From Candidatus Planktophila sp. (GTDB taxonomy: Bacteria > Actinomycetota > Actinomycetes > Nanopelagicales > Nanopelagicaceae): a DNA stretch of 64,000 nt. The notes beneath the pieces are model-generated. The model ran no database searches, was not told where the DNA came from, and was given only the letters and a program-made list of their open reading frames with translations. Positions within the stretch are counted from its first letter, which is position 1. The number at the start of each line of letters is the position of its first letter. The DNA is taken from the NCBI GenBank assembly GCA_021741905.1, contig JAIOWZ010000002.1, positions 1 to 64,000 on the forward strand, read 5' to 3'. This document shows, one piece after another, positions 1 through 64,000 of this stretch. Position numbers and translations under genes: made by a program.

Positions 1-58
1 TGCAAATTTATTTGTGTGCCATGCGTACTAGCGGGCAACTGCTAGCAAGATCTTTGTT

Positions 59-132
59 GGCTTGGTAGCTCAGTTGGTACGAGCGAACGACTGAAAATCG
101 TTAGGTCGCCGGTTCGATCCCGGCCCAAGCCA
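59..132 (+). tRNA. tRNA-Phe (GAA)
   Basis: A full cloverleaf can be folded. The acceptor stem GGCTTGG pairs with CCAAGCC, the D-stem is GCTC/GAGC, and the anticodon stem AACGA/TCGTT closes the loop CTGAAAA, giving anticodon GAA. The T-arm is GCCGG/CCGGC with loop TTCGATC. The discriminator is A and the next bases are CAT, so CCA is not encoded. It lies at the edge of an AT-rich glycan gene island, and tRNA genes often mark such borders. No repeated tRNA 3' end was noticed further along. Confidence 0.97.
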
Positions 133-216
133 CATTGGTGTAATTCAGATATGAATTTATATATAGTCAACGAATAAAAATAAATTTGCGCAATCGGTGT
201 GAAAAGAATTTAGTTG

Positions 217-222
217 TAGCAT
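217..222 (+). promoter_or_regulatory. -10 box of a likely leaderless promoter (rfbG)
   Basis: TAGCAT (TANNNT) ends exactly 6 nt before the rfbG ATG and no convincing Shine-Dalgarno is present. Transcription would therefore start at or next to the A of the start codon. The same layout recurs before many genes in this window. Confidence 0.55.
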
Positions 223-228
223 TAAGTC

Positions 229-1296
229 ATGAATTTAAGCCAACTGCCGGCCTTGCGTTCGAATTCTGGTCCAGTCCTAGTCACTGGTCATACCGGTTTC
301 AAAGGTACTTGGTTGACTCTGCTGCTTGAAAAGTTAGGCGTAGAGGTTGTCGGATTTTCGCTTTCACCAGAAAAAGACTCGCTCTTTGATCGAGCTGGTC
401 GAACCGGGGCAATAATGGAAGTCTTTGCAGACATTCGTGATTATGAACTTTTAAATACTTACATTACCTCTATTAAGCCATCAGCGATAATTCATATGGC
501 TGCACAACCATTAGTTCTCGAATCCTACCGACTGCCGAAAGATACTTTCGATGTCAATGTAATGGGAACGGTAAATGTGCTTGATTCAGCATTTAGAACT
601 GATTCAGTCAAAGCAGTTGTTGTAGTAACTACTGACAAGGTTTATAGAAATGATAATTCAGGTCGAGCATTTATCGAATCGGATCCACTTGAAGGTAAAG
701 ATCCTTACAGTGCCAGCAAGGTTGGAACTGAAGCAGCGGTAGCGGCTTGGCAACAAATTCAAAGTATCTCGGGCGGGCCAAAGGTTGTGGCGGTTCGAGC
801 AGGTAATGTAATTGGTGGTGGGGATTGGGGTGACAACCGTTTGCTCCCAGACTTAATACGTAGTTTTAGTAGTGGGCAAAAAATGGCCGTTCGCAATCCT
901 GCAAGTACGCGGCCTTGGCAACATGTCTTGGACCCACTCAGTGGCTATGTTTCGGCACTCGAAGCAATTCTCGGTGGGGAGAAAATTTCTTCGGTTAACT
1001 TCGGTCCTGATACACAAAGTATTGCAGTCTCAGAAGTTGTAAAAATCGCAGTTGAAACTTGGGGCCCTGGAAGCAATATTGAACTCGATAATTCCGTGGC
1101 AAAAAATACAACTGAAGCAGTATCTCTAGACTTGAATCCAAGCTATGCAAAACAAATACTTAAATGGGAACCACGTTGGGGCCAGGAAGAAGCTGTTGTT
1201 TCTACCGTGCAGTGGTGGAATAAAGTGATAAATCAAGGAGTTTCACCGGTAGACGCATGTCTAGATGATCTAAACCGAATCTTGACTCAAAAGTAA
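229..1296 (+). CDS. rfbG: CDP-glucose 4,6-dehydratase
   Basis: This cytosolic SDR-family enzyme converts CDP-D-glucose to CDP-4-keto-6-deoxy-D-glucose, the branch point for CDP-linked deoxysugars. The N-terminus has the Rossmann motif in the form typical of this family, VTGHTGFKGTWL (about residues 18-29). The catalytic YxxxK is DPYSASK near residue 165, and TTDKVY is also present. The length of 355 aa is normal for RfbG. The start has a TANNNT box 6 nt upstream instead of a ribosome site. It converges on rfbF, which makes its CDP-glucose substrate, although the two are usually co-directional in other bacteria. The enzyme call is firm; the final sugar is not known. Confidence 0.93.
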   Translation: MNLSQLPALRSNSGPVLVTGHTGFKGTWLTLLLEKLGVEVVGFSLSPEKDSLFDRAGRTGAIMEVFADIRDYELLNTYITSIKPSAIIHMAAQPLVLESYRLPKDTFDVNVMGTVNVLDSAFRTDSVKAVVVVTTDKVYRNDNSGRAFIESDPLEGKDPYSASKVGTEAAVAAWQQIQSISGGPKVVAVRAGNVIGGGDWGDNRLLPDLIRSFSSGQKMAVRNPASTRPWQHVLDPLSGYVSALEAILGGEKISSVNFGPDTQSIAVSEVVKIAVETWGPGSNIELDNSVAKNTTEAVSLDLNPSYAKQILKWEPRWGQEEAVVSTVQWWNKVINQGVSPVDACLDDLNRILTQK

Positions 1297-1308
1297 ATTA
1301 CTTAAATA

Positions 1309-2037
1309 TCAATCTAGTTTCAACCATGGTGGTGGTGTCTCTTTAGCGAGCTCAGCCAGTTCATTTCTCTCTCGAAGAGTATCCATTGGCTGCCAGAAGT
1401 CAGTATGGTGGAAAGCCATAAGTTGATCCCCGTCAACGAGCCTTGGGAGTGCACCAGTCTCAAATGGCTCGCTGTCATTCAACACAAAATTTACAACTTC
1501 CGGTTCTAATACGAAAAAGCCACCATTAATCCAACCAACGTCGGATTGTTTCTTTTCACCGAAGTGGTCAACTTTGTTGCCATCCAAATGCAGATAACCA
1601 AATCTAGCCGGTGGATGAACAGCTGTTACTGTTGCAAGTTTTCCATGTGATTCATGAAAAGCTAATAATTTTTTAATGGGAACATTTGCAAGTCCATCAC
1701 CGTACGTAACTATAATTCGCTCGCCTGGAAACTCCTTCATGCATTTTGCTATTCGGCCACCAGTTTGCGTGTCATGGCCTGTCTCAATTGCGCTTACATT
1801 AAGAAAGGTATTCCCAGCCACAGGATTGTTTAGCGAAAGTTCATCAAGCCACTTTTGAATAACATCACCTTTATAGCCCAGTGCCACTACAAATTCATAA
1901 CTTCCCTGGGTGGCGAATATATTCATTATGTGCCAAAGAATTGGTTTATCGTCGATTAGTACCATGGGTTTTGGTTTGGTCTCTGTTTCTTCCGCCAAGC
2001 GGGTGCCTAATCCACCTGCAAGGATTACAACCTTCAT
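1309..2037 (-). CDS. rfbF: Glucose-1-phosphate cytidylyltransferase
   Basis: The enzyme makes CDP-glucose from CTP and glucose-1-phosphate. It has the nucleotidyltransferase signature VILAGGLGTRL at the N-terminus, followed by KPKPMVLI, VTYGDGLA with the metal-binding Asp, and HPPARFGYL and GWINGGFFV, as in RfbF. The ORF track begins four codons earlier. I chose the internal ATG because GGGAG lies 5 nt before it and because the family begins directly with MKVVILAGG. It is the last gene of a minus-strand group after the ABC exporter, and it feeds the convergent rfbG. Confidence 0.93.
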   Translation of the reverse strand: MKVVILAGGLGTRLAEETETKPKPMVLIDDKPILWHIMNIFATQGSYEFVVALGYKGDVIQKWLDELSLNNPVAGNTFLNVSAIETGHDTQTGGRIAKCMKEFPGERIIVTYGDGLANVPIKKLLAFHESHGKLATVTAVHPPARFGYLHLDGNKVDHFGEKKQSDVGWINGGFFVLEPEVVNFVLNDSEPFETGALPRLVDGDQLMAFHHTDFWQPMDTLRERNELAELAKETPPPWLKLD

Positions 2038-2142
2038 GTGAACTCCCATGTGATCGATTACTTTCAGAAATTTACTATTGAGAAAATGCTATCCTAAAAT
2101 GGAGCCTTCCAGAGAAAACTCATTTAAAATAACGAGAAACTT

Positions 2143-3993
2143 TTATAGTCCTAGAAGTTTCGCGTGAGTCGCAAAGTCTGGAGATCCATCTCTAACTTCC
2201 TGAAAAGTTCCAAAAGCCTGACATTTTCCGTTTTCTAGATAAAGGACATAATCGGCTGCCCTTACAGTCGCCAGTCTATGAGCGATCGACACAACAGTTG
2301 CCTTTTTAGAAAAAGCGGAGATAGCAAGTGAAATGTGATTTTCTGTTTCGGGATCGAGTGCGCTAGTTGCCTCATCAAGTATCAACAGCTCAGGGTTAAG
2401 GTAAAAAGCTCGAGTTAAACCAAGTCTTTGACGTTGCCCACCACTCAACTTCAAACCACTTTCGCCGATTTGGGTGTACAAACCAGATGGAAGTTTCTTA
2501 ACAAAATCATCCATCTGTACTTGTTCTAATGCAAGCCACACCGCATCAAAATCTATTTTGTTTTCTGGAATCCCAATTACAATATTTTCCAGAATAGTTT
2601 TGGACAGAATTTTTGTTTCTTGAGGTACGTATGCAATCTTATCTCTCCATAATTCCAGAGCAATCTGCGGTGCTACCCCATTTAATAAGACGGTCCCTTC
2701 TTGTGGAACTAATAATCCAAGTAACAGATCGACGAGGGTGCTTTTCCCCGCGCCAGACTTTCCTACGATTGCAAGGGAGCAATTTGCATTGAGAGTGAAT
2801 GAAACATTTGAGATGCTTGGGTAAGTATTGTTTGGATAAATAAATGAGAGATTCGAAACTTTCAATTCAGGTGAGAAAGCCTTTGCATTATGCTCACGAA
2901 CAAAGTCAGTAACCGGCGCCCGGTCTAGTTCTTGGTCCAAACGTTCAATAAAATCAAGTGTTTGTTTCGCCTGTCCGGTGGCATTTCTCATTGCGATAAA
3001 AACACCTTGCAAACGGAGCATCGAAGGTGTCGATCTAACTGCGATTGTTAGGAATAAAGCCAAAGTTGTAGATGCAGACACAAGATTACTCGAACTCACC
3101 TGGGAAATCCCTAAAGCTAAAACACCAAGAACCAAGGTTACTTCGAGAGAAAACTTTGGAATTTGCTCAATGAATCTCTTAGTTGAATGCGCCAATGCAC
3201 CCTTCTGGGCCTGCATCCGAATTCCTTTCACAAAGAACTCTTGTCTTCCAAATACTGTAATTGATCTAAAGTTTCCAATGGTTTCCTGTAGCTCTCGCTG
3301 CCCATCAGAAGAAGTCTGGGCGACTATCGCACCTATCTCTCCTGCCCACCTCCCCAAAATTCGATGCAAAAGCACGCCAGCGGAACCAAAGAATATAACT
3401 GTGCACAACATCAGGATAGGGTTGATCCAAAGCATTAAGGCTGCAAACAAAATCAAGAGAGTTGCTTCACTCAAACCAATTGCTAAGGGCCCCAATAATT
3501 CAATTGTGAGATAACTCGTCCCATGAAGAATTGCATTTGAGGTTTCTTGGCTTGACTTAGATTCAATGAAAAGCAAATTTTTCTTCAAAAGGCGGTCGGC
3601 AAGCCGTGAAACTATCTGTGAATGCTGATTCCCGAGAAAGACCAAATTCTTTCTTATTAACCAAAGGCAGGTCATACTTTTGATTAAGAAAAAGAGAGCT
3701 GCGCCTATGCCGCTTACCACAGCTAGCTTGATCAAAGAATAATCGGCAAAAAATTGAAGTTCATTTAATTTACTAAGTAATGCATCTGAATTCGAATTAG
3801 GTTCAAAGGCTCCAACCAAAAGAAAAACCACTAGGGTTATCAATCCCGCGCCAATTAAGTCAAGAAGCCCGGCTGACATTTGGGCAATTACGAGAATCCA
3901 GAAGCGCTTTCTGTCCCGAGGTGACAGGAGCTTTAGGGCAGCCTTGGTAGATCCAAAAAATGTTCCACTTGAACTTCTTCTTCGACTAATCAT
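2143..3993 (-). CDS. ABC transporter, fused membrane and ATPase domains (PglK/MsbA-type flippase)
   Basis: This is a half-transporter of 616 aa. Hydrophobic segments fill roughly residues 30-320, forming an exporter-type transmembrane domain. The ATPase domain (about 370-616) has Walker A GKSGAGKSTL, signature LSGGQRQRLGL, Walker B LLILDEATSALD and the switch region SIAHR. Family members flip or export lipid-linked sugars, peptides or lipids. Placed among glycosyltransferase and deoxysugar genes, flipping of a lipid-linked oligosaccharide (PglK-like) is the most likely role, but this is inference. Its start overlaps the stop of the upstream glycosyltransferase by 4 nt (ATGA), so translation is probably coupled. 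Confidence 0.85.
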   Translation of the reverse strand: MISRRRSSSGTFFGSTKAALKLLSPRDRKRFWILVIAQMSAGLLDLIGAGLITLVVFLLVGAFEPNSNSDALLSKLNELQFFADYSLIKLAVVSGIGAALFFLIKSMTCLWLIRKNLVFLGNQHSQIVSRLADRLLKKNLLFIESKSSQETSNAILHGTSYLTIELLGPLAIGLSEATLLILFAALMLWINPILMLCTVIFFGSAGVLLHRILGRWAGEIGAIVAQTSSDGQRELQETIGNFRSITVFGRQEFFVKGIRMQAQKGALAHSTKRFIEQIPKFSLEVTLVLGVLALGISQVSSSNLVSASTTLALFLTIAVRSTPSMLRLQGVFIAMRNATGQAKQTLDFIERLDQELDRAPVTDFVREHNAKAFSPELKVSNLSFIYPNNTYPSISNVSFTLNANCSLAIVGKSGAGKSTLVDLLLGLLVPQEGTVLLNGVAPQIALELWRDKIAYVPQETKILSKTILENIVIGIPENKIDFDAVWLALEQVQMDDFVKKLPSGLYTQIGESGLKLSGGQRQRLGLTRAFYLNPELLILDEATSALDPETENHISLAISAFSKKATVVSIAHRLATVRAADYVLYLENGKCQAFGTFQEVRDGSPDFATHAKLLGL

Positions 3994-5123
3994 GAATACA
4001 CGGGCAATCTAATATCATCAGCAAAACCCTTGATATCTATTTGTTGAGCAGTCTCAAATTTTGCGCCAATGATTTTCTCAGGCCCTGGCTTTCGAGTGAG
4101 AATCTTAAAGATTAAAACTACATTTTTTATTGAAAAAAGGGACCTTATCGCCAATAGTAAATCCTTACGTGAAATGCACTTAATGTTCCGCAACAGTCCT
4201 AAGAAATCTATATCTCTACTCCTCCAGCGTCGATAAGAGACGCCTATTTGCCTTAAAATATAATTCCCTCTCGATGGTCGGTATTTTTGAAATCTCTGAT
4301 TGGTGCTGGAAAGTGTTTCTAGCCAACTCAGCATTACAGAATTAAGAATGTTTCCTGGCATTGGAGGAAGCTCAGATTGAGTTAATCCCAAATAGGCCTC
4401 TCCTGCAGAATCAGAACTCTGATAGGCACTATTTCCAAATGAACTAGGTGCCATCCCAACTATGCACCAACGTTCGTCAACTACTTTCCAAATTTTTGCA
4501 ACAGCCAAGAATTCCATTAAGGCAATGTGATCGGGAAAAGGCATTTTGAATCTTCCACCTATTTTTTCGATAGTATCGCGGGAGAAAATTGTTAACTGCA
4601 TATTTAAAGGAATAAGTGGAACGAAGCGATACATATTTTTGATTATTTCTTCATATTTCTTATTTGTCAAAACTCCCAATATCGACTTTTTGTAATTGAA
4701 ATGGCGGGGCCTGCTTAGCGGCAAATTCTTTGTCATCTCACTTGGGAAGATATATGACCAACCGTTAAAAGATAAACAGTCTACATTTTCTTTTTCGAGT
4801 AACTCGAGTACTTGTAACAGTTGTTCACGAAGGATGTAATCATCATCACCGATCAGCCATAAATACTTGCCTGAAGATTTCTCTACTGCTCTTGTCCAAT
4901 TTTCGGCGACGTTTAAACGTTGCGGCTCAATTGAAACAACAAGTCTGCTGTCACTTTCATATCTGCTCTCAAGTTCTAACGCTTGACTGGGAGCATTTAG
5001 GGAAACAACTAATTCGAAACCGAACTTTTCGCATTCTAATAATTCAGAAATAATCGAGACGACTCGCTCGTTGGGATTGACCGTAGGGAGAAGAATGCTC
5101 AAGAGTGGCTTTTCGCTATTCAA
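3990..5123 (-). CDS. Family 2 glycosyltransferase
   Basis: The N-terminal GT-A domain begins LSILLPTVNPNERV. The nucleotide/metal-binding region is LWLIGDDDYIL near residue 95, containing the DxD-type motif. The C-terminal half is basic and lacks clear membrane spans. It likely transfers a sugar from a nucleotide donor to a lipid-linked or polysaccharide acceptor on the cytoplasmic face. The start codon is TTG, supported by AGAGGA 5 nt upstream. It is followed by the ABC flippase with a 4-nt overlap, so the two probably act on the same glycan. Donor and acceptor cannot be read from sequence. Confidence 0.82.
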   Translation of the reverse strand: MNSEKPLLSILLPTVNPNERVVSIISELLECEKFGFELVVSLNAPSQALELESRYESDSRLVVSIEPQRLNVAENWTRAVEKSSGKYLWLIGDDDYILREQLLQVLELLEKENVDCLSFNGWSYIFPSEMTKNLPLSRPRHFNYKKSILGVLTNKKYEEIIKNMYRFVPLIPLNMQLTIFSRDTIEKIGGRFKMPFPDHIALMEFLAVAKIWKVVDERWCIVGMAPSSFGNSAYQSSDSAGEAYLGLTQSELPPMPGNILNSVMLSWLETLSSTNQRFQKYRPSRGNYILRQIGVSYRRWRSRDIDFLGLLRNIKCISRKDLLLAIRSLFSIKNVVLIFKILTRKPGPEKIIGAKFETAQQIDIKGFADDIRLPVYS

Positions 5124-5323
5124 CCTGATCCTCTGTCTTCGTTACTAAGTCATGAGTTGGAAAGTGACTTCATCGCGCACCAAAAAGGCTGCACGGCCTT
5201 AAATCTACTACCCAGCGTGTAAATTTGGTCGCAACTATTGGAGATGTCATTGAAGAATCGAGTTCAAAACAAGAGTTTTACTGTAACATCGCCAGAAGTC
5301 ATTAATCCTTAGGAGTCTCCATA

Positions 5324-6211
5324 ATGCAAGAGCATCTACTTGGGCCGATGACTTGCTTGCTATGTGATGCACCAGTCAAGAAATGGCTAACTACAACAAA
5401 TGGTGGTGTTGGCCCCAAAGAGAATTTTGATATTTTTCAATGTACAAATTGTTTCTCGACACTAATTAATCCAGTGCCCGTTAACTTAGGAATTTATTAC
5501 CTTGATTATCATTCAATTCCCAAAGGTTCAAATTGGAAACGAGCTGTCAAGGCCTGTAAGAATCGTTTAGCGGTGGTGAATGGCTATGTTGGTAAATCCG
5601 CCTCTATTTTGGATGTCGGTGCTGGGTCGGGGACATTTGTAGCTGCGGCCAGTGAAAATGGCCATCTTACCTTTGCGATTGAGCAAGACAAGAGTTGTAG
5701 AGAAAACATCGAGGTATTTATGCCTGGTCGAGTTGTTGAAGATTTATTCGCCTACGATAAAAAAGATTTTGCCGTACCGGATGTTGTAACTCTTTGGCAT
5801 GTTTTTGAGCATATTCCAGATCCAAATGATTTCTTAGCTCAGGTTTCAAGAATTTTTCCTACAACCACAAAAATAATCATAGAAGTACCTAATGCTCAGA
5901 GTTGGCTGTTTAAGATAATGCGCAGTAGGTGGCCGCACTTAGATGCCCCCCGTCACGTTTTTCTGCCTAGCAAAAAAGGTATTGAATGCGTCGCACAAAG
6001 GAATGGCATGCGAGCCTCGAGAATACGCAATCGCGACAATGCAGCCTGGGCCGCTTTTAGCCTTTCCCACTTTGGTAACAGGGTGGGGGAAAGCAGATTG
6101 GTTCAAATCTGTCGCCGCATAGTTCAAATTCTCTTTACTCCATTTTTCTTTTTGGAAACTGGTATCCAAAGTTCTACTAGTACCTACTTACTGGTGAGAG
6201 ATCCCAAATAG
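5324..6211 (+). CDS. Class I SAM-dependent methyltransferase with N-terminal zinc ribbon
   Basis: Two CxxC pairs near the N-terminus (CLLC and CTNC, about residues 11-46) suggest a zinc ribbon. SAM motif I is ILDVGAGSGTF near residue 100, and WHVFEHIPDP is the motif typical of Methyltransf_23 proteins of glycan clusters. A strong AGGAG lies 8 nt before the ATG. It stands alone on the plus strand between two minus-strand groups. A methyl group on a surface sugar or glycan terminus is the likely target, by context only. Compare the separate C-methyltransferase at 8770-10026, which is of a different family. Confidence 0.82.
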   Translation: MQEHLLGPMTCLLCDAPVKKWLTTTNGGVGPKENFDIFQCTNCFSTLINPVPVNLGIYYLDYHSIPKGSNWKRAVKACKNRLAVVNGYVGKSASILDVGAGSGTFVAAASENGHLTFAIEQDKSCRENIEVFMPGRVVEDLFAYDKKDFAVPDVVTLWHVFEHIPDPNDFLAQVSRIFPTTTKIIIEVPNAQSWLFKIMRSRWPHLDAPRHVFLPSKKGIECVAQRNGMRASRIRNRDNAAWAAFSLSHFGNRVGESRLVQICRRIVQILFTPFFFLETGIQSSTSTYLLVRDPK

Positions 6212-6242
6212 TTCTTTGTGTTTTGAGGAATATAGTACGTGT

Positions 6243-7295
6243 CTATTGAAGGACAGATTCAAAAGCGTTATCCCACTTCAGCAACAATATTTCTTTTGTG
6301 TGATTTGTTTTAAGATAATCTTGCCCACGTCGGACTAAATCTTCCGCATAATCTTGATTATGCAAAAGAGTTAATTTCTCTGCCCATTCAGAGTTGTCCT
6401 TACTAACAATGTCAGATCCTGAAATATTCGAAACTCTCGTGTAAGACGGTGTTGCTGAAACAATTGTTGGAAGTGCCAGTTTCCACATGATTAATAATCT
6501 ATTTTCGGGCTTGAAATACTGAAGCTTATTAGAAAGCATTACGGGAATAATTGCGGCTCTTGACAACTTTGCTGATGAAACTAGGTTCTCGACATTCCAC
6601 GAGATCAACTCTGTATCGCGACTCATAGGCCCAAGTAAATTCGAAAGTAACTTTCCTGTACTGGCTGGAAAATACTGACCGAGTAATCTGTAGTACTCCT
6701 GATCTGTGACAAACTTTATTCCTGTGCCGTATTCTCTATTTTCATGAATTAGAGGCTGGCTAAGGTTCTTTATACCGCCAAGTGTTACAGGCAATCCCTC
6801 CCACAGTAAATTTCTATTGGTTTTAAATTTATCTCCATTCCCTTGAAACTCTAACCAAGGAATTTCATCATGCGAATCTAAAATTACATGAACATTCTTT
6901 GAGTGCTTAGAAATCAATTCACTTTGTTCAGGTGAGCTACAAATAACTGCCGATGCAGTTATGCACATGTCTTGTACAAATTGTGTGAATGGTCTGGGTA
7001 GCCCTGATAATTGTCGAGTAACCACTTTTGAAGTTCCTCTAAACCAATCTTTGGCGAGGCTCTCTCTGGCGAGATAACCGTCTACTAAGTCAAATATAAT
7101 AGGCGCTTTAATCTTGCGATTCACAAAAAAACCCAAATCAGATCTCTCCGACAGAACTAGAACATCAAATTTGTCATCCAGATTAGTAACAATTTCGTGT
7201 CCTCTTGCTTTCGCCCAAAAAACAATTCGTCGTCTGTCGCCTGGCGCATCAAGTTTTTTGCTGTTGGGGACATAACCGATCCGAAGTGTCTTCAT
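6243..7295 (-). CDS. Putative GT-B fold glycosyltransferase
   Basis: The N-terminus MKTLRIGYVPN and the later ASAVICSSPEQ stretch resemble family 1/4 glycosyltransferases, as does the C-terminal part in which a donor-site loop precedes LPTIVSATPS. There is no signal peptide or membrane span. The ORF track starts five codons earlier. I prefer this ATG because it overlaps the stop of the upstream SDR gene as ATGA, a coupled arrangement. It is last in the group C-methyltransferase, RmlC-like epimerase, SDR, GT, so it may transfer the sugar those genes make. Family membership is weak and inferred from pattern and context. Confidence 0.6.
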   Translation of the reverse strand: MKTLRIGYVPNSKKLDAPGDRRRIVFWAKARGHEIVTNLDDKFDVLVLSERSDLGFFVNRKIKAPIIFDLVDGYLARESLAKDWFRGTSKVVTRQLSGLPRPFTQFVQDMCITASAVICSSPEQSELISKHSKNVHVILDSHDEIPWLEFQGNGDKFKTNRNLLWEGLPVTLGGIKNLSQPLIHENREYGTGIKFVTDQEYYRLLGQYFPASTGKLLSNLLGPMSRDTELISWNVENLVSSAKLSRAAIIPVMLSNKLQYFKPENRLLIMWKLALPTIVSATPSYTRVSNISGSDIVSKDNSEWAEKLTLLHNQDYAEDLVRRGQDYLKTNHTKEILLLKWDNAFESVLQ

Positions 7296-8173
7296 CGACC
7301 TAATGCCCATTTCAGTCCAGTCTGCAAAGAATCTGCAGGTAACCAGCCGCTTTGGAACAGTGGTGAGTCACCACTGACAATCAAGTTTTGGCTAGCACTT
7401 TGACTTTCAGAAGCGCTAATTGGGTATGTAATTTGTGCTTTCACCTCAAGGATATTTGCTACTTCGACTAATACTTGATGCACGTTGGTGCCAATAGCCG
7501 TGCCGATATCAATAACTGCAGGAGTGTTGTGAGTGATACTCCAGGAAATGGCGCGACCGACGTCACGGCTAGAAATCCAGTCAAGTTTCATGAAAGGATT
7601 TTTTATCTCTATGTCGTGCCCGGCCACCATTTGTTCAACAGCCCAAGGAATTAATCTTTCGGAGTCTTGCCCTAGGCCATAAGGTTGAAAAACTCTGCCC
7701 CAAGTGAGTCGTGCGCCTGCCGCCAGTGTCAGCTCCTGAAGTTCTAAAAGCGTTTCAAGCTTCTTCTGCCCATAAGGGTCGACAGGTGATGGCGTGGTCT
7801 CCGTGGCATTGCAAGGAAATGTTTGAATTCCATACTCAGCCGATGAGCCTAGGCCAACAAAATGATTTGTTCCTGTTTGTAGACAATCTTTTGCAAACTG
7901 CAAAGTCCCTGAAGCATAATAGAGATTTTCCGCACTTTGCCTATAAGTCTTCTGGGCAGTAATCCAGGCACCTTGGACAACTACTTCGGGTCGCCAATCT
8001 CTAATAAAACTTCTGTATGTATCAGGTCTACCGATGTCTGCAGAAATCCAGTTCTCATCTTTATTTGGGTTAGCCGACCTACACATGCCGATAACGTCAT
8101 GACCAATATGGTTAAGTTCTCTGAATATTTCTTTGCCCAGAAACCCGTTACCACCAACAACTAATATTTTCAT
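7292..8173 (-). CDS. NAD-dependent epimerase/dehydratase (likely 4-ketoreductase of a CDP-sugar)
   Basis: This extended SDR has the Rossmann motif VVGGNGFLG at the N-terminus, GSSAEYG near residue 110 and the catalytic YGQKK near residue 134. At 293 aa it is shorter than dehydratases and similar to sugar 4-ketoreductases. It follows the RmlC-like epimerase gene by 31 nt and overlaps the next glycosyltransferase by 4 nt. In a CDP-deoxysugar pathway it would reduce the C4 keto group at the last step. The SDR call is firm; the reaction is inferred from neighbours. Confidence 0.8.
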   Translation of the reverse strand: MKILVVGGNGFLGKEIFRELNHIGHDVIGMCRSANPNKDENWISADIGRPDTYRSFIRDWRPEVVVQGAWITAQKTYRQSAENLYYASGTLQFAKDCLQTGTNHFVGLGSSAEYGIQTFPCNATETTPSPVDPYGQKKLETLLELQELTLAAGARLTWGRVFQPYGLGQDSERLIPWAVEQMVAGHDIEIKNPFMKLDWISSRDVGRAISWSITHNTPAVIDIGTAIGTNVHQVLVEVANILEVKAQITYPISASESQSASQNLIVSGDSPLFQSGWLPADSLQTGLKWALGR

Positions 8174-8204
8174 GAAGATTTATTAACAACGGCTTTAGTC
8201 AACA

Positions 8205-8765
8205 TTATCTTGCGTCCTTGAATAAATTCACAGCATCAGCTAAGAACAATCCTTCAGAATCTTTTGCTGAAACGATTCCGACAGATAAAGGCCAAGTTAT
8301 GTTGAGTTCTGGATCAGAATAACGAATCGAATGTGCGTTTGCAGGATTGTAGGATGAAGTGATTCCGTATAGCACACTTGAATTGTCCTCTAAGGTCTGA
8401 AAACCATGCGCGACACCGGCTGGGAGATAAAGGGCTTGTTCATCGTCGCTTTCCAGCTTTACAGCAGCCCATTTGCGAAAAGTTGGGGAATCAGATCTAA
8501 GGTCTACAACCACATCAAAAATTGACCCCAATATGCAAGAGACTATTTTATCTTCAGCGAAAGGCGGCGATTGGAAATGTAAGCCTCTTAGGGTGCCAAT
8601 ATGTGTATTTGAAGAAATTGCAATTGAATCTAAGTCAGTATTCAACTTGAGAGAGGCGAATACTTTCTTATCAAAAATCTTTTCAAAAAAACCACGCTGG
8701 TCATTAGTCCTAACATTCTGAAGGAGCCTGGCACCAGGAATTTCCGAGAAGTCGACATGAGACAT
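8205..8765 (-). CDS. RmlC-like dTDP/CDP-4-keto-6-deoxysugar 3,5-epimerase family protein
   Basis: This cupin-fold sugar epimerase of 186 aa has the normal length for RmlC. Visible landmarks are DQRGFFEKIF, TLRGLHFQ with the catalytic His, VVDLRSDSPTF with the Asp partner, LYLPAGVAHGFQTLED, and the terminal RYSDPELNITWP. The usual GIRWNDP is altered to SIRYSDP. Since the window has CDP-glucose but no dTDP-glucose enzymes, the substrate is probably a CDP-4-keto-6-deoxy sugar, epimerised at C3 and/or C5. It follows the C-methyltransferase stop after only 4 nt. Confidence 0.85.
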   Translation of the reverse strand: MSHVDFSEIPGARLLQNVRTNDQRGFFEKIFDKKVFASLKLNTDLDSIAISSNTHIGTLRGLHFQSPPFAEDKIVSCILGSIFDVVVDLRSDSPTFRKWAAVKLESDDEQALYLPAGVAHGFQTLEDNSSVLYGITSSYNPANAHSIRYSDPELNITWPLSVGIVSAKDSEGLFLADAVNLFKDAR

Positions 8766-8769
8766 TTGA

Positions 8770-10026
8770 TTAATTCACTTGTTCTAATTTTGGTATGGCA
8801 GTCCAAACTCTGGTCGGGGCAAGTGCTTGGCTTTTGATTATTTCAGATAATTCTTTCGTGATATTCCAAGGAAAGATAATTACATCGTTTGGTTTTATAT
8901 CAAAAAGTGCTTTAGGGCTCACAATGGGTATCCCATGCGATGGCATATAACGGCCCTGTTTCTCAGGGCTTGCGTCCGCAATAACCTTAATCCAATCTTT
9001 CTCTATTCCGGAAGCATTTATTAAAGTGCTGGCTTTTGCTGGTGCTCCATACCCACAAATGATTTGTCCCGCCTCATATGAACTCTTAACCCAGTTATAG
9101 AAATTTAAAATCAGCTTTTGAATTCTTACATCAAATTGTCTCCAAACTGATTCGTCAAATAATCCATCCTCGACTTCTTGGATTATCTTTTCTACCACAT
9201 TCTGCTCGTTTGATGATGACCGAGACCTTTGACGGAGCCAATAACGATTTGATCCCCCGTGGGTAACAATTTCCTCGACTTTGAAAAGTTGCAAGCCAGC
9301 TTCTTTGGTAATTTTGTCAACAGAATTCGCAGTCAAATACGAATAGTGCTCGTGATAAATTGTGTCAAATTGATCCTGCTTTATGAAGTTGATTAGCGAT
9401 GGATTCTCAATGCTGACTCGTGTTTCCGGCCCAACCAATGCTGCAATACCGGCAACAAAATTCTGGATATCTGGAACGTGTGCCATTACGTTGTTTGCAA
9501 CAATTAATTTTGGCGTACCTCGTGATGCTCGAAGATTTTGTGCAAGTTCAAGACTAAAAAATTCACTTACAGTAGGGACGCCAGCCAGCTTTGCGATCTG
9601 AGCAACATTTTCGGCAGGCTCTACTCCCAGCACATCTATACCTAGCTTTATGAAATGCTGAAGTAGGTAGCCATCATTGCTTGCAATTTCTAGTACCCAA
9701 TCGCCTGGACCAAAACTCATTTCTTTCGAAACTACTTCAGCGAAATTGCGTGCGTGCTCCAAGAAACTTGTGCTTGTCGAGGAAAGATAGCGATAATCTC
9801 GAAATAGACGGCTTGGCATAACAACATCTTCAACTTGGCCTAATCCACATGAACGGCAAATTCTTAAATGCAATGGAAAAAGTTCGATAGGTTGATTTTC
9901 GTTGGGCCAAAGTTCATTTGCTATTGGAAGTTCGCCAAGGTCTAAAGCTGAAAAGAGATCTAGCCCAGTACATCCGCGACAAAAATTTTTCCCGCGTCCG
10001 ACTATGTAGGAATTTCCGGTTTCCAA
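8770..10026 (-). CDS. Sugar C-methyltransferase (TylC3/TcaB9-type)
   Basis: Three parts of the family are present. The N-terminus binds zinc (CRGC and CRSC, residues about 18-60). The SAM domain carries VLEIASNDGYLLQ near residue 110. The C-terminal domain has GYGAPAKASTLIN, KQGRYMPSHGIPI and IIFPWN, typical of Methyltransf_14. Family members add a methyl group to C3 of 4-keto-6-deoxysugars. With rfbF/rfbG nearby, the substrate is probably CDP-4-keto-6-deoxyglucose or its epimer. The start is TTG and has no clear ribosome site, so the exact N-terminus is uncertain. The 3,6-dideoxysugar enzyme DdhC is not seen, which argues against a yersiniose-type route. Confidence 0.86.
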   Translation of the reverse strand: METGNSYIVGRGKNFCRGCTGLDLFSALDLGELPIANELWPNENQPIELFPLHLRICRSCGLGQVEDVVMPSRLFRDYRYLSSTSTSFLEHARNFAEVVSKEMSFGPGDWVLEIASNDGYLLQHFIKLGIDVLGVEPAENVAQIAKLAGVPTVSEFFSLELAQNLRASRGTPKLIVANNVMAHVPDIQNFVAGIAALVGPETRVSIENPSLINFIKQDQFDTIYHEHYSYLTANSVDKITKEAGLQLFKVEEIVTHGGSNRYWLRQRSRSSSNEQNVVEKIIQEVEDGLFDESVWRQFDVRIQKLILNFYNWVKSSYEAGQIICGYGAPAKASTLINASGIEKDWIKVIADASPEKQGRYMPSHGIPIVSPKALFDIKPNDVIIFPWNITKELSEIIKSQALAPTRVWTAIPKLEQVN

Positions 10027-10225
10027 TTTAGACCATTTCTCTCAGGTACTTATGTCTCGAACTTGATAACAAAGAGTAGTGAAATTTCCATATATTCTCG
10101 GCATAAATCTTAGTAAACGCGCGGGTTTTGGGTCACAAATCAGCATTAGGCACATTTCCAGAATAGTTTCGGTAAGTGGGTTGGTCTGTGTATTTATGGC
10201 AAACCCCAACTTGTGCGCGATGTTC

Positions 10226-10231
10226 TAGACT
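10226..10231 (+). promoter_or_regulatory. -10 box of a likely leaderless promoter (SDR 10238)
   Basis: TAGACT ends exactly 6 nt before the ATG at 10238, and there is no Shine-Dalgarno. The 211-nt gap upstream (10027-10237) shows no gene; it must also hold the promoter of the divergent C-methyltransferase group. Confidence 0.6.
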
Positions 10232-10237
10232 AACCCA

Positions 10238-11203
10238 ATGAGAATTTTAGTAACTGGCGGAGCTGGATTTATTGGATCCCACTTATGCGAAAGATTAGTC
10301 GAAGATGGACATGCAGTAACCGCCTTAGATAATCTCTCTACCGGAGTGGCTTCAAACCTTTCGGGACTCTCTTCGTCAGCAAACTTTGACTTTATTGAAG
10401 GTTCAATTCTCGATATTGAACTATTGAACGAATTGATAGATCAAAGTGACTACATCTTCCATTTAGCTGCCGCTGTCGGTGTTTTTAACATTGTGAACAA
10501 CCCCCTAGCTAGTTTGCTTACTAACATTCGAGGAACTGAAAATGTCTTGGAAGGTGCACTGCGCAGGAATATTCCTGTGTTTATTACTAGTAGCAGTGAA
10601 GTTTATGGAAAGAATGTCTCTGACTCATTAAGAGAGAGTGATGACAGAATTCTTGGTAGCCCAGTTACCTTGCGCTGGTCTTATAGTGAGGCAAAAGCAA
10701 TTGATGAATCTCTTGCATACGCTTACTTCGTGGAGAAGAAACTAGAAACAAGAATCGTTCGTTTCTTCAACACGGTTGGCCCTCGCCAGTTGGGGGCTTA
10801 TGGAATGGTTGTTCCTAGATTCGTAAGAGCTGCACTCAATAATGAACCAATTACAATTTATGGCACCGGAGAACAAACTCGTTGTTTTGGCCATGTTTAT
10901 GATGCAGTCGAGGCTGTAATTAGGATCGCTTTTTCTCCAGATACGATTGGAAAAGTCATAAACATCGGTAACGACTTTGAAATTTCAATAAATGACCTGG
11001 CACAAAGGGTGATCTCTGAAACTGGCTCGAAGAGCTCGGTTGTTTATGTGCCTTATGAAGAAGCGTATGGAGACGGTTTTGAGGATATGGAACGTCGCGT
11101 TCCAAATATCGAATTGATTAATCAGTTAGTCGGATGGAAACCGCAGCGGGATCTTTCTACCATGATTAGTGATATTGCCAAGGAAATGAACTCAACCAAT
11201 TAA
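10238..11203 (+). CDS. NAD-dependent nucleotide-sugar epimerase/dehydratase (UDP-glucuronate decarboxylase-like)
   Basis: This extended SDR of 321 aa starts with [14 protein letters not shown]. It then has DNLSTG for cofactor binding, TSSSEVYG near residue 125, the catalytic YSEAK near residue 150, and [10 protein letters not shown]. The C-terminal pattern with [10 protein letters not shown] and GWKPQRDL resembles UDP-glucuronate decarboxylases and related planctomycete/actinobacterial SDRs more than GalE. The product could be UDP-xylose or an epimerised UDP-sugar; the sequence does not settle this. It converges on the nucleotide-sugar dehydrogenase gene with a 4-nt overlap of stops. Confidence 0.78.
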
Positions 11204-12459
11204 AGAGCAGTTACTCCCTCTAGATTTCCTAAAGAATTAGTGCAATCTAATATCTTGACCGCACGATCGGTCAAAGCCCTTAGGTCCATTCCTGGTTGCT
11301 TTGTTGCCAAGATTGCAACATCGCAGTCCCAATCCAAATCAACAGATGTTGAGCCCTCCCACTTGGAAACCAGTGGATCATGCCAAGCAACTGTTGCACC
11401 TTTACTTTTGAGATAATTTCTCAACTCTGTTGCGGGAGTTTCACGAACATCTGCCACGCCTGGCTTGTAGGCAACACCAAGGATTAGGACTCTTGGTGAA
11501 CCAGTTTTCTTCTCCACCAAAGTTAATGCTCGTTCAGCTACAAATTTTGGCATCATTTGATTAATTGAATCTGCAGACTCAACAAAGTTTGCCTGAACGC
11601 CGCTCTGTCTAGCCCACCATGTTAGATATAGAGGGTCGACTGGAATGCAATGTCCACCCACACCAACGCCCGGTCTGAACGGCATGAAGCCGTATGGCTT
11701 TGAGGATGCAGCATCAATAACTTCATGAACATTTATATTGTTAGTAGAACATAGTTGTGTGAACTCATTAATGAGAGCGATATTCACTAACCTAAAAGTA
11801 TTTTCCAATAACTTTGCCGCTTCTGCAACTTCAGGTGTTGAAACAGACACAGCTGCATCGCAGATTGATTCATAAAATTCCAATGCTTTAATCTTTGAAT
11901 CTGCATCAATAGCGCCAATAAGACGCGGTGTATTTTTCTGATTCCAAACGGGATCGCCTGGGTTAACACGTTCAGGTGCACTAGCAAAATACAAATTCTG
12001 CGATTCTTTAGGTTTTAAATCATTTACTATAGGAATAATTACATCGCGAAGAGTTCCTGGATATGAGGTTGATTCACTCACCACTAAGGTTTCATTTGAA
12101 ACGAATGGTGCTATTCCTTTTGTCGCGCTACGCAGTAGTTCAAGGTCTGGTTCGCGTTTTTCATCAAGTGGAGTGGGCACACAGATTGTTATAACTGCAG
12201 CTTGTGACACTGTGCTGAAATCTGTGGTTGCTTTGTATGCGCCTTTTGCGATAGCAGCCTGCAATTGCTGATCTGAGATGTCTTCAACAGGGCTTGAGCC
12301 CGAGTTAATCTGCGAGACCTTAGCCTCGAAGTTATCAATGCCGATTACCGTCCAGCCAGCGTCAACGGCAGCCATTGCCAAAGGCAAGCCAACATAGCCT
12401 TGACCAATTATTGCTAGAACTTGGGATTTTTGAGCGGGCACGAATGTAATCCTAGCCAT
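11200..12459 (-). CDS. UDP-N-acetylhexosamine 6-dehydrogenase (WbpA/WecC family)
   Basis: This enzyme oxidises the C6 alcohol of a UDP-hexosamine to a uronic acid. The NAD site is IIGQGYVGLPLA near the N-terminus. CVPTPLDEKREPDL is characteristic of the WbpA type, and the catalytic Cys is in GVGVGGHCIPVDP. The C-terminal UDP-binding domain includes ILGVAYKPGVADVRETP. The ORF track is 33 codons longer. I use the ATG at 12459 because AAGG precedes it by 7 nt and because the extension would run through the divergent gene's start. No WecB-type 2-epimerase lies next to it, so GlcNAc, GalNAc or ManNAc specificity is open. Confidence 0.85.
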   Translation of the reverse strand: MARITFVPAQKSQVLAIIGQGYVGLPLAMAAVDAGWTVIGIDNFEAKVSQINSGSSPVEDISDQQLQAAIAKGAYKATTDFSTVSQAAVITICVPTPLDEKREPDLELLRSATKGIAPFVSNETLVVSESTSYPGTLRDVIIPIVNDLKPKESQNLYFASAPERVNPGDPVWNQKNTPRLIGAIDADSKIKALEFYESICDAAVSVSTPEVAEAAKLLENTFRLVNIALINEFTQLCSTNNINVHEVIDAASSKPYGFMPFRPGVGVGGHCIPVDPLYLTWWARQSGVQANFVESADSINQMMPKFVAERALTLVEKKTGSPRVLILGVAYKPGVADVRETPATELRNYLKSKGATVAWHDPLVSKWEGSTSVDLDWDCDVAILATKQPGMDLRALTDRAVKILDCTNSLGNLEGVTAL

Positions 12460-12539
12460 CTGGTGGCCTTTTCTTGGCATCTCTATTGAACCCAGAGGCT
12501 TTGGGAGTAATTCGAAGGGAATTACGGGAAGATTGACCA

Positions 12540-13703
12540 ATGAATCCAAAGCCTGCAAACCCGATTCGGGTAATGCGAATTATCGCTCGAATGAATGTGG
12601 GTGGGCCCGCGGTCCAGGTTTCAGGGTTAATGCGTGGATTCAACTCAACAGAGTTTGATCAATGTTTATACACCGGATATTGCGCATCTGATGAGGCCGA
12701 TTATCTAGACACCGTCGCAACTGATGTAAATGCTGTTCGCATTCAGGGATTTGGACGACGAGTTAGCATGGGTGGAGACATAAAAGCTTTCATAACATTG
12801 GTCAAGGAAATTCGTACATTTAAACCTCATGTTATTCATACCCATACTGCAAAGGCTGGGTTCTTAGGGCGCATTGCATCAATAGTTTCGCTGCAGCGTT
12901 CAATCCGCGTGCACACTTTTCATGGGCATTTACTGAATGGTTATTTTGGAAGTTTTAAAAGATCACTCGTTGTAATTGCAGAAAAATTTCTAGCGCTTTT
13001 CACTCATGAGCTATTGGCTGTGGGTGACAAAGTCAGACAAGATTTACTGAATGCAGGAATTGGATCAAAAGATAAGTTTGGGCTCATGCCACCTGGTTTA
13101 GGTATTGGATCATTGTCACCTAAATCGGATTCCCAAAGAGTTCTAGGTTTACCTTCAGGCCGCCCGCAATGTGCATTTATTGGACGCGTAACTCAGATCA
13201 AGCGACCAGACAGATTTTTAGATGTAGTGAGCGAAATAAAGAAACGTGGAGTCGAATTAGATTTCTTTGTTGCAGGCGACGGTGAATTACTGGAAATGTG
13301 CAGAGAAAGAATCAAGACCGAGGATCTGCCCGTAACAGTTCTTGGTTGGCAGAGTGATATCGAAAGAGTTTTGTCAGCAGCTGACATCGTTGTGTTAACA
13401 AGTGACAATGAAGGAACGCCATTAAGTTTGATACAGGCCGGGATGGCTGGGCTTCCTGTTGTAACTACAAACGTAGGCTCGGTTCCTGAGGTTGTTTTAG
13501 ATGGAGTCACAGGAATAATCACTGCCCTAGATGTTGAGAAAATTGCAGACGCTCTAGAAAAACTAGTGACTGACAAGGGTTTGCGGACCCAATATGGTGT
13601 TGCTGCTCAAAAGTTCACGCTTTCGCACTTTGGTGTTCAGCGTTTGGTGAGTGACCACGAAGAACTTTACAAAAAATTGATAGCTAGTCGAGCCAAGTCC
13701 TAG
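12540..13703 (+). CDS. Family 4 glycosyltransferase
   Basis: This GT-B enzyme of 387 aa begins with IIARMNVGGPAVQV. The N-terminal domain also contains HVIHTHTAKAGFLGR. In the C-terminal donor domain CAFIGRVTQIKRPD is followed by LTSDNEGTPLSLIQAGMAGLPVV and GSVPEVV, which are typical for GT4 sugar transfer with retention. No membrane span is seen. The 80-nt divergent gap from the dehydrogenase probably holds both promoters. The last 20 nt overlap the convergent asnB gene. Acceptor and donor are not readable. Confidence 0.88.
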   Translation: MNPKPANPIRVMRIIARMNVGGPAVQVSGLMRGFNSTEFDQCLYTGYCASDEADYLDTVATDVNAVRIQGFGRRVSMGGDIKAFITLVKEIRTFKPHVIHTHTAKAGFLGRIASIVSLQRSIRVHTFHGHLLNGYFGSFKRSLVVIAEKFLALFTHELLAVGDKVRQDLLNAGIGSKDKFGLMPPGLGIGSLSPKSDSQRVLGLPSGRPQCAFIGRVTQIKRPDRFLDVVSEIKKRGVELDFFVAGDGELLEMCRERIKTEDLPVTVLGWQSDIERVLSAADIVVLTSDNEGTPLSLIQAGMAGLPVVTTNVGSVPEVVLDGVTGIITALDVEKIADALEKLVTDKGLRTQYGVAAQKFTLSHFGVQRLVSDHEELYKKLIASRAKS

Positions 13704-15525
13704 CCCACAGTTCTAGCATTAGGATCGGCCAAATAATATTGTCCTTATCTTCACCAGCCATGTGAGTGTCAATAACCTTTTTGACTTCATTTGAGTTAAA
13801 CCAGCCGCGCTGTGTGGCAGTGGTATCGGTAAGAGTATCGATAACCATCTCTCTCATTCCTGTACGCAACCATTCGGCGCGAGGAATGCCAAAGCCCATC
13901 TTTGGACGGTCAATAAGCTCAGCAGGCACAAGCGACCGTGCAACATCTTTAAGTATGTGCTTAGTTTCAAATCCTTTGATTTTATATTTGCGGGGAAGTG
14001 ATACTCCCCATTCAATAACATTTACATCTAGCAATGGGGATCTGAGTTCAAGGCTGTTAGCCATGGTTGCAATATCTACTTTTACTAGTAAATCACCTGG
14101 CAGGTAGGCGCTTAAGTCCGAACGAATCATTCGATCAAAAGATGAATGTTTTCCAGATGTAAATTGGTTTTCGCGAGCAGTCTCTGCCGCATTGCTTTGG
14201 AAATTTGAGCTTAACAATGTTGTTAATTCATGAGGTTGGGTCAGAGACAAAATTGAACTATATCTAGCTGCTAATGAATCCTTGGGGGAAAGCTGTGAAC
14301 CAACGCGATTGATCTTGCGAGTGTTGCCTAGTGATTGCTTTCCAAGAAAATTTAATCCACCGCGAGCAAGTCCAAGGAAAGGATTTAATTTTTGCATGAC
14401 AGGTGTTGCTAAATAACGGTCATACCCGCCAAATACTTCGTCGCCACCATCCCCGCCTAATGCGACAATCAGGTTTTCACGGGCGAATTTGGCCAATAAA
14501 TACGTTGGCACAATCGAGGAATCTGCAAAAGGCTGGTCTAATACATGAGAAATCTTTTCAACGACCAAGGCTGGATCTGGACTAAGAATCTCTTCGTGGT
14601 GGTTAGTGCCAAGGTAGTTGGCCACCTGCTTGGCATGGTGAGCCTCGTTAAATTGTGCGCTATGAAAACCAATTGAATAGGTTTGCACCTTTTCGCTCAT
14701 CAATTTAGCCATGTAAGCGGTAACGACAGTGGAGTCATAGCCGCCGCTTAAGAATGATCCGAGAGGGCGTTCTGAAATTAATCGACGAGATACCGCTTCC
14801 TCAATCAGCTTCTTTGTTACTTCCAGTGCCTCTTCGTATGAGATTTGAACTTTGGTTTCAAAGTCTGGTTCCCAATACTTTTTGGTCTCTGCCTTGCCTT
14901 GGCGCCAAGTCAGAACCGATGCTGGAGGGACCTGAGAAATCTCGTTAAAAGCAGAGTAGGGAGAATTGATGTAGCCGTACTGCATGACTTCGGCAACCAT
15001 CTCGGTGCGCAGTGTGCGATCTGGGCGTGCCAACATCAATGCTCGAACTTCTGATGCGAAAAATAGTGTTCCATTTGTTAGTTGCGAGATCCACAGTGGT
15101 TTTTTACCCATGCGATCTCGAATCAAATGAAGTGAATTATCACGAGCGTCGTGAATTGCAATGACAAACATTCCATTGAGCTTGTTTATGAAATCAAGTC
15201 CGAACTCGAGGTAAAGATTGATTACTACTTCAGATTCACTGGAATCACGGCAATGGACTCCACGCTGTTCTAACTCAGACCTTAGTTCGCGGTAGTTGTA
15301 GATTTCACCATTCCACACAATGTTGATCAATTCGGAAACATCAGCTGCTGGTTGTTTACCTGCCGCGATTTCGACAATAGCCAAGCGGCACATTCCCAAG
15401 CTAATTCCTTGGTTTAGATAGGTTCCTGTGTCATCTGGACCGCGGTGCTCAATAGATTTAAGTTGAGCATCAAGAAGTAATTTGCTGGGCGCACTTGCGC
15501 CAACACCACCAACAATTCCACACAT
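13684..15525 (-). CDS. asnB: Asparagine synthetase B-type amidotransferase
   Basis: This is a glutamine-hydrolysing asparagine synthetase or a relative that amidates another carboxylate. The mature N-terminus would be the nucleophile Cys2 (MCGIVGGVG). The class II glutaminase domain covers about residues 1-210. The synthetase domain has the PP-loop SGGYDSTVV near residue 255, then GGDGGDEVFGGYDRY and LELRSPLLD. The length of 613 aa is typical. It starts 11 nt after the SDR at 15537, so the two are probably co-transcribed. In glycan clusters such paralogs often amidate uronic acids (WbpS-like), which would fit the nearby uronate-forming dehydrogenase. True asparagine synthesis is equally possible. 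Confidence 0.85.
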   Translation of the reverse strand: MCGIVGGVGASAPSKLLLDAQLKSIEHRGPDDTGTYLNQGISLGMCRLAIVEIAAGKQPAADVSELINIVWNGEIYNYRELRSELEQRGVHCRDSSESEVVINLYLEFGLDFINKLNGMFVIAIHDARDNSLHLIRDRMGKKPLWISQLTNGTLFFASEVRALMLARPDRTLRTEMVAEVMQYGYINSPYSAFNEISQVPPASVLTWRQGKAETKKYWEPDFETKVQISYEEALEVTKKLIEEAVSRRLISERPLGSFLSGGYDSTVVTAYMAKLMSEKVQTYSIGFHSAQFNEAHHAKQVANYLGTNHHEEILSPDPALVVEKISHVLDQPFADSSIVPTYLLAKFARENLIVALGGDGGDEVFGGYDRYLATPVMQKLNPFLGLARGGLNFLGKQSLGNTRKINRVGSQLSPKDSLAARYSSILSLTQPHELTTLLSSNFQSNAAETARENQFTSGKHSSFDRMIRSDLSAYLPGDLLVKVDIATMANSLELRSPLLDVNVIEWGVSLPRKYKIKGFETKHILKDVARSLVPAELIDRPKMGFGIPRAEWLRTGMREMVIDTLTDTTATQRGWFNSNEVKKVIDTHMAGEDKDNIIWPILMLELWARTWLD

Positions 15526-15536
15526 CTACAGATCTT

Positions 15537-16493
15537 CTAATCTGTAGTCGCAGGACCGTTGGCAACGCTTTGACCGAACTCTTTGAGCCAATCAACTGTT
15601 TCTGACAGCGCTGTTTCAAACTCTTTAGGTTGCACTTTAGGAAAGAGCTTCTTAAGCAGTTCTGGTGCGTTTTGTGATTCTTTTACATCACCTAAGCGTT
15701 CAGGCTTGTAGTTAACCTGCAAATCCGGAAAATGCTTTTTCAACATTTCAATTGTGTCATTAAGGAAGATTCGATTTCCATATGCCAAGTTCATGGCACC
15801 TTCTGTGATTACTTTTTCTTGCATCGCAGTCATTGCAATATCTAGGACTGTATCGACATATGTGAAATCTCGTGAAGCTGTGCCATCTCCATAAACATCA
15901 ATTGGTTGACCCTGCATTGCCAGCCAAATCCACTTTGGCAAAACGGCTGCATACTCATGATCTGGGCGTTGGCGGGGACCGAAGACATTAAAGAATCTCA
16001 GTAGCGTTGTTGGCACTTTGTATGCAGATGCATATGCCTGGACATAGCCTTCTGCTGCTAACTTGCTAGCAGCATATGGCGTCATTGGACCAAGCCACAT
16101 TGACTCGTCTTTTGGTAGCTGCATATTGCGGCCATAAACAGATGAGGATGATGAGAAAATTACATGTGCGCCAGTTTCATGAGCTGCCTCTAGAACATTA
16201 AGTGTTCCTGTCGCGTTTACATCATGCGTAGCAACCGGGTTTTTAATAGAGCGTGGGACAGAACCGCGGGCAGCTAAATGAAAGATTGTTTGACAGTCTT
16301 TCAGCGCGGTATGCAGCGCTTGGCTGTCGGTGATTGAAACTTGGTGGAAAGTGGACTTTTCTTGATCCACATTGGAAATTAGCCCTGTTGAGAGGTCATC
16401 TATAACCACTACGTCATGACCTTCTGAAATCAATCGACGCGTTAAATTCGAACCAATGAACCCAGCACCGCCGGTGACTGCAACCTTGCTCAT
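15537..16493 (-). CDS. NAD-dependent epimerase (GalE/WbpP-like UDP-sugar 4-epimerase)
   Basis: This extended SDR of 318 aa starts [18 protein letters not shown]. It has IDDLSTG, a SSSSSVYG stretch near residue 120, the catalytic YAASK near residue 145, and RFFNVFGPRQRP, the last common in UDP-hexose and UDP-hexosamine 4-epimerases. TAGAAT sits 7 nt before the ATG, suggesting a leaderless start. It is the first gene of a two-gene unit with asnB. UDP-GlcNAc or UDP-GlcNAcA 4-epimerisation would match the dehydrogenase at 11200, but substrate specificity is inferred. Confidence 0.82.
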   Translation of the reverse strand: MSKVAVTGGAGFIGSNLTRRLISEGHDVVVIDDLSTGLISNVDQEKSTFHQVSITDSQALHTALKDCQTIFHLAARGSVPRSIKNPVATHDVNATGTLNVLEAAHETGAHVIFSSSSSVYGRNMQLPKDESMWLGPMTPYAASKLAAEGYVQAYASAYKVPTTLLRFFNVFGPRQRPDHEYAAVLPKWIWLAMQGQPIDVYGDGTASRDFTYVDTVLDIAMTAMQEKVITEGAMNLAYGNRIFLNDTIEMLKKHFPDLQVNYKPERLGDVKESQNAPELLKKLFPKVQPKEFETALSETVDWLKEFGQSVANGPATTD

Positions 16494-16500
16494 ATGTGTA

Positions 16501-16506
16501 ATTCTA
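16501..16506 (-). promoter_or_regulatory. -10 box of a likely leaderless promoter (SDR 16493)
   Basis: On the minus strand TAGAAT lies 7 nt before the ATG. This is close to the consensus TATAAT, and no ribosome site intervenes. Confidence 0.5.
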
Positions 16507-16547
16507 TGGGCTTAATCTAAATAATGAAGTTAATCTCGGTTGGCTAA

Positions 16548-17192
16548 TTAATCAAGTCTCACAACACCACTTGGTGTCGTCAGATGCACTGCAACGATTC
16601 CGTATTCACCATGGTTTGTTGATGGGTCAATAAATTCAATATCTGCACCGTTTAAGCCACCCATGATCTCTGTCTTAAACCATGAGTCTGACAGGTGGTC
16701 AGTATCTGCAATGGTGATCTTCTCAATTGCAGCAACTGCTTTTCCATCTTGTGATGGGTGATCTGCGGTTAACCACTGAATGAAGAATGGAAGCTCGCGA
16801 GAGTCGGTGATTTCATTAACTCCGATTTGCTTCCACTTAAGATCAGTGCCGTCTGGGCGTGTGCGGTGACCTTCAGTTGCTGTGCGACCAAACTTCTCTT
16901 CAACCTTTGAAATATCTTCAGTTGCAAATACCCAGGTGAGCCAACCGCCACCTTCTTGTGCTTTCTTGCTAACAGCCTTACCCCAAGGAGTTTGCTCTGT
17001 TGCAGGGTGATCTAGAGGGCAGACAACTTCGATGTATTGACCGTTTTGTAAAGGCATTGTGAAGTTGCGTGTACCAAAGCGTGGGTGGACTCCGCCATCT
17101 ACGAAGGTGCTGCCAAGGCGTGAACCAAGGCGTTGAACAGTGTCGGCTAGTTGATCATGGGACGTTACATATGAGACATGGTCTAAGCGCAT
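16548..17192 (-). CDS. VOC-superfamily (glyoxalase-like) protein
   Basis: The N-terminus MRLDHVSYVTS begins the first beta-alpha-beta unit of the vicinal oxygen chelate fold. A second half begins near AAIEKITIADTDHL around residue 150. The pattern NGQYIEVVCPLDHPA and the 214-aa length resemble Glyoxalase_3 (PF13468)-type proteins, whose substrates are mostly unknown. No signal peptide is present. It stands at the end of the glycan island; CAAGAT 6 nt before the ATG is a weak -10 candidate. Function beyond the fold is not assigned. Confidence 0.7.
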   Translation of the reverse strand: MRLDHVSYVTSHDQLADTVQRLGSRLGSTFVDGGVHPRFGTRNFTMPLQNGQYIEVVCPLDHPATEQTPWGKAVSKKAQEGGGWLTWVFATEDISKVEEKFGRTATEGHRTRPDGTDLKWKQIGVNEITDSRELPFFIQWLTADHPSQDGKAVAAIEKITIADTDHLSDSWFKTEIMGGLNGADIEFIDPSTNHGEYGIVAVHLTTPSGVVRLD

Positions 17193-17345
17193 GGGGAAAT
17201 CTTGCCCTATGAAAGGGGGTGCTCATTACCATCTGCCCCGCCTGCGGCGGGGGGTTGTAGGCGTGGGAATTGGGGCTGGGGATAAGGCGGTGGGGGTGTC
17301 AGTTGGTACTGGGATTGTGCCAATTAACTAACTACTGGAGGAAAA

Positions 17346-17387
17346 ATGCGATCATCGGCACATACTTGTGTGGCGCATAAGGTATGA
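17346..17387 (+). CDS. Possible 13-codon leader peptide upstream of the toxin gene
   Basis: A strong GGAGG (17336-17340) lies 5 nt before an ATG that opens a 13-codon reading frame, MRSSAHTCVAHKV. Its TGA overlaps the ATG of the toxin gene (ATGA). The toxin ATG itself has only a weak AAGG right next to it. The frame could therefore be a leader whose translation delivers ribosomes to the toxin start. It may instead be chance. It is too short for the ORF track. Confidence 0.35.
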   Translation: MRSSAHTCVAHKV

Positions 17388-17650
17388 TGAAAGACATTAG
17401 ATTTACCTCTGACGCACGAAAACACAAAATTGGAGCCGCACATGCGAGGTTTGTCGTTGAAAACAACGTTGCAGAGCGAACGCCAGGACAAAATGAGTTT
17501 GAACATAGATTGTTTTGGGTTGGCATTGACGATCGAGGTCTAGAGCTGGAGATTGCCGGAGTTGAATTTGAAGATGAGATATTAATTATTCACGTAATGC
17601 CAACAAATTTTAGAAGGAGGGGACGCAATGAGCAAGAAGCAAAAGGTTAA
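17384..17650 (+). CDS. Putative BrnT-like toxin of a type II toxin-antitoxin pair
   Basis: This is a small protein of 88 aa. DARKHKIG near the N-terminus and ILIIHVMPTNF near the C-terminus match the layout of short actinobacterial proteins found just before RHH antitoxins (BrnT/RelE-like ribonuclease fold by family knowledge). The toxin-first order, the 23-nt overlap with the next gene and the RHH partner support a toxin role. Translation may depend on the short upstream leader frame. The last residues, rich in Arg and Gly, fall in the region overlapping the antitoxin start. Assignment is by pattern and context, so toxicity is not established. Confidence 0.6.
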   Translation: MMKDIRFTSDARKHKIGAAHARFVVENNVAERTPGQNEFEHRLFWVGIDDRGLELEIAGVEFEDEILIIHVMPTNFRRRGRNEQEAKG

Positions 17651-17927
17651 GTATGTCTGGGGCAAGGATGTTGATCTTGATAAAACTGTCGTTCTGGATA
17701 AACAGGGTAACCGACTAACAAATGCTCGAGCCGAAAAAATAGCTCAGGAGATAGTCAAACAGGCAACTGGTAGACCATCACTCACTGGCCCAAAAAAGGT
17801 TTCACCAGAAGTAAAAGCGCGCGTACCTCAAAAGTTAAAGGTTAGATTAGAACGCGAAGCAAAGCGCCGTGGAGAAACTCCATCAGTTCTTATTCGAGAA
17901 GCTTTAGAAAGTTATTTATCAGTCTAA
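17628..17927 (+). CDS. CopG/RHH-type antitoxin
   Basis: This 99-aa protein has a basic N-terminal half and a central GRPSLTGP linker. The C-terminal ribbon-helix-helix domain runs from about residue 65: VRVPQKLKVRLEREA is disrupted here as ARVPQKLKVRL, followed by SVLIREALESYL. RHH antitoxins bind the toxin and repress their operon. AAGGAGG 7 nt before the ATG is one of the strongest ribosome sites in the window, which would favour antitoxin over toxin synthesis. It overlaps the toxin gene end by 23 nt. Confidence 0.75.
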   Translation: MSKKQKVKYVWGKDVDLDKTVVLDKQGNRLTNARAEKIAQEIVKQATGRPSLTGPKKVSPEVKARVPQKLKVRLEREAKRRGETPSVLIREALESYLSV

Positions 17928-17951
17928 AGATTGACTGTATCGCCGAGGATT

Positions 17952-19103
17952 TCATCTTGCCAACACACACATCAACGCTTCAACTGTCAGCAACGGCGCT
18001 GCGTTATGCCCCAGATTGGTCCTGGCATCCATGATTGCGTTGATCTTCTTGATGGTTGATTGTGGCTTGGCCTTTGCAGCCACTGCTCTAATTTCTTCCT
18101 CAAGCTCTCTGTTAATGAGGGCGTCATTAGCACCTGCTTGCACCATCATGACATCTCTGTAAAAGGTAGCGATATCAAGCAGCGCTGCATCTAAACCGTC
18201 ACGGATCATTCGTGTTTGGCGGGTCTTTTGTTCTTTCTCTAAATCCTTAATTGCTTTACTGCCACCTGTTGCCATGCCACGTCCCGTGGCACCTTTGCCA
18301 TAGGCAAGTGATAAATCATCTACTTCTTTTTCATTTCTTTGTTCTGCCGCCTCTGTTGCTTGTTGTGTTGCAAGATCAACCAGGGTTTGGGCTGCGGCAA
18401 AAGCTGAAGAAATACCTTGCAGAGTGAGTGGTAGTTTCATGATTGTGTTTCGTGTGTTGCGCACTGACTCGTTGTTGGCAAGATAGCGAGCGCGACCAAT
18501 ATGACCTTGGCTCACTCTTGCTGCAAAATCTGCCATGTCAGGGGAGATGCCGTCTCGAGATTGCAGTACTTGTGCCACAGCCGTGTTTGATGGTGTGACA
18601 AGTTGCAGATGGCGACAACGGCTACGGATTGTTGGCAGCACATCATGCAAGGTCGGTGCACAGAGCAACCAAACCGTTCTATTACCTGGCTCTTCAATTG
18701 CTTTGAGTAGCGCGTTCGCTGCAGACTCTGTGAGTCTGTCCGCATCCTCCATAACAACAACGCGCCAGCCACCCATGGACGGTGCCCAGGCAACACGTGT
18801 GAGGAGTTCTCTTACTTCATCAATCTTTATTGACAATCCTTCTGTGGCAATGACCTCAACATCTGGGTGGGCACCGTTGGCGGCTGATTTACATTCATTG
18901 CAGGTGCCACAACCATCCTGCTTACACACAAGTGCTTGGGCAAAGGCGACAGCTGCAGATGAACGACCTGATCCTGGTGGACCCGTAAAGACCCAAGCAT
19001 GTGTCATTTCTTGTGATTCCGTGGCGCTTCTAGTGGCAGCCACAGCCTTTTGCAGTACTTCAACTACATGTTCTTGCCCTACAAGATCTGAATACACGCT
19101 CAC
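17952..19103 (-). CDS. holB: DNA polymerase III delta' subunit
   Basis: This is a clamp-loader AAA+ subunit of 383 aa. VGQEHVVEVL is followed by the P-loop-like GPPGSGRSS, where Arg replaces the usual Lys, so ATP hydrolysis may be impaired, as in other delta' proteins. A zinc-binding cluster of four Cys lies in CKQDGCGTCNEC. MEDADRLTESAANALLKAIEEP is the Walker B/sensor region, and IRSRCRHL ends the AAA+ part. It overlaps the end of MFS-tmk by 4 nt, giving the common actinobacterial tmk-holB order. Confidence 0.92.
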   Translation of the reverse strand: MSVYSDLVGQEHVVEVLQKAVAATRSATESQEMTHAWVFTGPPGSGRSSAAVAFAQALVCKQDGCGTCNECKSAANGAHPDVEVIATEGLSIKIDEVRELLTRVAWAPSMGGWRVVVMEDADRLTESAANALLKAIEEPGNRTVWLLCAPTLHDVLPTIRSRCRHLQLVTPSNTAVAQVLQSRDGISPDMADFAARVSQGHIGRARYLANNESVRNTRNTIMKLPLTLQGISSAFAAAQTLVDLATQQATEAAEQRNEKEVDDLSLAYGKGATGRGMATGGSKAIKDLEKEQKTRQTRMIRDGLDAALLDIATFYRDVMMVQAGANDALINRELEEEIRAVAAKAKPQSTIKKINAIMDARTNLGHNAAPLLTVEALMCVLAR

Positions 19104-21211
19104 TTTTTTGTAGCTGTCTTCTTTTTTGGAGCTGCCTTTTTAACAGCTTTACCTGCTGCCCTTATGGGGCGCAGTAATAAGTTGCCTTTGTCTTCAACTG
19201 CGTTGCGCTTGAGGGCAGGGATTTCACTGACTCTAGAGATGATTGCAGCGTGAGTGTCTTCAATGGATTGATTGCCATCGATGATCACATAACGCTCTGG
19301 ATCAAGGGCTGCTAACTGCAAGAACTCTTGGCGCACACGTTCGTGGAAATCTATTGGTTGTGATTCAAGGCGGTCTTTGCTCTTTAAGCGAGCAAGACCA
19401 ACCTGTGGTGGTAGATCAATAATGATTGTCAGTGTTGGGAAAAGAGATTCAGTTGCCCAACGAGAAATACGTGCCACTTCACCGGGTTCAAGCACCCGTC
19501 CTGCGCCTTGATAGGCAATAGATGAGTCAAAGTATCTATCACTTATTACAACATCGCCTTGGGCAAGTGCGGGGCGAATGACAGAGTAAACATGGTGGGC
19601 GCGATCTGCTGCATAGAGGAGTGCTTCTGCGCGGGGTGAGATCTCTCCGGTGGAGTGTGAGAGAAGAATTTTTCTGATTTCAATGCCTAGATCACTGCCA
19701 CCAGGTTCTCGAGAGAGAACAACTGTTTCTCCTTCTTGCTCAAGCCATGCTTTTAATAATTTAGATTGGGTTGATTTACCAATTCCTTCGCCACCTTCAA
19801 TTGCGATGAAGACACCTTTTGCTGGAGCACCTGTAATGCTGCCTAGCTCACCCTTTAAAGCGTTTGAAATATCTGACCAGAGTGAAACATTGGGACGATC
19901 CTTCATCTGTTTATAGGAGACAAGCCCGATAAGAGATGCGATAACACCTGCGATTAAAATTGTTGCTGCAGCACCGTTGTATTCAATCTCAGTGTTTTGA
20001 AATTCAAAGGTGTGCTGACCAATAGAGGCAGCGATTAATGGTGCGATGGCTAGAACACCCACCAAAACCACGCGGATCAGGCTTTGCACGAAGGCAAAGG
20101 TGCGACCGCGCACATCATCTGCAACCTCCATGCCCAGCATGGTGAAGCCTGTTACCCAGGTTATTCCGCTAAAAGCGCCCAGGATTATCACGATAAAGAC
20201 CGCTAAGACAAGGTTAGGAATCGCTGCCAGCGCAACTAAGAAGCAACCACTGACGGCAAGGGAAGCGCCAAATAAACGGCGTCTGGAAAATTGTGCAAAG
20301 ACTTTGGGGCCAAAGGCAATACCACCTGCAAGGCCTGTGAAGACTGCGCCGAACAAAACACCATAGGCAGCTTCTCCGCCACCAAGATCTCCCACAAATG
20401 TTCGGGCTAATCCGATAACCGCACCTGCTGCAACAAAGGCTCCAACCATTCCCACAATCAAGCCACGGATGATCTTGCTGCTTGAAACAGCTTTCCATCC
20501 TTCATACAGGCTCTTTAAAATTCCAGAATCAGCTGAGTGTTTTTCTGCCGCACCTTTTGGGATCTCGCGCAATCCCCAGATAGTAAAGGCAGCAAAGGCA
20601 AAGGAGAGTGCGTTTACATAGAGTGACAAATCAATTGCTGTTGAGTTAATCCCGAAGGTTACGTTGATCGCTGATGTGAAGAGAGAAAGGAAGGTGAAGA
20701 GCAGGGCTGCAATGGGTGCTGTGCCATAGGCGGCAAGCAGAGTAACTTGGTTAGCATTTTCTAAACGTTCACGCGGAACTAAGTTAGGTACTGATGCTTC
20801 CTTTGCTGGTGACCAAAAGAGAGTTACACACTCAACCAGGATTGTCGCGGTGTAGAGCCAGAAGTAATTATGAAAAATAGGAATTGAGATATAGAGCCCT
20901 GTGCGCAAGATGTCGCATGTAACCATTAACTTGCGGCGATCTAGTTTGTCAGCAATAACACCTGCCAGGGGACCAAGAAAGACTGCAGGGAGTAAGCGAG
21001 CGATGAAAACACCTGCGATGGCAAAGTTTGCTGTTGCGTAATCTCCACCAGAGAGCTGCTGCGCCATTGCAGTAGTTGCAAGTAGTCCCAGCCAATCACC
21101 CAAAGAAGAAAAGACCATGGCGTTCCAGAGCTTTCGAAAGGGCTTAATTGCCAAGACACCACGTGTTACATCCTGCGCAGGTGCGGCAGGGGTTGGGAGC
21201 GTCTTAGCCAT
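19100..21211 (-). CDS. tmk: Fusion of MFS transporter and thymidylate kinase
   Basis: Residues about 20-430 form a 10-12 span major facilitator domain (for example GPLAGVIADKLDRRKLM). Residues about 465-670 form dTMP kinase with P-loop GGEGIGKSTQSKL, REPGGSDLG, SDRYFDSSIAYQG and a lid with RLKSKDRLES. The kinase makes dTDP from dTMP; the transporter substrate is unknown. Such MFS-dTMP kinase fusions are known in other Actinobacteria. The last ~20 residues are a Lys/Ala tail (KKAAPKKKTATKK). TAGACT lies 6 nt before the ATG. The gene is coupled to holB by a 4-nt overlap. Confidence 0.93.
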   Translation of the reverse strand: MAKTLPTPAAPAQDVTRGVLAIKPFRKLWNAMVFSSLGDWLGLLATTAMAQQLSGGDYATANFAIAGVFIARLLPAVFLGPLAGVIADKLDRRKLMVTCDILRTGLYISIPIFHNYFWLYTATILVECVTLFWSPAKEASVPNLVPRERLENANQVTLLAAYGTAPIAALLFTFLSLFTSAINVTFGINSTAIDLSLYVNALSFAFAAFTIWGLREIPKGAAEKHSADSGILKSLYEGWKAVSSSKIIRGLIVGMVGAFVAAGAVIGLARTFVGDLGGGEAAYGVLFGAVFTGLAGGIAFGPKVFAQFSRRRLFGASLAVSGCFLVALAAIPNLVLAVFIVIILGAFSGITWVTGFTMLGMEVADDVRGRTFAFVQSLIRVVLVGVLAIAPLIAASIGQHTFEFQNTEIEYNGAAATILIAGVIASLIGLVSYKQMKDRPNVSLWSDISNALKGELGSITGAPAKGVFIAIEGGEGIGKSTQSKLLKAWLEQEGETVVLSREPGGSDLGIEIRKILLSHSTGEISPRAEALLYAADRAHHVYSVIRPALAQGDVVISDRYFDSSIAYQGAGRVLEPGEVARISRWATESLFPTLTIIIDLPPQVGLARLKSKDRLESQPIDFHERVRQEFLQLAALDPERYVIIDGNQSIEDTHAAIISRVSEIPALKRNAVEDKGNLLLRPIRAAGKAVKKAAPKKKTATKK

Positions 21212-21217
21212 GGTTAG

Positions 21218-21223
21218 AGTCTA
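21218..21223 (-). promoter_or_regulatory. -10 box of a likely leaderless promoter (MFS-tmk)
   Basis: On the minus strand TAGACT ends exactly 6 nt before the ATG at 21211 without a Shine-Dalgarno. Confidence 0.6.
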
Positions 21224-21283
21224 TCGGGCACAAGAACCGGGCTTAATGAGGCCACAAAGGCCTTATCTAGGGGTAAAACTGGT

Positions 21284-21311
21284 TGTAGCACAATTACTAA
21301 TATGTGCTACA
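21284..21311 (+). promoter_or_regulatory. Perfect inverted-repeat operator of the Phd-VapC module
   Basis: TGTAGCACA (21284-21292) and TGTGCTACA (21303-21311) form a perfect 9-bp inverted repeat with a 10-nt spacer, directly before the antitoxin gene. Phd/YefM antitoxins usually bind such palindromes to repress their own operon. The right arm overlaps a -10-like TACAGT (21308-21313), which ends 6 nt before the ATG at 21320, so binding would block transcription. A second imperfect palindrome, AGGCC-ACAAA-GGCCT (about 21249-21263), lies upstream. Confidence 0.7.
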
Positions 21312-21319
21312 GTTTCTCC

Positions 21320-21643
21320 ATGACAACGGCAGCACAGAAGAGCAAGAAATCAACAGCCAAGAAAGCTGTTGAATCTGTGGGTGTGCGCGAGCTCCGCCAA
21401 TCAGCATCGCAATTACTTGATCAGGTTAAAGACGGAGCATCGATTGAAATTACCGAACATGGAGTTCCAATTGCTCGATTGATTCCAATTACACAATCAC
21501 TCTATGAGGAGTATTTGGAATCTGGCCGGATTGTTGCGGCACGTAACCCTGATCGTGTTTTCACAATGCCCTCTGGAAAAATAACAAAAGGTAAGCAGCT
21601 ATCCGAGATCTTGATTGAAGAACGCCGAAGCTCTCGTTTCTGA
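21320..21643 (+). CDS. Phd/YefM-family antitoxin
   Basis: After a Lys/Ala/Ser-rich N-terminal extension of about 20 residues, SVGVRELRQSASQLLDQVKDGASIEITEHGVPIARLIPI is the typical Phd/YefM fold that binds DNA and forms dimers. The C-terminal half should neutralise the PIN toxin. The ORF track begins at 21302, but that ATG lies inside the right arm of the operator palindrome. The ATG at 21320 is preferred because a TANNNT box lies 6 nt upstream, giving a leaderless start. The gene overlaps the toxin by 1 nt (TGATG). Confidence 0.85.
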   Translation: MTTAAQKSKKSTAKKAVESVGVRELRQSASQLLDQVKDGASIEITEHGVPIARLIPITQSLYEEYLESGRIVAARNPDRVFTMPSGKITKGKQLSEILIEERRSSRF

Positions 21644-22032
21644 TGTGGTACATAGACAGCTCTGCAATCATAAAATTGATTAAGCCTGAAAAAGAGTCTG
21701 CAGCTCTTATCAAGAAACTTCCAAATGCTTTGATTACTTCACGAATCAGCAGAGTTGAAGTCGCGCGCACAATTACTCGCTTTGAACCAGACTTGCTCGA
21801 TGAGACATACGATATTTTGGTAGATATCCAAATGGTGCCCGTTGAGGATTCAATAATTACTATTGCGGAAAATCTGCCTCAATACATCGCCTTGCGTGCC
21901 CTAGATTCTCTTCATATTGCATCTGCATTAGCAATAAAAAGTCTAATCAAGGGAGTTATTACTTACGATATAGAAATGGCTAAAGCTGCAAAAACCTTGG
22001 GCTTTACGATTCTTTCTCCTGGCGCGAAGTAA
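21643..22032 (+). CDS. PIN-domain ribonuclease toxin (VapC-like)
   Basis: This 129-aa protein starts MWYIDSSAIIKL, with the first catalytic Asp. RVEVARTI carries the conserved Glu, LDSLHIASA the next Asp and GVITYDIEMAKAAK the last acidic residue, so the four-acid PIN site looks intact. VapC toxins cleave RNA such as tRNA or rRNA in a Mg-dependent way. The start overlaps the antitoxin stop as TGATG. It ends directly before the convergent topA gene. Pairing of a PIN toxin with a Phd-type antitoxin is common. Confidence 0.87.
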   Translation: MWYIDSSAIIKLIKPEKESAALIKKLPNALITSRISRVEVARTITRFEPDLLDETYDILVDIQMVPVEDSIITIAENLPQYIALRALDSLHIASALAIKSLIKGVITYDIEMAKAAKTLGFTILSPGAK

Positions 22033-24807
22033 CTACTCAGCTTTTTTCTTGGCTTTACCTGATGCCGCTTTCTTCGCAGCCTTCTTTGCTCCTGCTTTTT
22101 TAACAACATTCTTTGTAAGAGTTGGTGCGGTATCGCCCTTCTTTGGCTTTGCTGCCGCCTTCTTACGTGCCTTCTTTGGTGATGGACCGTTCTCTGCTTC
22201 CCATGCCCGGCGTCCTGCAAGTAGCTCTAGACCACGCTCTAATGTCATTCCCTCTGCTGTATCACCACGACGAAGCGTTGCATTTGTTTCACCGTCAGTT
22301 ACATACATACCAAAGCGTCCATCTTTAATAATCAATGGTTTTTCTGTTGTTGGATCAACACCAAGTTCTTTCACAGGTGGCTTTGCCACGCCGCGGCGGC
22401 GCTCCTTGGGCTTTGAGTAGATACTCAGTGCTTCCTCTAAATCAATTGTAAAGAGATGATCTTCACTTGCCAGAGTACGTGAATCAGCACCTGCCTTTAG
22501 GTATGGACCATAGCGACCGTTTTGAACTGTGATCTCATCGCCTGCTTCATTAACACCTAAAGTTCTTGGCAGAGAGAGCAAAAGCAATGCGTCTTCATAT
22601 GTAACAGTATCTAAGGTCATTGTTGAAAGAAGTGAGGCTGTCTTTGCCTTTGGCGCATCTGCTTTCTTCTTTTTCTTCTTGCCAGATGCAGTTAACTCAA
22701 CTGGTAGCTCTGGCAATACTTCTGTGATGTAGGGACCAAAGCGGCCACTCTTTGCAATGATCGGCAGGTTAGTTGCAGGATCAACTCCTAGTTCGCGCTC
22801 ACCAGAAGGAGCTGCTAATAGTTCAATTGCTTTAGCAAGTGTTAGTTCATCTGGTGCTAAGTTTTCCGGAATATTTGCAAGCTTGCGCTCTTCGCCGTCT
22901 TTGTTTTCTTGCAGGTATGCGCCATAGCGACCAACACGAATTTCAATCTCAGGGGACAGGTTCATGGTGTTTGTGGCACGAGCATCAATCACACCAAGGT
23001 CAGCTGATAGTTCGTTAAGTCCTGGTTGTCCGTCAACGCCATAGAAGAAATCACGCAGCCAATCAACCCGGCTGGCCTCACCTGCCGCAATCTTGTCTAG
23101 ATCCTCTTCCATTGAGGCTGTGAACTCGTAATCAACTAGCTTTGTGAAGTGAGTTTCAAGCAACCCTGTCACTGAAAAAGCCAGAAATGTTGGCACTAAT
23201 GCGCGGCCGCGCTTATAGACATATCCGCGGTCTTGGATCGTTTGAATAATTGATGCAAAGGTAGAAGGGCGGCCAATTCCAAGTTCTTCAAGCTTCTTAA
23301 CAAGTGTTGGTTCGGTGTATCGGGCAGGAGGCTTTGTTTCATGACCTTCACAGGTGTATTCGTTGACCTTAACCGCTTGGCCTACTGTCATTGCAGGTAG
23401 GCGCTTGTCCTCTGTCTCTTCATCTTTGTTTTCTTCGCTGACAATGTCATCGTAGGCGGCCAAAAATCCAGGGAAAGTAATTACTGATCCATTGGCACGG
23501 AAAATTGTTGCCTTGCCATCATTTGTAGTGGCATCAAAATCAACACGCATCTGCATTTTCTTGGCATCTGCCATTTGTGAAGCAACGGTGCGCTTCCAGA
23601 TTAAGTCATAGAGTGCGAACTCATCACGTGAGAGCTCTGGTGCTAATTCACCTGGAGTCTTAAAGGTATCCCCTGCTGGGCGGATCGCTTCATGTGCTTC
23701 TTGTGCGTTCTTGGTTTTACCAACATAGGTACGTGGTGCATCCGCAACATGGTCTGCGCCATATAAAGCTTTGGCAGCGTTGCGCGCAGCGGTGACTGCT
23801 TGTTGAGACAAGTTGACGCTGTCGGTACGCATGTAGGTGATGTAGCCATTTTCATACAATCGCTGTGCAATACGCATCGTGATCTGCGCGCCCCAGCCAA
23901 GCCTGCTACCTGCATCTTGCTGCATGGTCGAGGTTGTAAATGGAGGCTTTGGTCGCTCTGTGCGTGGACTTTCCTCCATTGATTTAACTGTTAAGTCACT
24001 GCTCTTGAGTGAGTCAACTAAACCTCGCGCACTTGCTTCATCTAATAACAAAATATTGGCAAGTGATTTCTCTTTTACCGCGCCATCTGCGCCAAAGTCA
24101 CTTGTGGAGGCTACTTTCTTGCCCTCTACCTCGAGCAAACGTGCGTTAAAGCCAAGTGCGGTAACAGCTGCTAAATCCCACCAGCCGCTGGAAATAAAGG
24201 CCATGCGTTCACGCTCTTTTTCAACAATCAACCGAGTAGCAACAGATTGCACGCGACCTGCAGAAATGCGTGGCATAACTTTCTTCCACAAAACAGGGGA
24301 GAGTCTGTAGCCAAATAATCTGTCTAATACGCGACGTGTTTCTTGCGCATCGATCAGGTGATAATCCAGATCCCGTGTGTCATTAACTGCAGCCTGAATA
24401 GCTTCCTTTGTAATTTCATTGAAAACCATGCGCTTGATAGGGATCTTTGGTTCAAGCACTTCTACTAAGTGCCAGGCAATTGCTTCGCCTTCGCGGTCCT
24501 CGTCCGTCGCCAGAATTAATTCTTCAGCGTTTTTCATCAAGGCTTTGAGTTCGGCAACCTTCGCCTTTTTATCTGGGTTAATGACATATAGCGGTGCAAA
24601 ATCGTTTTCAATATCCACGCCCTCTTTAGCCCAGGCAATCTTTTTATACTCTTTAGGAATATCTGCTGCGCGCTGAGGTAAATCGCGGATGTGACCGACA
24701 GATGCCTCGACGACATATCCGTCGCCGAGGTATCCACCAATTTTTCTAGCTTTGGCTGGTGATTCAACAATCACCAGCTTGATCAGGTCGGTCTTTGCCT
24801 TTGCCAT
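22033..24807 (-). CDS. topA: DNA topoisomerase I
   Basis: This type IA topoisomerase of 924 aa relaxes negative supercoils. The Toprim domain begins LVIVESPAKARKIGGYL and includes ATDEDREGEAIAWHL. The active-site tyrosine is in GYITYMRTDSVNLS (about residue 330). Instead of zinc fingers the C-terminus carries repeated Toprim_C_rpt units, seen as GRYGAYLQE, GRFGPYITE, GRYGPYLKA and GRFGMYVTD. It ends in a Lys/Ala-rich tail of about 60 residues, as in other Actinobacteria. The start has no good ribosome site. It lies 21 nt after hppA on the same strand and may be read through from it. Confidence 0.97.
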   Translation of the reverse strand: MAKAKTDLIKLVIVESPAKARKIGGYLGDGYVVEASVGHIRDLPQRAADIPKEYKKIAWAKEGVDIENDFAPLYVINPDKKAKVAELKALMKNAEELILATDEDREGEAIAWHLVEVLEPKIPIKRMVFNEITKEAIQAAVNDTRDLDYHLIDAQETRRVLDRLFGYRLSPVLWKKVMPRISAGRVQSVATRLIVEKERERMAFISSGWWDLAAVTALGFNARLLEVEGKKVASTSDFGADGAVKEKSLANILLLDEASARGLVDSLKSSDLTVKSMEESPRTERPKPPFTTSTMQQDAGSRLGWGAQITMRIAQRLYENGYITYMRTDSVNLSQQAVTAARNAAKALYGADHVADAPRTYVGKTKNAQEAHEAIRPAGDTFKTPGELAPELSRDEFALYDLIWKRTVASQMADAKKMQMRVDFDATTNDGKATIFRANGSVITFPGFLAAYDDIVSEENKDEETEDKRLPAMTVGQAVKVNEYTCEGHETKPPARYTEPTLVKKLEELGIGRPSTFASIIQTIQDRGYVYKRGRALVPTFLAFSVTGLLETHFTKLVDYEFTASMEEDLDKIAAGEASRVDWLRDFFYGVDGQPGLNELSADLGVIDARATNTMNLSPEIEIRVGRYGAYLQENKDGEERKLANIPENLAPDELTLAKAIELLAAPSGERELGVDPATNLPIIAKSGRFGPYITEVLPELPVELTASGKKKKKKADAPKAKTASLLSTMTLDTVTYEDALLLLSLPRTLGVNEAGDEITVQNGRYGPYLKAGADSRTLASEDHLFTIDLEEALSIYSKPKERRRGVAKPPVKELGVDPTTEKPLIIKDGRFGMYVTDGETNATLRRGDTAEGMTLERGLELLAGRRAWEAENGPSPKKARKKAAAKPKKGDTAPTLTKNVVKKAGAKKAAKKAASGKAKKKAE

Positions 24808-24828
24808 AGAGGGGAAGTGTCCTATGGG

Positions 24829-27111
24829 TTAAACAGTAATTGCTGTTGCTTGACGACGGTTGCGGATAAGTGCACCGATGATCACTGTGACTGCAAATAG
24901 TGAAATCGCTGTGCTCTTTCCTGAGCTTCCGCCCAATGCAAGAGAAACAATTGCTGGAGTAATTAACAAAGCAACCAGGTTCATCACCTTGATAAGTGGG
25001 TTAATTGCAGGTCCTGCTGTGTCCTTGAATGGATCTCCAACAGTGTCACCAACGATTGTTGCTGCGTGTGCATCAGAGTTCTTTCCACCGTGGTGGCCAT
25101 CTTCAACCATCTTCTTAGCGTTATCCCACGCACCACCTGAGTTAGAAAGGAAGACTGCCATGAGCGTTCCTGTGCCGATTGCGCCGGCAAGGTATGCACC
25201 AAGTGCGCCTACGCCAAGACCGAAACCAACAGCAATAGGTGCCATAACAGCCAGTAATCCTGGAGTTACAAGTTCACGCAGTGAATCGCGTGTGCAAATA
25301 TCTACAACACGACCATAGTCAGGCTTTTCAGTTCCCTTCATGATTCCTGGGTGCAAGCGGAACTGTTCGCGCACTTCAACAACTACTGCGCCAGCTGCAC
25401 GTGATACCGCGTTAACTGCCAGACCTGAGAACAAGAACACAACTGCTGCTCCGATAATCAAACCAACCAAGTTACGAGGGTCAGCAACATCCAAGATGCC
25501 TTGGAACTGCAAGCCAACTTCTGCTGCAGTCTTACCTGCATCAATTACCGCCGTCTTGATCGCATCTGTGAATGCACCAAACAATGCTGTGGCAGCCAAG
25601 ACTGCTGTTGCAATTGCAATTCCCTTAGTGATCGCCTTAGTTGTGTTACCAACTGCGTCTAGGCTTGTAAGAATCTCTGCGCCTTCGCCATCAACATCGC
25701 CAGACATTTCTGCAATGCCTTGCGCGTTATCTGAGATCGGACCAAATGTGTCCATCGCAACGATTACACCAACAGTTGTTAGTAAACCTGTGCCAGCTAG
25801 TGCGATTGCAAGAAGTGAAAGCACAATGCTTCCGCCACCTAGCAAGAATGCGCCAAAGACAGCTGCTGCAATTAGTAACGCTGAGTAAACAGCTGATTCA
25901 AAACCAACTGCGATACCAGCCAAAATTACTGTTGCCGCGCCTGTTTCAGATGAAGCTGCAACATCATTTACTGGACGCTTACCAGTTTCTGTGAAGAAGC
26001 CTGTTAATACCTGAATTGCTGCTGCTAATGCGATACCGATTAATACCGCACCAATAGCTAGAACACGTGGGTTTGTATCACCGGCTGCTGCAACTGCCTC
26101 TGGTGACAAACCTGTCATCAACTTGAAATCAGATGGAAGGTAGGTAAATGTTGCCAGCGCTGTTAGGCCGGCTGAAATAATCGCTGAGATAAAGAAAGAG
26201 CGGTTAATCGCACTCATTGCTGACTTATCTGTGCTGCGCAACTTTGTGAGGAAGATACCGATAACCGCTGTGACAGTTCCGATTGCTGGAACGATCAATG
26301 GATAAATCAGACCAGCATCACCAAAGGCAGCCTTACCAAGAATCAATGCTGCAACAAGTGTTACCGCGTATGACTCGAACAAGTCTGCGGCCATACCAGC
26401 ACAGTCACCAACGTTGTCTCCTACGTTGTCAGCAATAGTTGCCGCATTACGTGGGTCATCTTCTGGAATGTGCTTTTCAACTTTACCTACTAGGTCAGCG
26501 CCAACATCTGCTGCCTTTGTAAAGATTCCGCCACCGACGCGCATAAACATCGCAAGCATTGCTGCACCAAAACCAAAGCCTTCAAGAACAGCGGGTGCGT
26601 TCTCGCGGTAGATGATCACAACGAGTGAGGCACCAATAAGTCCAAGACCAACTGTTGTCATACCAACGACGCCACCTGTGCGGAATGCGATCTGCACAGC
26701 CTTTTGACCATCCTTATTACGAGCAGCATCTGCAACGCGCACATTTGCGCGCACAGCAAGCCACATACCGTTGTACCCAACTAGTGCAGAAAAGGCGGCA
26801 CCCAGTAGGAAGAAGATTGAACGGCCGACGCGAATTTCAGCATCGCCGGGGAGTGCAAACAAAAGGAAAAATACGATTGCTACAAAGTAGGACAGTGTGC
26901 GGAACTGGCGAGATAAAAACGCAGCAGCTCCTTCTTGCACAGCTTCTGCGATTTCGCGCATCTTGGGTGTGCCATCACTTGCTGCCAATACCTGGGCGCG
27001 TAGGCCGTAGGCGATAGCAAGGGCCGCTAGGGAAATTCCTAGAACGATGTAGGCATAGGTCAGGTTTGCTCCGGTCACTTGGACCAGCGATACGGTGCTT
27101 GCAGCACGCAT
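24829..27111 (-). CDS. hppA: Membrane-bound H+-translocating pyrophosphatase, probably K+-independent
   Basis: This integral membrane protein of 760 aa with about 16 spans couples pyrophosphate hydrolysis to proton export. DNVGDNVGDCAGMAADLFESY and the later DNAKK with VGDTVGDPFKDTAGP carry the acidic substrate-binding residues. At the position that separates K+-dependent from K+-independent enzymes the motif reads GNTTKA, with Lys, which predicts the K+-independent, proton-pumping class. AGGAG lies 6 nt before the ATG. It would conserve energy from biosynthetic pyrophosphate, fitting an oligotroph. Confidence 0.95.
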   Translation of the reverse strand: MRAASTVSLVQVTGANLTYAYIVLGISLAALAIAYGLRAQVLAASDGTPKMREIAEAVQEGAAAFLSRQFRTLSYFVAIVFFLLFALPGDAEIRVGRSIFFLLGAAFSALVGYNGMWLAVRANVRVADAARNKDGQKAVQIAFRTGGVVGMTTVGLGLIGASLVVIIYRENAPAVLEGFGFGAAMLAMFMRVGGGIFTKAADVGADLVGKVEKHIPEDDPRNAATIADNVGDNVGDCAGMAADLFESYAVTLVAALILGKAAFGDAGLIYPLIVPAIGTVTAVIGIFLTKLRSTDKSAMSAINRSFFISAIISAGLTALATFTYLPSDFKLMTGLSPEAVAAAGDTNPRVLAIGAVLIGIALAAAIQVLTGFFTETGKRPVNDVAASSETGAATVILAGIAVGFESAVYSALLIAAAVFGAFLLGGGSIVLSLLAIALAGTGLLTTVGVIVAMDTFGPISDNAQGIAEMSGDVDGEGAEILTSLDAVGNTTKAITKGIAIATAVLAATALFGAFTDAIKTAVIDAGKTAAEVGLQFQGILDVADPRNLVGLIIGAAVVFLFSGLAVNAVSRAAGAVVVEVREQFRLHPGIMKGTEKPDYGRVVDICTRDSLRELVTPGLLAVMAPIAVGFGLGVGALGAYLAGAIGTGTLMAVFLSNSGGAWDNAKKMVEDGHHGGKNSDAHAATIVGDTVGDPFKDTAGPAINPLIKVMNLVALLITPAIVSLALGGSSGKSTAISLFAVTVIIGALIRNRRQATAITV

Positions 27112-27240
27112 AGGTTCTCCTCCATTGGAGTTGTGGCGCCCTAAATCGAGGGTCAGGCGCGAGACTGGTGAAGTGTAGGTCAGGAAGGGCTATTTAAGGC
27201 AAATTACACATATCTATTACTGCATATTGGGCGTGAAAAT

Positions 27241-28104
27241 CTATTTCACAGCGCCAGAGGTTAGGCCTCGGATGAAGTATCGCTGCAGGGTAAAAAAGAC
27301 CAGTAGTGGCACAGAAAGGCTGATGAAGGATCCAGCGGCAACAGCTTGCCAGCCTTCACCGTACTGGCCAAGCATCGCTAGCAATGTGTAGGTCAGCACT
27401 GGGCGTTCGTTGCCAACAAATACGAAAGCAATCAAATAGTCATTCCACACCCACAGGAATTGGAAGATCGCAAAAGAGGCCAACGCTGGCACTGAGATCG
27501 GTAGGACTAACCTCCAAAAAATTGTGAAGTTACTTGCACCATCCACCCGCGCCGCTTCAATAAGGGCATTTGGAATTGTCATCATGTAATTACGCAAAAT
27601 ATAAATAGCAAGCGGCATCGCAAAGGCTGAGTGCACAAACCATGCAGCGGCGTACTGCCCAGAAATTTCAATACCAGTCTTATCGGTAAATGAGATGAAC
27701 ATCTTTAAAACCGGAACCAAGGCACCTTGGATTGGAACAACGAGTAATCCAATAATTACTGAAAAGAAAAATTCACGACCACGAAATTTTAGAAATGTAA
27801 ATCCGAACGCTGCATATGCTGCAAACAGAAGGGGTAGAACCGTCGCAGGAATTGTTACCGCCAAAGAAGAGATAAAACTGGCTCCCAATTTATTTTCAGT
27901 TAAAACAGTGGTGTAGGAGCTAAGGTCCCAATCTTGCGAAAATGGATTGAGGAATACATCCCACCAACCACTTGTTTGTGCTTCGCCCTTAGCGCGCAAT
28001 GAGGTAATAAACAATCCAACAGTCGGTATTAGCCAAAATGCAGCCAAGATGACCAGCACTACAAATGAGCCGCGGCTCTTTGTTTTTCCCTTTGAATAAC
28101 TCAT
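27241..28104 (-). CDS. Sugar ABC transporter permease (MalG-type)
   Basis: This inner-membrane permease of 287 aa has about six spans. The EAA loop that docks the ATPase is EAARVDGASNFTIFWRLVLPI near residue 190. It starts with a 4-nt overlap on the partner permease gene. Together with the GH32 enzyme and binding protein upstream it forms a CUT1-type importer, probably for sucrose or a fructoside. No ATPase gene lies in the cluster, so a shared MsiK/MsmK-type ATPase encoded elsewhere would be needed. Confidence 0.9.
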   Translation of the reverse strand: MSYSKGKTKSRGSFVVLVILAAFWLIPTVGLFITSLRAKGEAQTSGWWDVFLNPFSQDWDLSSYTTVLTENKLGASFISSLAVTIPATVLPLLFAAYAAFGFTFLKFRGREFFFSVIIGLLVVPIQGALVPVLKMFISFTDKTGIEISGQYAAAWFVHSAFAMPLAIYILRNYMMTIPNALIEAARVDGASNFTIFWRLVLPISVPALASFAIFQFLWVWNDYLIAFVFVGNERPVLTYTLLAMLGQYGEGWQAVAAGSFISLSVPLLVFFTLQRYFIRGLTSGAVK

Positions 28105-29090
28105 CTGGCGGCCTCAAACTTTCGATAATGACGAACTTGGTAGAACATCACTGGAATGATCGCAAGAATCAAGATCACTACCGCTGCCATTGCTTTTCCA
28201 GTATTTCCGTAACTGAAATACTCAAGATAGAAAGTTTGAGCTAAAACTGTGGTGTTGTAATTTCCACCAGTCATAGCCAGAACAATGTCAAAGATCTTCA
28301 TAGCTCCAATTAAGACGGTGATAAACACAGCAATAACCGTTGGCCAAATTTGTGGGAGCACAATTTTAAAAAAGATTTGCCCTGTATTAGCCCCGTCAAC
28401 ACGGCCGGCTTCCAGAGTGTCTTCAGGAACGCTTTTAATTGCAGCTGACAGTAGGACCATGGAATAACCAGCACTGAGCCAAATCAGAATCACCATCAGT
28501 AAGAGATTGTTAAATTTAAATGTTTCAATTTGGAACCAGGCTTGAGGCGAACCGCCTAATTTAATCCAAATATTGTTGAGTAAACCAACTTGGTCTTGAC
28601 CTTCTGGGGCATATGCATAGATGTATCGCCAAATGACAGCCGCGCTCACAAAAGAGATTGTCATCGGCATGAAAAATATTGATTTGAAAATCTTTTCAGA
28701 TCTGGCACCAACATTGTTGGCAAACTGTGCAATCGCTAATCCAATAGAAACGGTTAAGAACGGCACAATTGCAATCCACATTAAGTTGTTGACGACCATC
28801 TTTGGGAAATACTCTTCGGCAAACAAGTCTTTAAAGTTTTGCAGACCAACCCAGGTGGTTGATCCATCAATCTCTTCCTCCATAAAGCTCAGGCGAATCG
28901 ATTGAAGTGTCGGAATTACAATGAAAGCTCCGATTAGAAATAGAACTGGCCCAATGAAAACGTAGGGCTCAACTTTTTTCTTTATTTTTTCAGGAAAGCG
29001 GTGAATCAACAGATTAAGAAGCCAATAAATGAGAGCAGTGATCGCGATACCGGCAATTACAGCCTGTAAAGCGGTCAATAAATCTTTCAT
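28101..29090 (-). CDS. Sugar ABC transporter permease (MalF-type)
   Basis: The 329-aa partner permease has an extra N-terminal span and about six to seven membrane segments in total. Its EAA loop is LEAGRVDGANTGQIFFKIVLPQI near residue 240. AGGGA lies 6 nt before the ATG. A 16-bp hairpin separates it from the binding-protein gene upstream. MalF-type subunits form the translocation pore with the MalG-type subunit. Confidence 0.9.
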   Translation of the reverse strand: MKDLLTALQAVIAGIAITALIYWLLNLLIHRFPEKIKKKVEPYVFIGPVLFLIGAFIVIPTLQSIRLSFMEEEIDGSTTWVGLQNFKDLFAEEYFPKMVVNNLMWIAIVPFLTVSIGLAIAQFANNVGARSEKIFKSIFFMPMTISFVSAAVIWRYIYAYAPEGQDQVGLLNNIWIKLGGSPQAWFQIETFKFNNLLLMVILIWLSAGYSMVLLSAAIKSVPEDTLEAGRVDGANTGQIFFKIVLPQIWPTVIAVFITVLIGAMKIFDIVLAMTGGNYNTTVLAQTFYLEYFSYGNTGKAMAAVVILILAIIPVMFYQVRHYRKFEAAR

Positions 29091-29129
29091 TGGTATTCCC
29101 TACATTTGGTTAAAAAGTAATTCTAGTGC

Positions 29130-29166
29130 AATCAGCGCCAGTGGAAAGAATCCACTGGCGCTGATT
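29130..29166 (-). terminator. Strong intercistronic hairpin between binding protein and permease genes
   Basis: AATCAGCGCCAGTGGA and its exact reverse complement flank a 5-nt loop, giving a 16-bp perfect stem. On the minus strand it follows the binding-protein stop by about 30 nt and precedes the permease start. No T-run follows directly, so it is more likely an mRNA-stabilising or partial-termination element than a full terminator. A smaller hairpin, TTTAGC-TAAA-GCTAAA (about 29180-29196), lies just after the stop. Confidence 0.65.
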
Positions 29167-29198
29167 ATTACACTCTGGTTTTAGCTAAAGCTAAATGC

Positions 29199-30482
29199 TT
29201 AAGCCTTTTTCCATGAAGCATCAATTGCATCAAATGCCTGCTTTTGAGTCTTCTTGCCTGCGATCCAGTTTGTTAGTTCGGTCCACTCAGTTGCGTTAAC
29301 AACTGCTGGAGCTAGATCTGAACCATCAAATCCGAACAACTTTGCTGTTGAAAGAATTCCAGCAATGTTCTTTGTAATTGGGTTCTTGTAACCAGCACTT
29401 GGGAATGTCTTGTGTGCTGATAGGTATGAAGGATATGTAGCAAGCATTGCGCCTTTACCTAGCTTGTCAGAAAGGATGAAGTTAAGAACCTTCTGAGTTG
29501 CTGGGTTTGCATCAAATGCTGCAGCTAGATCTCCGCCACCGAGAACGGCATCAGTTGTTCCAGCTGGTGCTGGAAGCTTGAATACGCCTACGCGTGTGAA
29601 GTTATTTGCCTTGTACTCAGCCTTGACTGCATCAGGGAAGAAGTCAGTGATAAATGAGCCTTGACGCATCATGAAGCACTTGTTCTTATCTGTTGCGAAT
29701 AGGTTAGCTGTTGCACCAAAGCCTGTAGCTGCAATTGCCTTACCGCCACCGTTTACGTTACCTGGTGTTAGTGCAACTTCTGCAAACTTCTTTGCGGCCT
29801 TCTGAACTGTTGGTGATGACCAAGCAAGCTTGCCCTTCCACCATGCTGTGTATTCAGCTTCTCCGCCGTAGCGAAGTACGTACTCTTCCATCCAGTCAGT
29901 TGCAGCCCAACCTGTTGCGCCACCTGACTCAATACCGATGCACCATGGGTATCCAAGCTTCTTTGTCTTGATTGTGTTTGTCAGCTTTGTCATTTCTGCA
30001 TCTGTCTTTGGAACAGTTAATCCTGCAGCCTTGAAGTTTGCTGGGTTGTACCAAACAAGTGACTTAACGTTTGCAGAAACTGGAAGACCGTAAGTCTTTC
30101 CACCCTTAGTTGCTAAACCAGCCCATCCTGGAACGAGAGTCTTCTTGATTCCTGCTAGATCAACTGACTTCAATGAGTCGATTGGTTCTAGAACAGATGA
30201 GTACTCAAGCAATCCGCCTGGCTGTGGCCACATTCCGATGTTTGGAGCCTGTCCTGCCTTTACCTTTACACGAATATCTGTGTCATAGGCAGCAAGAGTT
30301 GTGTAAGTAATTTTGATTCCGTTTGCTGCACCGAATGCATCAAGCTCAGCTTGGAAGCCTTTAGCTTGATCTCCGCCGAAGCCACCAAAAATAGTAACTT
30401 CTTCAGCAGCGTTTGCTGATGGTAGAACAGCAACTGATGCTGCTACCGCAACTGCAATAAATGCAGCGCTAATTTTCTTCAT
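29199..30482 (-). CDS. Extracellular sugar-binding protein of an ABC importer
   Basis: This family 1 solute-binding protein has a signal peptide, MKKISAAFIAVAVAASVAVL, with a probable cleavage site after SANA. It lacks the lipobox cysteine normally used to anchor such proteins in Gram-positive cells. The mature part starts with VTIFGGFGGDQAKGFQ and includes KAGQAPNIGMWPQPG, typical of sugar-binding proteins. The ORF track begins 14 codons earlier; AAAGGA 6 nt before this ATG decides the start. That ribosome site lies inside the palindrome CCTTTCGAAAGG. It should bind sucrose or fructosides, judged from the adjacent GH32 gene. Confidence 0.88.
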   Translation of the reverse strand: MKKISAAFIAVAVAASVAVLPSANAAEEVTIFGGFGGDQAKGFQAELDAFGAANGIKITYTTLAAYDTDIRVKVKAGQAPNIGMWPQPGGLLEYSSVLEPIDSLKSVDLAGIKKTLVPGWAGLATKGGKTYGLPVSANVKSLVWYNPANFKAAGLTVPKTDAEMTKLTNTIKTKKLGYPWCIGIESGGATGWAATDWMEEYVLRYGGEAEYTAWWKGKLAWSSPTVQKAAKKFAEVALTPGNVNGGGKAIAATGFGATANLFATDKNKCFMMRQGSFITDFFPDAVKAEYKANNFTRVGVFKLPAPAGTTDAVLGGGDLAAAFDANPATQKVLNFILSDKLGKGAMLATYPSYLSAHKTFPSAGYKNPITKNIAGILSTAKLFGFDGSDLAPAVVNATEWTELTNWIAGKKTQKQAFDAIDASWKKA

Positions 30483-30666
30483 GAAGATTCCTTTCGAAAG
30501 GGTACGAAGCGTACAAAGGCACACCTCATCGGAGCGAAAATTACTAGGTCAGGCACGGCAGTTGAAGCCAAATGCGGTAACGCTTTGCCAAAGATTTAGG
30601 GGGTTTTTTGCAGTTTTTTACAGTGCCCCTTGAGCGTAAAAGGGTGCAAAATCGTGTCGTTTTTGC
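30483..30666 (-). promoter_or_regulatory. Leader region of the sugar-binding protein gene
   Basis: This 184-nt non-coding gap contains the palindrome CCTTTCGAAAGG over the ribosome site (30490-30501). Upstream are the small repeat GTACG-AAG-CGTAC (30502-30514) and an imperfect 14-bp palindrome GGTAACGCTTTGCC (30576-30589) that could be an operator for a sugar repressor. G- and T-runs lie near 30600-30620. No gene was seen. Operator roles are inference. Confidence 0.35.
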
Positions 30667-31848
30667 CTAAATTCTGACTAGTTCGCGATTGGTACCTGGG
30701 GGAGGAAATACCGAAAGGGTAATCACCCTGATTCCATCCCCAGTGAACAGTTCAATGGAGGATTGGTCTACAACAACCTTTAGATGCAACGTATCTGAAT
30801 CAACTTCATACGGTGCTTCGAATTGATCAATGAAAACAACTTTTGTGTCGGCGTTATAACCAACTTCAACAAATCCTTGCCAACCAACAACACCTGTATA
30901 TGGCATTGGCGATTTAATTTCATAGGTTAGTGAACACAATGGTTGTTGAGTAACAAAGATTTCATCGCCGTATACAGCTAATCCTAATTCTCGCGGAATA
31001 GTCATCGCATTTGTCCATGATGTTTCCGGATGTTCTTTAATAAATTCCCAATTGGCCATCCAGCCAATAAGAATTCTTTTTCCATTTGGTTCATTATTGA
31101 AAGTTACGCCGGCGTAATTATCTTTTCCATAATCTAACCAACGAGGTTCATCGGTTGAATACATGGGAGTAAATATTGTTCCGTCAAAATCTCCAATGAA
31201 GTATTGAGTTCCTGATCCATACAAACCTCCTGGATTGAGTGAGACCAATAAAATCCAGTACTCCTTGCCCTCTAAGGTTAATGGAAATAGATCAGGGCAC
31301 TCCCATACGCCACCAATAGCTGCTGCTGGTCCGAAGTCACTTAAGTGTTGCCAGGTAATTAAATCTAGGGATTTGTAGAAAGAGACTTTGTGATCCCAAG
31401 GTTGGACAGCACACATAATCCAGTGATCTTCATACTTAAATACTTTTGGATCTCTAAAATCTTTTTTGTTTTCATCAAGAACAGGATTATTGTCATACTT
31501 CACAAAGGTCCGGCCGTTGTCAGTGCTACGTGCAATGCATTGTGATTGATTTGTTTCTGTGTGTCGTGTGTAAAACGCGACTATCTCATCACCGATGCTG
31601 ACTGCGCTTCCGGAAAATATTGCACCGTCATCACTTTCGGCAATTGCTACAGGTAACTCTTCCCACTGTATTAAGTCTTGGCTTACCGCATGGCCCCAGG
31701 ACATATGTTTCCACTGTGTTCCAAAAGGGTTGTGTTGAAAAAATAGGTGGTACTCACCCTTATGCCACACCAAGCCATTGGGATCATTCATCCAATTTTT
31801 CGCAGGGGTGAAGTGCAAGCGTGGGCGATACTCACGGTCTAGTGACAC
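30667..31848 (-). CDS. Glycoside hydrolase family 32 beta-fructosidase (intracellular)
   Basis: The enzyme hydrolyses sucrose or fructo-oligosaccharides. The nucleophile is in NWMNDPNG near the N-terminus. DFRDPKVF carries the transition-state Asp, and WECPDLF the acid/base Glu. The C-terminal beta-sandwich is short. There is no signal peptide, so the substrate must be imported, matching the downstream binding protein and permeases. The ORF track runs to 32001, overlapping the divergent dedA gene. I choose GTG at 31848, which has TATGCT 6 nt upstream; ATG at 31878 would share bases with the dedA start codon and is the alternative. Confidence 0.88.
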   Translation of the reverse strand: MSLDREYRPRLHFTPAKNWMNDPNGLVWHKGEYHLFFQHNPFGTQWKHMSWGHAVSQDLIQWEELPVAIAESDDGAIFSGSAVSIGDEIVAFYTRHTETNQSQCIARSTDNGRTFVKYDNNPVLDENKKDFRDPKVFKYEDHWIMCAVQPWDHKVSFYKSLDLITWQHLSDFGPAAAIGGVWECPDLFPLTLEGKEYWILLVSLNPGGLYGSGTQYFIGDFDGTIFTPMYSTDEPRWLDYGKDNYAGVTFNNEPNGKRILIGWMANWEFIKEHPETSWTNAMTIPRELGLAVYGDEIFVTQQPLCSLTYEIKSPMPYTGVVGWQGFVEVGYNADTKVVFIDQFEAPYEVDSDTLHLKVVVDQSSIELFTGDGIRVITLSVFPPPGTNRELVRI

Positions 31849-31854
31849 GGCGGA

Positions 31855-31869
31855 AGCATAGGCTAGCCT
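31855..31869. promoter_or_regulatory. Divergent, abutting -10 boxes for the GH32 and dedA genes
   Basis: On the minus strand TATGCT (31855-31860) ends 6 nt before the GTG of the fructosidase. On the plus strand TAGCCT (31864-31869) ends 7 nt before the dedA ATG. The proposed starts are only 28 nt apart, so two RNA polymerases could hardly bind together. Confidence 0.45.
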
Positions 31870-31876
31870 GCGCGAC

Positions 31877-32515
31877 ATGAACCTCTTTGATGCCAATTCA
31901 ATCGTTGGTGATCTGGGCCTAGCCGGAGTTCTGGCCATCATCTTCGCCGAAACTGGTCTGCTAGTCGGTCTAGCTTTCCCAGGTGACTCCTTGCTCTTCA
32001 TTGCAGGAGTTGCTGCATCAGGTTCAGGTACTGCAATTTTGGGTAACGCCTCTTTAGACCCAGTTTTATTATTTGTGCTTTCACCATTTGCCGCGATTTT
32101 TGGAAGTGTAGTTGGCTACTGGTTTGGTGAAAAATATGGCAAGAAGTTATTTGATAAACCAGATGGAAGAATCTTTAATCATCAAAAGGTTGTTGCCACA
32201 GAAAAATGGCTCACTAAATACGGAATTGGTAAAGCGCTTGTTTTAGCTCGCTTTGTTCCATTTGTTCGCACACTGATTAATCCGATGTGCGGAATTATTG
32301 GTGTTCCAAAGAAAACTTTTATGATCTGGAATACGGTCGGAGCCTTAATATGGACGCAAGGCGTTATCGGTTTGGGATTTATTCTAGGCGATGTTCTAGA
32401 AGGTTCAGTTGATAAGTACCTGTTGCCAGTTATTGGACTTATCGTTTTTGTAAGTCTTGTTCCAGTACTTTTTGAACTTTTTAGAGAGTGGCAATCAAAG
32501 CGCTTTAAAAACTAA
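31877..32515 (+). CDS. DedA-family membrane protein
   Basis: This 212-aa VTT-domain protein has about five hydrophobic segments. Landmarks are FAETGLLVGLAFPGDSLLF near the N-terminus, GYWFGEKYGKKLF with the conserved glycine-rich stretch, and RFVPFVRTLINPMCGI, which carries the conserved Arg residues of DedA proteins. Family members are linked to lipid (undecaprenyl phosphate) flipping and membrane homeostasis. No Shine-Dalgarno is present; a TANNNT box lies 7 nt upstream. It converges on pyrE with no gap. Confidence 0.9.
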   Translation: MNLFDANSIVGDLGLAGVLAIIFAETGLLVGLAFPGDSLLFIAGVAASGSGTAILGNASLDPVLLFVLSPFAAIFGSVVGYWFGEKYGKKLFDKPDGRIFNHQKVVATEKWLTKYGIGKALVLARFVPFVRTLINPMCGIIGVPKKTFMIWNTVGALIWTQGVIGLGFILGDVLEGSVDKYLLPVIGLIVFVSLVPVLFELFREWQSKRFKN

Positions 32516-33049
32516 TTAAAGACCTAAATCTGCTAACTGATATGCCGCGCGGTATTCATAGCCTGCCTCTTTAATCTTTGGTTCTGCGCCCCGTTCGACA
32601 ATTACTGCAACGCCAACAACAATTGCACCAGCTTCGACTAAAGCCTCAACCGCAGTTAGAACTGATCCGCCTGTTGTTGATGTGTCCTCAACTGCTAAAA
32701 CGCGCTTGCCCCTAACATCAGGGCCTTCGATTCTGCGTTGTAGGCCATGTGCTTTTTCAGCTTTGCGCACTACAAATGCATCAATCTTTTTTCCTTGTGA
32801 TGCCGCCACATGCATCATCGCTACTGCAACAGGATCTGCGCCAAGTGTTAATCCACCAACTGCTTCATAATCAAGATCTTTGGTTAGATCCAACATCACT
32901 TGACCAACTAGCGGGGCTGCCTGTGAATCTAATGTGACTCGGCGCAGATCTACATAGTAATCAGCCTCTTTACCGCTGGAGAGAATGACTTTTCCATGCA
33001 CAACGGCCTTAGAAAGAATCTGTTCTCTTAGAGTTTCATGTGAATTCAT
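32516..33049 (-). CDS. pyrE: Orotate phosphoribosyltransferase
   Basis: The enzyme makes orotidine-5'-phosphate from orotate and PRPP in pyrimidine synthesis. The PRPP-binding loop is VLAVEDTSTTGGS near residue 118. GKVILSSGKEADYYVDLR, typical for PyrE, is near the N-terminus, and AFVVRKAEKAHG holds the catalytic lysines. The length of 177 aa is normal. Both TAAGGT 6 nt upstream (leaderless) and its AAGG (Shine-Dalgarno) could serve the start. Confidence 0.93.
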   Translation of the reverse strand: MNSHETLREQILSKAVVHGKVILSSGKEADYYVDLRRVTLDSQAAPLVGQVMLDLTKDLDYEAVGGLTLGADPVAVAMMHVAASQGKKIDAFVVRKAEKAHGLQRRIEGPDVRGKRVLAVEDTSTTGGSVLTAVEALVEAGAIVVGVAVIVERGAEPKIKEAGYEYRAAYQLADLGL

Positions 33050-33055
33050 GCTTTA

Positions 33056-33061
33056 ACCTTA
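33056..33061 (-). promoter_or_regulatory. -10 box candidate of pyrE
   Basis: On the minus strand TAAGGT ends exactly 6 nt before the pyrE ATG. The same bases contain AAGG, so a ribosome-site reading cannot be excluded. Confidence 0.4.
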
Positions 33062-33081
33062 CCGCGATGGTCAAACATCTC

Positions 33082-33087
33082 TACATT
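33082..33087 (+). promoter_or_regulatory. -10 box of a likely leaderless promoter (DUF1800 gene)
   Basis: TACATT ends exactly 6 nt before the ATG at 33094, which also decides between four possible in-frame ATG codons. Confidence 0.6.
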
Positions 33088-33093
33088 ATGGGG

Positions 33094-34392
33094 ATGAACG
33101 CGCAACGGTTAGAGACCTCACGATTACTGCAACGCTTTGGCTTTGGACCTCGCCCAGGTGAATATGCGCAAGCTATCAAAGACGGTGTTGAAGCAACTCG
33201 TGCCAAGGTTTTAACTGTCCCAGCTAATGATGCTGGAGCTGCAAAAGTTGCTGAACCTGGAATTACTGATTTAGGAAAGCGTCCTGCTGCTAACTCAGCG
33301 GAAATTGTCCCATTTTCAATTGCTATGAGAAATCAAACTCAGCAAATGTCACTGTGGTGGCTAGATCGCATGGCGATGAGCGATCATGGTTTAACAGAAC
33401 GAATGACATGGTTTTGGCATGGGCACTGGGCAACCTCGATTCAAAAAATTAATTATGCGATGCCTATGTTTAAGCAGAATAAAACCTTGCGCGATAACTG
33501 TCTAGGTAACTTTAAAACAATGTCGCGCGCCATGATTAATGATGGTGCATTGCAGTATTGGTTAGATGGTCAAGACAGTACGTTGAAATCGCCTAATGAA
33601 AATTTAGGGCGCGAACTAATGGAGCTCTTCGTCTTAGGTGTTGATCGGTACACAGAAGATGATGTAAAGGGTGCTGCTCGTGCACTAACTGGTTATCAAG
33701 TTGTTAATTCTGCGGGAACGGTCTTGTTTAATCCAAAACGCCATGACCCAAATCCAATAACTATTCTTGGGGCAACACAACCATTTAATGGCGAACAACT
33801 TTCGGATTTCTTAGTGGCGCGCGAAGATAATGCAACCTTTATCGCAGAACGTTTGTGGTACCGATTCATTTCAAGTACTGAAGCTATGCCAGCAACTTTT
33901 TCTGCCAAGAGCGCCTTTGCTGGTCGAGATATTGCTGCAGCGGTCAAAGCGATGGCAAGTGATCCAGCGATGAGTGATTCTAAAAATGACATGGTGAAAG
34001 CTCCTTTGGAATGGTTTATCGCAGCATGTAGAGCCCTGGAGTTAACTCCATCAACTCTGAAGACACCTGGACAGCTGTTTAATTACTTGGACAAGTTAGG
34101 CCAAGTGCCATTTGCCCCCCCAAATGTTGGTGGTTGGCCTGCAGCTGAGGCGTGGTTGTCCTCTGCAACGGCCCAGTACCGAATCGCATTTGCAACTTGG
34201 TTAGTAAAGCAAAGTGAATTGCGAGCACTTAACGAGATTCCGGTTGGATTACGAGTTGTTAAAAGTGCCGATTGGTTAGGTGTGGCTGAATGGAGTCCTC
34301 GTACTCAATCAACATTGCGTGCATCGCTGGCGGATCCTGCGCAGTTTGCTTTGCTTGCATTGTGTAGCCCTGAATTTATCGTGAGTGCATAG
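33094..34392 (+). CDS. DUF1800 family protein
   Basis: Landmarks include RLLQRFGFGPRPGEY at the N-terminus, WWLDRMAMSDHGLTERMTWFWHGHWATS near residue 95, NENLGRELMELFVLGVDRYTEDDV near residue 170, and PPNVGGWPAAEAWL near residue 345. All are conserved in DUF1800 (PF08811) proteins, whose biochemical function is unknown. No signal peptide is seen. The ORF track starts 18 codons earlier inside the pyrE start region; the -10 spacing favours this ATG. It is followed after 9 nt by a DUF1501 gene, its usual partner. Confidence 0.85.
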   Translation: MNAQRLETSRLLQRFGFGPRPGEYAQAIKDGVEATRAKVLTVPANDAGAAKVAEPGITDLGKRPAANSAEIVPFSIAMRNQTQQMSLWWLDRMAMSDHGLTERMTWFWHGHWATSIQKINYAMPMFKQNKTLRDNCLGNFKTMSRAMINDGALQYWLDGQDSTLKSPNENLGRELMELFVLGVDRYTEDDVKGAARALTGYQVVNSAGTVLFNPKRHDPNPITILGATQPFNGEQLSDFLVAREDNATFIAERLWYRFISSTEAMPATFSAKSAFAGRDIAAAVKAMASDPAMSDSKNDMVKAPLEWFIAACRALELTPSTLKTPGQLFNYLDKLGQVPFAPPNVGGWPAAEAWLSSATAQYRIAFATWLVKQSELRALNEIPVGLRVVKSADWLGVAEWSPRTQSTLRASLADPAQFALLALCSPEFIVSA

Positions 34393-34401
34393 GAGGCGAC
34401 C

Positions 34402-35634
34402 ATGGATACAGTTACCAGAAGAAAGTTTCTTAAGCTAACAACAGGTGCGGTGGCAGTTGGTGCTGCGGCCCCACTGCTTAGCTTCGAAGACATCGCACAA
34501 GCTGCAATTGATCGACCACTACCTGCGAACACTCCAATTCTTGTCGTTGTTACTTTGTATGGTGGAAATGATGGCTTAAACACCGTTGTTCCTTATACAG
34601 ATCCTTTGTATTACTCACTACGACCAGGGCTTGCTTATAAGCCAGAAGTTGTACTTCCATTAAATGCTGAACTTGCACTTAACCCTGCAATGAAGGGCTT
34701 AAAGTCTTTGTGGGATCAAAACAAAGTAGCAATTGTTCGTGGCGTTGGTTATCCCAATCCTGATCGTTCTCACTTTTCATCCATGGCAAAGTGGCAGACG
34801 GCATCTCCTGCAAAAAATATTTCAACAGGCTGGCTGGGTCGTTGGGTTGATTCACAACCAGAAGATTCCATGCTTGCAATCTCTTTAGGTTCGGTTTTGC
34901 CACCACTACTTGCTGGTGCAAAGCGTTCGGGCTCGGCTCTTCCTCTTGGTGGTTTAGTAATCCCAAAGGGAGACTTAGCTCTTCAGTGCCAAAAGCTTTC
35001 TATGCCTGTCAAAAAGGACTCAAAATTGATGGCTGCTGCAGCAACTTCTATGCGCAACCTCTTTACTGTTTCTACCAGTGTGCAGCCAGTGCTTAAGATG
35101 CCTGCCCCTGTAAGCCCAGATTTGCCAACAACTAATGGCGGAAACGCTGGCGGAGATAGCAATTTGGCGCAGCAGCTAGATGTTGTTGCAAAGCTTATTG
35201 CTGCAGGATCTCCCACAAAGGTCTGGTCTGTCTCCCTTGGTGGTTTTGACACCCATGCCAATGAAGCAAATGCACAAGCATCTTTACTTGGGACAGTTTC
35301 TGATTCTTTGTCACGATTTATGGGACAACTCAAGGCAACCACACGAAGTAATGATGTAACAATCATGGTTTATAGCGAGTTTGGTCGTCGAGTACTCGGT
35401 AATGGCTCAGATGGAACAGATCACGGAACTGCAGGTCCAATGTTTATTGTTGGAAATTCAGTTAAGGGTGGGTTCTATGGCGAACAACCATCATTAAAGA
35501 ATTTGTATAAGGGTGATTTAGCAGTGACAACAGATTTCCGTGATGTCTACGCCACAGTTATTGAAAAGGTTTTGAAATCACCGGTTGGGCCAACACTTGG
35601 TACCTGGTCCGGTCGAATTAATTGTATGAACTAA
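34402..35634 (+). CDS. Tat-exported DUF1501 family protein
   Basis: The N-terminus TRRKFLKLTTGAVAVGAAAPLL is a twin-arginine signal. The mature protein includes LYGGNDGLNTVVPY, GVGYPNPDRSHF, SLGGFDTHANEA and YSEFGRRVLGNGSDGTDHGTAGPMF, typical of DUF1501 (PF07394), which belongs to the alkaline phosphatase/sulfatase-like superfamily. Asp/His residues in these motifs are candidate metal ligands. AGGAGG lies 6 nt before the ATG. The pair with DUF1800 is conserved in many phyla but uncharacterised. The gene end overlaps the convergent hspR by 4 nt. Confidence 0.88.
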   Translation: MDTVTRRKFLKLTTGAVAVGAAAPLLSFEDIAQAAIDRPLPANTPILVVVTLYGGNDGLNTVVPYTDPLYYSLRPGLAYKPEVVLPLNAELALNPAMKGLKSLWDQNKVAIVRGVGYPNPDRSHFSSMAKWQTASPAKNISTGWLGRWVDSQPEDSMLAISLGSVLPPLLAGAKRSGSALPLGGLVIPKGDLALQCQKLSMPVKKDSKLMAAAATSMRNLFTVSTSVQPVLKMPAPVSPDLPTTNGGNAGGDSNLAQQLDVVAKLIAAGSPTKVWSVSLGGFDTHANEANAQASLLGTVSDSLSRFMGQLKATTRSNDVTIMVYSEFGRRVLGNGSDGTDHGTAGPMFIVGNSVKGGFYGEQPSLKNLYKGDLAVTTDFRDVYATVIEKVLKSPVGPTLGTWSGRINCMN

Positions 35635-36017
35635 TCTTCTTTATAAATAATTACTTCATTTTTACGACGGGTAGCTAAACCTTTAGGTGGGTTTTGTTCA
35701 ATTAGTGCGTTTACTTCAATACGAAGTTGTGCAACCTCCAGCGCCATATTTGCAACTGCAGATTCCAATTCAATAATGCGCTTAATACCTGCATGGTTGA
35801 TTCCTTCGCCAACAAGTTTTTGAACTGCACGAAGAAGTGCAATATCTCGCAATGAGTATCTACGATTGCGACCTTCGGTGCGCGATGGGGAGACCAAACC
35901 TAATTTGTCATACTGACGCAAAGTCTGTGGGTGCATCCCAGAGATTTCAGCGGCAACGGAAATGACATAAACGCCAGCATCATCATCTGGTTGTGTGTTC
36001 TTCACTTCCTCGTTCAT
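35631..36017 (-). CDS. hspR: HspR, MerR-family repressor of the dnaK operon
   Basis: This 128-aa protein has a MerR-type winged helix: [39 protein letters not shown] near residue 17, then a helical region [21 protein letters not shown]. HspR binds HAIR elements together with DnaK and represses the heat-shock operon. It is the last gene of that operon and overlaps dnaJ by 4 nt (ATGA). Two HAIR-like sequences are visible upstream of dnaK. Confidence 0.93.
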
Positions 36018-36931
36018 ATCTTTGCCTTACTTACAAAATCAGAGCGAACATCTTCTGTTGCAGTTTCTTCGGCAAATGATTTCAATGCTTCTAGTGCTTT
36101 GCCATCAACGCGTTGTGGGACCTGGACCTCAACAGTGACCAATAAGTCGCCTGTGGTACTTCCTTTTGTGATGCCACGACCCTTCACCCGAAGTGTGCGA
36201 CCGTTGGGTGTGCCAGGTGCAATACGAACCGTTACATCATCACCGGCCATAGTCGGCACCTTTATATCTGCACCAAGTGCAGCTTCTGCAAATGTAACTG
36301 GCAGAGTGATCACTAAATTTTCACCTTTGCGAGAAAAGATAGGGTGAGGCTTCACATGTAGTTGGATAAATAGATCGCCAGGACCTGCTTCTCCAGCACT
36401 ACCTTTTCCCTTAACCCGAATCTTTGCGCCATCGGCAACACCAGTTGGAACCCGCGCAGAGATATTTTGTGCTTGTCCACGATCAGTTGCTAAATGCAGA
36501 TCAAGTGTTGTACCAAAGACAGATTCGCGAAATGTAATGGTCGCTTCAGTTTGTAGATCTTGTCCTTTACGTGGACCGCGGCGGCCGCTACCACCAAAGA
36601 GAGTTGCAAAAATATCTTGTGGATTTCCGCCACCAAAAACATCGTGGAAGTCTCCACCTTGAAATCCACCTTGCGACTGGCGAAAGCCACCTCTTTCAAA
36701 CAATGATCGTGCTTCATCGTATTCAGCGCGCTTTTTGGCATCCGACAAGATTTCATAGGCTTCAGAAACTGCTTTGAACTTTTCTTCTTTTTCTGAATCA
36801 CCCTTTGTTTTATCTGGGTGAAGGTCACGGGCAAGTGCGCGGTACTTCTTTTTAATCTCATCAGCGGCAGCCTTTTTATCTACACCAAGGACTTTATAGA
36901 AGTCCTTTTCATAGAGGTCTTTGGCTGCCAT
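36014..36931 (-). CDS. dnaJ: J-domain co-chaperone without zinc fingers (CbpA-like DnaJ)
   Basis: The J-domain covers residues about 9-75 with the catalytic HPD in LHPDKTK. A Gly/Phe-rich linker follows ([14 protein letters not shown]), then two beta-barrel substrate domains. The four CxxCxGxG zinc motifs of classical DnaJ are absent, so this is a type II J-protein of 305 aa. It stimulates the DnaK ATPase. It sits 6 nt after grpE and overlaps hspR by 4 nt. A zinc-type DnaJ may be encoded elsewhere. Confidence 0.9.
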
Positions 36932-36937
36932 TGTTAA

Positions 36938-37414
36938 TTACGCTCCCTCTGGATCTGTCACAGATACGCGTGCCGGACGCAAGATGCGTTCTTTGTATTT
37001 GTAACCCGATTGCAAAATCTTAGATGCGGTCGGTACTAAAACCTCTGCAGACTCTTCGTGCATTAAAGCCTCATGGATCTGTGGATCAAATGCTTCGCCT
37101 TCGGTTCCATACTTTTCTAGCCCGATGCGAGAAGTTATTGAATTGAGCTGGTCTGCTACCGCTTTAAAGCCCCCTGATAGCTCTCCATGTTGCTCTGCGC
37201 GATCAACGTCATCAAGTAGTGCAAGGAGTTCTGTAAGGACAGCACCCACTGCGCTTTCATGGGCAACGGCCCGATCACGTTCAACCCGCTTTCGGTAGTT
37301 TGCATACTCTGCCTGTAGGCGTTGCAAATCAGATGTAAGTGTTGCCACCGGGTCAGCTTCCTGACCCGGCTCAACAACCTCTTCAACTACTTGTTCAGTA
37401 GTTTCCTCTGACAT
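36938..37414 (-). CDS. grpE: GrpE nucleotide-exchange factor
   Basis: This 158-aa cytosolic co-chaperone of DnaK has an acidic N-terminus (TTEQVVEEVVEPGQEADP), a long helix with LQRLQAEYANYRKRVERDR and LLALLDDVDRAEQH, and a C-terminal beta domain ending GYKYKERILRPARVSV. It starts inside the dnaK stop (TAATG, 1-nt overlap), so translation is coupled. Confidence 0.95.
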   Translation of the reverse strand: MSEETTEQVVEEVVEPGQEADPVATLTSDLQRLQAEYANYRKRVERDRAVAHESAVGAVLTELLALLDDVDRAEQHGELSGGFKAVADQLNSITSRIGLEKYGTEGEAFDPQIHEALMHEESAEVLVPTASKILQSGYKYKERILRPARVSVTDPEGA

Positions 37415-39252
37415 TACTTAACTTCTTCATCAATGATTTCGGCATCTTCTACGCCATCTTCTTGTGGCCCAGACCCAGCGGCTTCGCCTTCAGTTGCTGC
37501 ACTGGCTGCATACAAAGCTGCACCAAGTGATTGGCTGACGGTTGCAACCTTTTCAGTTGCTGACTTAATCATTTCGTAGTTTGAACCACCAAGTGCGGTC
37601 TTAAGTTCTGCAAGTGCAGCCTCTGTCTCACTCTTCTTCTCAAGAGCATCACCTTGTGACAATTTTTCTTCATTGTCTTTGATGAACTTTTCAGTTGAGT
37701 ACAGAAGTGAGTCTCCGGCATTGCGGATCTCTGCCTCTTCCTTACGCTGACGATCTTCTTCAGCATGTGATTCAGCATCGGCCATCATGCGGGCGATCTC
37801 ATCCTTGTTAAGTGCCGATCCACCAGTGATAGTCATGCTCTGCTCTTTACCTGTTCCAAGATCCTTTGCAGAGACATGAACAATTCCGTTTGCATCAATG
37901 TCAAATGTGACTTCAATTTGTGGAACACCACGTGGTGAAGGTGGCAAACCAGTTAGTTCGAACATTCCTAGCTTCTTGTTATAAGCAGCCATTTCACGCT
38001 CGCCTTGGTATGCCTGAATCTGAACAGCAGGCTGATTGTCATCAGCCGTTGTAAATACCTCGCTGCGCTTTGTTGGAATAGTCGTGTTGCGCTCGATTAG
38101 GCGAGTCATTACGCCGCCCTTGGTTTCGATACCAAGTGACAGCGGGGTTACATCTAGGAGCAATACATCCTTTACCTCACCCTTTAAAACACCGGCTTGA
38201 AGGGATGCGCCAACTGCAACAACCTCATCAGGATTAACGCCCTTGTTTGGCTCTTTGCCACCAGTTAATTCCTTAACTAGGTCAACAACAGCTGGCATAC
38301 GAGTTGATCCACCAACTAGTACAACTGATTCAATCTTTGCAATTGGAATTCCAGCATCCTTTAGAACTGCTTGGAATGGCTTCTTGCAACGTTCTAGAAG
38401 GGCAGCGGTTAATTGCTGGAACTGTGCGCGTGTAATTGTTTCATCCATAAACAATGGGTTCTTTTCTGAATCAACTGTTATATATGGAAGATTGACTGAT
38501 GCAGATTGTGATGATGAGAGTTCAATCTTTGCCTTTTCAGCAGCTTCACGAACACGTTGCATCGCCATCTTGTCTTTTGTTAAATCAATTCCATTGGCAG
38601 ATCCAAATGTTTGCACTAGGTGATCAACTAGTGCTTGATCCCAGTCATCTCCACCTAGATTGTTATCGCCGTTAGTTGCCTTAACTTCAACAACACCATC
38701 ACCGATTTCAAGAAGTGAAACGTCAAATGTTCCGCCACCAAGGTCAAAGACAAGAATTGTTTGTTCTTTGTCTGCTTTATCAAGGCCGTATGCGAGCGCT
38801 GCTGCAGTTGGCTCGTTGATGATGCGAAGAACATTAAGACCGGCAATTTCGCCAGCTTCTTTTGTTGCTTGACGTTGTGCATCGTTAAAGTAGGCAGGGA
38901 CTGTGATAACCGCATCGGTTACTGTCTCGCCCAAATAGCTTTCTGCATCGCGCTTTAGCTTTTGTAGAACGCGTGCTGAAATTTCTTGTGAGGTGTACTT
39001 CTTACCATCGATATCGATAGTCCAATTAGTACCAATGTGACGCTTAACGGATCGGATTGTGCGATCTACGTTTGTTACTGATTGACGTTTTGCGACCTCG
39101 CCAACAAGGACCTCGCCATTTTTGGCAAAGGCCACGATTGATGGGGTTGTGCGCGCACCTTCTGCGTTGGCGATAACCGTTGGCTCGCCACCTTCAAGGA
39201 CAGATACGCAGCTGTTTGTTGTTCCTAGATCGATTCCGACTGCTCTAGCCAT
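37414..39252 (-). CDS. dnaK: Hsp70 chaperone DnaK
   Basis: The ATPase domain starts [13 protein letters not shown] and has [17 protein letters not shown] and [12 protein letters not shown]. The substrate domain has [14 protein letters not shown], and the end is the acidic [10 protein letters not shown] with the EEVD-like tail. The ORF track includes 25 extra codons; the ATG at 39252 is decided by AAAGGAG 8 nt upstream and by the family's start MARAVGID. It is the first gene of the dnaK-grpE-dnaJ-hspR operon and is controlled from HAIR-like sites upstream. Confidence 0.97.
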
Positions 39253-39307
39253 TGTGAGTGCTCCTTTTATCCCGCTCGAGCCTGATTTAGGGTCGAGGAA
39301 TGTTGAA

Positions 39308-39351
39308 CTTGAGTCGAGTATACACAAAAGGTTGAGTCGTTGCGACTCAGG
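39308..39351 (-). promoter_or_regulatory. Two HAIR-type HspR operators flanking the dnaK -10 box
   Basis: The consensus is CTTGAGT-N7-ACTCAAG. One element reads GTTGAGT-CGTTGCG-ACTCAGG (39331-39351). The second reads CTTGAGT-CGAGTAT-ACACAAA (39308-39328) with a weaker right arm. On the minus strand TATACT (39317-39322), inside the second element, is a likely -10 box, so HspR binding would block polymerase. Confidence 0.82.
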
Positions 39352-39392
39352 TTTTTGTCTGGTTGAACACGCATGTAACGGGGTTTATTCCC

Positions 39393-39398
39393 TACCCT
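39393..39398 (+). promoter_or_regulatory. -10 box of a likely leaderless promoter (EtfD-like gene)
   Basis: TACCCT ends exactly 6 nt before the ATG at 39405. There is no Shine-Dalgarno in CTCCCT. The 152-nt gap to dnaK therefore contains divergent promoters. Confidence 0.6.
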
Positions 39399-39404
39399 CT
39401 CCCT

Positions 39405-41450
39405 ATGAACCTTGCACTAGCAGGCCTGTCCTACGGCATCACCCTCGTAGCTCTCGTTCTTCTTGCTGTTCGCACAAAGGCGCTGATCGGTATCTATAAG
39501 AAAGGCCAACCAGATTCAACGCGCAGCAACAATAAATTGCAGCGTTTACGAATGGCAGCTACTGAGATCTTTGGCCACACCAAGATGCTCAACTTTACAG
39601 TTGTTGGTTTTGCTCACTGGTTTGTCATGGTTGGCTTCTTTGCACTCTTTGGAACATTAATTACCGCCTACGGACAATTAATCAACCCAACCTTTGCGCT
39701 TCCGATTATTGGACACTTGTGGGTCTATGAGTACATCACTGAGCTTGTCGCATGGGCAACTGGAATTGGAATTGTCGCTCTTATTGGTATTCGCCAGGTA
39801 ACACGTCTCAGCAACAAGCGTTCACGTTTTGCTGGTTCTGGACATGCAAAGGCTTACTACGTTGAATTCACGATCGTACTCATAGTCTTCTGCGTCATCG
39901 CATTGCGTGGACTTGAAGGTGCGTTGTCCACTGAGACACAGTGGAACCGCCACTACATTACCACCTGGTTTATAGCCGACATGTTTAAGTCAATGACTTT
40001 GTCACAAATAACCTCCTGGATCCAAATAGTTGCAACTATCAAAATTGTTGGATCGATGACCTGGTTTATTGTTATTGCAACAAACTTTACAATGGGTATT
40101 GCATGGCACCGATTCTTGGCACCGTTTAATATTTTCTATCGTCGTAACGCTGATGGCACATCTTCACTTGGCGCTCTTCCACCGATGTTGTCACATGGCG
40201 AAGAAATAAACTTTGAAGATCCAAAAGATGATGATGTCTTTGGTTTAGGCACACGGGCCGACATTTCCTGGAAGGGATTGTTGGATATGACTTCGTGTAC
40301 CGAATGTGGTCGTTGCCAATCGCAATGCCCTGCTTGGCACACCGATAAACCACTCTCACCAAAGCTATTAATCATGGCTATGCGTGATCATGCCTTTGCT
40401 AAAACCGTTGAAAATGAAGCACTTGTTGGTGAGAATTCACCCATCAGTTTAGATGTTTTGTGGTCCTGCACCACATGTGGTGCTTGCGTTAATGAATGCC
40501 CAGTTGATATCGAACACATCGATCACATCGTTAACATGCGTCGCTTCCAGGTTTTGGTCGAATCTGAATTTCCATCTGAACTGGGTGGAACTTTTAGAAA
40601 TCTTGAAAAGACTGGAAACCCGTGGGGTGCTAATCGCACAGATCGCGAAGCATGGATTGCGGAGTGTGATTTCCCGGTCAATGTAATTGAAGGTCAATTA
40701 CCAGATGATGTTGAGTATTTGTTCTGGGTTGGTTGTGCTGGTGCCTATGAAGAACGGGCAAAAAAGACAACAAAGGCTGTTGCAGAGCTTCTATATATGG
40801 CTGGGGTTAACTTTGCTGTTCTGGGAAAGAAAGAAACCTGCACGGGAGATCCTGCGCGTCGTGCTGGTAATGAATTCTTGTATCAGATCCTTGCCCGCGA
40901 AAACATTGAGACTTTCAAAGAGACATTTGGTGATCGACCAAAGGGTAAGAAGAAAATTGTTGTTACCTGTCCACATTGCTTCACAACAATTGGTCGAGAT
41001 TACGGACAACAAGGTTTTGAACTTGAAATGATTCACCACACGCAATTGCTTAATCAATTGCTTCGTGAAAAGCGTTTGATTCCCATTAAAATGTCTCACA
41101 CCGCTATGACCTATCACGATCCTTGTTACTTAGGTCGTCACAATGAGATTTATCAACCACCACGAGAAATTCTGGAAGCAACTGGTGCTGAGCTAACTGA
41201 AATGCCACGAAACAAAGAACGATCATTTTGTTGCGGCGCAGGTGGTGGCCGTATGTGGATGGAAGAGAAAATTGGCACACGCATCAACATCAATCGTGTT
41301 GAAGAGGCGATCAACACTGGTGCCACAGAGTTAGCGGTTGCTTGTCCTTTCTGCCGCGTTATGACCTCTGATGGTATGAACGCCAAGGAGTCAGCAGTTG
41401 AAGTCTTAGATGTTGCCCAGGTTTTGCTGCGCTCAGTTAAGCAAGATTAG
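39405..41450 (+). CDS. Membrane iron-sulfur oxidoreductase, EtfD-like (Rv0338c family)
   Basis: The N-terminal ~230 residues contain five to six membrane spans of the cytochrome b-like/HdrE type. Two 4Fe-4S motifs follow, CTECGRCQSQCP and CTTCGACVNECP (about residues 290-370). Two CCG domains follow, for example HDPCYLGRHN and FCCGAGGGRMW. Mycobacterial EtfD passes electrons from electron-transfer flavoprotein to the quinone pool in fatty acid oxidation. The ORF track's first 14 codons are dropped because a TANNNT box lies 6 nt before this ATG. A FadE5-type dehydrogenase in the same window fits this role, though no ETF genes are seen. Confidence 0.85.
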   Translation: MNLALAGLSYGITLVALVLLAVRTKALIGIYKKGQPDSTRSNNKLQRLRMAATEIFGHTKMLNFTVVGFAHWFVMVGFFALFGTLITAYGQLINPTFALPIIGHLWVYEYITELVAWATGIGIVALIGIRQVTRLSNKRSRFAGSGHAKAYYVEFTIVLIVFCVIALRGLEGALSTETQWNRHYITTWFIADMFKSMTLSQITSWIQIVATIKIVGSMTWFIVIATNFTMGIAWHRFLAPFNIFYRRNADGTSSLGALPPMLSHGEEINFEDPKDDDVFGLGTRADISWKGLLDMTSCTECGRCQSQCPAWHTDKPLSPKLLIMAMRDHAFAKTVENEALVGENSPISLDVLWSCTTCGACVNECPVDIEHIDHIVNMRRFQVLVESEFPSELGGTFRNLEKTGNPWGANRTDREAWIAECDFPVNVIEGQLPDDVEYLFWVGCAGAYEERAKKTTKAVAELLYMAGVNFAVLGKKETCTGDPARRAGNEFLYQILARENIETFKETFGDRPKGKKKIVVTCPHCFTTIGRDYGQQGFELEMIHHTQLLNQLLREKRLIPIKMSHTAMTYHDPCYLGRHNEIYQPPREILEATGAELTEMPRNKERSFCCGAGGGRMWMEEKIGTRININRVEEAINTGATELAVACPFCRVMTSDGMNAKESAVEVLDVAQVLLRSVKQD

Positions 41451-41506
41451 GCGTAATTTCCACCTGTTCTCAGGAAACTTTCAGGCTGTGAGAGCATTCT
41501 CTAGCC

Positions 41507-42220
41507 ATGACTACTACACCAGAGAAAACCGCACAACGCATTCTTGTCGTTGATGATGAACCCAGCATCAGCGAGTTAATTTCTACCAGCCTACGATTTG
41601 TTGGCTTTGATGTCCGCACCGCAGCTAATGGTGCCGAGGCTCTACGTGTAGCAGAAGATTTCAAGCCACATGCGATGGTTCTAGATGTCATGTTGCCTGA
41701 TCTTGATGGATTTGAAGTGTGTAAAAAGATTCGCAACGAAGGTGTCGACACAGGTGTGCTTTTTCTGACAGCAAAAGATGGCATGGAAGACAAAGTTAAG
41801 GGCTTAACCCTTGGCGGCGATGATTACATGACTAAGCCATTTTCACTGGAAGAGCTTGTTGCTCGTCTGCGCGCACTTCTCCGTCGCACAGGTGTAGATC
41901 ACATTAAAATTGATGATGAAAAAATGCGCTTTGCTGACCTTGAATTAGATGAGGCAACACATGAAGTTCGTCGTGCTGGTCAAATGCTTGACCTCTCACC
42001 AACTGAGTTTGCGTTGCTTCGCTACTTAATTATTAACGCTGATCGCGTTGTCTCAAAGGCACAGATCCTTGATCACGTCTGGCAATACGACTTCCGTGGC
42101 GACATGGGAATTGTGGAGACTTATATTTCTTACCTTCGCAAGAAGGTTGATTCCTTTGATCCGCCACTTATTCACACAGTGCGCGGTGTTGGCTATCGTT
42201 TAAGAATGCCGCCTAAGTAG
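41507..42220 (+). CDS. OmpR/PhoB-family response regulator
   Basis: The receiver domain has ILVVDDEPSIS, the phospho-acceptor Asp in MVLDVMLPDLDGF near residue 63, and the conserved Lys in DYMTKPFSLEEL. The C-terminal winged helix ends in VETYISYLRKKVD and HTVRGVGYRLR. It resembles MprA/TrcR-type actinobacterial regulators. CATTCT 6 nt before the ATG is a weak -10 candidate. It is followed by its kinase gene after 3 nt. Target genes cannot be inferred; the neighbouring htpX would fit an envelope-stress role. Confidence 0.93.
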   Translation: MTTTPEKTAQRILVVDDEPSISELISTSLRFVGFDVRTAANGAEALRVAEDFKPHAMVLDVMLPDLDGFEVCKKIRNEGVDTGVLFLTAKDGMEDKVKGLTLGGDDYMTKPFSLEELVARLRALLRRTGVDHIKIDDEKMRFADLELDEATHEVRRAGQMLDLSPTEFALLRYLIINADRVVSKAQILDHVWQYDFRGDMGIVETYISYLRKKVDSFDPPLIHTVRGVGYRLRMPPK

Positions 42221-42223
42221 ACA

Positions 42224-43666
42224 ATGAAATCCCCGTTTGCAAATTCAAGTCTACGTAATCGTTTAACGGTTGGCGTACTTGTACTCTCTGCAATCGGATT
42301 TATTGGTGCTGGAGTTGGTGCACAAGCATTATTAAAAAATTACTTAATCAATCAAGTTGATGATCAGTTACTTAGTGTTGTTAACGGGACTGCTGATCGG
42401 CTTGACCAAGCTGGTATTGCTCGGGACGATGATGACGATGACCGTGGCCCACAGGCTGCGCGAGCAACAACACCGCTCAACCGGGTTCCAACCTCTATCT
42501 CAGTAACTGTTTTAGATCCTTTTGGCAATCTAGTAGGAGGTATCGGTGGGGACCTAAACTCAAACCAGGTCACTGAGTATGTGAAGGGTTTGCTGCCTGG
42601 GCAGGTTGCTGCCTTTGGTTCTAAGCCTTTTACGATTGAAGCACCTGGTGCTGATTTTCGTGTTGCAACAACAGTGTTGCCATCTTCACTTGGTTCGGTA
42701 ATTGTTGCCCAATCCTTAAGTGATTTTGATAAAACAACACGGCAAATTGGCATTGTATTTTTGATTATCGGAGGTCTTGTTCTCTTGTTCATTGCCTTTG
42801 CATCACGTCAGGTTATCAAGTTAAGTATGAAGCCACTTGAAAAGATCGAAGCAACTGCAGAAAAGATTGCTGCCGGTGATTTATCCGCCCGTCTGGAAAA
42901 CTTTGAACCCGATACTGAAGTTGGTCGCCTGAGTACTTCGCTCAACCAGATGCTTTCACGCATTGAAGAGTCTTTCACCGCTCGCACCGAATCTGAAAGC
43001 AAATTGCGCCGCTTTGTTGCAGATGCCAGCCATGAGCTGCGCACGCCACTGACATCAATTCGAGGCTTTGCAGAGCTACATCGACAAGGCGCAGTGCCGG
43101 AAGGTGAAAAGACAAAGGAACTTATCTCTCGCATTGAAAAAGAATCAATGCGTATGGGCTCTTTAGTGGAAGATCTTTTAATGCTTGCCCGCATTGATCA
43201 GTCTCGGGAAATTGTGATGGCAGATGTTGATCTTTCAACTCTCATTAAAGAGGCGGTCACTTCTGCGCAAGTTGCTGGACCGGAGCATCCAATTACTTCA
43301 GATATCGCCCATGATGTTCACACACAAGGGGATTCAGACAAGATTTATCAGGTTGTTACTAATTTGCTAGCAAATGCTCGTGCGCATACTCCTGCAGGAA
43401 CTGCGATACATGTTGCCACCTACTCTGCTGACGATGGCACATTTGTAACAGTTGCAGATAAGGGTCCTGGACTCAGCGCAGAAGACCAGCAACACATCTT
43501 TGAGCGTTTCTATCGCGTTGATACTTCTCGCCAGCGCAACAGCAGTGATGGCAGCGGACTAGGGCTTTCAATCGTTGATGAGGTTATGAAAGCCCATGGT
43601 GGAAGCGTCTCTGTTTCTTCAGAACCAGGTAATGGCGCAACCTTCACGCTGCATTTCAAAGCCTAG
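42224..43666 (+). CDS. Sensor histidine kinase
   Basis: Two membrane spans (about residues 13-35 and 170-190) flank an extracellular sensor part. That part contains the acidic stretch ARDDDDDDRGP, a possible cation-sensing site. A HAMP region follows, then the phospho-His in DASHELRTPLTSIRGF near residue 270. The ATPase domain has the N-box NLLANARAHTP, G1 DKGPGLS and G2 GSGLGLSIV. Overall it resembles MprB/TrcS kinases. It pairs with the regulator gene 3 nt upstream. Confidence 0.93.
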   Translation: MKSPFANSSLRNRLTVGVLVLSAIGFIGAGVGAQALLKNYLINQVDDQLLSVVNGTADRLDQAGIARDDDDDDRGPQAARATTPLNRVPTSISVTVLDPFGNLVGGIGGDLNSNQVTEYVKGLLPGQVAAFGSKPFTIEAPGADFRVATTVLPSSLGSVIVAQSLSDFDKTTRQIGIVFLIIGGLVLLFIAFASRQVIKLSMKPLEKIEATAEKIAAGDLSARLENFEPDTEVGRLSTSLNQMLSRIEESFTARTESESKLRRFVADASHELRTPLTSIRGFAELHRQGAVPEGEKTKELISRIEKESMRMGSLVEDLLMLARIDQSREIVMADVDLSTLIKEAVTSAQVAGPEHPITSDIAHDVHTQGDSDKIYQVVTNLLANARAHTPAGTAIHVATYSADDGTFVTVADKGPGLSAEDQQHIFERFYRVDTSRQRNSSDGSGLGLSIVDEVMKAHGGSVSVSSEPGNGATFTLHFKA

Positions 43667-43673
43667 AACTTAC

Positions 43674-44570
43674 TTAACCTAGGGACTCCATAGACCTAAG
43701 AACAGCGATTCGCTCTGCAATAGGTGGGTGCGTAGAAAACAGTTTTGAAACAGACTTTGCATCAAGTGGTGATTCAATCCAAATATGAGCAACAGCTGTT
43801 GATCGTTGTTGAACAACGGTTGAATCTGATGCCAGAACTTCAAGTGCAGAGCGCAACCCTGCAGGGTTGCGAGTAAAGGCAACGGCTGTTGCATCAGCTA
43901 AGGATTCACGCTTGCGCGAAATAGCAGATTTAAGCATCATCGCTGCAAGCGGTGCCAAAATAAGAATGACAAGTGAGACAACTAGTAACAATGGATTGCC
44001 GCCACCCTCACGGTTGCGATCTCTACCTCCAAACCACATCATGCGGGTCAACATGTCAGACAAGATCGCAATCGCACCTGCTGTTGTTGCAGCAACGGCA
44101 CTTACCAATGTGTCGCGATTAGCAACATGTGCCATCTCATGGGCGATCACACCTTGTAATTGATCGCGATCCATCGCATCCAAAATGCCTGTTGTGAAGG
44201 CAATAAGTGCATGCTCGGGATTACGACCTGTGGCAAAGGCGTTTGGTGCGCTGTCAACAACAATTGCCACCTTAGGCATCGGTAATCCTGATGCAATTAC
44301 TACTTCATGAATCAAATCAAATAACTTTGGGTTATCAGATTGCTGAATTAATTTAGCACCAGTCATTGTTAACACTAATTTGTCAGAGCCATAGTACGAA
44401 CCCCACACTGAAACTAATGCAATGCCAACAGCAATTGGAACTATCCCTGCTGTTGAAGTTCCAAAGTAGGTCAATGCTGCATAGACAACAAGCCACACCA
44501 GAAAACCCATGCCAATTAGCAAGCCGATTGTTTTGCGGCGGTTAGCCGCCTGCATCGTTCTAAAGTTCAT
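43674..44570 (-). CDS. htpX: M48 family zinc metalloprotease HtpX
   Basis: This membrane protease of 298 aa removes damaged membrane proteins. The zinc-binding motif is HEMAHVANRD near residue 140, with the third ligand in SLADATAV. There are two N-terminal spans (about 15-60) and two around residues 155-220. It converges on the kinase gene with 7 nt between stops and follows lemA by 14 nt, a common htpX-lemA pairing. Confidence 0.92.
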   Translation of the reverse strand: MNFRTMQAANRRKTIGLLIGMGFLVWLVVYAALTYFGTSTAGIVPIAVGIALVSVWGSYYGSDKLVLTMTGAKLIQQSDNPKLFDLIHEVVIASGLPMPKVAIVVDSAPNAFATGRNPEHALIAFTTGILDAMDRDQLQGVIAHEMAHVANRDTLVSAVAATTAGAIAILSDMLTRMMWFGGRDRNREGGGNPLLLVVSLVILILAPLAAMMLKSAISRKRESLADATAVAFTRNPAGLRSALEVLASDSTVVQQRSTAVAHIWIESPLDAKSVSKLFSTHPPIAERIAVLRSMESLG

Positions 44571-44584
44571 TATTTATTGTTGAG

Positions 44585-45136
44585 TTAGAAAGTCACTTTA
44601 GGAACGTTGCGATCTTGTGGATCTTCAACCTCATAAAATTCACGCTCTGTTACCTTTGCAAGACCAGCAAAAAGACTGCTAGGTATTGTCTTTACTGCGG
44701 TGTTGAGTTCGCGCACATTGTCGTTATAGAACTGACGGGCAAAGGAAACTTTGTTTTCAGTTGTTGATAGCTCTTCTTGTAGTGACAAAAAGTTTGTTGA
44801 TGCTTTGAGATCTGGATATGCCTCAGCAACTGCAAGTAATCCGCGCAGTGCTTGAGTCAGCATTCCATCTGCAGCTGCAGTATCTGCAACTGTTGATGCA
44901 GTTGTTGCCTTTGCACGTGCTGTGATCACAGCATCAAATGTTGACTTCTCGTGGGCTGCATATCCCTTAACTGTTTCAACCAAGTTAGGAATCAAATCAG
45001 CACGACGCTTTAGTTGAACCTCAATCTGTGACCATGCTTCATCAACTGTGATGTTTAAACGAATCAAACGGTTGTATTGAGAGATGATAAAGACAGCGAT
45101 AAGAGCTACTACCCCAAGAACGATGATTATTTCCAT
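44585..45136 (-). CDS. lemA: LemA family protein
   Basis: This 183-aa protein has one N-terminal span (IIIVLGVVALIAVFIIS) followed by a coiled helical domain. NRLIRLNITVDEAWSQIEVQLKRRADLIPNLVETVKGYAAHE is the family signature, and ARQFYNDNVRELNTAVKTIP is near the C-terminus. Function is unknown, but it often pairs with HtpX or TPM proteins at the envelope. It starts 6 nt after the upstream gene's stop. Confidence 0.93.
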   Translation of the reverse strand: MEIIIVLGVVALIAVFIISQYNRLIRLNITVDEAWSQIEVQLKRRADLIPNLVETVKGYAAHEKSTFDAVITARAKATTASTVADTAAADGMLTQALRGLLAVAEAYPDLKASTNFLSLQEELSTTENKVSFARQFYNDNVRELNTAVKTIPSSLFAGLAKVTEREFYEVEDPQDRNVPKVTF

Positions 45137-45142
45137 GTCTAA

Positions 45143-46414
45143 TTAAACCGCGCTTTCGGCAGATTTATTCCTTGAGTCTTCAGTCGGATTCTGAGAATTT
45201 CGCCAGAGCAGGCTCAGAAGGAGAGCCAGAACTACCCAGAGAATTAGAGATTTATGTCTAAAGGCTGTGCCCATGTTTCCTTCATACGCCCCAGCACCGA
45301 CCACATACAAAGCGAAGAAAATCATTGAGGGCGCTAACTGATTAAACCTTGGTATGCCTCGGCGCTTAACTATGAAATAAGCGATGAGCCCAAAGGCTAG
45401 GAACCATATGAGATTTTCAATAGCTGCAAATGCACTGGATGTGCTGGTGACATCTCCAACAATAAACGGTCTCAATAGAAAAGTTGAGGTCGTATAGGGC
45501 GCTCTCCACAAAATGCACGCGTAGGTATCAACACGACTTGGAGTTGAAGCTATAACAGAATTTTGAGAAAGAGGGCAGTTGGGTGTTTCTATTACTGAAG
45601 CTGCATCTACTTGGTTTCCAGTATGTCTGGTAGGAATCCCATCCACCATGGTGATTACTACTCCAGGGTCTTCCAGAATTGAAACTCCGACATTTCCACT
45701 GGTTGCAATACTGCCAAGAACTATTCCCGTTAGAACGGCAGAAATAGCAAGTAGGGCCTTGGTTTGTTTGATTCTTGAAACAAGGTAGATCAGTAAACCA
45801 ACACCTAGAACCAAGCCTGCCTGTGGTCTTGTGCTGAAACACATCACTATCGAAGCAAAGAGTGCGAAGTACGCTAGCACTTGTTGGCGTGTCTTGAAAT
45901 GAAAAATCACATACACCGAAACGAATGAGAGCAACACCCAAAACTCATTTGGGCCTTCACGCAAACCTAAAGTTGACCAAACAAAGTGGCTAGGTAGGAA
46001 AGCAAAAATAGTAAAGAAAAGAAGAACTAAGCGAGTATTAAACTTACTTAAATCATCTCTCCTATTAAGTAGCTTTACAGCAAGAAAAGTTAAAAGAAGT
46101 AGGCTTAAAAAGCCATAAAATGATGAGACTAATCTGACGGCATCAAGTTCATTCATACCAATACGATTTAAGGCGCTTGAAGGAATAATAATTGATCGGC
46201 CTGAAAGATATAGGCCTTCACCATAGGCCGGAAAATCAGTAGCAGGCTTTGATTCTGCAATCCATTTAGTTAGCGCTGCATAAGTTCCTTCATCTGGTGC
46301 AAGTGATGAGGGTGTACTGGGCAAAATAAAAAACATAATGACTCGTGCTACGAATGAGGCAGCAACGATTGCCCAGAGTTTTTCCTTGAGCGTTCCAAGT
46401 TTGAATGCGCTCAT
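45143..46414 (-). CDS. Polytopic membrane protein, possible GT-C glycosyltransferase
   Basis: This 423-aa protein has about ten hydrophobic segments. The first extracellular loop holds APDEGTYAALTKW, similar to the DE-containing loop of GT39/PMT-type glycosyltransferases that use polyprenyl-linked sugars. GLREGPNEFW lies in a later loop and has charged residues of the same kind. AAAGGA sits 6 nt before the ATG. It lies between dcd and lemA on the same strand. Family assignment rests on topology and one motif, so treat it as a hypothetical membrane protein with a possible sugar-transfer role. Confidence 0.55.
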   Translation of the reverse strand: MSAFKLGTLKEKLWAIVAASFVARVIMFFILPSTPSSLAPDEGTYAALTKWIAESKPATDFPAYGEGLYLSGRSIIIPSSALNRIGMNELDAVRLVSSFYGFLSLLLLTFLAVKLLNRRDDLSKFNTRLVLLFFTIFAFLPSHFVWSTLGLREGPNEFWVLLSFVSVYVIFHFKTRQQVLAYFALFASIVMCFSTRPQAGLVLGVGLLIYLVSRIKQTKALLAISAVLTGIVLGSIATSGNVGVSILEDPGVVITMVDGIPTRHTGNQVDAASVIETPNCPLSQNSVIASTPSRVDTYACILWRAPYTTSTFLLRPFIVGDVTSTSSAFAAIENLIWFLAFGLIAYFIVKRRGIPRFNQLAPSMIFFALYVVGAGAYEGNMGTAFRHKSLILWVVLALLLSLLWRNSQNPTEDSRNKSAESAV

Positions 46415-46436
46415 TTAATATCCTTTGATTTTCGAA

Positions 46437-47015
46437 TTAATTAATTTTTGATCTGTGAAAGTTCAAGAATGATCGGCTTGGTGTTGGGCCGCGCTGACCT
46501 TGGTATCTAGAACCATACTTCTCGCTGCCGTAAGGATGCTCGGCAGGAGATGAGAGTTTGATGAGACAGAGTTGACCGATTTTCATGCCCGCAAATAACT
46601 TCACTGGCAGGTTGGCCACGTTTGAAAGCTCTAAGGTGATGTGACCGCTAAATCCTGGGTCAATGAAACCTGCTGTTGAGTGTGTGAGTAAGCCAAGGCG
46701 ACCCAGTGAAGACTTACCTTCTAGGCGTCCTGCGATGTCATCTGGAAGTGTGATGACTTCGTAGGTGCTGGCCAAGACAAACTCACCTGGGTGCAAGATA
46801 AACGGTTCTTCGCCATCGGCCACAACCTCGCGAGTTAGCTCTGGTTGTTCAATGGAAGGATCGATCACGCTGTATTTGTGGTTTTCAAAAACACGGAAGT
46901 ACTTGTCCAGGCGCACATCAACAGATGATGGCTGGATCATGGCTTCATGGAAAGGCTCGCAGCCGACTCGGCCTGCCTCTATCTCTGCGCGGATATCGCG
47001 ATCGCTAAGTAGCAC
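46437..47015 (-). CDS. dcd: dCTP deaminase (probably dUMP-forming)
   Basis: This 192-aa trimeric nucleotide enzyme starts [12 protein letters not shown]. It contains [38 protein letters not shown] with the catalytic Glu/Ser residues, and the end region [15 protein letters not shown]. Actinobacterial relatives carry both deaminase and dUTPase activity and release dUMP. The start codon is GTG with TAGGCT 6 nt upstream. Confidence 0.93.
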
Positions 47016-47021
47016 GGCGTG

Positions 47022-47027
47022 AGCCTA
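47022..47027 (-). promoter_or_regulatory. -10 box of a likely leaderless promoter (dcd)
   Basis: On the minus strand TAGGCT ends exactly 6 nt before the GTG start, giving dcd its own promoter separate from the phosphonate cluster upstream. Confidence 0.6.
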
Positions 47028-47040
47028 TAGGAATCTGCGC

Positions 47041-48624
47041 TTAATTCAGGGGATCGTTGGCCCAGAGCCAGATATTTCGATCCTCCGGTAAGCCCTCCAT
47101 TAGTTCTAGCGCATAGGGTCCACCATTTTGGCGTTGCCAATCGTTTGCCGCCAAGAGACGAGAAAGTCCAGCAAGTGCAACTGGGTCAGCTAACTCATCT
47201 GGTGTTCCATTAAATACAACAGGGCCGGCATGATCAAAGACCACGGTCCCGATAGCAATTTTGCCGTTTGTTGTTTTCACAATCTCAATTACTCGTGATT
47301 GTTGTGGCCAATCTATGTGCGAGCCAGTGCGGATCTCCCAAAACGCATGAGACCCGTCATTGTTCTTACTTTGTGTGATTTTGTGATCGTGCACGTGTCC
47401 CGAGAACCACAAAACAACATTAGGGTGTTTTTCAAGAAGTCTACGAACTTCTTCTTCCAGCGCTGGCGCACTTTCTTCTTCTGGCACATAACCGTTAAAC
47501 AAATTCTCTAATGGGTGATGTGAAGTCAATACCACGTACTTATCTTTAGATTCATCTAACATATGTGACAACCAGTCAAATTGTTCACGATGTAGACAGC
47601 CTTGCCACCCACCAAAACGATTAACTGTATCTAAAGCAATCAATCGAACCTGTGTGCCGATATTTCTATACCAGTATGAAGTCTCTGGTTGTTCTGCATC
47701 TAAACCATGATCGTGTCCGCAATTTGTATGAACGTTTACCCAGTCCTGCATCTTTACCAGCGCGCGACGATGATCAGCTGTTACCTCATTAGTGTCCATG
47801 TGATCTAACCCTGGATACACAGCAGGACCAACTTCACCAAAACCTGAAAAAAGGTCTGCTAAATCAGCCATGTTCTTCAGTGCAGCTAATTTTTCGGAAC
47901 CTTGTGCAAGTGCATCTAACTCTGGAGTTGTTGCTGCTGTGCCCTGCAACAACGCATCATGGTTTCCATGGACTGCCAGCCACTTATGCGTTAAACCTTT
48001 TGCTATAAATTGACGCTCTGATGCTTCAAGTGCACCTTTAAAATGTGGAAAGTCATGGAGTACATGCGGGCGATCTGCCGGCATACCTGTTGGTGGTCCA
48101 TCTGGATGGTAATAATGCGCGTCATAGAGGTCAGCATTAGATGAGTGAGAGGCCTCAGAACGCTGTGGATCACCGCTTTTAGGGGTTACAACACCGCCAT
48201 CTAAAATTCTCTTATACCAATCCAGTTCATTGCTTTGTGCGTTATCTGTGACATCACCTGTAATGACAACTGCATCAATTGGTGCTCCAGTCAGTGGTGC
48301 GCGCTTGATCTCATTTGCGGCAACCACCATTGCTTCTAGAACTTGGGTAGTTAAGAACTCTTGCGCGCGATATGTGCCGATGTATGGAACCAGCTGCGAC
48401 AAAGGATTATCTGGATCTGCAATGCGATCTAGAAACTCGAGGCGAGCAGGTGATGCAGCATCGCAAATATGGATGTCACTTAAATGGATGAAGGCTGCAA
48501 CAACTTGTGCGTTAAGTGGTTCATCACCGATTACATTTTCACCTTTGTCATGTAGTAATTCACGCCAATTGGAATCTGGTGAAACTTTAGATCGAACAAT
48601 TCGGTTTGTTGATGTGCTAGACAT
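47041..48624 (-). CDS. Cytosolic metallophosphoesterase linked to the aminophosphonate operon
   Basis: The calcineurin-type phosphoesterase motifs are spread over about 530 residues with long insertions: LSDIHICD near the N-terminus, ITGDVTDNAQ, VHGNHDAL, LTSHHPLEN and FSGHVHDHK. These supply the metal ligands. The spacing resembles the TIGR03767-type (PPA1498) family, but no Tat or Sec signal is present. The ORF track begins with TTG at 48633; the ATG at 48624 overlaps the ATPase stop. As last gene of the importer operon it may release phosphate or an aminophosphonate from an imported ester. The substrate is unknown. Confidence 0.8.
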   Translation of the reverse strand: MSSTSTNRIVRSKVSPDSNWRELLHDKGENVIGDEPLNAQVVAAFIHLSDIHICDAASPARLEFLDRIADPDNPLSQLVPYIGTYRAQEFLTTQVLEAMVVAANEIKRAPLTGAPIDAVVITGDVTDNAQSNELDWYKRILDGGVVTPKSGDPQRSEASHSSNADLYDAHYYHPDGPPTGMPADRPHVLHDFPHFKGALEASERQFIAKGLTHKWLAVHGNHDALLQGTAATTPELDALAQGSEKLAALKNMADLADLFSGFGEVGPAVYPGLDHMDTNEVTADHRRALVKMQDWVNVHTNCGHDHGLDAEQPETSYWYRNIGTQVRLIALDTVNRFGGWQGCLHREQFDWLSHMLDESKDKYVVLTSHHPLENLFNGYVPEEESAPALEEEVRRLLEKHPNVVLWFSGHVHDHKITQSKNNDGSHAFWEIRTGSHIDWPQQSRVIEIVKTTNGKIAIGTVVFDHAGPVVFNGTPDELADPVALAGLSRLLAANDWQRQNGGPYALELMEGLPEDRNIWLWANDPLN

Positions 48625-49657
48625 TAGTGACAAGAACCTCAGAACTTAATACTCGTAGTTGAACAGATGATCCTGGAAGCAGGTCTCCGGTTGACGCACT
48701 TGTCATGAGCGATTGCACAATGGTGCCATCTGCTGTTTGACAAATAATATTTGATGAAGCGCCCATAAAGGAACGTGTCAAGACCTTTGCGTTGCCCTGC
48801 GCAGTTGCTGCTGCCACAGAGATCGATTCTGGACGAATAAGTGCATGCACTTTTCCAGTTTCATTACCGCGCTTTAGAGCAACCACTTTGCTTCCAAAGA
48901 TTTCAACCATTCCGTCTGTAATGTGTGCAGGGATTCTGTTCATGGTGCCAACGAAACCTGCAACAAATGATGAGGCAGGCTTGTTATACAGAACATCTGG
49001 GGTATCGATCTGCTCAAGTACACCGTTGTTCATTACACCCACGCGGTCAGAGATAGCCATAGCTTCTTCTTGATCATGTGTAACAAATAGAGTTGTTGTG
49101 CCTAAGGAAAGTTGAAGGCGACGAATCTCTTCACGCAGGTTCACGCGCACCTGGGCATCAAGTGCGGACAATGGCTCATCCAGCAAGAGAATTTCTGGCT
49201 CAAAGGCAAGTGCTCTAGCCAGTGCTACACGCTGCTGCTGACCACCTGAGAGCTGATGAGTGAAGCGCTTACTTTGTGAATCTAGGCCCACCAAATCCAA
49301 GAGCTCATGTGCTTTCTTAAGGCGCACATGCTTACTCACTTTTCGCATCTGCAAACCAAAAGCTACATTTTCTTCGACGGTTAAGTTAGGAAATAGTGAG
49401 TACGCCTGAAAAACCATTCCCATGTTTCGCTTATGTGCTGGTACATCTGAGATGTTTTTATCGGCAACCAACACTGTTCCAGAATCCTGATGTTCTAACC
49501 CTGCAACTACTCGAAGTGCTGTCGTCTTGCCGCAACCTGAGGGTCCCAGGAGTGCAACCAGCTCGCCCACGCCAACCTCAAGGTTGAAGTTGTCTAAAGC
49601 GATCACGTTTCCAAATCGCTTTGAAATGTTTCTTAAGGAAAGGCTCTTACTAGACAT
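48617..49657 (-). CDS. ABC transporter ATPase (PhnT/FbpC/PotA type)
   Basis: The ATPase has Walker A LLGPSGCGKTTALR, LSGGQQQRVALARAL and Walker B ILLLDEPLSALD. A C-terminal TOBE-like domain follows, with LIRPESISV. The ORF track adds 45 codons; the ATG at 49657 is preferred because GGGAG lies 6 nt upstream and the start overlaps the permease stop as TAATG. It energises the two permeases encoded just upstream for import of a phosphonate, or alternatively of ferric ion or a polyamine. Local gene content favours 2-aminoethylphosphonate. Confidence 0.9.
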   Translation of the reverse strand: MSSKSLSLRNISKRFGNVIALDNFNLEVGVGELVALLGPSGCGKTTALRVVAGLEHQDSGTVLVADKNISDVPAHKRNMGMVFQAYSLFPNLTVEENVAFGLQMRKVSKHVRLKKAHELLDLVGLDSQSKRFTHQLSGGQQQRVALARALAFEPEILLLDEPLSALDAQVRVNLREEIRRLQLSLGTTTLFVTHDQEEAMAISDRVGVMNNGVLEQIDTPDVLYNKPASSFVAGFVGTMNRIPAHITDGMVEIFGSKVVALKRGNETGKVHALIRPESISVAAATAQGNAKVLTRSFMGASSNIICQTADGTIVQSLMTSASTGDLLPGSSVQLRVLSSEVLVTNV

Positions 49658-50436
49658 TACTTTCTCCCTTGCGTAGAACGTTCTGGAACAAAAAGCGTTA
49701 TAACAGTCAAAATTAGGAATGGAATGATTAGAGACATCATTGAGATGGCGATGGCGCCAAGGATGTTGTCTTGTGCAACATATGTGACCCAAGTTGGGAA
49801 TGTGTCCCAGTGAAGTAAAACAGTCAGTGTGTATTCGCCAAGGGATAAAGCAAATGTCAGCGCAATCGTTGCCATGACCGAACCTCTAATTACTGGAACA
49901 ATCACAGTCGTAATCGTACGCAACCAGTTTGCACCTGCGCTACGAGCTGCTTCAGTGATCGTTTTCAGCGGAATTGAATTTAGGCCAATATCTAGTGATC
50001 TAAATGCATACGGAAGCGCCAATACGAAATAAAGGAATGGAAGTTCTAGAACTGTATTTTGCACAAACTCTGGGAAAGAAATTTGCGCACCTACGGCAAA
50101 TGCAACTACTGGAATAACAAGAGGTAGCAGGGATAAACCATCAATTAGGCCACGCACCTTTGAGTTTGATAAGTGAAGCCAAGTCAAAGTTGGAACTAAT
50201 ACAAATAATGTGATTAAAACTGTTACCCCAGCCAACCACATTGACCTAAGGATGTAATGAAAGAAATCTTCTTCTCTGACAGCCCAAATATAATGAGTCC
50301 ATCCATATCCACCAGTTAGGGGTGTGCGGATCGAGTATTCAAAAGCTGAAATCATCGGCACAAAAACAAAGAAGCCTAAAATCAGAAGTGTTGCCGCCAG
50401 CGCTGGCCGGAACCTAATTTTTATCCCTTTTGCCAT
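49657..50436 (-). CDS. ABC transporter permease 2 (PhnV/FbpB-like)
   Basis: This 259-aa membrane protein has about six spans. The EAA loop is ITEAARSAGANWLRTITTVIVPVI near residue 160. It overlaps the upstream permease gene by 16 nt and the ATPase gene by 1 nt. It should form a heterodimeric pore with the preceding permease. Confidence 0.88.
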   Translation of the reverse strand: MAKGIKIRFRPALAATLLILGFFVFVPMISAFEYSIRTPLTGGYGWTHYIWAVREEDFFHYILRSMWLAGVTVLITLFVLVPTLTWLHLSNSKVRGLIDGLSLLPLVIPVVAFAVGAQISFPEFVQNTVLELPFLYFVLALPYAFRSLDIGLNSIPLKTITEAARSAGANWLRTITTVIVPVIRGSVMATIALTFALSLGEYTLTVLLHWDTFPTWVTYVAQDNILGAIAISMMSLIIPFLILTVITLFVPERSTQGRK

Positions 50437-51320
50437 CTGGCACTCCTACGTTGAATAGCAAGATATGGAATGACTGCACAGGCCGAAATCACAATCATCA
50501 CAACACCTAAGGCTTTACCAAGGTTTAATTGTGCTGCTGAAACATTTCCATCTAATAATCCACCAATTTGAAGTGGTGTTAATGGAAGATTTCCAACCGT
50601 TAAAGCATTTGCTGTTGCATAGGCTGAAAATCCGCTTGCAAATAGCAATAAGAAAGATGCGATGAAACTAGGGAAAAGCAAAGGAATACCGATTCGAACC
50701 CAGTAATTAAACTGGCTTGCACCTAGGTTGCGTGCTGCTTCGGACCATTCGCGGCGAAGAGAAACAATTGCCGGAGAAAAGACGATGATCATCAGAGGAA
50801 GTTGAAAGTACAAATACACGATCAAGAGACCGATGAAGGAGCCAAGTGAAAATGTTCCTGAATATAGATCCCAGCCCAGATACTTGAGAGCTTTTGTAAG
50901 ATACCCCTGAATTCCAAGGGCTGCATAAAACATAAATGCCAGTGGGACACCACCAGTATTGGCAAGCACGCCACTCATGACAGCAATGGTCCGGCGTAGT
51001 TTTGAACTTCCTCGAGTTTCAATGAAGTATGCCGCTAGTGCGCCAGGAAATGCTGCGATGGCAGCGGAGAAGATGCCGATCTTTATGGAGTTGATAAACC
51101 CTGTTCGATAGGGCTCTTGAAGGGTGGTTTTGAAGTTATCGAGTGTGAAGGTATTTTCGTTGGACATAAAAGAGACATAAATCAACCGGCCAATTGGGAA
51201 TAGAAAAAAGAAACCAACGATCAACAAAAGCGGAACCGCTGGAAGGATATTCCTTATAAAAGAAACGAGGGAGGCGCGTCCCCTTGAAGGCGCGCCTCCC
51301 TCTATGACTTGGGAGGTCAT
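50421..51320 (-). CDS. ABC transporter permease 1 (PhnU-like)
   Basis: This 299-aa permease has about six spans after a short polar N-terminus. The EAA loop is WSEAARNLGASQFNYWVRIGIPLL near residue 195. Codons 7-18 encode EGGAPSRGRASL and simultaneously form a 12-bp hairpin in the DNA/RNA followed by a T-rich stretch. The ATG lies 9 nt after the binding-protein stop and has no strong ribosome site, so both its transcription and translation may be kept low relative to the binding protein. Confidence 0.88.
   Translation of the reverse strand: MTSQVIEGGAPSRGRASLVSFIRNILPAVPLLLIVGFFFLFPIGRLIYVSFMSNENTFTLDNFKTTLQEPYRTGFINSIKIGIFSAAIAAFPGALAAYFIETRGSSKLRRTIAVMSGVLANTGGVPLAFMFYAALGIQGYLTKALKYLGWDLYSGTFSLGSFIGLLIVYLYFQLPLMIIVFSPAIVSLRREWSEAARNLGASQFNYWVRIGIPLLFPSFIASFLLLFASGFSAYATANALTVGNLPLTPLQIGGLLDGNVSAAQLNLGKALGVVMIVISACAVIPYLAIQRRSARWQKG
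51267..51302 (-). terminator. Intragenic hairpin/attenuator candidate at the start of permease 1
   Basis: On the minus strand GAGGGAGGCGCG, a 12-nt loop, and CGCGCCTCCCTC form a perfect 12-bp stem, followed by GTTTCTTTTAT. This looks like a rho-independent terminator within the first 60 nt of the permease coding sequence. CCTCCC in ATGACCTCCC just upstream could pair with GGGAGG of the 5' arm, and TATGAC/GTCATA (51304-51322) forms a further small stem. Mutually exclusive structures are therefore possible. Confidence 0.65.
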
Positions 51321-51329
51321 ATTTCTTTT

Positions 51330-52535
51330 TTACAAACTAGCCCATGAAGAGATGATCTGTTCGCGAGCTGTTAGTACGTCGGCGATAGTTGCAGGTCCAA
51401 CAATCTTTGCAGTTGAAGGAACCTTGAAATCAAGAAGTGATGGAACAAGTAACTTCTTCTTGGTCATTGCTGCAGACATGATTGGGTCTGCACCTGACTG
51501 CTGGAAGTAGTTCTGTCCACCTTGCATGATTGCAAACAACTTAGAACCAGGAAGCTTTAGATCTGCAGCAGTTAACTGAGCAGCTGTCTTTCCCTTGTTC
51601 TGTGAGTAAACAAACTCTTGCCACAAACGAGCGTTGGCACAGTTTGGCGACTTAACGTTGATTGCGTTGATGTATGGAGGTGCTTGTAGAACGAAATCTG
51701 TTGGGTAAACAAACTTAAGGTCTAAGCCTGCTGCCTTTGCTGCTGGAATAATTCCAAGAGCGTTGAAGTCCCACATGAAACCAAGCTTTGCTGTTCCAGT
51801 AGCAAGGTTTGTTCCGTTTACCTTTACTAGTGGAGCTTGAGCCTTTACAGCCTTATAAAGTGCAAGACCCTTAGTTACATCTGAAAGATTCTTTTCTCCA
51901 CCGTTTCCGATGCTTGCTGCCAAAACTGACATAAAGGCTTGGTTAGAAGAGGTTGGGTCTCCAGTGATACCTACAAAGCCCTTGTATTCTGGCTTTGCGA
52001 AGTCTGCTGCCTTTGTTGGCACTGATGGAAGAGTTGTGTTGTATACAATCGCAAGCTTTCCACCGTAGTTTCCGTACCAAAGACCTGTTGAGTCCTTAGC
52101 TGCACTTGGGATGTCATTCCAGTTAATAACTTGGTAAGGAGTAGACAAAGGCTTTCCTCCTGGAGGAGTTAGCTGTGCAACTACTAGAGGTCCAATATCG
52201 ATTGAATCCGGTTGCTTTGACTTAGGTGCTGTCTTCATTGTGTCGATCTCGTACTGTGATGATCCATCTGGATTGTCAACAGTGATCTTTACGCCGAAAG
52301 CCTTCTCGTATGCATCATGAATCGCACCGTAGTTTGCCCAATCGCGTGGTGTTGTGATGAGAGCAAGCTTGCCCTCTTTCTTAGCGGCCTTGATTAGGTT
52401 GTCTAATCCGCCTGCTTCTTTAACATTCTTTGCCTTACAGATATCTATGGCTGCTGTGGCTGGAGTTGCGATTGCAACGATTCCAACTGCAACTACTGCA
52501 GCGGTTGCTGCAGCTACTAAACGCTTTGCGCGCAT
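51330..52535 (-). CDS. Periplasmic-type binding protein for AEP/iron-class ABC importer
   Basis: This 401-aa protein has the signal peptide MRAKRLVAAATAAVVAVG, cleaved probably after PATA. No lipobox cysteine is present; the first Cys, in DICKAK, is not in a lipobox setting. The mature part, with LDNLIKAAKKEGKLALITTPRDWANYG and a later PEYKGFVGITGDP, matches family 6/13 binding proteins for ferric ion, 2-aminoethylphosphonate, thiamine or spermidine. The neighbouring PhnX-like and FAD enzymes favour an aminophosphonate ligand. Confidence 0.85.
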   Translation of the reverse strand: MRAKRLVAAATAAVVAVGIVAIATPATAAIDICKAKNVKEAGGLDNLIKAAKKEGKLALITTPRDWANYGAIHDAYEKAFGVKITVDNPDGSSQYEIDTMKTAPKSKQPDSIDIGPLVVAQLTPPGGKPLSTPYQVINWNDIPSAAKDSTGLWYGNYGGKLAIVYNTTLPSVPTKAADFAKPEYKGFVGITGDPTSSNQAFMSVLAASIGNGGEKNLSDVTKGLALYKAVKAQAPLVKVNGTNLATGTAKLGFMWDFNALGIIPAAKAAGLDLKFVYPTDFVLQAPPYINAINVKSPNCANARLWQEFVYSQNKGKTAAQLTAADLKLPGSKLFAIMQGGQNYFQQSGADPIMSAAMTKKKLLVPSLLDFKVPSTAKIVGPATIADVLTAREQIISSWASL

Positions 52536-52619
52536 ATGTGGGATCCCTTCCTAAGGATTGTGAGCGCACTCTTTACCTAGAAAAGAAACAATCGGTGTTG
52601 TGAAGGTGTCGGAGTAAAG

Positions 52620-52641
52620 TCATGAGGGTGAACACTCATGA
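52620..52641 (-). promoter_or_regulatory. Palindrome upstream of the binding-protein gene
   Basis: TCATGAG and CTCATGA form a perfect 7-bp inverted repeat with an 8-nt spacer in the 117-nt gap between the HAD gene and the binding-protein gene. The minus strand reads GTTCACCCTCA in the spacer/right arm, vaguely like half of an actinobacterial PHO box. It may be an operator or an mRNA hairpin; this is not decidable by eye. Confidence 0.35.
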
Positions 52642-52652
52642 AAAACTCAGGG

Positions 52653-53318
52653 TTAAATAAGTGACTTTAAATCGGCTACAGAGTTAATAACAGATGTCGC
52701 GCCGGCATCATGCAGCGTGTGCTCATCATGCGCGCCTGTTAAAACACCAATCGATTGACCGGCACCAAAGGTAACTGCAGCTTGCATGTCTGCTGCAGTG
52801 TCTCCCAGAACAATCACATCCGCGGGATTTGTAATACCTAAAGTAGTCGCAGCTTTTTGTAACATATCTGGGTGTGGACGACCACGACCAGCCTCACCGG
52901 GTGTTACTGAGATATCAATTAGATCTTTCCATTCTAGTTCGTTGATCAAAGTTTCTAATGTTGATCTGCTAAATCCAGTAGTTAGCGCAATTGCAATTCC
53001 CTTTGAACGCAGGTATTTAAACACATCTTCGGCACCTGCAATGGGAACTGCTCCAAATTCTGCAATCTTGCTGACATATGACTCTTCAAAAGCAACATTT
53101 GCTGTGTGTGCTTTTTCAGCATCACCTAATAACTTTGTAAAGACATCGAGCTTTGATTGACCCATGGTGTCAATTGCATACTGAGTCCATTCAGCGCCAT
53201 GTGTGGGCCACAATTCAGGCTGTGTTGCTTCAAATGCATTCTTGAATGCGGAAATGACGAGCCCATCATCATTCAGAACTGTTCCTGCAACATCAAAAGC
53301 AACCATTTCTACGCTCAT
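52653..53318 (-). CDS. PhnX-like HAD phosphonatase (TIGR03351-type)
   Basis: This HAD-superfamily enzyme of 221 aa begins VEMVAFDVAGTVL, with the DxAGT form that marks phosphonoacetaldehyde hydrolase relatives instead of DxDxT. MGQSKLDVF near residue 56 has the cap lysine that forms a Schiff base with the aldehyde. RGRPHPDML replaces the usual Lys by Arg, and VLGDTAADMQAA is the last motif. The predicted reaction is C-P bond cleavage of a phosphonoacetaldehyde-like compound. ATG at 53318 overlaps the oxidoreductase stop (TGATG) and has AAGGGG 5 nt upstream; the ORF track starts at the preceding GTG. Confidence 0.87.
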   Translation of the reverse strand: MSVEMVAFDVAGTVLNDDGLVISAFKNAFEATQPELWPTHGAEWTQYAIDTMGQSKLDVFTKLLGDAEKAHTANVAFEESYVSKIAEFGAVPIAGAEDVFKYLRSKGIAIALTTGFSRSTLETLINELEWKDLIDISVTPGEAGRGRPHPDMLQKAATTLGITNPADVIVLGDTAADMQAAVTFGAGQSIGVLTGAHDEHTLHDAGATSVINSVADLKSLI

Positions 53319-54430
53319 CACAGCCCCTTAATTGTTTCTTCGGCAATTGCCGGAGCCAGGGTATTTCCTCGGCCTCCGGGTCCAGTTACTGAAATGATGT
53401 TGTGTGCCATGTGGCGACGATCGCAAACAGCACCATCTGTGCGCTGGCTATAAACACCATCCCAGCGATTAACAATTGGTGGCAGTTTCTTCCCTAGCAA
53501 ATTGCTGGCAACTTCATGGAGGTATGTGTATGGATCCTCATCTAATTTAAATTCAAATGGCTCTGCGTATTCATGTGTGTCACCAATCGTCAAGGTGCCA
53601 TCTGCGCGCTGCACCATCAATAGCTGCATATGATTAGTTGATGCAATGTGATGTTGTGGTGGCAGATTCTCACGTGTGGGCACTTCATATCCTGGGTAAT
53701 AACGCATTGAATCACCATCAGCAATAGAGGTCGTTAAGACCTCATCAAGAGGTGCGGTACTCATCATCTGCAATCTCACGCGGCGAATTGGCGCGGTATC
53801 AAACTGTTCTTTAAATAAGGAAGTGTGGTCTGCCCCTGGGCATACAATCGCAACATCACCTTCAAACAATTCACCATTACGGGCAACAACTACCGCTTTA
53901 CTTCCATCGCTTCTGATATCTACAACATCTAGATTATTCCGCCAAATATAGTTCTCATTGCGCAGCAAATACTCTCGCATTGACCGCAACACTGACCCTG
54001 GCTCAACTGTTGCATCCAGTGGACACCAAAGTGAGGCTAAGTAATTTCCGCGTAGCGCAGGGTTAATCTTCTGGGTTTCATCTCGATCAAGTATCTGCCA
54101 TTGACGGTCTAGCGCATCCTCTTTCTTTAAACACTCTTCCATAACAGCTACTTCTTCTTTGTTTATTGCAAGAGTTAATGATCCGTTTGCGCGAAAAAGC
54201 ATTTCTGGAATTGCGCCATGAATCTCGTCCCATAAGTGGCGAGCGCGAACGGCTGCTTGTAATTCAGCACCACTTTTTCGGCCGCTGACCCAAACCAGCC
54301 CAAAGTTTCGAACTGAGGCGCTTCTGGCCACATCATCGCGCTCAAGCTGGATGACCTGGTGGCCACCTTTGATCGCCTCAAAGGCATGGGCAGTCCCGAT
54401 GATGCCGCCGCCGATAATCACAATCTTCAT
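53318..54430 (-). CDS. FAD-dependent DAO-family oxidoreductase (TIGR03364-type)
   Basis: The N-terminus KIVIIGGGIIGTAHAFEAIKGG binds FAD, and ARSASVRNFGLVWVSGR is typical of the TIGR03364 subgroup, which occurs beside PhnX-like hydrolases. The C-terminal GPGGRGNTLAPAIAEE completes the FAD site. Members are proposed to remove the amino group of an aminophosphonate oxidatively, giving the aldehyde that the HAD enzyme cleaves. It is the first gene of the cluster and overlaps the HAD gene by 1 nt. The 111-nt gap to the divergent acyl-CoA dehydrogenase holds the promoters. Confidence 0.85.
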   Translation of the reverse strand: MKIVIIGGGIIGTAHAFEAIKGGHQVIQLERDDVARSASVRNFGLVWVSGRKSGAELQAAVRARHLWDEIHGAIPEMLFRANGSLTLAINKEEVAVMEECLKKEDALDRQWQILDRDETQKINPALRGNYLASLWCPLDATVEPGSVLRSMREYLLRNENYIWRNNLDVVDIRSDGSKAVVVARNGELFEGDVAIVCPGADHTSLFKEQFDTAPIRRVRLQMMSTAPLDEVLTTSIADGDSMRYYPGYEVPTRENLPPQHHIASTNHMQLLMVQRADGTLTIGDTHEYAEPFEFKLDEDPYTYLHEVASNLLGKKLPPIVNRWDGVYSQRTDGAVCDRRHMAHNIISVTGPGGRGNTLAPAIAEETIKGL

Positions 54431-54541
54431 GGTGGCTACTGTCCTGTGCTTGGCTGAACAGCGGGTTTATCCCACGCGAAGGTTAAGCAAACTGTCGCGT
54501 TCTGTGTTGATTATGTTACTGGTGGGTAGCACAATTACCCC

Positions 54542-56365
54542 ATGAGCCACTACACAGCCAATCTACGTGACATTGAATTCTGCCTCTTTGACCTATTAGG
54601 TCGCGACAAAGTTATGGGTGCTAACCCATACGGAGAAGTTGATCGCGACACTGCAATAGGAATGCTTGAAGAGGTAAAGCGTATGTGTGAAAACGATCTA
54701 GCTGCATCATTTGTTGAAGGTGATCGCGTTGGTGCGATTTTAAATAAAGAAACTGGCAACGTTACTTTGCCTGAAAGTTTTAAGAAGTCATACAAAGCAT
54801 ATGTTGATGGTGAGTGGTGGCGTGTTGATGCACCAGTAGATCTAGGTGGAATGAAGATTCCTCCATCTGTTCGTTGGGCAATTGCTGAAATGGTTTTGGG
54901 TTCAAACCCTGCAATTCACATCTACGCATCTGGTTATGCCTTTGCACAGGTTGCATATGTTCTTGGAACAGATGAGCAAAAGAAGATTGCAAAGCACATG
55001 GTTGAAAAGCACTGGGGTGCAACGATGCAGCTAACAGAACCTGATGCAGGTTCTGATGTGGGTGCAGGTCGCACCAAGGCTGTGCAACAAGCAGATGGCA
55101 CATGGCACATCACCGGAAATAAGCGTTACATCACTTCAGGGGATGCCGACTTCTATGACAATGTTGTTCACTTTGTGCTTGCACGCCGTGAAGGTGGCGG
55201 TCCAGGAACAAAGGGTCTTTCCTTATTCCTTATTCCTAAATTCATGTTTGACTTTGAAACAGGGGAGATGGGCAAGCGCAACGGCGTTTATGTCACAGCA
55301 CTGGAAGACAAAATGGGACTCAATGTCTCTGCCACCTGTGAAGTTAACTTAGGTGAAAAAGAGCCTGCTGTTGGATATCTATTAGGAGATGTTCACGAAG
55401 GTATTAAGCAGATGTTTAAGGTCATTGAATTTGCTCGCATGATGGTGGGAACAAAAGCTATTGCAACGCTATCTGCTGGCTATATGCAGGCGTTGTCATA
55501 TGCCAAAGAGCGCGTGCAGGGCGGTGACATGAAGGTAATGAATGACAAAGCATCCCCTCGCGTCACCATCATTAAGCACCCTGATGTGCGCCGCTCATTG
55601 ATGGTGCAAAAGTCTTATAGCGAAGGTATGCGTGCACTAGTGCTCTATACCGCCTCCATTCAAGATGAGATCGAGCTTGCAGAAGCAGCTGGCGATAAAG
55701 ATCGCGCTGCAGACATGATTGCACTGAACGATTTATTGCTTCCAGTTGTTAAGGGTTACGGTTCAGAAAAGTCTTGGACTCTTCTTGGTACAGAATCACT
55801 ACAAACATTTGGTGGCGCAGGCTTTACGCGCGATTGGCCAATTGAACAGTATGTGCGCGATGCAAAGATTGATACTTTGTATGAAGGCACAACAGCAATT
55901 CAAGGTCTTGACTTCTTCTTCCGCAAAATTGTGAAAGATGGTGGACGTGCACTAGGTCTGCTAGGTAAAGAGATTCAGAATTTTGCCGAAACTGGTGGGG
56001 TACATGATGCTGAAAAGCAAGCACTACTTAAGGCACTGGGTGATCTCAATGGAATTGTTGCTGTTCTAGTGGGACATGCAATGGATTCACAAACAGACGC
56101 TGTCAAGATTTATAAGGTTGGCCTTAATACATCTCGTTGTTTAATGGCTGTTGGTGACATCATCACTTCCTGGTTGTTACTACGTCAAGCAGATATCGCA
56201 GTTGAGAAACTGCCTAACGCTGGCAAGGACACTGATTTCTACACAGGCAAGATTGCAGCAGCTAAGTTCTTCGTTCATAACAATCTGCCACACATCACCG
56301 CAGATCGTAAGATCGTTGAAGCAACTGATGGATCGATCATGGAGATCCCAGAAAGCGCCTTTTAG
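54542..56365 (+). CDS. Acyl-CoA dehydrogenase, FadE5-type
   Basis: This 607-aa enzyme is close to mycobacterial FadE5 in length and landmarks. The start is MSHYTANLRDIEFCLFDLLG, then EPDAGSDVGAGRTKAVQQADGTW (FAD/substrate site), ITSGDADFYDN, ARMMVGTKAIATLS and YEGTTAIQGLDFFFRKI with the catalytic Glu. It performs the first dehydrogenation of fatty acyl-CoA and passes electrons to ETF, which would connect with the EtfD-like protein at 39405. CACAAT 6 nt before the ATG is a near -10 box. Confidence 0.93.
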   Translation: MSHYTANLRDIEFCLFDLLGRDKVMGANPYGEVDRDTAIGMLEEVKRMCENDLAASFVEGDRVGAILNKETGNVTLPESFKKSYKAYVDGEWWRVDAPVDLGGMKIPPSVRWAIAEMVLGSNPAIHIYASGYAFAQVAYVLGTDEQKKIAKHMVEKHWGATMQLTEPDAGSDVGAGRTKAVQQADGTWHITGNKRYITSGDADFYDNVVHFVLARREGGGPGTKGLSLFLIPKFMFDFETGEMGKRNGVYVTALEDKMGLNVSATCEVNLGEKEPAVGYLLGDVHEGIKQMFKVIEFARMMVGTKAIATLSAGYMQALSYAKERVQGGDMKVMNDKASPRVTIIKHPDVRRSLMVQKSYSEGMRALVLYTASIQDEIELAEAAGDKDRAADMIALNDLLLPVVKGYGSEKSWTLLGTESLQTFGGAGFTRDWPIEQYVRDAKIDTLYEGTTAIQGLDFFFRKIVKDGGRALGLLGKEIQNFAETGGVHDAEKQALLKALGDLNGIVAVLVGHAMDSQTDAVKIYKVGLNTSRCLMAVGDIITSWLLLRQADIAVEKLPNAGKDTDFYTGKIAAAKFFVHNNLPHITADRKIVEATDGSIMEIPESAF

Positions 56366-56370
56366 TCAGT

Positions 56371-56376
56371 TACTCT
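56371..56376 (+). promoter_or_regulatory. -10 box of a likely leaderless promoter (EamA gene)
   Basis: TACTCT ends exactly 6 nt before the ATG at 56383, in the 17-nt gap after the acyl-CoA dehydrogenase stop. Confidence 0.55.
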
Positions 56377-56382
56377 TACTAA

Positions 56383-57303
56383 ATGCTGAAAGCTAGGCGC
56401 AGTGAATTACTCCTGATTCTTTCTGCGTTGATGTTTGCAAGTAACGGCATCGCATCAAAGTTATTGCTAGATGGCCACATCACTGCTTGGCGATTAGCTC
56501 AAATTCGCGCAATTAGCGCATGCGCAATCCTGGCGATATATCTATGGCGTAAAGCGCCTACAACCTTTCGCATTAAACGCTCAGAGATCCTGCCGCTCGT
56601 TTCCTATGGGGTCCTTGGAATCGCCATGGTCCAGGCGCTGTATTTCTTAGCCATTTCAAGAATGCATGTAAGCATTGCCCTGCTTATCGAATTCACCGCA
56701 CCTGTCTGGATAGTTGTCTATTTACGGGTTATTAAGCGCAAACATGTACCTAACCAAATGTGGCTGGCCTTGCTTTTGGCGCTCAGTGGTTTGGCGTTGA
56801 TCGCACAAATCTGGGATGGCTTAACCCTTGATGGCATCGGCGTTATTGCAGGATTTGGTGCCTCTTTCATGCTCGCTTATTACTTCCTGTGTGGTGAAGC
56901 ACTCTCTGAAAGCCGTGACAATCAATCAATCACAATGTGGGGATTCTTCTTTGCCGGGCTTGCCTGGTGTTTAGTCTTGCCAGTGTGGAGCTTTCCTTTT
57001 GATGTGCTCACAACATCAATTTCGCTAGAAGGCGCGCTCGAAGGCAATAGCGCGCCAGGGTGGGTGTTAATTCTTTATGTTGTGTTAGTTGGAACGATAT
57101 TTCCGTATCTCTGTGTGATGGTTGGACTGAGGAATTTGAAGGCATCTACTACTAGCGCATTTGGATTACTAGAACCAATTTTTGTTGGGATCATTGCCTG
57201 GTTTTGGCTTGCAGAATCATGGACAGTTATTCAACTTGCAGGCGGTGTTGTTGTTATCGCCGGTATCTATATGGCAGATCAAGCTCGAAGTAAAACTACT
57301 TAA
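56383..57303 (+). CDS. EamA/DMT-family transporter
   Basis: This 306-aa membrane protein has ten predicted spans in two EamA repeats, the first beginning LLLILSALMFASNGIASKLLLDG. The second half has LEPIFVGIIAWFWLAESWTVIQLAGGVVVIAGIYM, the family hallmark near the C-terminus. Such proteins usually export amino acids or other metabolites. The end overlaps the convergent dnaB gene by 4 nt. Confidence 0.9.
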   Translation: MLKARRSELLLILSALMFASNGIASKLLLDGHITAWRLAQIRAISACAILAIYLWRKAPTTFRIKRSEILPLVSYGVLGIAMVQALYFLAISRMHVSIALLIEFTAPVWIVVYLRVIKRKHVPNQMWLALLLALSGLALIAQIWDGLTLDGIGVIAGFGASFMLAYYFLCGEALSESRDNQSITMWGFFFAGLAWCLVLPVWSFPFDVLTTSISLEGALEGNSAPGWVLILYVVLVGTIFPYLCVMVGLRNLKASTTSAFGLLEPIFVGIIAWFWLAESWTVIQLAGGVVVIAGIYMADQARSKTT

Positions 57304-58745
57304 GCCCCGAAGTTATCATCCGGCGCAGTGTTGCCTTCGCGCTGTTGTGTCCAGTCGGTTCCACTGCCTGGGTTTTGTGGCATATCCACAAATCGTGCGT
57401 AGTGAAGTTGGGCGGAGATGACAATTTTTGCAGTAGGTCCGTTACGGTGCTTTGCAACAATTAAATCTGCTTCACCTGTTCGATTTTGTTGATCATACAT
57501 ATCATCGCGGTGCAACATGATGACTACGTCAGCATCTTGTTCAATAGAACCTGATTCACGAAGATCTGACAGCAGTGGTCTCTTATCAGTACGTTGTTCG
57601 GGACCACGGTTAAGCTGTGAAATTGCAATTACAGGAATGTTTAACTCTTTTGCCATCAACTTTAATTGGCGGGAAAACTCTGAAACTTCCTGCTGGCGGT
57701 TTTCCACCTTTTTACCCGATGACATCAGCTGTAAGTAGTCAATAACAATGAGTTTAAGGTCATGGCGCTGCTTTAAGCGGCGGGCCTTTGCGCGAATCTC
57801 CATCATGGAAAGGTTTGGTGAATCATCAATAAATAATGGCGCCTCTGAAATTTCACCCATACGGCGAGCAAGACGAGACCATTCATCATCAGATAATGAA
57901 CCTGAACGAATATTGTTGAGGCCAACACGTGCTTCTGCTGACAACATACGCATTGTGATTTCACTCTTTGACATTTCAAGAGAGAAAATAACTGATGTTA
58001 ATCCATCTTGAATTGATGCTTGGCGGACAATATCCAGACCAAGTGTTGATTTACCCATTGCAGGACGGGCAGCGAGAATAATCATGTTACCTGGGTGCAG
58101 CCCATGGGTTAAGGCATCAAGCTCTTTAAATCCTGTCTTAACACCTTCTACACCAATACCTTTTGACATTGCTTCGATCTCATCAAGTGCTTTCGGCAAG
58201 AGTGTTGAGAGCATGACGTAATCTTCTGATGAGCGACGTTCGGTGACTGCATAGACTTCAGCTTGTGCAAGGTCGACCATGTCATCGACTTCACCTTCGG
58301 TGGTGTAACCGTATTGAACAATCTTTGTGCCTGCTTCAACTAAGCGACGCATGATTGCATGTTCGCGAACAATTTTTGCGTAATATCCAGCGTTAGCAGC
58401 TGTTGGAACAGAAGAGATTAGTGTGTGTAAATAAGGAGCACCACCTGCGCGTGCAATGTCACCACGTTTTGTAAGTTCTGCAGATACTGTCACCGCATCT
58501 GCTGGTTCACCGTGTCCATACAATTCAATAATTGCGTCGTAAATTAATTCATGTGCTGGGCGATAGAAATCGCGATCACGAATAATTTCAATAACATCTG
58601 CGATTGCATCCTTAGATAACAACATTCCACCAAGTACAGATTGCTCTGCAATGAGATCTTGTGGTGGTGTGCGCTCGAACTCAGCTCCAACAGAGTTGAT
58701 GTTGGGATCACGAGGGCGGTTGTTAGGAAGTTCTGCGATGCTCAC
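57300..58745 (-). CDS. dnaB: Replicative DNA helicase DnaB
   Basis: This hexameric helicase has an N-terminal primase-interacting domain (PPQDLIAEQSVLGGMLLSKDAI) and a RecA-like domain with Walker A ILAARPAMGKSTLGLDI, Walker B LIVIDYLQLM and SRQLKLMAKELNIPVIAISQLNRGPEQRTDKRP. The length of 481 aa is normal and no intein is present. The start is GTG with GGGAGG 8 nt upstream. Several DnaA-box-like sequences lie in the non-coding region beyond the start. Confidence 0.96.
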   Translation of the reverse strand: MSIAELPNNRPRDPNINSVGAEFERTPPQDLIAEQSVLGGMLLSKDAIADVIEIIRDRDFYRPAHELIYDAIIELYGHGEPADAVTVSAELTKRGDIARAGGAPYLHTLISSVPTAANAGYYAKIVREHAIMRRLVEAGTKIVQYGYTTEGEVDDMVDLAQAEVYAVTERRSSEDYVMLSTLLPKALDEIEAMSKGIGVEGVKTGFKELDALTHGLHPGNMIILAARPAMGKSTLGLDIVRQASIQDGLTSVIFSLEMSKSEITMRMLSAEARVGLNNIRSGSLSDDEWSRLARRMGEISEAPLFIDDSPNLSMMEIRAKARRLKQRHDLKLIVIDYLQLMSSGKKVENRQQEVSEFSRQLKLMAKELNIPVIAISQLNRGPEQRTDKRPLLSDLRESGSIEQDADVVIMLHRDDMYDQQNRTGEADLIVAKHRNGPTAKIVISAQLHYARFVDMPQNPGSGTDWTQQREGNTAPDDNFGA

Positions 58746-59060
58746 GCGTTAAACCTCCCATAGGACACTGACAAGTGCGTTACCTGCTGCGCGTAACTTA
58801 AGCCTTTGCTCCCCACGCACGCGAAGATCACCCTTTGCCCCTGGGGAAAAGCTGTGTGTAAGTGGGTGGATAAGGGTGATTTCCTGTGCATGTAGCGGTG
58901 GATCCAGTGTGGATAACTACAGGTGGCCGCTCTCATCCTTGCTAAAAGCGCAGGTCAGGGGCGATATCTATGCACACAGCCCTGTGGAGGAAAGTATTTT
59001 TGGGCATCCCACATTGCGAGATCGCACCCGCTGTTTACCTATCTAGGGCAGAGTTCGACC
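58746..59060. promoter_or_regulatory. Divergent non-coding region with DnaA-box-like cluster (dnaB / corA)
   Basis: In this 315-nt gap one exact DnaA box TGTGGATAA (58908-58916) is accompanied by three one-mismatch copies: TGTGTGTAA (58853-58861), GGTGGATAA (58865-58873) and CTATGCACA (58968-58976). Weaker matches, such as TGTGGAGGA (58983-58991), also occur. CAGAGT 6 nt before the corA ATG is a possible -10 box. It may be a DnaA-binding control site of dnaB or a DnaA-titration cluster. The origin itself is usually next to dnaA-dnaN, which are not here. Confidence 0.5.
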
Positions 59061-60032
59061 ATGATCGTTGATTACGCCTTGTACCGCGCTGGGATTCGCT
59101 ATACCGAACCATCTAATTTGCCTGAACTAATTACAAAGGCAAAAACTGAAGGTGGCTTTGTCTGGGTTGGTTTAGCAGAGCCCACACAGGAAGAGTTTGA
59201 AAAGATCGTGGGAGATTTTCGCTTTCACACTCTCTCAATCGAAGATGCGGTCAATGCAAAGCAGCGACCTAAGTTAGAAGATTATCCTGGCTTGCAGTTT
59301 TGTGTTTTAAAAACAGTTTTCTACGATGAAGCACGAAGTGAAGTTTCAACAGGTGAAATATTTTGTTTTGTTGGCGAGCACTACATCGTTGTTGTTCGAC
59401 ATGGTGATGGTGCACCGCTTGCAAATACTCGTCACCAGTTGGAGGAAAATCCAGAACATCTCGCAAAGGGACCATACGCTGTCCTGCACGCGATCATTGA
59501 CCACTGCATTGATTGCTATATAGATGTTGCAGCAGAGCTTGAACAAGATGTAATGCAGGTTGAACAACGAGTCTTTAATACGGATCTAGCAACACAGTCT
59601 GGAGATATATACTTCTTAAAGCGTGAAGTTATTGAGTTCCGCCACGCAATCGATCCACTACTTTCACCACTGCAAAAGTTAGCAAGTGAAGGCGCACCTC
59701 ACATCAATCCAGTACTGACTCCATTCTTCCGCGACACATTAGATCACCTATCACGTGCATCAGATGCTGCAGCTGGGTTAGATGCATTGCTGACATCTGC
59801 CCTACAAGCAGATTTAGCTCATATTCAGTTGCAGCAAAATATTGATATACGCAAAATTACTGCATACGTAGCACTTGCTTCTGTGCCAACTATGGTTGCT
59901 GGTCTCTATGGAATGAACTTTGATGTGATGCCTGAATTACGCTGGAAATTTGGTTACCCGATGGTGATGACGGGGCTACTTCTTATCACTGGTTTTCTCT
60001 ACTGGAAGTTTAAGAAAGCTAAGTGGCTCTAA
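59061..60032 (+). CDS. corA: CorA-family magnesium/cobalt transporter
   Basis: This protein of 323 aa has a large N-terminal cytosolic domain and two C-terminal spans. The hallmark YGMNFD follows the first span (VALASVPTMVAGLYGMNFD), and the end is the basic KFKKAKWL. RFHTLSIEDAVNAKQRPKLEDYPG near residue 55 is typical of actinobacterial CorA. The ORF track adds 46 codons across the DnaA-box region; I take MIVDYALYRAG as the start because homologs begin there and CAGAGT sits 6 nt upstream. Confidence 0.92.
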   Translation: MIVDYALYRAGIRYTEPSNLPELITKAKTEGGFVWVGLAEPTQEEFEKIVGDFRFHTLSIEDAVNAKQRPKLEDYPGLQFCVLKTVFYDEARSEVSTGEIFCFVGEHYIVVVRHGDGAPLANTRHQLEENPEHLAKGPYAVLHAIIDHCIDCYIDVAAELEQDVMQVEQRVFNTDLATQSGDIYFLKREVIEFRHAIDPLLSPLQKLASEGAPHINPVLTPFFRDTLDHLSRASDAAAGLDALLTSALQADLAHIQLQQNIDIRKITAYVALASVPTMVAGLYGMNFDVMPELRWKFGYPMVMTGLLLITGFLYWKFKKAKWL

Positions 60033-60035
60033 AGA

Positions 60036-61721
60036 TCAACCCACTTTTTCTACTTTAACAACATCTCCAAAATCTCCCGACTCAACAACTGTGATTTTCC
60101 AACCGTTGGTTGTAACCGATTCTCCTAACTTTAAAGCACTATCTGTGTACCACTCACGATCAAGTGTGCGCGCTGGAACGATTAATTGCATGGGAGAACG
60201 CTTATAAGGAACTCGTGTGTCTACCGTGTAGACCAAGACACCTTGGTCTTTAGGGGAGAGGAAAGAATCCCAGCCATAGCTTCGGCGAGACTCAATAGTA
60301 ATCGCTGTGTAGGTTCCGGTCGGAATAATCAATCCCTTTAAATCAGTATCCCGCTGTTCTAGGGGACGAATCCAATGCGTACTCGTGCTTGGTTGAGAAA
60401 TACACAGAACTTGCTTTGGGGCTAGAACATTTATGAGGAAACGACTCCACAATAAAATTTCTGGCACAGTGCTACCGCTACCCATCACATCAAAGACACC
60501 AAGTCCTTCTGGGCGTTGAATATTTGAATTAACTGAATCAACAAAGCGCATATCTGTTAAGCCAAGGGCGTGACCGTATTCATGCACCCAGGCAGAGCTA
60601 TCTGTCTTAGTAACTCCTTTACCTGCCAACATGTAATTAAAGATAGATCCTTCACTTGTTACAAAGGTATTTTGAGTATCAACTACCCATGTACCAATTT
60701 GCTCTTGGGTTGTTGCTAGGGGAAATACAACAACTACTGTTTCAACTTTTGAGAAATCTATCTCTGAGTCATATTGGCTAACAACAAAGCGAACGAAATC
60801 TGAGTATTTTCTACTCTCAAACCCATATAAGCCGCTAGTAAGTTCATACTCTAAAACTTTCTTTGGTAACTGCTTATATTTAGAAGGCGTTCTGACCTCT
60901 ATTTCGGTACCAACAAAGGATTGGGCCTCCCAAAAAGTCTTCATCACTTCGATAGGTTTTTTGTAATCAGCACCTGGATTTGTTTCACTCGTTATGTCAG
61001 AAAAACTAACTGGCAAAATCTGGACCACAGTTTTCTTCGTGAAATTAACTCGGCCCTGAGGCAATGGGAAGCCAACGGTCATATTTGTTAGTTGTGGGTC
61101 ACCATCAGGTAAGCGGCAACTTGTTAAATCCTCAAAGGCGGTTGAGCTTGTGAGCTCTGTAATGGGCTTACTGGTTACAACTGGTGGTTTCACGTAAGGG
61201 TTTATTTCGGCGTTACCAGTTGGGACCGTAGGTTCGTTTCCCTTTGGCGGAACAGGTGGTGCGATTTCTCCTGTGTCTTGATCAACAGCCCTACCGCCAG
61301 GTCGTGGAAAATATCTGTCATCGAATTGATTGCACATCAGAACAACTAAGACTTTGGCATCGTTGTAGCCAACAACATCTCCAGAGTTTCGAAGACATGC
61401 CTGTCCTTGGACAGCTCTGGTTGGATCAATGGTTCGTGTTGGAGTCGGTGTTGGAGTCGGTGTTGGTGTGGGTGTGGGTGTTGGTGTGGGTGTTGGTGTG
61501 GGTGTGGGTGTGGGTGTGGGTGTTGGTGTGGGAGTTGGGATTACAACACCTTTGTTCCACACAAGTTTCTTTCCACTTTTAATGCAGGTGTACTTCTTGC
61601 CCAGATAAGTAGAAGTTTGTCCAGCTTTTTTACACACTCCACCAGCTTTAACGGCAGCTGTCGCACTCAAGGGAATTATTAGAGCGAAGACCAGGGTAAG
61701 TGCAAGCAGAGTCTTCTTCAT
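60036..61721 (-). CDS. Secreted metalloprotease with Thr-Pro repeat linker
   Basis: The signal peptide ([17 protein letters not shown], cleaved near ATA) is followed by a small two-Cys module, [21 protein letters not shown] (PT)n linker of about 17 units follows. The catalytic part contains [13 protein letters not shown] near residue 380, the HExxHxxGxxD zinc site of metzincin/M6-like peptidases, and the context FDVMGSGS nearby resembles the Met-turn. It should act outside the cell; no anchor is seen at the C-terminus. AAGACT 6 nt before the ATG is a weak -10 candidate. The peptidase family is not certain. Confidence 0.75.
61441..61536. repeat. Hexanucleotide tandem repeat coding for Thr-Pro linker
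   Basis: Sixteen 6-nt units occur, mainly ggtgtg and ggtgtt with a few ggagtc or ggagtt, all in frame. They encode about 17 Pro-Thr pairs on the minus strand. Copy number may vary by slippage, changing linker length without shifting the frame. Long ORFs called on the plus strand here are shadows of this repeat. Confidence 0.92.
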
Positions 61722-61784
61722 AGGGTCAGTCTTGACTCAAATGGGTTGATTTACAACTATGTGACCACGCAAATCTAGTGAGAA

Positions 61785-61814
61785 TTAAAAAACCCGCCAC
61801 ATACGTGACGGGTT
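61785..61814 (-). terminator. Rho-independent terminator after rplI
   Basis: On the minus strand AACCCGTCAC-GTAT-GTGGCGGGTT forms a 10-bp stem with one G-T pair, followed by a T-run. It ends the rpsF-ssb-rpsR-rplI operon 17 nt after the rplI stop. Confidence 0.85.
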
Positions 61815-61830
61815 CTCTAATTTTTAATGA

Positions 61831-62280
61831 TTACTTGTCAGCTACAACGCTTACTGAAACCTTTGCAGTCACGTTGTGACCCAAAGTGATCTTCACATCG
61901 TGTGCGCCAAGCTTCTTGATGTGGCCCTTAGTAGCGATCGCATGGCGATCGATATCTAGACCAGTTGCAGACTTGATTGCTGATGCAACATCTTTGTCAG
62001 TTACTGAACCAAAGAGTGCGCCCTTAGCGCCAACCTTGACCTTAGTAACAACTGTTGCGGCTTCAAGCTTTGCCTTGATTTCTTTAGCGTGATCGATATC
62101 GCGAACTTCGCGTACTGAACGTGCGCGACGGATGCTTTCGATCTGCTTTTCTCCACCAAGTGACCAAGCGATTGCGTTTCCGCGTGGCAACAAGAAGTTG
62201 CGAGCGAATCCGTCTTTAACAGTTACAACATCTCCTGCAGTGCCTAGGCCTGCAACTTCACGGGTAAGGATTAGTTTCAT
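61831..62280 (-). CDS. rplI: 50S ribosomal protein L9
   Basis: This 149-aa protein begins MKLILTREVAGLGTAGDVVTVKDGFARNFLLPRGNAI, the L9 N-terminal domain that binds 23S rRNA. A long central helix (VREVRDIDHAKEIKAKLEA) and a C-terminal domain follow. It is the last gene of the operon and lies 13 nt after rpsR with AGGGGG upstream. Confidence 0.97.
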   Translation of the reverse strand: MKLILTREVAGLGTAGDVVTVKDGFARNFLLPRGNAIAWSLGGEKQIESIRRARSVREVRDIDHAKEIKAKLEAATVVTKVKVGAKGALFGSVTDKDVASAIKSATGLDIDRHAIATKGHIKKLGAHDVKITLGHNVTAKVSVSVVADK

Positions 62281-62293
62281 ATCTCTAGCCCCC

Positions 62294-62581
62294 TTATCGT
62301 GCTGAAGATGTGTAAGGAAGTAGTGCTACTTCACGACTGTTCTTTACCGCTGTTGAGATTGAACGCTGGTGCTGTGTGCAGGCACCTGTAACGCGGCGAG
62401 CGCGGATTTTGCCGCGATCAGAAATGTACTTACGAAGTGTCGCAATATCTTTGTAATCGATAAATGTGACCTTCTGCTGGCAGAAGCTGCAAGGCTTCTT
62501 CTTAAACTTCTTGTTTAAGGCTGCAGCTTTTGCATTCTTATTCTTGGGCTCGCGTAGAGCCTTGTTATTTCTTGCTCCCAT
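62294..62581 (-). CDS. rpsR: 30S ribosomal protein S18
   Basis: This 95-aa S18 carries the zinc-ribbon-like PCSFCQQKV, so it is of the C+ form at least in part. [48 protein letters not shown] is the conserved core. An N-terminal basic extension of about 28 residues is present. AAAGGAG lies 7 nt before the ATG. S18 forms a dimer with S6, encoded in the same operon. Confidence 0.97.
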
Positions 62582-62653
62582 TATGGTGCTCCTTTTCGGG
62601 CCCTAGTTTTTTAGAAGTTTCCTTCTGAACTAGGAATGGATTGTCGGTTTGGT

Positions 62654-63160
62654 TTAGAACGGTGGTTCGTCGGTAGTAGATGTTCCCCATCCACCACCTG
62701 CTGGTGCTGAAGAAGATGATGCTGCTGCCCATGGGTCTTCGTTAAATGAATCTGCTGCAGCTGGTGCAGAGAATCCGCCGGTTCCGCCTGAACGCTGGGC
62801 CTTTGTGACCTTTGCAGTTGCATTGCGTAGTGATGGACCTACTTCATCTACTTCTACCTCAAAGACGGTGCGCTTTTCGCCCTCTTTAGTTTCATATGAA
62901 CGTTGCTTAAGACGACCAGAAAGAATGACGCGCATTCCTTTTGTCAGTGACTCTGCAACATTTTCAGCTGCTTGGCGCCAAATCTGACATTGAAGGAAAA
63001 GGCTCTCGCCATCTTTCCATTCATTAGTTTGCTTATCTAAATAGCGTGGTGTTGATGCAACACGAAACTTTGCAACGGCCGCACCTGATGGTGTGAAACG
63101 AAGCTCTGGATCGTCAACTAAGTTGCCGATCATCGTGATAGTTGTATCGCCTGCTGCCAT
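62654..63160 (-). CDS. ssb: Single-stranded DNA-binding protein
   Basis: The OB-fold domain covers residues about 4-115, with [32 protein letters not shown] near the start and [17 protein letters not shown]. The C-terminal tail is Ser/Gly-rich and ends in TTDEPPF, which matches the acidic partner-binding tip DDxPF. GAGGA lies upstream of the ATG. It lies between rpsF and rpsR as usual. Confidence 0.96.
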
Positions 63161-63212
63161 TTTATTTCCTCATCTCTACTCGTGGAGTCCTAGCATCATG
63201 TACACAGAAAGT

Positions 63213-63500
63213 TTATGCGTCTAGACGCATTGCCTTTGTGCGTAACACTGATTCGTTCAAATTAAGCTGGCGATCTAATTCCTTAATCGCTGCTGGTTCA
63301 CAGTTCATATCGATGACTGCGTAGATACCTTCGCCTTTTTTCTGAATTTCAAAAGACATACGGCGACGGCCCCACAAGTCGAGCTTGTTGACTGTTCCAC
63401 CTGAGTCTTTAATGATCTTCAAGTATGTTTCTAGGCTTGGCGTGACGGTGCGTTCTTCTAGTTCTGGATCAAGAATGACCATAAGTTCATAATGACGCAT
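63213..63500 (-). CDS. rpsF: 30S ribosomal protein S6
   Basis: This 95-aa protein starts [19 protein letters not shown]. It contains [30 protein letters not shown], typical for S6, and ends [11 protein letters not shown]. It is the first gene of the rpsF-ssb-rpsR-rplI operon. The ribosome site GAGGAGG is unusually far (12 nt) from the ATG and can pair with an upstream CCTCCTG stretch, suggesting translational control. Confidence 0.96.
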
Positions 63501-63560
63501 GTGTTAACCCGACCTCCTCTGGACTAAGACGGCCACGGTATTTCCGTGACAGGAGGGTTA
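63501..63560 (-). promoter_or_regulatory. Candidate S6:S18 autoregulatory leader of rpsF
   Basis: On the minus strand an inner hairpin CACGG-AAATA-CCGTG (63534-63548) is followed by GCCGTC, giving the CCG-rich setting known for S6:S18-binding leaders. Outer sequences CCTCCTG (63550-63556) and CAGAGGAGG (63513-63521) can pair with a 2-nt bulge, which would hide the ribosome site. Excess S6:S18 would stabilise this fold and lower translation. The fold was worked out by eye. Confidence 0.6.
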
Positions 63561-63590
63561 CATTTTCGCTTTTCCGAAGATTTGCGAGAG

Positions 63591-64000
63591 CTAAGGGTAA
63601 GGCTTCCCGCCCTCAAATAGTAAATCCAAGAGCTTGCTGTGGGTATTTCGAGCCTGTAAAGCCCGTCTGGCCAGCACAGCCATGAGGTAAATCGTGCCTG
63701 CGACTCGGACCAGGGTCAAGATCGCATAGGGGGTTGGGCCTAGTCCAAACTTTGCACCAGTAATAGATGCGATGTGTTGCCAGATTGCCACATGATAAAT
63801 AACTTCCGTTGCCTGCCATAGCCAAAAAGCATGCAGGTCTTTTTTGTTAGTAAGTGCAATAACAGCTAACGGTGTCAACCACAACACAAACTGTGGTGAA
63901 TACACCTTGCTGGCAACCATCACAGCTGACATGACAATAAAGGCAACTGAGGCAAGTGCTGGTGTGTACTTGAGTTCAAATAAAACAATAGCAACCGAGG
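63591..64000 (-). CDS. GT87/DUF2029-type membrane glycosyltransferase, 3' end (partial)
   Basis: The reading frame stays open to the window edge, so the gene continues beyond 64000; the ORF track start at 63932 is only an internal ATG. The visible ~136 C-terminal residues are hydrophobic with about four spans and contain ASKVYSPQFVLWLTPL, a conserved segment of GT87 polyprenyl-phosphate-mannose-dependent transferases of Actinobacteria. Such enzymes act on cell-envelope glycans. It lies upstream of rpsF, which is its usual actinobacterial neighbour. Confidence 0.7.
   Translation of the reverse strand, partial: SVAIVLFELKYTPALASVAFIVMSAVMVASKVYSPQFVLWLTPLAVIALTNKKDLHAFWLWQATEVIYHVAIWQHIASITGAKFGLGPTPYAILTLVRVAGTIYLMAVLARRALQARNTHSKLLDLLFEGGKPYP

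Follow-up and report, generated by a model that had tools for sequence, protein, structure and literature searches.

The window analysed here (64000 nucleotides of contig JAIOWZ010000002.1 from Candidatus Planktophila sp., an acI/Nanopelagicaceae-type actinobacterium) carries seven open and complete reading frames, all on the minus strand. In gene order, they encode an FAD-dependent amine oxidase of the TIGR03364/PbfD type (FAD; 370 aa, 53318..54430), a HAD-family, PhnX-like phosphonatase-like hydrolase with predicted C–P cleavage activity (HAD; 52653..53318), an ABC substrate-binding protein (SBP; SBP_bac_6, PF13343, 51330..52535), permease 1 (50421..51320) and permease 2 (49657..50436), both PF00528, an ABC ATPase with a TOBE domain (PF00005 and PF08402, 48617..49657) and a calcineurin-like metallophosphoesterase probably of the TIGR03767 family, predicted to be cytosolic (MPE; 47041..48624). 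An earlier reading made from the letters alone (the sequence-only reading) had described these seven codirectional genes in the same order, which the ORF check bore out. The junctions mostly overlap, as it had said, with 1 nt shared at FAD/HAD, 16 nt at permease 1/permease 2, 1 nt at permease 2/ATPase and 8 nt at ATPase/MPE; gaps of 117 nt and 9 nt lie at HAD/SBP and SBP/permease 1 respectively. Its upper value of 17 nt rests on an upstream TTG, and the conserved MPE ATG at 48624 gives the 8 nt stated here. A PHO-box-like direct repeat, ATAAACC-CGCT-GTTCAGC (54453..54470, minus strand), lies 22 nt upstream of the FAD start codon, and the HAD/SBP gap (52536..52652, minus strand) is a candidate second promoter region, in which many relatives have PHO-box-like repeats.

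Protein families and catalytic motifs

The HMM checks proposed with the sequence-only reading were run for four models. FAD passed TIGR03364 (292.8 bits; cut-off 285.1) and MPE passed PF00149 (48.7 bits; gathering score 21.5), whereas MPE scored 329.5 bits against a cut-off of 330.75 for TIGR03767, and HAD lay below the cut-off of TIGR03351 (195.2 compared with 218.9 bits), yet had this model as its best NCBIfam match.

FAD has the DAO fold (PF01266). PbfD1, annotated as TIGR03364, and PbfD2 have been shown to produce phosphonoacetaldehyde from N-methyl-AEP and AEP in an oxidation that uses O2, as shown for those two enzymes only (PMC10590968). The earlier assignment of FAD as an aldehyde-forming oxidase is supported. 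TIGR03364 and TIGR03351 enzymes had also been described as proposed to process AEP-like compounds; for FAD this stands and the step has since been demonstrated in PbfD relatives, but HAD falls below the TIGR03351 cut-off. PhnW as an alternative source of the aldehyde was rejected, since none was found in the window's genome or in 13 relatives, where there were only two distant sub-cut-off matches; thus the PbfD-type oxidase is the likely source.

None of the HAD proteins from seven matching genomes exceeded the TIGR03351 cut-off, and the next-best model for HAD of the window was TIGR01422 (PhnX equivalog; 86.6 bits, below the cut-off of 220). We therefore describe HAD as working like TIGR03351 and assign no membership. 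The DxAGT, cap lysine and arginine motifs noticed earlier were confirmed: DVAGT (the DxAGT aspartate nucleophile), the TMGxxK lysine, the GRP arginine and GDT are invariant in 20 relatives. The closest solved structures are those of PhnX, whose chain has MGLLK and GRP. With its catalytic motifs intact and PhnX as its nearest solved relative, HAD is probably a PhnX-type hydrolase, as had been suggested.

SBP has an N-terminal hydrophobic signal, with no lipobox seen, and its closest solved structure is 5t1p, a fold common to FbpA, AfuA and AgtB. FbpA-type ferric-ion SBPs bind metal via an adjacent Tyr-Tyr dyad. No YY occurs anywhere in the SBP of the window, and the dyad is absent from 16 of the 22 aligned SBPs, so the protein lacks this mark of an FbpA-type ferric-ion binder. 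The importer components all scored below the equivalog cut-offs of the 2-AEP ABC importers (PhnSTUV/PhnS2T2U2): SBP reached 21 bits against PhnS (cut-off 395), permease 2 reached 45 bits against PhnV TIGR03255 (cut-off 358.7), and the ATPase reached 391 bits against its best model, TIGR03265 PhnT2 (cut-off 457.7). The nearest named models of permease 1, all sub-cut-off, were PotB/PotC and 2-AEP permease.

The metal-ligand motifs DxH, GDxxD, GNHD, H and GHxH are present in MPE, and residues D50, H52, D124, N221, H369/H370, H410 and H412 are invariant. Fold searches with the whole protein (AF2 model, pLDDT 89.9) gave low TM-scores and were used for class, not substrate; most of the best matches were phosphodiesterases, namely SMPDL3A/B, acid sphingomyelinase and GpdQ. 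Purple acid phosphatase and other phosphomonoesterases were also among the profile matches, so MPE may not be specific for diesters. MPE has no signal peptide, unlike TIGR03767 proteins elsewhere in the phylum, which carry Tat-type signals in three of four readable N-termini; this agrees with the cytosolic location predicted earlier.

Conservation, co-variation and promoter sites

The complete gene order from FAD to MPE is present in 27 of the 28 loci with room for MPE, and it is kept across the family down to ~40% protein identity, an arrangement far above chance. Of 31 distinct FAD+HAD loci, 28 have the MPE start codon placed so that the last 8 nt of the ATPase gene also form the start of MPE. 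Lack of conserved MPE linkage had been named as grounds for giving up the sequence-only reading; the linkage proved to be conserved, usually with the identical overlap. One genome (G228) has FAD, HAD and the transporter with the operonic MPE absent. The FAD gene occurs in ~15% of the sampled genomes of the order and is linked to a phosphonatase-type HAD gene at every inspected locus with room there, and at 12 of 13 elsewhere in the phylum. MPE linkage to FAD/HAD was not found across the phylum (397 genomes apart from the window's), nor at the 13 + 7 TIGR03767 loci inspected outside the order. Within the order, TIGR03767 matches exceed the cut-off in 82 of 251 genomes. The idea that such operons hold all TIGR03767 genes of the order was rejected, as a separate clade (36/60 tree rows) is located elsewhere with other neighbours, e.g. 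homocysteine methyltransferase.

MPE distances correlated with FAD and HAD distances at r = 0.88 (31 loci), compared with 0.62–0.75 for the transporter genes in the same set. In a 14-locus set the values were 0.92–0.93, and 0.91–0.92 once the background, taken from pstS distances, was removed. Thus MPE co-varies more closely with FAD and HAD than with the adjoining transporter genes. A chance neighbour was rejected on conserved order, overlap and co-variation.

The PHO box is a direct repeat with the consensus GTTCACC-N4-GTTCACC (PMC4832192, PMC4415409), and the FAD promoter site is a Pho-regulon-like repeat of this kind. Scanning first with only the Streptomyces consensus gave no more than a suggestive result, with a slight excess inside coding DNA too; it was replaced by a PWM whose training set was limited to pstS promoters of this lineage, with 324 upstream regions as controls. 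With this model the FAD-upstream site scored 13.5 bits and exceeded the 99th percentile of the controls. In HAD-bearing loci the regions upstream of SBP averaged 9.26 bits compared with 2.54 in controls, 21 of 37 lying above the 95th control percentile; the window's own site in the HAD/SBP gap (52640–52657) was weak, at 7.8 bits. Judged from the relatives, this gap resembles a further promoter region. Since the pstS-trained model marks both promoter regions, the operon is probably under phosphate-starvation (Pho) control, a prediction that is new here.

A proposed pathway and its alternatives

We propose that the cargo of the importer would be an aminophosphonate, either free or as a small ester such as a glyceryl ester that remains when phosphonolipids are broken down. 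Cytosolic MPE would cut the P–O ester to give free AEP or N-methyl-AEP, which the PbfD-type oxidase would convert into phosphonoacetaldehyde, amine and H2O2; HAD, using a Schiff-base lysine and an aspartate nucleophile, would then cleave the C–P bond to yield acetaldehyde and phosphate. The TIGR03364-type FAD, the PhnX-type motifs of HAD and the conserved gene set favour the aminophosphonate operon first suggested by the sequence-only reading, and we consider it likely that the operon turns aminophosphonate into phosphate. The imported substrate and the HAD product are those that we infer. For MPE, we infer action on a phosphonate ester with a confidence just short of even. The explanation as a whole, a Pho-regulated operon taking phosphorus from aminophosphonates with an MPE step in acI/Nanopelagicaceae, has in our judgement about an even chance of being right.

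As the main alternative, MPE might form a parallel branch, in which the importer also carries phosphodiesters (e.g. glycerophosphoethanolamine) that MPE hydrolyses in the manner of GpdQ/UgpQ while FAD and HAD handle free aminophosphonate. Several relatives have SBP-to-MPE loci without FAD, HAD or PhnW, so MPE may have other substrates; a TIGR03767 gene of another branch is convergent to a related transporter, GpdQ is among the closest solved MPE relatives, and AfuA, a sugar-phosphate SBP, shares the fold of the operon SBP. However, inside FAD+HAD operons MPE distances follow FAD and HAD, not the transporter, and we regard this branch as rather unlikely. The same tie to FAD/HAD argues against reading MPE as a phosphomonoesterase or nucleotidase for general use under phosphate starvation, taken into a Pho-regulated operon without any step in phosphonate breakdown, as do the gene coupling conserved in sequence-divergent loci and the cytosolic location, whereas scavenging phosphatases are usually exported. 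The PHO boxes, the purple acid phosphatase matches and the TIGR03767 enzyme tied to organic-P release in Cutibacterium (PMC9723661) are consistent with such an enzyme, which nonetheless seems improbable. Less probable still is that HAD and the oxidase act on another aminophosphonate, e.g. 1-hydroxylated AEP, with MPE processing an intermediate of that route: the TIGR03364 description itself points to 1-hydroxy-AEP (quoted in PMC10590968) and HAD is PhnX-like and sub-cut-off rather than PhnX, but tested PbfD enzymes favour N-methyl-AEP and AEP (PMC10590968) and HAD keeps the PhnX catalytic motifs.

Returning to the phosphonate-ester pathway, its most specific form is put forward only tentatively and may well be wrong: a route dedicated to esterified aminophosphonates, phosphate-controlled and found in a dominant freshwater lineage, in which import comes first and a TIGR03767-type enzyme without its relatives' export signal would then hydrolyse the phosphonate esters in the cytosol and so supply a PbfD/PhnX-like pathway. 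The acI actinobacteria are reported to be the most abundant bacteria in most freshwater lakes, in a paper with no mention of phosphonates (PMC5301498), and with a Pho-controlled operon they would be able to draw phosphorus directly from phosphonates. A putative cytosolic esterase that co-varies with C–P enzymes makes it directly testable how bacteria gain access to ester-bound and lipid-bound phosphonates.

Relation to known systems

The operon shares with the hydrolytic PbfD–PhnX pathway for AEP and N-methyl-AEP a TIGR03364/PbfD oxidase beside a PhnX-type hydrolase, without PhnW, and differs in its PhnX-like HAD (TIGR03351 type, sub-cut-off), added MPE and actinobacterial host; a term search of that paper found no phosphoesterase named (PMC10590968). 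Achromobacter hpnW-phnSXUT operons likewise combine a TIGR03364 oxidase, a phosphonatase and an ABC importer with no phnW in the cluster, but contain LysR and the HD-domain PhnHD, no MPE, and an HpnW of putative function (PMC11203657). The operon MPE is probably of the same HMM family as the TIGR03767 enzymes of Cutibacterium, Streptomyces and other actinobacteria, and its profile match starts at position 32, compared with 1–3 in many of these. GpdQ (3d03, 2zo9) resembles it in fold (TM by target 0.62–0.64) with a weak sequence match; MPE has ~13% identity to it, is 250 residues longer and lies in a different operon. UgpQ is a cytosolic diesterase tied to an importer, and importer-linked diesterases of the GpdQ/UgpQ type offer a working analogy for what MPE may do, that is, cytosolic diester hydrolysis after import. 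The phosphonate monoester hydrolase PEH of phosphonate degraders has likewise been proposed to free phosphonates from esters, but has an unrelated fold (PMC5649143). A literature search, with most subscription papers outside its reach, turned up neither a phosphonatase cluster with an MPE nor any work on TIGR03351. Taken together, the conserved operon is a variant of a known phosphonate pathway, to which it adds a phosphoester-cutting MPE not previously described there.

The operon and its gene products

All seven open reading frames of the operon (47041-54430, - strand) were intact and ran in one direction from the FAD amine oxidase to the metallophosphoesterase (MPE), in the order that the sequence-only reading had reported. 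HMM searches of the two enzymes upheld the proposed subfamilies in part: the FAD protein scored above the TIGR03364 cut-off, but the HAD hydrolase, with TIGR03351 as top match and TIGR01422 far behind, stayed under the cut-off. The substrate-binding protein (SBP) matched PF13343 and both permeases BPD_transp_1; the ATPase was closest to PhnT2, under the cut-off, and the MPE scored one bit under that of TIGR03767 and also matched PF00149. A dCTP deaminase gene lies downstream, and divergent acyl-CoA dehydrogenase and EamA transporter genes upstream.

The DVAGT, TMGxxK, GRP and GDT motifs of the HAD protein, among them the previously noted DxAGT and cap Lys and Arg, were kept in 20/20 relatives. 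The lysine of TMGxxK is presumably the Schiff-base residue of PhnX; an aligned PhnX chain had the same MGLLK and GRP stretches, the lysine column not being registered exactly by the profile alignment. Every metal-ligand motif of the MPE was invariant, and its AF2 model (pLDDT 89.9) best matched the folds of SMPDL3A/B, Lmo2642, GpdQ and acid sphingomyelinase, with purple acid phosphatases and Rv0805 additionally matched by sequence profile. No signal peptide was found in the MPE and its profile match started only at TIGR03767 position 32, in agreement with the predicted cytosolic location, whereas many matches of relatives in the phylum start at 1-3, with twin-arginine signals in 3/4 readable N-termini. 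The SBP has a fold of the FbpA/AfuA/AgtB group and lacks the Tyr-Tyr dyad.

Conservation across the order

The source genome (1.25 Mb, 44 contigs) is 88% complete, and the closest named carriers of the locus are Nanopelagicaceae/Planktophila MAGs and isolate IMCC26077 (L218, CP015606), described as acI-C1 (PMC5301498). Several MAG titles (Bifidobacterium breve, Streptomyces griseus, Fonsibacter; L194, L246, L250, L255, L257) fit loci of this lineage poorly; these, and perhaps Microbacteriaceae, look unreliable.

Among 251 genomes of the order, TIGR03364 occurred in 37 and TIGR03767 in 104. Window proteins served as BLASTP queries for labelling the genes in locus neighbourhoods, which spanned at most 20 kb. 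The full seven-gene order was found in 27/28 FAD loci with enough contig, window included, the remaining FAD loci being truncated by contig ends; linkage of the MPE, whose absence had been named as refuting, is thus conserved. The sole exception (G228, L126) stops at the ATPase. In two genomes, G023 and G133 (L071, L143), the HAD gene, transporter and MPE occur without the oxidase, and both genomes have a weak PhnW-model match elsewhere. The operon is real and conserved; its pathway assignment is strong for the FAD and HAD enzymes and moderate for the importer, and for the MPE it is one that we infer.

SBP, permeases, ATPase and MPE alone form several loci (L079, L084, L137, L139-L141), with a divergent SBP and often 1-nt TAATG coupling. 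TIGR03364, TIGR03351 and PhnW were not found in seven searched genomes of this type, most of them incomplete, and the unit is possibly a separate organophosphate uptake system. An MPE tree split operonic forms from a 36-row clade of orphan, convergent or merely nearby genes, the positions of L079, L084, L086 and L088 being uncertain owing to long branches. In five loci (L072, L106, L107, L108, L110) a related transporter and a TIGR03767 gene converge, with a sarcosine-oxidase-like FAD protein or genes without known identity upstream; in L107 (2-2089) a long collagen-like repeat protein (PF01391) precedes the transporter. In L113, L114 and L117 a related transporter is flanked by zinc alcohol dehydrogenase and mandelate-racemase-type dehydratase genes, with malate synthase upstream.

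Coupling, co-variation and PHO boxes

An MPE start codon lay exactly 8 nt inside the ATPase gene end in 28/31 distinct FAD+HAD loci and 2/2 HAD-only loci, even though MPE identity between loci fell to 42%. Pairwise distances over 31 complete operons fell into two groups: FAD, HAD and MPE correlated with one another at r 0.88-0.94, the SBP, permeases and ATPase at 0.86-0.95, and genes of different groups at 0.58-0.75. With pstS as background (14 genomes), MPE-FAD remained at 0.92, MPE-HAD at 0.91 and MPE-SBP at 0.69, these being correlation coefficients without formal test from related genomes and a single background gene. On these distances, the transporter seems to have been swapped as one unit, and the MPE, last in the operon, to have stayed with the enzymes. 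Between L101, L096 and L103 and the window, L097 and L130, identity is ~48% for the SBP but 62-72% for FAD and MPE, a difference which suggests that the importer was exchanged as a cassette.

In 14 genomes of the lineage, the pstS promoter carried the actinobacterial PHO box GTTCACC-N4-GTTCACC (consensus: PMC4832192, PMC4415409) or a near variant; the boxes were clear in L272-L286, with three tandem units in several genomes. A PWM built from these sites gave means of 9.26 upstream of SBP in HAD-bearing loci, 7.0 upstream of FAD and, slightly over controls, 3.62 upstream of the ATPase, compared with 2.54 in 324 control upstream regions, the P-values being inflated by relatedness of the genomes. 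Regions upstream of HAD, both permeases and MPE scored no higher than controls. In the window, the FAD site (54453-54470) exceeded the 99th control percentile; the SBP site did not exceed the 95th.

Comparison with known systems

Across 397 genomes of the phylum, 13 loci of other actinobacteria combined FAD with HAD, in many cases close to an ATPase gene, and had no MPE within 8-kb flanks; in 7 loci TIGR03767 occurred without FAD/HAD. From this distribution the seven-gene form looks like an invention of the window's lineage, sampling leaving occurrence elsewhere possible. PhnP is part of the C-P lyase route. A term search of the PbfD, HpnW-operon and AEP-importer literature, a 2023 review and the 2025 PbfF paper found no phosphoesterase of this kind in a phosphonatase pathway, in line with the earlier claim that this step is undescribed. 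The ester step as an idea is not new, since a formylglycine-type phosphonate monoester hydrolase was put forward earlier for phosphonates bound as esters in marine DOM; the MPE family and the gene arrangement do appear new.
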